25,312 nucleotides of DNA from positions 1-25,312 of the IMG/VR virus record IMGVR_UViG_3300036985_008283, one strand, 5' to 3'. Position numbers and translations under genes: made by a program. Within the stretch, counting starts at the first letter, position 1. Every line of letters starts with the position of its first letter. Source of the stretch: a virus. This document shows positions 1 through 25,312 of the stretch, piece by piece. The notes under the pieces are model-generated. The model made no database searches and was not told where the DNA came from. It saw only the letters and a list, made by a program, of their open reading frames with translations.

Positions 1-164
1 TCTTTGAAAACTGCAAGTTCAACAATGAACTTCTTGAAATAGATACAGAATCATCAGTTACATTCTTAGGATTCGAGGGTCAACAAGAGGAAAGAAAAAG
101 AGATAGAGTTAAGGAACTTCTTGAGAAGAGAAAAGAAAGAGAGTCTCAGCAAAAATCCACTTAA
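1..164 (+). CDS. C-terminal end of an unrecognised protein (5' partial)
   Basis: The reading frame is open from the left edge (first full codon at base 3) and stops at TAA 162-164, giving the last 53 residues of a longer protein. The final 28 or so residues (from QQEERKRDR onward) are very rich in Glu, Lys, Arg and Gln and look like a charged, probably helical tail. I recognise no family from this fragment. It is on the same strand as everything downstream but is separated from the reductase gene by a 132-base AT-rich gap with a hairpin, so it probably belongs to a different transcription unit. The open frame and the clean stop before the gap support a real gene; nothing can be said about function. 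Confidence 0.6.
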   Translation, partial: FENCKFNNELLEIDTESSVTFLGFEGQQEERKRDRVKELLEKRKERESQQKST

Positions 165-215
165 TTAAATATCTACTTTTTTCAAAAAAAACTTATTTTT
201 TTAATTACAAATTGT

Positions 216-236
216 TGGTCGATTGGTGTTCGACCA
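216..236 (+). terminator. Hairpin in the gap before the reductase gene (possible terminator)
   Basis: A perfect 7-bp inverted repeat, TGGTCGA (216-222) and TCGACCA (230-236), encloses a 7-base loop. It is the only GC-containing structure in the 132-base AT-rich gap 165-296. No clean T-run follows; instead a TATTTAT motif starts two bases later. It could end transcription of the upstream gene or be a protein-binding palindrome. The rest of the gap is A/T-rich and shows nothing else I can name. Confidence 0.4.
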
Positions 237-237
237 C

Positions 238-245
238 ATATTTAT
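238..245 (+). promoter_or_regulatory. ATATTTAT motif, candidate phage promoter for nrdJ
   Basis: ATATTTAT lies 51 bases before the reductase start. The core TATTTAT recurs in each of the six intergenic gaps of 20 bases or more in this window, always upstream of a + strand gene. Promoter function is inferred from this recurrence; no transcript evidence is available. Confidence 0.35.
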
Positions 246-296
246 CATAAAAATCCTTGATTTTTTAATAAAAAATTACACCTTAAAATTTACAAA

Positions 297-2159
297 ATGG
301 ACATTTCGAACAGAATTTTATCGGATATTACTGTGTATATGAAATACGCAAAGTATATCCCTGAACTAAAGAGAAGAGAAACGTGGCAAGAGTTAGTCAC
401 AAGAAACATGGAGATGCATATTAAGCAATATCCACAATTAGAAAAAGAAATTAGAGAGAACTACATGTATGTTTACAGAAAACAAGTTCTCCCATCAATG
501 AGGTCAATGCAGTTCGCAGGAAAGCCTATTGAAATTTCACCAAACAGAATTTACAACTGTGCCTTTGCACCGATTGATGATTGGAGAGTATTCTCTGAAA
601 TCATGTTCTTACTTTTAGGTGGAACAGGTGTTGGTTATTCAGTACAAAAACATCACGTTGACGCTTTACCTGAAATCAGAAAACCAAACAAAGAAAGAGG
701 AAGAAGATGGTTAGTAGCGGATTCAATCGAAGGATGGGCTGATGCTGTTAAAGTGTTAGTTAAATCATATTTTTTTGGTGGTTCAAAAATCGAATTTGAT
801 TTTTCGGACATTAGAGCTAAAGGTGCTAGATTAGTTACATCAGGTGGTAAAGCTCCTGGTCCTCAACCATTAAAAGAGTGTTTAATTAAGGTTGAAGGTA
901 TCTTGGATTCAAGACAAGATGGTGAAAGATTAAAACCAATTGAAGTACATGATATCGTTTGTCATATTGCAGACGCAGTATTGGCTGGTGGTATCAGAAG
1001 AGCTGCTCTTATCTCATTATTCTCAGCAACTGACGAAGAAATGATTGGATGTAAGAGTGGAGCTTGGTGGGAAACAAATCCACAAAGAGGTAGAGCTAAT
1101 AACTCTGCGGTATTAATGAGACACAAAATTACAAAGGACTACTTTATGGACCTTTGGAAGAGAATCGAAGCAAGTGGAGCAGGAGAACCTGGTATCTACT
1201 TAAGTAACGATAAAGATTGGGGAACTAACCCTTGTTGTGAAATTGCTTTAAGACCATTCCAATTCTGTAACCTTACAGAGGTTAACGTATCTAACGTTGT
1301 ATCTCAAGAAGATTATGAAGATAGAGTTAGAGCGGCTTCTTTCATCGGAACATTACAAGCGGGATATACAAACTTCCACTACTTAAGACCAATTTGGCAA
1401 AGAACAACTGAAAAAGATGCGTTAATTGGAATTTCAATGACAGGTATCGGTTCAGGAGCTGTTTTAGGTTTGAATATGAAATCTGCGGCTAAAGTAGTTA
1501 AAGAAGAAAACAAAAGAGTTGCTGAATTATTACATATTAATCCAGCAGCAAGAACAACAACTGTTAAACCTGCGGGAACTACATCATTAACTTTAGGTAC
1601 ATCATCAGGTATTCACGCTTGGCATAATGAATATTATGTTAGAAGAGTTAGAGTTGGTAAGAATGAAGCAATTTATTCACATTTGAAAACCAATCATCCT
1701 GAATTAGTTGAAGATGAATATTTCAGACCACATGATACAGCTGTTATTGGTATTCCACAAAAAGCACCCGAAGGGTCAATCTTAAGAAACGAATCACCAA
1801 TTCAATTATTGGAGAGAGTGAAGAAAGTTCAACAAGAATGGATTAAACCTGGACATAGAAGCGGAAACAACGCACACAACGTATCGGCAACAATCTCAAT
1901 TAGAGAGCATGAGTGGCCAGCTGTTGGTGAGTGGATGTGGGAGAACAAAGAATACTATAATGGTCTTTCAGTATTACCTTACGATGGTGGAACATATATT
2001 CAAGCACCATTTGAAGATTGTACAAAAGACAAGTATGAGGAATTAATGAAGACACTTCACGATGTTGATTTATCAAAAATTGTTGAGATGGATGATGACA
2101 CTGACTTAAGCGGAGAAGTTGCTTGTGCAGGTGGGGCTTGTGAAATTGTACTTGTATAA
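297..2159 (+). CDS. nrdJ: Adenosylcobalamin-dependent (class II) ribonucleoside-triphosphate reductase
   Basis: A 620-residue monomeric-type class II ribonucleotide reductase, the enzyme that converts ribonucleotides to deoxyribonucleotides using a cobalamin-generated thiyl radical. The active-site loop GTNPCCEI (309-316) supplies Asn311, the thiyl Cys313 and Glu315 in the family's N-x-C-x-E order. Cys88 (in NCAF) and Cys324 (in FCNLTEVN) fit the redox-active pair, and Cys610/Cys615 near the C-terminus (ACAGGACE) fit the swinging re-reducing pair. All key cysteines are present, so it should be active. It is shorter than the Lactobacillus enzyme (about 740 residues). The start is the first ATG after a non-coding gap and has no Shine-Dalgarno sequence. 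It sits just upstream of the baseplate genes; its role would be dNTP supply for phage DNA synthesis. No small radical-generating subunit is encoded next to it, as expected for class II. Confidence 0.93.
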   Translation: MDISNRILSDITVYMKYAKYIPELKRRETWQELVTRNMEMHIKQYPQLEKEIRENYMYVYRKQVLPSMRSMQFAGKPIEISPNRIYNCAFAPIDDWRVFSEIMFLLLGGTGVGYSVQKHHVDALPEIRKPNKERGRRWLVADSIEGWADAVKVLVKSYFFGGSKIEFDFSDIRAKGARLVTSGGKAPGPQPLKECLIKVEGILDSRQDGERLKPIEVHDIVCHIADAVLAGGIRRAALISLFSATDEEMIGCKSGAWWETNPQRGRANNSAVLMRHKITKDYFMDLWKRIEASGAGEPGIYLSNDKDWGTNPCCEIALRPFQFCNLTEVNVSNVVSQEDYEDRVRAASFIGTLQAGYTNFHYLRPIWQRTTEKDALIGISMTGIGSGAVLGLNMKSAAKVVKEENKRVAELLHINPAARTTTVKPAGTTSLTLGTSSGIHAWHNEYYVRRVRVGKNEAIYSHLKTNHPELVEDEYFRPHDTAVIGIPQKAPEGSILRNESPIQLLERVKKVQQEWIKPGHRSGNNAHNVSATISIREHEWPAVGEWMWENKEYYNGLSVLPYDGGTYIQAPFEDCTKDKYEELMKTLHDVDLSKIVEMDDDTDLSGEVACAGGACEIVLV

Positions 2160-2160
2160 G

Positions 2161-2349
2161 ATGAAACAAGAAAATATAAAAAGGGAGAAGCCAAAACTTC
2201 TCCCTTCTCATTTTTATGAAGAAAACGGTAGAACCGTTTTTACTGAAGAATATCATATTGAAAGGGGATATTGTTGTGGTAATGGTTGTAGACATTGTCC
2301 TTTTGAACCAAAGGCTCAAAAAGGTAATATGTATTTAAGAAAAAAATAA
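2161..2349 (+). CDS. Small DUF5522-like cysteine-rich protein
   Basis: A 62-residue protein whose core, ERGYCCGNGCRHCPF, matches the signature I associate with DUF5522, a short family common in Bacteroidota. Four cysteines (CC-x3-C-x2-C) and a His in this core suggest metal binding, but the biochemical function is unknown. The ATG at 2161 begins two bases after the reductase stop codon; an earlier in-frame ATG at 2119 would overlap the reductase by 41 bases and add a segment unlike the family, so 2161 is preferred. The close spacing suggests co-transcription with nrdJ, although a perfect hairpin (2181-2206) lies inside its first codons. A redox or metal role linked to the reductase is possible but is only a guess from position. 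Confidence 0.8.
   Translation: MKQENIKREKPKLLPSHFYEENGRTVFTEEYHIERGYCCGNGCRHCPFEPKAQKGNMYLRKK
2181..2206 (+). terminator. Perfect 10-bp hairpin inside the DUF5522-like gene
   Basis: AAGGGAGAAG (2181-2190) and CTTCTCCCTT (2197-2206) are exact inverted repeats around the loop CCAAAA, and a TTTTT run follows at 2211-2215. It starts 21 bases after the nrdJ stop codon, where an intrinsic terminator would be expected, but lies within codons 7-16 of the next gene. It may act as a leaky terminator or attenuator, or as an mRNA 3'-end stabiliser. Confidence 0.5.
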
Positions 2350-2356
2350 TCCAAGT

Positions 2357-2364
2357 ATATTTAT
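2357..2364 (+). promoter_or_regulatory. ATATTTAT motif immediately before the gp25-like gene
   Basis: The recurrent TATTTAT core ends five bases before ATG 2370, in the only gap (20 bases) between the DUF5522-like gene and the baseplate module. If it were a -10-type element the transcript would start at or near the ATG and be almost leaderless. Confidence 0.35.
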
Positions 2365-2369
2365 GAGAT

Positions 2370-2840
2370 ATGGCAAATGGTACAACATATGGTTTAGCGT
2401 TTCCTTTCAATGATTCAATTAAAGGTGATTATTTAGAGTTAACTGAATTTGAGAAAGAGCAAATTAAATCAGACCTATTACATTTATTATTAACAAGAAA
2501 AGGCTCAAGATATTATTTACCTACGTTTGGTACAAGATTATACGAGTTTATTTTTGAACCTTTTGATGGATTGACATTTGATGCAATACAATCGGATATT
2601 AGAGACGCGGTTCAAAACTTTATGCCGAATTTATTGTTAAATGAAATTACAATAACACCGGCAGACCCAGCAGAAGAAATTGACATTGCCACAGGACAAA
2701 ATTTTGTAGGAACAAGTGAATCTTCAATCTACAGACTTCCTGGAAAAGGAACAGCAGAATACACTGCAAAAATAAAAATAGATTATTCAACAAACGGTCA
2801 AACGTTTTCACAAAGTGATTTTCTAATTATCAATATTTAA
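2370..2840 (+). CDS. Baseplate wedge protein, T4 gp25-like (GPW/gp25 family)
   Basis: A 156-residue protein of the gp25/GPW family, which forms part of the baseplate wedge core of contractile tails and helps nucleate the sheath. The diagnostic core is in the first 90 residues: an N-terminal segment ending in DLLHLLLTRKGSRYYLP (35-51), then the conserved FGTRLYEFIFEPFD (53-66) and a following helix. The family is usually about 110-140 residues; the extra length is a loop around residues 95-125. The start ATGGCA has no Shine-Dalgarno sequence. The gp6-like gene follows after five bases, the same gene order as in many contractile phages, which supports the assignment. Confidence 0.85.
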   Translation: MANGTTYGLAFPFNDSIKGDYLELTEFEKEQIKSDLLHLLLTRKGSRYYLPTFGTRLYEFIFEPFDGLTFDAIQSDIRDAVQNFMPNLLLNEITITPADPAEEIDIATGQNFVGTSESSIYRLPGKGTAEYTAKIKIDYSTNGQTFSQSDFLIINI

Positions 2841-2845
2841 CATAG

Positions 2846-4684
2846 ATGGCTAATCGTAAAATACCATATACAACCAGAGATTTCCAAGCGATAAGAGTAG
2901 AACTACAAAACTATGTTAGAACTTATTATCCGGAATTAATACAGGATTTTAATGATGCATCCGTATTCTCAGTGTTCTTGGATTTGAATGCCGCAGTTGC
3001 CGATAACTTACATTATCATATTGATAGAAGTATTCAAGAAACCGTTCTTCAATACGCACAACAAAAGTCTTCGGTTTATAACATTGCCAGAACTTACGGT
3101 TTAAAATTACCAGGACAAAGACCATCAGTATCGTTAGTTGATTTTTCAATTACAGTTCCAGCTTTTGGTGATAAAGAAGATGAAAGATATCTTGGTACTT
3201 TATTAAGAGGTTCTCAAGTAGTAGGTGCGGGATTAGTTTTTGAAAACATTTATGATGTAAATTTTGCGTCACCATACAACGCTCAAGGATTCCCTAATAG
3301 ATTAAAAGTTCCAAACTTTAATGCTAATGGTGTTTTATTAAACTATACCATAACTAAAAGAGAACTTGTAGTTAATGGTATTACAAAGGTATTCAAGAGA
3401 GTTATTACACCAAATGATGTTAAGCCATTCTTTGAACTATTCTTACCTGAAAAAAATGTATTGGGTATTACAAGTGTTTTACTTAAAGATGGTACAGAAT
3501 ATTCAAACATACCAACAACAGCCGAATTCATGGGATTATCAAACAGATGGTATGAAGTAGATGCATTGGCTGAAGATAGAGTATTCATTGAAGACCCAAC
3601 GAAAGTTTCAGACCAACCAGGTATTAAAGTTGGAAGATATATTCAAACTCAAGACAGATTCATCAGTGAGTATACAGGTGAAGGATTCAAGAAGATGACA
3701 TTTGGTGGAGGAACAAATACTGCACAAGATGCTTTAGACGAATTTACAACTTTTGGAGGAACTTTGGAATTACAAAAATATTCAAACAACTTTTCTTTAG
3801 GTTCAGCATTGAAAGCTAACTCAACATTGTTTGTTCAGTATAGAGTTGGTGGTGGATTACAAAGTAACTTAGGTACAAACGTAATCAATCAAATTGGTAC
3901 AGTATCGTTCTTTGTTAACGGACCTTCAGAGGCGACAAACTCATCAGTGGTTAACTCTTTAAGATGTAACAACGTAACTGCCGCTATCGGTGGAGCGGGA
4001 TTACCAACAATAGAAGAAATTAGAAACTACGTATCGTTTAACTTCTCGGCACAAAAAAGAGCGGTTACAGTTCAAGACTACGATTCAATTATCAGAAACA
4101 TGCCAGCCCAATTCGGAGCTCCTGCAAAAGTTGCAATTACCGAAAACGACAACAAAATTTTAATTCAAATATTATCATATGATACTTCAGGTAAACTGAC
4201 TAATATTGTGTCTAATACTTTGAAACAAAATATTGCCAATTACTTATCTAACTACAGAATGATGAACGATTACATTTCAATCTTCACAGCTGAAGTTATT
4301 GATGTAAGTGTGGATATCTCAATCGTATTAGATTCTGCACAAAATTCAGGTCAAATTATTTCACAGGTTATTGATTTAATATCAACATATTTTAATCCAC
4401 AAGCAAGACAACTTGGGCAAAACGTTTATTTATCTGAGATAAGAAGCATTGTTCAAAATACAAATGGAGTCTTAACTGTTGCAGGACTTGAAATCTACAA
4501 CGAAGTGGGTGGTCAATACTCATCAGCAGAAACGTCAATGACATACTCTGACCCTGAAACAAAATTAATCGGACCTGTTGATGATACAATATTTGCACAA
4601 CCATCACAAGTATACCAAATTAGATATCCAAACAAAGATATTAGAGTATCTGTGAAGAACTTCCAATCAGTTACATTCTCATAA
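2846..4684 (+). CDS. Baseplate wedge protein, T4 gp6-like / baseplate J family
   Basis: A 612-residue protein close in length to T4 gp6 (660). The N-terminus (PYTTRDFQAIRVELQNYV, residues 6-23, then FNDASVFSVFLDLNAAVADN) is the typical start of phage gp6-like proteins. The baseplate J hallmark KRAVTVQDYDSIIRNMP is at 404-420, and near residues 515-535 the segment LGQNVYLSEIRSIVQNTNGV fits the family's C-terminal part. In the virion gp6 dimers form the inner ring of the baseplate wedge and contact gp25 and gp7. The gene follows the gp25-like gene after five bases and is followed by an 85-base gap holding a hairpin and a TATTTAT motif, so it probably ends a two-gene unit. Confidence 0.85.
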   Translation: MANRKIPYTTRDFQAIRVELQNYVRTYYPELIQDFNDASVFSVFLDLNAAVADNLHYHIDRSIQETVLQYAQQKSSVYNIARTYGLKLPGQRPSVSLVDFSITVPAFGDKEDERYLGTLLRGSQVVGAGLVFENIYDVNFASPYNAQGFPNRLKVPNFNANGVLLNYTITKRELVVNGITKVFKRVITPNDVKPFFELFLPEKNVLGITSVLLKDGTEYSNIPTTAEFMGLSNRWYEVDALAEDRVFIEDPTKVSDQPGIKVGRYIQTQDRFISEYTGEGFKKMTFGGGTNTAQDALDEFTTFGGTLELQKYSNNFSLGSALKANSTLFVQYRVGGGLQSNLGTNVINQIGTVSFFVNGPSEATNSSVVNSLRCNNVTAAIGGAGLPTIEEIRNYVSFNFSAQKRAVTVQDYDSIIRNMPAQFGAPAKVAITENDNKILIQILSYDTSGKLTNIVSNTLKQNIANYLSNYRMMNDYISIFTAEVIDVSVDISIVLDSAQNSGQIISQVIDLISTYFNPQARQLGQNVYLSEIRSIVQNTNGVLTVAGLEIYNEVGGQYSSAETSMTYSDPETKLIGPVDDTIFAQPSQVYQIRYPNKDIRVSVKNFQSVTFS

Positions 4685-4712
4685 GTTTATTTTTACTTTG
4701 ATTGAACTATAA

Positions 4713-4747
4713 TTTATTGTGGTGTGTTTTATAAAATTCCACATAAA
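4713..4747 (+). terminator. Imperfect hairpin after the gp6-like gene (possible terminator)
   Basis: TTTAT-T-GTGG (4713-4722) can pair with CCAC-ATAAA (4739-4747) as nine base pairs with one bulged T. The loop contains the palindrome TTTTATAAAA (4727-4736). It ends one base before the CTATTTAT motif. A weak terminator for the gp25-gp6 unit is the likeliest reading, but there is no clean T-run after it. Confidence 0.35.
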
Positions 4748-4755
4748 CTATTTAT
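4748..4755 (+). promoter_or_regulatory. CTATTTAT motif before the 1570-residue gene
   Basis: CTATTTAT ends 14 bases before ATG 4770. The same octamer with the same 14-base spacing occurs before the gene at 13053. This is a candidate phage promoter for the long block of overlapping genes 4770-13029. Confidence 0.4.
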
Positions 4756-4769
4756 AGTAAAACCATTGG

Positions 4770-7700
4770 ATGGGGCAATCATATAGGATACAAACAGAAC
4801 TTGGGATTAATAAAACAATTAATGTTCAATTAGACCAAGAGTTCGAATTTCTTGAAATTCTTTCACTAAAAATTCAACAATCAGACATCTATACAAGAAG
4901 TTGTGCTGACTATGGTGTATTGGTGGGAAGAATAACCGCAAATAATGGATTTGGATTACCAAATGCAAGGGTTTCAATATTCATACCAATTGAAAGTGTT
5001 GATGAGTCAAACCCTATTACTCAAAGTATCTACCCTTATAAATCACCAAGTGACAAAAATGAAGATGGATACAGATACAATTTATTACCTTACGAAAAAT
5101 CATATTCAAAACACGCAGCAACAGGTACCTTACCTTCAAGAACTGATGTATTAACTCAGTCGATTGCGGTTGAAATATATGACAAATATTACAAGTTCAC
5201 GGCCAAGACAAATGAAAGTGGTGATTACATGATTATGGGTGTTCCATTAGGTAGTCAAAGTATTGTAATGGATGTAGACCTTTCAGACATTGGAGAGTTT
5301 TCTTTAACACCACAAGATTTAATTAGAATGGGTAGAGCCACAGAGGCTCAAGTGGCGGGAAATCAATTTAGAACATCTACTGACCTTAACTCATTACCAC
5401 AAATTGTTAATTTATCTACAAATGCAGAAATATCTCCATTATGGGGTGACCCCGACCTATGTCAAATTGCCATCAATAGAGTCGACTTTGATTTAAGAGA
5501 TGATGCCAATATAGACATTCAACCAACATCGACATTCATGGGTTCCGTGTATTCCACATCCGATGCTTATAGGGTTAGAAGAAATTGTAAACCAAGAGAT
5601 GACATGGGTAACCTCTGTTCGTTATCTTCAGGTCCTGGACAAATATTGGCGATAAGACAAACAATACAACAAGATTCTGACGGTAATCCTATTTTAGAAT
5701 TATACCAGTTAGAACAGGCAGGTAATGTTATAGACGGAAGTGGGGTATGGTTGACTGAATTACCTATGAATTTAGATTACTTAGTAACAAATCAATTTGG
5801 TGAAAAAGTTATATCAAACGACCCAACAATCGGTATTCCGACTAAATCTAAGTACAGATTTAAAATCAAATGGCAACAACCAGCCGCGTTAACAACTCAA
5901 ACTAGAAGACCTAATTATTTGGTTCCAAATGTTAAAGAGTATGGACCGGATGTAAGACAAACAAAAAGTTCTTATTATTTTGGATTGGCATGGAGTGGAT
6001 ATACAAATGGTTTTGTGGGAACTCAAAAAACAAATAGATTAAATGAGGTGATAGATTGTGAAGATACGTTCTATGAATTTAACTTTAATAAAGTTTACAC
6101 TGTATCAGGATTAATTGATGAATATAAAAAAGGTGCTAAGGGTAGATTTATAGGGATTAAAGAAATTGATAGTAGTGAATGTGAGAGTACGGTAAATAAG
6201 TTTCCTGTAAACGACGGATTTAGAAATTTTGATTTATTATTTTTTATATTCTCAATACTAATGACGTTAATAACACCATTAGCTCTTGCAATTATTTTTG
6301 CGATACATTTGGTGTTGTGGCTTTATTTAACATTAATAAATGCGCTTTGTTGGTTATGTGGTATTAAAATACCAATCATAAATGTAAGACCTTTCGGATT
6401 TATATGTAACCTATTAAAGATTGATTGTAACCAAAAAAGAGATTATTCGTTTAGACTACCAATGATAACATACCCTGAATGTCAGGCGTGTGATTGTAAA
6501 CAGTCTGCACAAACACTTCCAGTGAATAATTCAGGAGGACCAACAAGTTATCTTCCAACAGGTATTTTAAGTTACCTATCATTAGCACCTCAATATCTAA
6601 CCAAGTTTGAACAATATTATTCAGCATCTACCGCTGAGGATATTTACAATTTATCTGTAATATCTTCTCAGTCTGTTGCAGGATTTGGTGCTGCAGCGGT
6701 CTTAAATGACCCATCAAGATATAAAGTTCCGTTTTCAGAAACATTAACATTTAGTAATACGTTACCGGCATTTGCGGTTTCAAAATCTTTACCAGTAGGA
6801 GAAAGAATTAACTTGTTTAATCAAAGGTCTAATTTCTTTACAGGATTAAACTCTGTGAAAGTAACTTTTGCTGGAGACTCAAACATAAATAAATTTCACT
6901 TGGATAACACAATAACAGTATTATCTAACACAGAATTTAGTACGGGTGACTTGTTGAGTACTGTTTCTATAACAGCGTCAACGGATATAAATTGGACATA
7001 TACCGCGGATACGGTAAATGGAATAGAAACAGGTATAAGTGGTCAAACTTATAATGGAGCTAGTGCGAGTACAATTAATGTTACATATGCAACATCCCAA
7101 TACGCAAACTCACAAACAATAGCTTATAATTTACCATATGGTTCGGAAACAACCAACTACAAATATCCTGCTGACATTGAATATTTCCAAGTTGTTACAG
7201 CTATAACAATTGCGGATGCTGCAAAAATTTGGAATAGCGGAACTACACAATCTTTTCCAAATGTTATATCAACGCCAATTGATTTCAGTATATTTGAACC
7301 AGTATTAGGACCTTATCGTGAAAAGAGTACCGCGTCAGTAACATTATTTGATACTTTTGATAATATAGAAAATCAATACATTTTAATATTACAAAGAGGA
7401 GTTGACCCGTATTCACCTAAATATAAAAACGTTTATAGTTTGGGTAGATTATTTGGTAGTAATATTGATGACCCCAACTTTGTAGTAACTGCCGACACGA
7501 GAGTTAACATACCAATACAGGCACTGAATAATTCTTCGAGTAAAATTCAAGACTATACTCTTAATGACATGTATTATCAGTCATACTTCTTTAAACCGGG
7601 TATATCAGGAAGTACTGCTCCTGGCGGTATGTTTACAGGATTCAATACGACCAACTTAGCATACTACGGTGCACAATCATCTTTAACATCATTAACAATA

Positions 7701-9482
7701 CAAGAAGAAGTATTAAATTCTGCGGTTGTAAGTAAGAGTTCTAATGGTTTTTATGCGGTTGGTGCAAATGCCGCAAAATATGACAATAGTGAAGATGTGT
7801 CAGGTTTATCGTTTATGGAATGTAATGACTATGGTTCCATTCTTACTGCAGATAGTATTTTAATTCCTGGATTATTAGGATATTACTACTATACACCAAG
7901 TTTATTTTCACCGATAAACACATCGGGTCCAACGTTATTAATTAATAATAATGTTAAAAATATTGTTAGAACAGATAGGTTACCAACTTCAGACGCACTT
8001 GATGGAGGTAGTTTTTCAAACAACCCATCAATACTACAACAAAATAATTCATTCACGTTTTATTTAATCAACACAGATAGTGAAGATATTACTACTTCAA
8101 GTAATACTTTTGGAGCATCTCAAGTCCCTCCTGAATTGGGAGATTTGCCTGGTGTTGTAAATGTACTTGAAAGTTTTACCTGTGAAAGTATGGTTGGATT
8201 AGGATGTTATGAAGGGTTAGGAACAAATTTCCAAGTAAATCAGCAATGTACTCAGGTAGACCCAGTTGAAAACGGGTGCTACGTGTTTATGAAAAATCCT
8301 ACCAATTTGGCAACAATTGCAGATGATTTTGCAACATACTCAGAATGGAGCTTTAGATTTAGATTTTTCTATGGATTATGTCGTGGAGTTTTATCTCAAT
8401 CATTTGTGAACAACTGGGTTAGTGGAAGTTTGTATATGTTTCCGATACAAGTTGATACAAGATATAATAGTAGGAACCAAGCGTTTTCTCGTTTTTGTCG
8501 TGATTTAGTGTATTTTGAATCTGACACAAACAACTTCTATTATAGAAGTAGTCCTTACAATACAAGTAGTGGAAAGTTTGTTGGTATACCGGCACCAGAC
8601 AATACATCGGTGAACACAAGAAATTTACTTTTCCCAACAACAATTATGAATTTAGGAATGAAAGATTATTTTTATCAAGAGATAACTTTTAATCCTGAAA
8701 CAAAAGGGTATGTAATGCCTAATTTAGATTCAACAAGTTATGGTGATACATCTGACTTAGTTAATTTATTTGTTATTTCAAGAATTACTGACGAAGGATT
8801 TTTAAGACAGATTATTGTGGTTGGAGATAATTCTTTAAACCAATTATTTAGTAGAGCTGATAGAAGAATTGATGGTGATTTGGCTCAACTTCTTTCAATC
8901 AATTCTGAAGAAGGTGTTATTAAATTTTCACCTGAGTACTATGAAACAGTTCAAGGTTCAACAACCGACCCTGTAAACATTTTGGGTACTTCTTTAGACC
9001 CGGTTATGTGTGTTTGGTTTTCATCAACAACAAACGACATCCAGTTTAAAGATTATTTAACACCTGGAAGAATTAATTTCAGAACAAACGATAACACAAA
9101 TTATTATCCTTACCCATACGGTATTAAATCACAGGTAACTCCATTCTATCAATGGAAATTAGCTAATACTACAACAATCTTTGGTAGTCAAAGTAATACT
9201 TGGGCAACAGACACCGGAGACATTGTTCAAAACAAAAAATTCCAAAGTTTGGATAGAACAAATTTAACTCAACCAAACTACTTTAGACCATCAACATCAA
9301 GTGTTAATGATTTATACGCGAGAGGTTATATTTTCAGTGTTGACTCAAGTGGAGTTTATTCTACTGTCGGAGCAACAAGTGATAAGTTCATAGTTGGAGC
9401 ACCGTTCCATTTTTATTTTGGTACTGTTAAAGGTGAATCAGCGTTAGATAAATTCAAAACAAAATATTCTATCATTGAATAA
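4770..9482 (+). CDS. Giant structural (baseplate or tail) protein with internal membrane-like hairpin
   Basis: A 1570-residue protein I do not recognise as a whole. Near the N-terminus, residues 50-175 resemble a carboxypeptidase-regulatory-like beta-sandwich: VGRITANNGFGLPNARVSI, later TNESGDYMIMGVPLGS. In the middle lies an unbroken hydrophobic stretch (489-532, bases 6234-6365) long enough for two membrane helices, followed at once by a Cys-rich segment (CWLCGI, FICNLLKIDC, PECQACDC). The remaining 1000 residues are rich in Ser, Thr, Asn, Tyr and Gly and look beta-rich, as in virion proteins. No signal peptide is seen. It opens a block of overlapping genes directly after the baseplate wedge genes, so a peripheral baseplate or wedge role (a gp7-type position) is plausible. 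The hydrophobic hairpin is odd for a baseplate protein and could act in membrane contact or insertion at infection; this is inference. Confidence 0.75.
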   Translation: MGQSYRIQTELGINKTINVQLDQEFEFLEILSLKIQQSDIYTRSCADYGVLVGRITANNGFGLPNARVSIFIPIESVDESNPITQSIYPYKSPSDKNEDGYRYNLLPYEKSYSKHAATGTLPSRTDVLTQSIAVEIYDKYYKFTAKTNESGDYMIMGVPLGSQSIVMDVDLSDIGEFSLTPQDLIRMGRATEAQVAGNQFRTSTDLNSLPQIVNLSTNAEISPLWGDPDLCQIAINRVDFDLRDDANIDIQPTSTFMGSVYSTSDAYRVRRNCKPRDDMGNLCSLSSGPGQILAIRQTIQQDSDGNPILELYQLEQAGNVIDGSGVWLTELPMNLDYLVTNQFGEKVISNDPTIGIPTKSKYRFKIKWQQPAALTTQTRRPNYLVPNVKEYGPDVRQTKSSYYFGLAWSGYTNGFVGTQKTNRLNEVIDCEDTFYEFNFNKVYTVSGLIDEYKKGAKGRFIGIKEIDSSECESTVNKFPVNDGFRNFDLLFFIFSILMTLITPLALAIIFAIHLVLWLYLTLINALCWLCGIKIPIINVRPFGFICNLLKIDCNQKRDYSFRLPMITYPECQACDCKQSAQTLPVNNSGGPTSYLPTGILSYLSLAPQYLTKFEQYYSASTAEDIYNLSVISSQSVAGFGAAAVLNDPSRYKVPFSETLTFSNTLPAFAVSKSLPVGERINLFNQRSNFFTGLNSVKVTFAGDSNINKFHLDNTITVLSNTEFSTGDLLSTVSITASTDINWTYTADTVNGIETGISGQTYNGASASTINVTYATSQYANSQTIAYNLPYGSETTNYKYPADIEYFQVVTAITIADAAKIWNSGTTQSFPNVISTPIDFSIFEPVLGPYREKSTASVTLFDTFDNIENQYILILQRGVDPYSPKYKNVYSLGRLFGSNIDDPNFVVTADTRVNIPIQALNNSSSKIQDYTLNDMYYQSYFFKPGISGSTAPGGMFTGFNTTNLAYYGAQSSLTSLTIQEEVLNSAVVSKSSNGFYAVGANAAKYDNSEDVSGLSFMECNDYGSILTADSILIPGLLGYYYYTPSLFSPINTSGPTLLINNNVKNIVRTDRLPTSDALDGGSFSNNPSILQQNNSFTFYLINTDSEDITTSSNTFGASQVPPELGDLPGVVNVLESFTCESMVGLGCYEGLGTNFQVNQQCTQVDPVENGCYVFMKNPTNLATIADDFATYSEWSFRFRFFYGLCRGVLSQSFVNNWVSGSLYMFPIQVDTRYNSRNQAFSRFCRDLVYFESDTNNFYYRSSPYNTSSGKFVGIPAPDNTSVNTRNLLFPTTIMNLGMKDYFYQEITFNPETKGYVMPNLDSTSYGDTSDLVNLFVISRITDEGFLRQIIVVGDNSLNQLFSRADRRIDGDLAQLLSINSEEGVIKFSPEYYETVQGSTTDPVNILGTSLDPVMCVWFSSTTNDIQFKDYLTPGRINFRTNDNTNYYPYPYGIKSQVTPFYQWKLANTTTIFGSQSNTWATDTGDIVQNKKFQSLDRTNLTQPNYFRPSTSSVNDLYARGYIFSVDSSGVYSTVGATSDKFIVGAPFHFYFGTVKGESALDKFKTKYSIIE

Positions 9483-11172
9483 CTATAAAATTATACCAAG
9501 TAGATTAAGTTATCAATCAGCACCTTCTGTTGACCAAGAAATTCCTATTTCTTTGGAACAACAAAGTGAGTTAATGATTGAGTATGACAGAAGTTCGACA
9601 ATTAGTTTGGCTCAAGTTTATGATGACGAGAGACAGGCTTGTTTAATATTCAGACCAACTTTTAAAGTAACATATTTGTATTCGAATACCTATACAGGTA
9701 CCACAACATACACACCGTTCCAATATAATCTATTTTATACACAACCAGAAGTGGCGAAGTCAAGCGGGATATGGAAAGGATTACCACAATATTATGAGTT
9801 TGATTTTTACAGACCAAACATAACAGACCAACATTTAGATTATAAAGCCAAAAGTGCTTACACATACAATTGGACATATTACTTGAGCTATGGTTATGAA
9901 AATGACTATAACAAAACATTATATTTTAATTTAAACAATTCTAATTTAACTTGGACGGCTTCAACAGGAATTCCTTTCATTATTAATAACAGTGAAACTG
10001 ATGGAAGTCCGTTAGTGTCTTTTCAATGTATCGCTCCTCATGGACTTATAGCTGGTGAATATGTTGAACTTTCATTTTTCTATAACAACACAAATTTATT
10101 TCAGGTATATTCATTAGGTAATAACCAATTGGATAGTTCTGAGTATATTTTCAATGTCTATGATATTGGATATACGGGTGCAACATTTCAAAATGGTGTG
10201 GTCGGTACATTTAAAAGAGTAACAAATCCTGATAATATTGAGGAAACAAGGTCAAAGTATTATGTGAGAAGACATAAGATTTTAACTAACTTAGAGGACT
10301 CTGTTATGACTAGGGTCGGTTTTGAAAAAAATGTCTTTAACGAGATTAAAAAATTAGAGTATAGTTCAATTACACCAAATCAAGTTACGAGAATTTCTCA
10401 ATTAACAAGTAGTAATGCTTATAATGTAACGGTAAACTATGATTTAGATTTTACTAATTTGTTAGACAATCAAAAAAGACCAATAAGTGAATTATTTTTA
10501 ACCGTAATTAATAAGGGTTATTCAGGATATTTTAACGAACCATTTAATGGTATTGGTTTAAAACAAGGATGGAAATTTAACTTAACACCAAAACCAAATA
10601 GCTATTGGAGTGCAACAAATAACTTATCTAATACCAACATACCTGTGTCTTCTTATACGAGAAGTGAAAATGGAAAAACATATACATTTCATTTCAATTT
10701 AGATTTAAAGAAAGACGATGTTATTGATGGTGACTTCTGTGAATGGAATGATTATGACCAAATGGAAAGAGTTGTTTCAAGTTATTATCAAAAGATAAAA
10801 TACAATCAAAACGTTTTCCAAACAACAAGAACTACTGACCAAAACTCACCTGGATTTTATTATACCCCACATAACAAAATGACTTTAAGGGTGTTTTCAG
10901 ACTATATCGAGACTGGTGAAATTGAATTTATCGACCAAGTCCCATCATTCTCTTATTTTTCTAAATCTGACCAACAGTTTAGATGGAGAGATTTGTATAC
11001 TTTTGGATTCAAAGACAATCTTTTAAGAGGTGTTGATTATCCTTTCATGAATACAGCCCAATACCCATTTGCAAACGTGGCATTTAGGTTAATACCTGAG
11101 GGAATAAACTTCAATTCTAACTTACTTGGAATTGATTATCCAATTAAACCATTGATAGATGGATGTGAGTAA
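9475..11172 (+). CDS. Putative virion structural protein, TTG start
   Basis: A 565-residue protein with no family I recognise. It is rich in Tyr, Asn, Phe and Ser with alternating hydrophobic residues, suggesting beta structure. Residues 187-200 (APHGLIAGEYVELS) fit a PHGL-x2-G-(D/E)-Y-V motif I have seen in phage tail and fibre proteins. The frame opens after a TAG at 9445-9447 and has no ATG before residue 33, so TTG 9475, which overlaps the preceding stop codon by eight bases, is the best start; ATT 9466 is a weaker option. The overlap implies translational coupling to the 1570-residue gene. The next gene overlaps its 3' end by 14 bases. Context says baseplate or tail part; the exact role is unknown. 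Confidence 0.75.
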   Translation: MNNYKIIPSRLSYQSAPSVDQEIPISLEQQSELMIEYDRSSTISLAQVYDDERQACLIFRPTFKVTYLYSNTYTGTTTYTPFQYNLFYTQPEVAKSSGIWKGLPQYYEFDFYRPNITDQHLDYKAKSAYTYNWTYYLSYGYENDYNKTLYFNLNNSNLTWTASTGIPFIINNSETDGSPLVSFQCIAPHGLIAGEYVELSFFYNNTNLFQVYSLGNNQLDSSEYIFNVYDIGYTGATFQNGVVGTFKRVTNPDNIEETRSKYYVRRHKILTNLEDSVMTRVGFEKNVFNEIKKLEYSSITPNQVTRISQLTSSNAYNVTVNYDLDFTNLLDNQKRPISELFLTVINKGYSGYFNEPFNGIGLKQGWKFNLTPKPNSYWSATNNLSNTNIPVSSYTRSENGKTYTFHFNLDLKKDDVIDGDFCEWNDYDQMERVVSSYYQKIKYNQNVFQTTRTTDQNSPGFYYTPHNKMTLRVFSDYIETGEIEFIDQVPSFSYFSKSDQQFRWRDLYTFGFKDNLLRGVDYPFMNTAQYPFANVAFRLIPEGINFNSNLLGIDYPIKPLIDGCE

Positions 11173-11950
11173 ATTTTTTATTAGGAAAGATGGTTTTACT
11201 GTAAAACAAGTGAATATACCTATTCAGTTGGAGTGGGATTATTTAGGTTTGGACCAAAGTGTGGATTTGTATGAGAAAGAAATAGTCACTGAAGTAGTTG
11301 GGGTGGGTAGAGACTTTGAGGTTAGTCGATTTGCGAACGAGCCGTTCTCAGGTAGAACAAGTGAAACTGCGATAAGATATCAGTTCTATTTTTATTCGGG
11401 TGGTTCTTTAACCAGTGAGGTGAATTGGAGAATGGATTATAGAGCTGAGGGTTTTACAACTGGTAACATCTTCTATTACGAAAACAATTTTTCTAATTCA
11501 TTCTTCAAGTTAGATTTATATGATACAACAGATGATAAGAGACAAAAAAATTATATCACGATTATTATACCAACTCAACAAGGATTAAAAACGGATGCGA
11601 TATTACAAAGAACACCTGTGACAATTAAAACTCCTAATTTTGTTTTGGATTATGTCGGAGACACGGAAGGGTTCTTCCTTTATTGGTTAAAGAAAAGAAC
11701 TTTCTTGGATATCGATACTTTTTATATGTCAGCAAAGTTTTATAATGCGATAACGGGACAATTCACCAAAATGATGACGGTACCGCAATCGACACTACAA
11801 GGAGAACATAATTTCGATAGTTTAACATATTTCTATTATAGGGTTAAGTTGGATTATGATAAGAGAACTTATCAGGTGTTTAACACGATAACAGGTAATA
11901 GAGAGGGAACTCCGCTTCCCATAAAATGGTATGAATACGTTAATCCATAA
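11159..11950 (+). CDS. Putative virion structural protein
   Basis: A 263-residue protein without a recognisable family. It has a high share of aromatic residues (for example IRYQFYFYSGG and SLTYFYYRVKLDYDKRTY) and alternating hydrophobic positions, consistent with a beta-rich virion component. There is no signal peptide or membrane segment. ATG 11159 lies 14 bases inside the end of the previous gene; GTG 11165 is an alternative two codons later. Its stop codon shares one base with the next start (TAATG), so it sits in a tightly coupled series of four genes (4770-13029) and probably builds the same tail substructure as its neighbours. Confidence 0.75.
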   Translation: MDVSKFFIRKDGFTVKQVNIPIQLEWDYLGLDQSVDLYEKEIVTEVVGVGRDFEVSRFANEPFSGRTSETAIRYQFYFYSGGSLTSEVNWRMDYRAEGFTTGNIFYYENNFSNSFFKLDLYDTTDDKRQKNYITIIIPTQQGLKTDAILQRTPVTIKTPNFVLDYVGDTEGFFLYWLKKRTFLDIDTFYMSAKFYNAITGQFTKMMTVPQSTLQGEHNFDSLTYFYYRVKLDYDKRTYQVFNTITGNREGTPLPIKWYEYVNP

Positions 11951-13029
11951 TGGCAGATTATAATTTTATAGTATCACCCGAGAATATTGAAAGAGACCTT
12001 TCCGTTGTTAATTCAAATGGAATAAGTGTTGGTGTCTATTCAGGTATGTCTCAAATCGTTAGTGGGAATACATATGGTACGTCTTTATTAACGGGATTGA
12101 CGGTTAATATTTTGTTAACCGAAAGTGCGGTTGATGCGGGGTATTATACACCTTTTGATGGGGCTGTGATGCAGAAAGATGTGGTATCTAACTTTATATT
12201 TTCATCCACAACATCTGACCCTTATAGAGTTTATGTTTATAACACTTCGAGTGAGTTCCAAAAGTTTTTGGACTTATCTAAGTATGTAATTAATTGGGGA
12301 GATGGTTCACAATTACAGGCTGTTACAGCGTATACACCAAGTTCAATATCACACGTTTATCCTTCAGCCAACAAGACATATACAATTACTTTAAGTCAAA
12401 CTAACCCATGGGGTGTGGTTAAAGTTGAAAAGAACGTTACTTTACCTTATTCTGCGGTTACAATTTATAACCAACAAGGTACTGCTTATTTCACACCTGC
12501 GGGTGGGAATTGGTTTGGAACACCAGTGAATTACAATTACATATTCTCAGGAGATGCTGTGAATGTTGTGTCAGCTCAAACAACAAATAACGTTGAACAA
12601 GTACCGTTTATTGTTTCAGGTGTAACAACGTCAAGAGTAACAGAATTGGCATTATACGGTAGTCCAAAGTATCAGGTTGGAGTTCCAGTAATTAAGAACG
12701 GTGAGATATGGGGAGCGATTACAAACATAAGTGCAATTTATACGGCTTATACGATAACGGGAATTAATTTTTATGATTATGCTGATGGTACGAGCATTTT
12801 CTTCCAAGAGTCGTCAGGATTCACGGATAGTAATTTAACCGCGGTACCAATAACAAAATTGGAATCATTACTTAAGGTAATGGACCAACCACAAATACAA
12901 ACAGACGTGTTTTTGGAAAGAGGAAAAAACAGTGCATATGAAAGAGTTCAAAGACTTGGTGAGATAGATAACTTAGGTGATTTATTAAACTACGGATATG
13001 GATTTTTCAACGTGCAAAAGGCACCTTAA
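11950..13029 (+). CDS. Putative virion protein with a PKD-like domain
   Basis: A 359-residue protein. Residues 112-165 look like a PKD (Ig-like beta-sandwich) domain: VINWGDGSQ at 113-121 carries the WGDGS hallmark, and HVYPSANKTYTITL (135-148) fits the H-x-Y...Y-x-I-x-L strand pair. Such domains mediate protein or carbohydrate contact. The C-terminus (320-356) has FLERGKNSAYERVQRLGEID followed by an NLGDLLNYGYG element, which looks like a conserved structural tail, but I cannot name it. The start overlaps the previous stop by one base (TAATG) and begins ATGGCA. The gene ends the first overlapping block; a short gap with a CTATTTAT motif follows. A peripheral baseplate or fibre-attachment role is possible. 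Confidence 0.75.
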   Translation: MADYNFIVSPENIERDLSVVNSNGISVGVYSGMSQIVSGNTYGTSLLTGLTVNILLTESAVDAGYYTPFDGAVMQKDVVSNFIFSSTTSDPYRVYVYNTSSEFQKFLDLSKYVINWGDGSQLQAVTAYTPSSISHVYPSANKTYTITLSQTNPWGVVKVEKNVTLPYSAVTIYNQQGTAYFTPAGGNWFGTPVNYNYIFSGDAVNVVSAQTTNNVEQVPFIVSGVTTSRVTELALYGSPKYQVGVPVIKNGEIWGAITNISAIYTAYTITGINFYDYADGTSIFFQESSGFTDSNLTAVPITKLESLLKVMDQPQIQTDVFLERGKNSAYERVQRLGEIDNLGDLLNYGYGFFNVQKAP

Positions 13030-13030
13030 A

Positions 13031-13038
13031 CTATTTAT
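13031..13038 (+). promoter_or_regulatory. CTATTTAT motif before the 302-residue gene
   Basis: This CTATTTAT is identical to the one at 4748-4755 and has the same 14-base spacing to the start codon (ATG 13053). It lies in a 23-base gap that otherwise contains only A/T-rich sequence. Candidate phage promoter for the block 13053-19472. Confidence 0.4.
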
Positions 13039-13052
13039 TAAAAAACTAAATT

Positions 13053-13961
13053 ATGGCAATAGGTTCATACGGTACAATAAGACCAAGTGATGTCTCACCT
13101 CAAGATGTTGACATTATCATGGCTTACACACCAACAAGAGATGTGACCGATAACTTTACACTTACTTCATTAAATGCTCAAAGCATTTTAAAACCTTATT
13201 TCAACAACTCTGAAACAGGAGGAAATGCGGGTGTTGAAGTTTTAGGTGGATTGTACAATCTAACATTACCTGCAGAACAATTTAATGCCCTTGGAATTTA
13301 TACTTTATATTTAAGACCAGCACAAATTAGAACAGTGATTACTGATTGTGGTGTTTTAAGTGCTTTACCTAATGTAAAAGGAATTGTTATCGATTTAACA
13401 AATGTTCCTGTTCAATACCAAAACAAATTTGTCTCACAAGGACTTGTTGGATTCAGAGTTGAATATCTAAATCCAGATGGTTCAAAAATACCAAACTTCT
13501 TTAGAGTTATCACTTCAAGTTTCTTCTGCGAACCAGTGGTTACAAACGAAGTTAACACAACTCAAAAATCTGTAAGATACAGATATGTTGATGGAAGTGC
13601 TAATTTACTATTCTGTACTTTATCACCGTCATCATCTCCAACAAATAAACCGAATGCGACACCATTCATTGGTCAGCCAAATCAAAGTATTATTATCTCA
13701 AATACTTTCTTCAATCCGATTTCTATAGAAATTGAAATGGTTGAGTACGATATTTCATCTCTTGCGATTGCTCTTTACGGTAATCAAACTAAATCTATTG
13801 ATGATGGTATCTACACAATCTATGATGCTCAAAATAATATCTATAGACAATATAACTTATACGAAATTAGAGACCAATTTAACGCATTGTTATATGAGGT
13901 TAGACAAAGTAGAGGTACTAATATTGATTTCAGTAAGAACTTTACAAACATAACCGCATAA
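13053..13961 (+). CDS. Putative virion structural protein
   Basis: A 302-residue protein with no family name I can support. The N-terminus (MAIGSYGTIRPSDVSPQDVD) reads like a short conserved docking segment; the middle is beta-rich, with a Ser/Pro/Asn loop near residues 190-210 and two cysteines near 115 and 155. The C-terminal 60 residues look helical (YNLYEIRDQFNALLYEVRQS). It opens the second block of overlapping genes, and its stop codon shares one base with the start of the 1000-residue baseplate-type gene, suggesting that the two products work together in the tail. The start is ATGGCA without a Shine-Dalgarno sequence. Confidence 0.75.
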   Translation: MAIGSYGTIRPSDVSPQDVDIIMAYTPTRDVTDNFTLTSLNAQSILKPYFNNSETGGNAGVEVLGGLYNLTLPAEQFNALGIYTLYLRPAQIRTVITDCGVLSALPNVKGIVIDLTNVPVQYQNKFVSQGLVGFRVEYLNPDGSKIPNFFRVITSSFFCEPVVTNEVNTTQKSVRYRYVDGSANLLFCTLSPSSSPTNKPNATPFIGQPNQSIIISNTFFNPISIEIEMVEYDISSLAIALYGNQTKSIDDGIYTIYDAQNNIYRQYNLYEIRDQFNALLYEVRQSRGTNIDFSKNFTNITA

Positions 13962-16900
13962 TGGCAACATCGATAAAGAGTACCAAATATTTTTATCCGC
14001 CAAGACCGGGTAGTGGGGCGTCAACCTTTTCAGACAACATTGTAGGTTTACAAACTGTTGAGGGTGGCGGACTTACGCAAGGTAACTTTGAGTTCACAAC
14101 AGGAGTAACTGAGAAGGTTAATAGAACGTTTAATGTAGGTGCTTTTTCTGAACCAATGACTCTCGATGCAATGAATATCGAGGATTTGGCGGAGAGTCGT
14201 AGAATTCAGGCGACACAATTTAGAGTTTATCCAAACTACGATGTTTCTCAAGTTTTAAACTTTTCAATGTATGGTTCACTATCTAAAAGATTTAGTGTTT
14301 CTGTACTTCATATTATAAATTATTTTCCAGCGTCAGTTGATGTGTTGTTTAACAACTTATCATTTGCAACGGGAGCAACAGCATATGATATATCATATGA
14401 TTCGGTTTTAGACGAGACATTTTTTAGAGTAAATGTTGATAGATTTAATAATCCATTTGATGTTGATTATTCACTTAGTGCCTCAACCAATTTAAGTGTA
14501 AGGGAGATTTTGGTTTCTCCATACAGAAATTTATACAACACCTATTTGGATTATTGTATTGCTTTTACAAATGACCAAGGAGAAAATAATATATTCAAAA
14601 TCGTTGGATTTACACCTTCACCAACTCTTACAAGCGGATATCTTGAATTTTATGTTCAAGGAGCACCATTTGGTAGTGTTGTAACTCAATCCAATATCAA
14701 TTATAATATTAGACCTAATGACCTTATAGTTGATAAAATATTTTCTGAAACTTTTGATGAAGTTGAAAAGTTTTTAGTGAACAGATTAGTAAGACCTGAA
14801 TACACTGCGGTATTCCAAGTACCACAACAAAATGAAGCGGGTCAGTATTATACTAATAACGAACAAGTTACTTGGCCGAAAGATGGTAATTGGAACTTAG
14901 ATATTAGGTCATTTAGTTTTGATGATTATTTAACACAATTACAAGAAATTGCTGTTAATCTGGATTCATTCAAAACAAATTTAATTTCAAGATTTTTGGT
15001 GAGTGACTCACTTAAAGAATTTGATACTCTTGGTAGAAAGGTTGAAAAGGTTTTACAGATATATGGTAGAAGTTTTGACCAAGTAAAACAATTTATTGAC
15101 GGGTTAGCTTATATGAACTCAGTAAATTACACCCCTGAAAACGACATACCATCTCAACTATTGGTTAACTTAGCCCAAACATTAGGATGGACATCTAATT
15201 TCTCACCAATTACTGAAGGAGATTTTTTAGAGTCTATATTCGGAAATACCAATACACCAACCTATCCAGGTTATGCCAGAGCTCTTACACCAACAGAGAT
15301 TAACTACGCATTTTATAGAAATCTTATCTTGAATTCGGCTTACTTGTTCAAGTCAAAAGGAACAAGAAGGTCGGTTGAATTTATTTTAAGATTAATTGGT
15401 GCACCCGATTCTTTGATTGAGTACAATGAACACATTTACTTAGCTGACCAAAGAATTAACATGGACCAGTTCTATACACAATACGCTCAAATATCAGGAG
15501 GAACTTATGTGAACACTTCACCAAGTTATATCCCTGGTGACACATATAAAGTAAAAGGAAAAACGTTCACCGCATTCACATCAAGTTCAGTTTATGAAGA
15601 TACAACTATCAGATTAGTTGATTACCCTGTAGATGAGTTGGGATATCCAAGAGCACCTTTGAATACAGAATCTTATTTCTTTCAAATTGGTGCGGGTTGG
15701 TATGAAACAACACCACAACATCGAAGTCCTGATAATGTTGTTATTACCGGTAATGTTTTTACAGGTCAGAACTACGATATACAAACCCAATTACAACCGT
15801 TCACTTATGGTCAAACATATTTGAACAGATATAGAGATTTCCCTTATATGACCGAAGGGTTTAAGTTGAGAAAGATTGTTGATAATAATAAGTCATGGTT
15901 ACAAGATGATGATAAAATTAGAATATCAACACAAGGTGATTACAACGCCTATTATTTTGTTGATAATGAAAAACTTGTTTTAAACGTTAAAAACGTGGAT
16001 ATCTTTATGAATCCTGGACAAGGTCTAACTTACGCAATTTGGGACACATCGAGAGAATATAATTATCCAATACCTGAAACAGGACTTGAAATTGGTTATC
16101 CTGTACCTGGTGGTGTGGATTGGACTTTTGTAGACCCTCAGCCCAAGAAAAAAACATTCTTTGAATTCTCACAAACTTTTTGGGAGAATATGATTAATGT
16201 TAGAAACAGACAATACATTACTGATGGTAAAACAGGTGGATACCCTACATTACAATCACTTTGGTGGAAATACATTGAATCGGAAGAAACGGTTGGAGTT
16301 CCCACTAACAAATACACTTATCAAAAGTTAATTAATTATGTTGAAGGTATTGGTCCTTACTGGTTGAAGCTAATGGAGCAAATGATTCCGGCAACAACAA
16401 TTTGGAATGGTGGTATTAGATACGAAAACTCAATTCTTCAAAAACAAAAGTTTGTTTATAGAAGACAAAGAGGTTGTCAATTTGTACCAGTTCCCGCTGA
16501 ACCGTGTTACATCATTGGAAACATATTCCAATACAATTGTGCAACTGAATACGTTGACTTCTATATTTATCCATGGTTAAATGGAGATACAAACGTGTCA
16601 AACTTTAGTGCTATATTAAATAATAGAGTAACCGCCTTATTAGTTCAAAATAACTTATCACCAACCCAATGTATTGCCGATTCAATTGCAACAGATTGGT
16701 ATGTTAATTTAATGATTGGACCTGATACAATAATAAACGCCTTATTCTACACAGGATATGGAAGTACTGATGTTCCTACTAATAGACAATGGAGAAACGC
16801 ATTAATTGCTAATCTACCATTGTTATATGATTATGGATTTACTTATTTCCTAAACGGGAATAATTTAAGAATATCAAGTTTGACTTGTGAACCAAGAAAT

Positions 16901-16963
16901 TTAGACGAAATAGTTAAATTAAATGTGGGGATAATGATAGATATAAATTGTAATACAAATTAA
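13961..16963 (+). CDS. Large baseplate/tail protein with tail-protein-I-like motif
   Basis: A 1000-residue protein. Its N-terminus (KYFYPPRPGSGA, 9-20) is followed by a beta-rich region. The centre is helical and carries KSKGTRRSVEFILRLIGAP (464-482), which resembles the KGT...LG segment of P2 gpI-like tail proteins that link wedge and fibres. Around residues 770-850 another well-formed stretch (WLKLMEQMIPATTIWNGG, then RRQRGCQFVPVPAEPC) looks like a conserved structural core. Length is close to T4 gp7 (about 1030), and the gene lies downstream of gp25 and gp6 homologues, but I see no clear gp7 sequence match. Both neighbours overlap by one base (TAATG). A role joining the baseplate wedge to fibre-type proteins is the best inference, since SprB-type and fibre genes follow directly. 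Confidence 0.7.
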   Translation: MATSIKSTKYFYPPRPGSGASTFSDNIVGLQTVEGGGLTQGNFEFTTGVTEKVNRTFNVGAFSEPMTLDAMNIEDLAESRRIQATQFRVYPNYDVSQVLNFSMYGSLSKRFSVSVLHIINYFPASVDVLFNNLSFATGATAYDISYDSVLDETFFRVNVDRFNNPFDVDYSLSASTNLSVREILVSPYRNLYNTYLDYCIAFTNDQGENNIFKIVGFTPSPTLTSGYLEFYVQGAPFGSVVTQSNINYNIRPNDLIVDKIFSETFDEVEKFLVNRLVRPEYTAVFQVPQQNEAGQYYTNNEQVTWPKDGNWNLDIRSFSFDDYLTQLQEIAVNLDSFKTNLISRFLVSDSLKEFDTLGRKVEKVLQIYGRSFDQVKQFIDGLAYMNSVNYTPENDIPSQLLVNLAQTLGWTSNFSPITEGDFLESIFGNTNTPTYPGYARALTPTEINYAFYRNLILNSAYLFKSKGTRRSVEFILRLIGAPDSLIEYNEHIYLADQRINMDQFYTQYAQISGGTYVNTSPSYIPGDTYKVKGKTFTAFTSSSVYEDTTIRLVDYPVDELGYPRAPLNTESYFFQIGAGWYETTPQHRSPDNVVITGNVFTGQNYDIQTQLQPFTYGQTYLNRYRDFPYMTEGFKLRKIVDNNKSWLQDDDKIRISTQGDYNAYYFVDNEKLVLNVKNVDIFMNPGQGLTYAIWDTSREYNYPIPETGLEIGYPVPGGVDWTFVDPQPKKKTFFEFSQTFWENMINVRNRQYITDGKTGGYPTLQSLWWKYIESEETVGVPTNKYTYQKLINYVEGIGPYWLKLMEQMIPATTIWNGGIRYENSILQKQKFVYRRQRGCQFVPVPAEPCYIIGNIFQYNCATEYVDFYIYPWLNGDTNVSNFSAILNNRVTALLVQNNLSPTQCIADSIATDWYVNLMIGPDTIINALFYTGYGSTDVPTNRQWRNALIANLPLLYDYGFTYFLNGNNLRISSLTCEPRNLDEIVKLNVGIMIDINCNTN

Positions 16964-19095
16964 TGGCAGCATTTAGTTACATACTACAGATAACAGGGGA
17001 TTGTCAATCAACAGGCTCAGGCGCAATTAATTTGATACCTACAGGAGGTACTGCACCATATACCGTAGAATGGACACAACCTTCTTTGGGGGAAGACCAA
17101 GCCGTTTTATCATCCACAAGAAGCGGATTATATCCAAACACATATGTTGTTAGAGTTAATGATTCTACCTTACCAACAAACCAAGAATTTTATATTAATA
17201 TACCTGTTTCTGATGGGATTTGTGGTAGTGTTGTTGGAGTTAGTAACACTACTTGCGAACTTAATAACGGTTCTGTAACAGGAACCTCAACATCGGATTA
17301 CTCTTCAACAAACTATTACCTATACAATAATGTAAGTAGTTTTATCTCATCTGCAGTAACAAATATTTCTTATGTTGAATTTGCCAATTTATCTGCAGGA
17401 ACTTACTATATGATTGCTCAAGATTTGGGTGGTTGTACTGGTAGAAGTGAAAGTTTTATTATTGAAAGTTCTCCACCGTTTAATTTTGGGTTATATCCTG
17501 TACCAAACTCAAGTTGTGGAGGAACACCTATAGGTAAAGTATTGGTTACAGGGATGACAGGAGTTGCTCCTTACACTTATCTTTGGAGTAATGGAACAAC
17601 AGGTAGCACAATCACAGGATTGACTGAAGGGACTTATTCTGTCCAAATAACCGATTCTAAAAATTGTCAAGTTACACAAACGGCGACAGTAACAAAAGTA
17701 GACCCAATCGGTTTCGGTTCATTTAGTGCAACAACACCAAGTTGTTTACAACAAAATGGTAGTATTACTCTTACAATTACAGGAGGAACCGCACCATATT
17801 ATTATTCAGCCTCAACAGGAGATGTTTTAATATCATATTCTCAAGAATATACTATTAGTAACTTGACTGCTGGTCAATATAACTTCTTAGTAACAGATGC
17901 GGGATTTTGTACACTAAACGCAGGAACAACTTTAGAAACACCACAAGGTATTTCAAGTGTTTCTGTTAATGGAGTAAATTCAACATGTTCAAGTACGGAC
18001 GGTTCAATACAAATTACTGTTATAGGTGGTACATTACCATATACTTATACATTAGTTTTACCTGACGGAAGCACAAGCGCCATTACAAACTCTCAAACAA
18101 GTATAATTTATCCAAGTTTATCGACAGGAACTTATACAGTTGCGGTTGCTGACTCATCAGGATGTTATTACATGCAAGAAGTAACAATCATTACTGAAAA
18201 TAAATTCACAATCTCAACTAATGTTGTTGGTACCTCTTGTAATCAACTTAACGGACAAATAACAGTCACAAGAACAACAGGTGGAACAGAACCATTTGAC
18301 TTTGCGTTAGATGGGGTAACAAGTTTTATTGATACGAATTTAACTGCGGTAACATTTTCGAATGTTGCTTCAGGACAACACCTTATTACTGTAACAGATG
18401 CAACAGGGTGTACTCAAACAGCGACAGTTTTCGTTACACCAAGTCAACAACTTGATTACTCACTTTATAGTACGTCATGTGGAGGGGGTTCAGAAGGAAC
18501 AATAACCGCATTTATAACTTCAGGAACACCACCATTTACATATCAGTGGTCAAATAATGTTACAAGCAATCCACAACAAATACAAGTGTCAGGACTGACT
18601 GCGGGAACGTATAGTGTTGTAATAACAGACGCATCAGGATGTACACTCAGAAGGTCAACAACAATTAGTTGTGCAACATCTTATGTATCTTATGAAAGTT
18701 ATGTTATGGGAGCTGAACTTTTACAAGTACAATCACCAACAAAGTACGGATTACTACAAATGATGAATGAAGGTTTTGCTGACCTCACATCAGGTAATAC
18801 AAATTGTGATTTAGTAACAGCGACATTCTATGCTCAAGTATTAGTTAATCCGTTAGGAACTTCAGTAAGCCAACCATTCTTTACCGCAACAACATTAAAT
18901 GTTGGACCAAGTGATAACTTATGGTATGACACAATCAGAACAATATTGTTAAGTATTAATGGTGTAAGTGGGGTTACTATTGACCAACTTAATAACCAAA
19001 TAACAATACAAACGAGTACAAGTAATTTCTCGTTAAACGGACAAGAAATCATTATCAAATTGAATATTGTCTACGATATAATGTGTTTAACATGA
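16963..19095 (+). CDS. Repeat-rich virion or adhesin-like protein with SprB-type repeats
   Basis: A 710-residue protein made of about seven related units of roughly 80 residues (about residues 1-572), then a distinct 138-residue C-terminal domain. Each unit follows the SprB-repeat pattern: a Cys plus NGS-like turn, GGT-x-PYTY, LTAGTYSV, TD-x-x-GC. The best copies are APYTYLWSNGTTGSTITGL (near 200) and PPFTYQWSNN with LTAGTYSVVITDASGCT (near 530-560). SprB repeats are known from the large cell-surface adhesin used in flavobacterial gliding. There is no N-terminal signal peptide and no type IX secretion domain, so it is not a host adhesin; its place between baseplate and fibre genes suggests a virion part. 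It overlaps its neighbours by one base (TAATG) and four bases (ATGA). Host-surface binding is inferred, not shown. Confidence 0.8.
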   Translation: MAAFSYILQITGDCQSTGSGAINLIPTGGTAPYTVEWTQPSLGEDQAVLSSTRSGLYPNTYVVRVNDSTLPTNQEFYINIPVSDGICGSVVGVSNTTCELNNGSVTGTSTSDYSSTNYYLYNNVSSFISSAVTNISYVEFANLSAGTYYMIAQDLGGCTGRSESFIIESSPPFNFGLYPVPNSSCGGTPIGKVLVTGMTGVAPYTYLWSNGTTGSTITGLTEGTYSVQITDSKNCQVTQTATVTKVDPIGFGSFSATTPSCLQQNGSITLTITGGTAPYYYSASTGDVLISYSQEYTISNLTAGQYNFLVTDAGFCTLNAGTTLETPQGISSVSVNGVNSTCSSTDGSIQITVIGGTLPYTYTLVLPDGSTSAITNSQTSIIYPSLSTGTYTVAVADSSGCYYMQEVTIITENKFTISTNVVGTSCNQLNGQITVTRTTGGTEPFDFALDGVTSFIDTNLTAVTFSNVASGQHLITVTDATGCTQTATVFVTPSQQLDYSLYSTSCGGGSEGTITAFITSGTPPFTYQWSNNVTSNPQQIQVSGLTAGTYSVVITDASGCTLRRSTTISCATSYVSYESYVMGAELLQVQSPTKYGLLQMMNEGFADLTSGNTNCDLVTATFYAQVLVNPLGTSVSQPFFTATTLNVGPSDNLWYDTIRTILLSINGVSGVTIDQLNNQITIQTSTSNFSLNGQEIIIKLNIVYDIMCLT

Positions 19096-19472
19096 CGCAG
19101 GTAAGAATAACAGACATATCAGGAAGTACAGCGTATCCGTTTAGCGTTTACATATCGGATATTTACGGTAATTATCAAACTTTGATAGGGACAATAAGTT
19201 CTGCAGTTCCACCTACAGTTTACTATAATACAGTAATTCCCTCAATTTTTAATACCGCACCTCAAATAATGTTGACGTTGGTTGATGCCAATAATTGTTC
19301 AATATTTAAAATTTTAGATTGTACGTTTGGTTGTACATTTCAGATTACAATTGAGATGGCGAGTTGTATTGTTGATATTAATATTCAAGAATCGTCTTGT
19401 ACTTTTGGGGTTAGTTTGGCAGACCCAAGTTGTTTTATTAATAGTATAAATTTATCGGACCCAAGTTGTTAA
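19092..19472 (+). CDS. Small protein with an 11-residue cysteine periodicity
   Basis: A 126-residue protein, no family recognised. The first 76 residues are beta-rich (PFSVYISDIYGNYQTLIG). The C-terminus has cysteines at 69, 77, 81, 92, 103, 114 and 126, the last five spaced 11, 11, 11 and 12 residues apart, in units such as CTFGVSLADPS. This regular spacing suggests a small repeating beta coil or a disulphide or metal-tied tip. ATG 19092 overlaps the previous stop as ATGA and is preferred over GTG 19083. The N-terminal half shares the PFSV-(Y/F) pattern, and a Cys after the module, with the N-terminal domain of the next gene, so the two may use a common docking module. It closes the overlapping block and may cap the SprB-repeat protein or another fibre. 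Confidence 0.7.
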   Translation: MTQVRITDISGSTAYPFSVYISDIYGNYQTLIGTISSAVPPTVYYNTVIPSIFNTAPQIMLTLVDANNCSIFKILDCTFGCTFQITIEMASCIVDINIQESSCTFGVSLADPSCFINSINLSDPSC

Positions 19473-19492
19473 GAAATTATTTAAAATAAATC

Positions 19493-19528
19493 TTATTAAA
19501 TAATAACGGCGTGGTATTTATTAAATAA
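19493..19528 (+). promoter_or_regulatory. 11-bp direct repeats and TATTTAT motif before the Thr/Pro-rich gene
   Basis: TTATTAAATAA occurs at 19493-19503 and again at 19518-19528, 25 bases apart. The second copy overlaps a TATTTAT at 19515-19521, which ends 17 bases before ATG 19539. A candidate promoter with a possible paired binding site; A/T-rich composition makes chance repeats possible. Confidence 0.35.
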
Positions 19529-19538
19529 AAATCTGCGG

Positions 19539-21779
19539 ATGGCCACTTATACTATTCTAGTCGTAAATAATGCACCTGGTTGTAATGATATTTCAGTATC
19601 ACAACAAGAAACTGCAACAACTTGTACAACTTACATTGTAAGATTGGCATCAAATTCAAATGCTTTAGGACCATTCAGTGTTTTTGTTGACTCAACTTTA
19701 ATTGGTTCAGGATATACAAGGACCGACATGTTTAACGGAGTAGTTGTTTATTTAGGTTGTGCAACACCGACCCCTACACCAACTCTTACGCCAACTTCTG
19801 CCGCTGTAACACCAACTAATACTCCAAGTAGTACAGAAACTCCAACACAAACTCCTACCAATACTCAAACACCAACTAATACAGCAAGTAATACGCCAAC
19901 ACAAACTTTAACACCAACAACTACAACAACATTAACTGCAACGCCAACTAATACACCAACAGAAACTCCAACAAACACACCTAGCGTAACTCCAACGAAT
20001 ACTCCAACAAATACTATAACTCAAACAGAAACTCCAACAAATACTCCAAGTGAGACTCCAACTAATACACCAACAAATACTATAACTCAAACAGAAACTC
20101 CAACAAATACTCCAAGCGAGACTGCAACTAATACACCAACACCAAGTACTACCGCAACAGCAGGATTGACACCAACTGCAACTGAGACACAAACGCCAAC
20201 ACCATCTATCACTGCGTCTCAAACTGAGACACAAACACCAACACCAACAAATACTCCAACAGAAACACCAAGTAATACTCCAACTGAAACAATAACACAA
20301 ACTCCAACAGAAACACCAAGTAATACTCCAACTGAGACAATAACACAAACTCCTACAAACACTCCAACTCAAACAGAAACACCAAGTAATACACCAACTG
20401 AGACAATAACACAAACTCCTACAAACACTCCAACTCAAACAGAAACACCAACTAATACTCCAACAAATACTGAAACTCCAACAAACACACCTAGCGAAAC
20501 GCCAACTAATACACCTAGCGAAACGCCAACTAATACTCCAACAGAAACAAACACACCAACTCCAAGTGCGACTGCGGGTCAAACTCCAACAGCAACTGAA
20601 ACACAAACTCCAACACCTTCTATTACTGCGTCTCAAACTGAAACTCCAACAGAAACACCAACAAACACACCTAGTGAAACTCCAACTAATACACCAACAG
20701 AAACTCAAACTCAAACACCAACAACTACAACAACATTAACTGCAACGCCAACAAATACGGAAACACCAACAGAAACGCCAACACAAACTCCAACAACTAC
20801 AACAACATTAACTGCAACGCCAACAAACACACCAAGTGAAACTCCAACTGAAACGCCAACAAACACACCAAGTGAAACTCCTACAAATACTCCAACACAA
20901 ACAGAAACTCCTACACAAACTCCAACACCTTCTATCACTGCGTCTCAAACCGAAACTCCAACAGAAACTCCAACAAATACACCAAGTGATACTCCAACAC
21001 AGACACCAACAGAAACTCCAACTCAAACACCAACAGTAACGACAAGTGATACTCCAACACAGACACCTACTGAAACTGCAACACAAACTCCAACAGTAAC
21101 AACAACTGATACGCCAACACAAACACCAACAGTGACGGCAACACAAACTGCAACATTAACACAAACACCTACACCTACACCTACAAGGTCTCCATTGTTT
21201 GCTTACATATTCATTGATACAAATGGTGCTCAGGCTAAAATTAATTTAAATGCTTGGATGACATCACAAGGAAGTACTTGGAAAGGATTTAACCAAGTTC
21301 CTACCGCTCCATCAACAGTTCAAGCGACATTTGATGCTCAAATGAATGCTTATTTAAGTTACTCAGGATGGACAGGAAATTTGGGTAATGGAGATGAGCC
21401 ATCAATAATAACTGCACCAATTTCAACAACATCAGGAGGAAATGACGCTTACGGTAATCCAATTGTTGCATATACATTCCAAACAGTACAAATCCCTATT
21501 GGAGCGTTTACTGCAGTATCTTCAAACTGGGTTACAGTATTTGTATCAACAGGAGCAACAAACGGACAAAAATACTCAACAGCTAAAAACGGAACAAGTG
21601 CTGGTGGAATGGCAACAAGAACTATGAATAGTACATACAATAGTTTAATAATAAATTATTCTGGAAGTACAAATATACCAGCAGGTACGTACAGAATGTA
21701 TTCAACATATAATGCAACGTCATTCCAATTAGGAACAAGTTCATTACCGAACTATTTCCAAGGAGGGACATTAGTTTAA
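19539..21779 (+). CDS. Fibre-like protein with a long Thr/Pro mucin-like stalk
   Basis: A 746-residue protein in three parts. Residues 1-74 form a small beta-type domain ending in Cys74 (VVYLGC). Residues 76-549 are an almost uninterrupted run of Thr and Pro with Asn, Glu, Gln and Ser, built on a TPT-x units ([14 protein letters not shown]). Islands such as [12 protein letters not shown] (three copies) and [11 protein letters not shown] (three copies) punctuate it. Residues 550-746 are a compact, non-repetitive domain ([15 protein letters not shown]... to YFQGGTLV) that is probably the functional tip. No signal peptide is visible. Such Thr/Pro runs form stiff extended stalks and are often O-glycosylated elsewhere; the D-(S/T)-(A/I/L/V/M/T) motif known in Bacteroidota is not evident in the stalk. 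Position among tail genes suggests a tail fibre or decoration holding the tip away from the particle. It starts ATGGCC after a 66-base gap. Confidence 0.8.
19764..21185 (+). repeat. Thr/Pro-coding low-complexity repeat
   Basis: About 1.4 kb of imperfect tandem repeats encoding TPT-x units, with a base period of 6 and 12 and larger duplicated blocks. Examples are a block beginning CAACAAATACTATAACTC at 20005 and 20071 (66-base offset), and one beginning AGAAACACCAAGTAAT at 20261, 20309 and 20375 (48- and 66-base offsets). All offsets are multiples of three, so the frame is kept. Synonymous differences between copies show it is not a simple recent expansion of one unit. Confidence 0.9.
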
Positions 21780-21781
21780 TA

Positions 21782-21789
21782 ATATTTAT
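21782..21789 (+). promoter_or_regulatory. ATATTTAT motif before the Gly-X-Y gene
   Basis: The recurrent TATTTAT core lies 27 bases before ATG 21817, in the 37-base gap after the Thr/Pro-rich gene. The rest of the gap is a purely A-rich leader with GATAAAAA repeated three times in similar form and no Shine-Dalgarno sequence. Confidence 0.35.
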
Positions 21790-21816
21790 AAAGATAAAAA
21801 ATAAAAAGATAAAAAA

Positions 21817-24800
21817 ATGAGTTTTAATTATAAAAATCCCACCTCAGATACATTTGTAACATCTCCATTCTCGGTTGACAGAGAATCGGATTCTGGAGTA
21901 AATTTTAGTGTAAATACCGTAGGAGGTTATATGGAGGTTTGGAGTCTTGCTGACTTGAATTGGACAATTCCTCCAGGTACAGACGGGCCAGTGAATTATT
22001 CAGGTAATACAATACCAATTAGTTTTGTGTATGCAGGAATAACAAATCAATTAAATCTTTTCAATGATGGAATCTCTTCGGGAAGGAGAAGATTAGGAAT
22101 GTTGGTATTTGTTCAAGAAAATCAAACAACATACCAATATACAATTCCTAATTATGAAAGTTTATGGACTTTAGCGAATGAAGATGGTGATGTTACTGAA
22201 TTAGAGTTTGGTTACCAAGTGTTAAACTTGGAAGCTGGTGGTCAGGCTCTTATGAACGCTTGGACAGGCTCTACTATTGAAGGTGTTAGTGGTGTTACAA
22301 GAGAAAATGCTAGATGGAGAGTTGCCAATTTAAATGATACTGCAATTACAGGTGGTACATATTTTTCTGCAACAACAACATTAGATTTATATGATACTGA
22401 TGGAGGAGTTGTAACAATCACAGGATTTACAGGAACTGTAACTGGTGGAACATATGATAGTGGAACTTCAACTTTAACTTTAAATAATAGTGATGGTACT
22501 GCGGTATCAATTACAGGTATAACTTCAGGTTCAGGCTCAGCCTTATCTGTTGGAGACGGAACAACAACAGTTACTTCTGTTTCAGGAATTACATTCAGTG
22601 GAGCATCAGTTATAGATGATGGTGGTGGAAACATTACTGTAACAATAACTGGAGGAACTTCAGGAACAAGTGGTTCATCTGGTTCTTCAGGAACTTCAGG
22701 TACAGATGGTACTTCGGGTTCATCAGGAACTAGCGGTACAGATGGTACTTCGGGTTCATCAGGAACTAGCGGAACAGATGGTTCTTCAGGAACTTCAGGT
22801 AGCTCAGGTACAGATGGTTCTTCAGGAACTTCAGGTTCAGATGGCTCTTCAGGAACAAGTGGTACGGATGGTAGCTCAGGAACTAGCGGAACAGATGGTT
22901 CATCAGGAACTAGCGGAACAGATGGTAGTTCAGGAACTAGCGGAACAGATGGTAGCTCAGGAACAAGTGGTACCGACGGAAGCTCAGGAACTAGCGGAAC
23001 AGACGGAACTAGTGGTACGGATGGTTCATCAGGAACAAGCGGTACAGACGGTTCTTCAGGAACAAGTGGTACAGATGGTAGTTCAGGAACTAGCGGAACA
23101 GATGGTAGCTCAGGAACAAGTGGTACCGACGGAAGCTCAGGAACTAGCGGAACAGACGGAACTAGTGGTACGGATGGTTCTTCAGGAACAAGCGGTACAG
23201 ACGGTTCTTCAGGGACAAGTGGAACTTCAGGTGTTAGTGGTATTGATGGTACTTCGGGTACAAATGGTTCTTCAGGAACTAGCGGCACGAATGGTTCTTC
23301 TGGTACGAGTGGAACAGATGGTTCATCAGGAACTTCGGGTTCTTCAGGAACAAGCGGAACAGATGGTACTTCAGGTTCATCTGGAACAAGCGGAACAGAT
23401 GGTAGTTCAGGAACTAGCGGTACAGATGGTTCTTCAGGAACTAGCGGTACAGATGGTTCTTCAGGAACTAGCGGAACGGATGGTAGCTCAGGAACAAGTG
23501 GAACTTCAGGTACAGATGGTTCATCAGGAACTAGCGGAATAGATGGTAGCTCAGGAACAAGTGGTACTTCAGGTACAGACGGTTCTTCAGGAACAAGTGG
23601 TACAGATGGTTCTTCAGGAACAAGTGGAACAGATGGTTCTTCAGGAACAAGCGGAACAGATGGTAGCTCAGGAACAAGTGGTATAAATGGTAGTTCAGGA
23701 ACAAGTGGTACCGACGGAAGCTCAGGAACTAGCGGAACAGACGGAACTAGTGGTACGGATGGTTCATCAGGAACAAGTGGTACAGATGGTTCTTCAGGAA
23801 CAAGTGGTACAGATGGTTCTTCAGGAACTTCAGGAACTTCAGGAACTTCAGGAACTTCAGGTACAGATGGTAGTTCAGGAACTAGCGGAACTGATGGTTC
23901 AAGTGGAACAAGTGGTACCGATGGTAGTTCAGGAACTAGCGGAACAGACGGTTCTTCAGGAACAAGTGGTACAGATGGTTCTTCAGGAACTTCAGGTACA
24001 GATGGTAGTTCAGGAACTAGCGGAACTGATGGTTCAAGTGGAACAAGTGGTACCGATGGTAGTTCAGGAACTAGCGGAACAGACGGAACTAGTGGTACGG
24101 ATGGTTCATCAGGAACAAGTGGTACAGATGGTAGTTCAGGAACTAGCGGAACTGATGGTTCAAGTGGAACAAGTGGTACCGATGGTAGTTCAGGAACTAG
24201 CGGAACAGACGGAACTAGTGGTACAGATGGTTCTTCAGGAACTTCAGGTACAGATGGTAGTTCAGGAACTTCAGGTACAGATGGTAGTTCAGGAACTAGC
24301 GGTACAGATGGTTCTTCAGGAACTTCAGGTACAGATGGTAGTTCAGGAACTAGCGGAACTGATGGTTCAAGTGGAACAAGTGGTACCGATGGTAGTTCAG
24401 GAACTTCTGGTTCATCAGGAACTTCAGGTACAGACGGTTCTTCAGGAACAAGTGGTACAGATGGTTCATCAGGAACTTCGGGTTCTTCAGGAACAAGCGG
24501 AACAGATGGTACTTCAGGTTCATCAGGAACTAGCGGAACAGATGGTTCTTCAGGAACTAGCGGTACAGATGGTTCTTCAGGAACTAGCGGTACAGATGGT
24601 AGTTCAGGAACTTCGGGTTCTTCAGGAACAAGCGGTACAGACGGTTCTTCAGGAACAAGTGGTACAGATGGTTCATCAGGAACTTCGGGTTCTTCAGGAA
24701 CAAGTGGTAGCTCAGGTTCTTCAGGAACATCGGCTTTAATTTGTACACCATTCTTAGCTGGAGATTATTATTTTCAAGCAGTAGCACAACTTTACAATGG

Positions 24801-25312
24801 ACCTTCGTCTCCAAATATGTCATGGGGTCCTGGACAAACATTAAGTGTATATGCACCTGATGATGTTATACAATATATGTTAATTAGCGGTTACACTGCT
24901 TCAACAGGAGCTTTAATTGCGGTTATTACATATTCTCAAAATCCTGGTTATAAAACACAGGCAGGAGTTACTCTTTGTCTTGTAGGAGCACAAGGTTCAA
25001 ATGGTTCTTCAGGAACAAGTGGAAGCTCAGGTTCTTCAGGAACTTCAGGTTCAAACGGAACAGATGGTTCATCAGGAACTAGCGGTTCTTCAGGAACAGA
25101 CGGTTCTTCAGGAACAAGTGGTACAGATGGTTCATCAGGAACTTCGGGTTCTTCAGGAACAGATGGTACTTCAGGTTCATCAGGAACTAGCGGTACAGAT
25201 GGTACTTCAGGTTCTTCAGGAACAAGTGGTACAGATGGTTCATCAGGAACTTCGGGTTCTTCAGGAACAAGCGGAACGGACGGTAGCTCAGGTTCATCAG
25301 GAACTAGCGGTA
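21817..25312 (+). CDS. Giant Gly-X-Y (collagen-like) fibre protein, 3' partial
   Basis: The frame is open from ATG 21817 to the right edge: 1165 residues and no stop. Residues 1-279 are a folded N-terminal region; near 205-237 it contains a beta repeat (VTGGTYDSGTSTLTLNN) of a type I associate with phage fibres. Residues 280-972 are 231 consecutive Gly-X-Y triplets with no break in phase: X is mostly Thr or Ser, Y is Ser, Asp or Asn. Residues 973-1056 are an 84-residue non-repetitive insert with Cys976 and Cys1054 at its two ends. Gly-X-Y resumes at 1057 and runs past the edge. There is no Pro, Lys or Arg in the first triplet run, unlike typical collagens, so a polyglycine-II-like bundle is an alternative to a triple helix. 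Context and architecture suggest a long trimeric tail fibre with a mid-shaft knob; the distal tip would lie outside the window. Confidence 0.85.
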   Translation, partial: MSFNYKNPTSDTFVTSPFSVDRESDSGVNFSVNTVGGYMEVWSLADLNWTIPPGTDGPVNYSGNTIPISFVYAGITNQLNLFNDGISSGRRRLGMLVFVQENQTTYQYTIPNYESLWTLANEDGDVTELEFGYQVLNLEAGGQALMNAWTGSTIEGVSGVTRENARWRVANLNDTAITGGTYFSATTTLDLYDTDGGVVTITGFTGTVTGGTYDSGTSTLTLNNSDGTAVSITGITSGSGSALSVGDGTTTVTSVSGITFSGASVIDDGGGNITVTITGGTSGTSGSSGSSGTSGTDGTSGSSGTSGTDGTSGSSGTSGTDGSSGTSGSSGTDGSSGTSGSDGSSGTSGTDGSSGTSGTDGSSGTSGTDGSSGTSGTDGSSGTSGTDGSSGTSGTDGTSGTDGSSGTSGTDGSSGTSGTDGSSGTSGTDGSSGTSGTDGSSGTSGTDGTSGTDGSSGTSGTDGSSGTSGTSGVSGIDGTSGTNGSSGTSGTNGSSGTSGTDGSSGTSGSSGTSGTDGTSGSSGTSGTDGSSGTSGTDGSSGTSGTDGSSGTSGTDGSSGTSGTSGTDGSSGTSGIDGSSGTSGTSGTDGSSGTSGTDGSSGTSGTDGSSGTSGTDGSSGTSGINGSSGTSGTDGSSGTSGTDGTSGTDGSSGTSGTDGSSGTSGTDGSSGTSGTSGTSGTSGTDGSSGTSGTDGSSGTSGTDGSSGTSGTDGSSGTSGTDGSSGTSGTDGSSGTSGTDGSSGTSGTDGSSGTSGTDGTSGTDGSSGTSGTDGSSGTSGTDGSSGTSGTDGSSGTSGTDGTSGTDGSSGTSGTDGSSGTSGTDGSSGTSGTDGSSGTSGTDGSSGTSGTDGSSGTSGTDGSSGTSGSSGTSGTDGSSGTSGTDGSSGTSGSSGTSGTDGTSGSSGTSGTDGSSGTSGTDGSSGTSGTDGSSGTSGSSGTSGTDGSSGTSGTDGSSGTSGSSGTSGSSGSSGTSALICTPFLAGDYYFQAVAQLYNGPSSPNMSWGPGQTLSVYAPDDVIQYMLISGYTASTGALIAVITYSQNPGYKTQAGVTLCLVGAQGSNGSSGTSGSSGSSGTSGSNGTDGSSGTSGSSGTDGSSGTSGTDGSSGTSGSSGTDGTSGSSGTSGTDGTSGSSGTSGTDGSSGTSGSSGTSGTDGSSGSSGTSG
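22654..24732 (+). repeat. First Gly-X-Y coding repeat (231 triplets)
   Basis: A 2079-base array with a 9-base period encoding GTS, GTD and GSS triplets, with rare GVS, GID, GIN, GTN and GSD. Higher-order copies are visible: 22921-23073 is repeated in tandem at 23074-23226 with few changes, and part recurs from about 23709. A second block type beginning CTGATGGTTCAAGTGGAAC starts at 23891, 24026, 24152 and 24359. All offsets are multiples of nine, so both frame and triplet phase are kept. Confidence 0.92.
24985..25312 (+). repeat. Second Gly-X-Y coding repeat, running off the right edge
   Basis: After the 84-residue insert the 9-base repeat resumes with GAQ GSN GSS and then the same GTS, GTD and GSS units as the first array. 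It is open at the window end, so its full length is unknown. Confidence 0.9.

Follow-up and report, generated by a model that had tools for sequence, protein, structure and literature searches.

A seven-unit SprB-repeat protein encoded in the baseplate and tail-fibre region of a probable T4-like phage of Bacteroidota

The window analysed here is a stretch of 25,312 nucleotides, positions 1 to 25,312 of the IMG/VR virus record IMGVR_UViG_3300036985_008283. Near its start, two genes of the plus strand code for baseplate wedge proteins, one gp25-like (2370..2840; phrog_261 3.2e-17, phrog_43 1.1e-11) and one gp6-like (2846..4684; phrog_219 3.4e-24, phrog_6 2.2e-23). The named relatives of the gp6-like protein are found only in Flavobacterium phage immuto, in phage Mel-JY01 and in one uncultured phage. 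Further along the same strand lie p302 (13053..13961), a protein of 302 residues that is the most conserved neighbour across relatives, and p1000 (13961..16963), a protein of 1000 residues. Next comes the gene under study, which begins with an ATG at 16963, ends at 19095 and codes for a SprB-repeat protein of 710 residues. Downstream on the same strand, the small protein p129 (19092..19472, with an ATG start at 19092 or a GTG start at 19083) carries a divergent single SprB-like unit (hhalign E 7e-6 against the units), and distant orthologues of it are picked up by the unit profile with values between 5.7e-5 and 2.5e-3. It is followed by a P/T-repeat protein that is hypervariable between relatives (19539..21779, plus strand; ORF and comparison) and by a collagen-like tail fibre assigned through PHROG tail fibre families, whose gene is open at the window end (21817..25311, plus strand).

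The SprB-repeat gene overlaps p1000 by 1 base (TAATG) and p129 by 4 bases (ATGA, 19092-19095), or by 13 bases with the GTG start at 19083. These overlapping start and stop codons suggest that the protein is made by coupled translation with its neighbours. In the initial annotation, which was made from the sequence alone, the gene was said to be overlapped on both sides by phage structural genes. The overlaps are indeed present, while neither direct neighbour has a structural function named in databases; they are called structural because of the gp25- and gp6-like genes upstream, the collagen-like fibre downstream and a weak match of the p1000 core to Mel-JY01.

The Pfam family SprB (PF13573) matched six stretches of the 710-residue protein with an E-value of 3.9e-28 and 97.2 bits, the curated cut-off being 28 bits. 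A six-frame search with the same model found four places above this cut-off and a fifth below it. The other Pfam models recorded on the protein were BiPBP_C (3e-6) and the generic PKD (0.043), and neither Ig_3 nor I-set was among the Pfam matches listed for it. The profile search that had been proposed as a check of the SprB assignment was thus decided in favour of SprB and against a generic Ig-like fold, and a specifically SprB-type nature of the repeats is supported by their sequence. A profile built from the family itself resolved seven non-overlapping units of about 80 residues, each significant alone (69-86 bits), which turns the estimate of about seven into exactly seven. All are on the plus strand. 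U1 (aa 4-85, 16972..17217), U2 (aa 86-171, 17218..17475) and U6 (aa 414-495, 18202..18447) were detected by the unit profile, and U3 (aa 172-248, 17476..17706), U4 (aa 249-328, 17707..17946) and U5 (aa 329-413, 17947..18201) by both Pfam and the unit profile, as was U7 (aa 496-571, 18448..18675), which holds the best Pfam SprB stretch.

An AlphaFold2 (AF2) model computed with 32 orthologues as input displayed all-beta units with a mean pLDDT of 81; the pTM of the whole protein was low (0.35), which makes it uncertain how the domains are arranged relative to one another. Both Foldseek and VIA-align matched the array to Ig/FnIII chains, in agreement with a chain of Ig-like beta-sandwiches. The best solved structures in Foldseek were those of GhpA from Aureispira (9flp, 9fly and others; 9.7e-20). 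The second aligner, VIA-align, gave GhpA a Z-score of 9.6, tied with many unrelated FnIII/Ig chains, so that structure supports an Ig-like fold and it is the sequence that assigns the repeats to SprB. The GhpA grappling hook is likewise a chain of Ig-like domains, but it is a bacterial protein of the cell surface, much larger and only 15-19% identical.

Ig-like domains on virions are well known, for example in gut phages (PMC13370021). When the family profile was compared with solved structures, the best sequence match was the phage neck whisker gp24 (9occ, 8e-4) and the next a phage decoration protein; 5lxk and 8zvi were the decoration proteins hit. A match at 3.6e-21 was also obtained with PHROG 2973, the Hoc-like head decoration family, its best stretch falling within the repeats (197-313). 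A comparable architecture exists in Citrobacter phage KKP_3664, where a protein annotated as hypothetical (L064:6432-8993, plus strand) is a fibritin (Fibritin_C 5.7e-20) with a C-terminal chain of Ig repeats that also score as SprB (2.5e-13); its gene lies between gp12 and gp13, in a T4-like virion gene cluster. These matches argue for a fibritin- or Hoc-like fibre at the neck or on the capsid, which would act as an assembly jig or as a weak carbohydrate binder. T4 Hoc, gp24 and 5lxk, all virion proteins, do resemble the window protein in having Ig-like domains and in a weak profile similarity, but they represent another repeat family with fewer domains and are located on the capsid or at the neck. 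The KKP_3664 repeats score better as Ig_3 and are joined to Fibritin_C in a phage of a Citrobacter host, whereas Pfam found no Fibritin_C in the 710-residue protein. Moreover, the window gene is located inside a baseplate/tail-fibre cluster, and the protein that has the same C-terminal domain is p1000 of that cluster and no protein of the head or neck. A neck whisker or head decoration fibre is consequently held to be rather unlikely.

This C-terminal domain (CT; aa 597-710, 18751..19092, plus strand) is a proposed virion anchor. The initial annotation made no mention of a non-repeat domain after U7 (about residues 597-710). CT comprises about 115 residues and is predicted by AF2 as an alpha/beta domain with the element order H-E-E-H-E-E-E (pLDDT about 80). 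A second copy forms the C-terminus of p1000 (about 16544-16960, plus strand). The HMMs of the two copies matched each other reciprocally (1.6e-6 and 9.8e-7, locus L051) and hhalign aligned them at 6e-6. In AF2 the p1000 copy has the same helix and strand order at a pLDDT of about 80, plus a short extra helix that precedes the final strand; outside this domain the model of p1000 is poor. The presence of one terminal domain in two adjacent genes suggests that CT mediates assembly. Searches of CT against the PDB by sequence profile returned nothing. For p1000 there was no firm match in PHROGs, Pfam, the PDB profile search or AF2 plus Foldseek, and nothing in eight genomes of the genus Arcicella. 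The core of p1000 (256-485) weakly matches a 1336-residue protein that Microcystis phage Mel-JY01 encodes in its baseplate cluster, a counterpart that has no PHROG match either. In the baseplate regions of immuto, Mel-JY01 and LR756508, with filters off for the profile searches of Mel-JY01 and immuto, this core was the only query found, again weakly; the SprB units, CT, p302, p359, p263 and p565 were unmatched. Gene order and this weak match point to a baseplate role for p1000.

Orthologues of the SprB-repeat protein were found in 58 IMG/VR loci, at 33-95% identity and in the same gene order, the succession p302 - p1000 - SprB protein being constant in relatives. The unit profile found seven units in each of the full-length orthologues that were tested, the most distant of them being 33% identical. 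A scan of IMG/VR for the CT domain yielded 342 matching stretches. The 80 best of these, loci additional to the first set and partly more distant, all showed p1000 and the SprB protein, and all but three also p302. Automatic counting assigned seven units to 76 of the 80, eight to three and five to one. The counts of eight reflect one unit called as two pieces, as seen in L181, and the count of five a gene broken into 2+5 (L196). In the unit tree, U1 to U7 cluster by position across phages, with 6 label changes among seven labels, which is the minimum, and with starred support for U1, U2 and U4. This grouping places the seven-unit array in the ancestor of the phage clade. In the unit phylogeny against host SprB, which had been recommended at the outset, monophyly of the phage units was not rejected (AU p 0.63, about 80 columns), and the phage units may come from one or from several bacterial units. 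In the loci L147-L173, the SprB gene is often followed by another protein, one that carries two SprB-like units (e.g. a 464-residue ORF in L160), besides the single-unit p129 homologues.

The SprB gliding adhesin is encoded on the bacterial chromosome, usually with a gene for an SprF-like shuttle downstream. Matches to the phage protein at E <= 1e-8 were obtained in 44 of 198 Bacteroidota genomes (BLAST best 1e-40), with alignments of about 25-45% identity, and PF13573 matched none of 14 well-known control genomes. SprB and the SprB-repeat/CHU_C proteins of Bacteroidota share with the window protein the Pfam family and the GGT-PYTY / LTAGTYSV / TD-GC signature. The bacterial stretches examined hold 3 to 18 units, a variable number in contrast to the fixed seven of the phages. 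Of the bacterial matches for which the stretch reaches the C-terminus of the protein, about ten finish with a T9SS domain of the 'FTPNGDG'-like kind. The type IX secretion domain CHU_C was detected in a positive control (L083, 1.2e-17). Pfam found no CHU_C in the 710-residue protein; Por_Secre_tail remained below the cut-off (E 0.15) and was located inside unit 7, and no signal-peptide-like stretch was visible by eye at the N-terminus (MAAFSYILQITGDC), all in accordance with the early remark that the gene lacks secretion signals. SprB of Flavobacterium johnsoniae is a protein of 6497 residues (PMC9870892). Its type B C-terminal domain (CTD) is both required for the delivery of proteins to the gliding machinery and enough to bring it about (PMC12618676). 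In the window protein this domain is absent and the phage CT stands in its place, and the gene belongs to a virus record and to a phage structural cluster with phage genes as neighbours. Judged from the sequence, membership in SprB holds at the level of the repeat and fails at the level of the adhesin.

It had been proposed that the phage engages the gliding machinery or captured the repeats from its host. An entry through SprB's own route does not agree with the lack of a type B CTD. A recent capture of a host adhesin fragment, docking on or interfering with the gliding machinery, would accord with the best cellular SprB-repeat matches being in Bacteroidota, among the sequences searched, and with the tie between resistance to Flavobacterium phages and loss of gliding (PMC7345892). 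The array is nevertheless fixed at seven units across the clade with units grouped by position, the bacterial alignments are distant, phage-unit monophyly is not rejected, and there is no visible signal peptide and no type B CTD, which makes recent capture highly improbable. Of a similarly low probability is a non-virion protein of the 'moron' type, displayed on or secreted by the infected cell. An example of what such a protein may look like is encoded by LR756502, a 642-kb uncultured phage with a 13-unit SprB protein (L065:10804-15828, plus strand) that has a signal-peptide-like start (by eye) and CHU_C; this phage seems to carry a host-style secreted adhesin. The window protein, on the contrary, has no recognisable signal peptide or T9SS domain, overlaps its neighbours and is conserved clade-wide inside the structural cluster. 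Most likely, then, the protein is a fibre that projects from the virion, and not a gliding adhesin taken from a host.

Sequence exchange within the gene was observed between close relatives. The DNA of L007 is 85-94% identical to that of L002/L004 across p1000. At the SprB start codon the identity drops to 63-72%, a level kept up to about residue 370, near the U5/U6 boundary; between unit 6 and the gene end it is again about 89-94%. Units 1-5 are thus cleanly replaced as a block (L007:7983-10142), one breakpoint coinciding with the start codon and the other lying close to the U5/U6 boundary. This pattern fits an arm that is exposed and can be exchanged while its anchor is conserved. Purifying selection on the SprB gene is indicated by its dN/dS of 0.08-0.13 between close relatives; the value is 0.28 in the pair with L007, and 0.06-0.08 for p1000. 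Several relatives possess P/T linkers and extra tip-like domains after CT, and others long N-terminal extensions. The extension reaches about 1000 residues, P/T linkers included, in L154:1081-7485 and L164:1198-6957, and the L141 protein has about 225 extra residues. A beta-propeller was considered for the tail of the L033 protein and rejected, Pfam having found no such domain.

The lineage was approached through a 165-kb relative, G001 (IMGVR_UViG_3300032239_001501), whose gene products include a T4-type portal (7e-75) and terminase and sheath proteins, the sheath being of the contractile kind. The named phages nearest to its core proteins and to the gp6-like protein of the window are Flavobacterium phage immuto and Mel-JY01. 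The same relative encodes an outer-membrane beta-barrel receptor of 1020 residues with CarboxypepD_reg and OMP_b-brl_4 (L072:791-3853, plus strand), 57% identical to a gene of an Arcicella MAG; a phage-carried receptor of host type could alter superinfection or nutrient uptake. The immuto- and Mel-JY01-like core proteins and the Arcicella-like receptor make a Bacteroidota host likely for the window, partly by way of a relative, and the clade probably consists of uncultured T4-like phages infecting Bacteroidota. When 17 kb of the window were searched for host DNA matches (CRISPR spacers or prophages) in 395 Bacteroidota genomes, matches were short or at chance level only, and the best of them (7.5e-7) falls within the SprB units.

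A tail- or baseplate-associated phage protein is the best fit. In the preferred reading, to which a probability of roughly 60% is given, the protein is a conserved structural component of the tail/baseplate-fibre region in a T4-like lineage. Its seven Ig-like domains of SprB type would form a stiff, stacked rod about 25 nm long, as estimated from domain size. CT would attach this rod to the virion, probably as the pairing partner of the CT copy in p1000. The rod would project outwards and either contact the host surface or its polysaccharides or position the variable fibres encoded just downstream. As the initial annotation suggested, the phage protein may bind the same polysaccharides as SprB. 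A more elaborate proposal is a baseplate strut of fixed length made of host-type repeats, whose exchangeable N-terminal units bind the surface or slime polysaccharides that SprB binds and let virions hitch on surfaces or on gliding cells; it is regarded as a distinctly long shot.

An anchored, outward-pointing rod would give a new setting to SprB repeats, known as building blocks of motility adhesins and not as virion parts. It would be a concrete candidate for how Bacteroidota phages bind or reach through surface polysaccharides, and bears on why gliding and sensitivity to phages go together in flavobacteria, an association long noted and unexplained. The invariant seven-unit array, combined with a domain common to a baseplate-cluster protein, also provides a marker gene for a large uncultured phage clade. 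One member already bears the name in databases: A0A6J5LD72, 'SprB repeat' of an uncultured Caudovirales phage (UniProt/BFVD; 714 residues, 32% identity over the full length, Foldseek E 1.9e-61), is an orthologue, and as far as could be found this is a database label only. In the literature searched there was no paper on phage SprB repeats, the only one that combines 'SprB repeat' and 'phage' being concerned with polymorphic toxins.

Two smaller observations concern named phages. The stated cyanobacterial host of Mel-JY01 (L108, PP395634) may deserve a check, its core genes being among the nearest to the phages described here, alongside immuto. A ribonucleotide reductase encoded at 297-2159 of the window is 69% identical to a gene of Mel-JY01 and 62% to one of Vibrio phage VPs20, and the 'recombinase' annotation of the VPs20 homologue is probably wrong.
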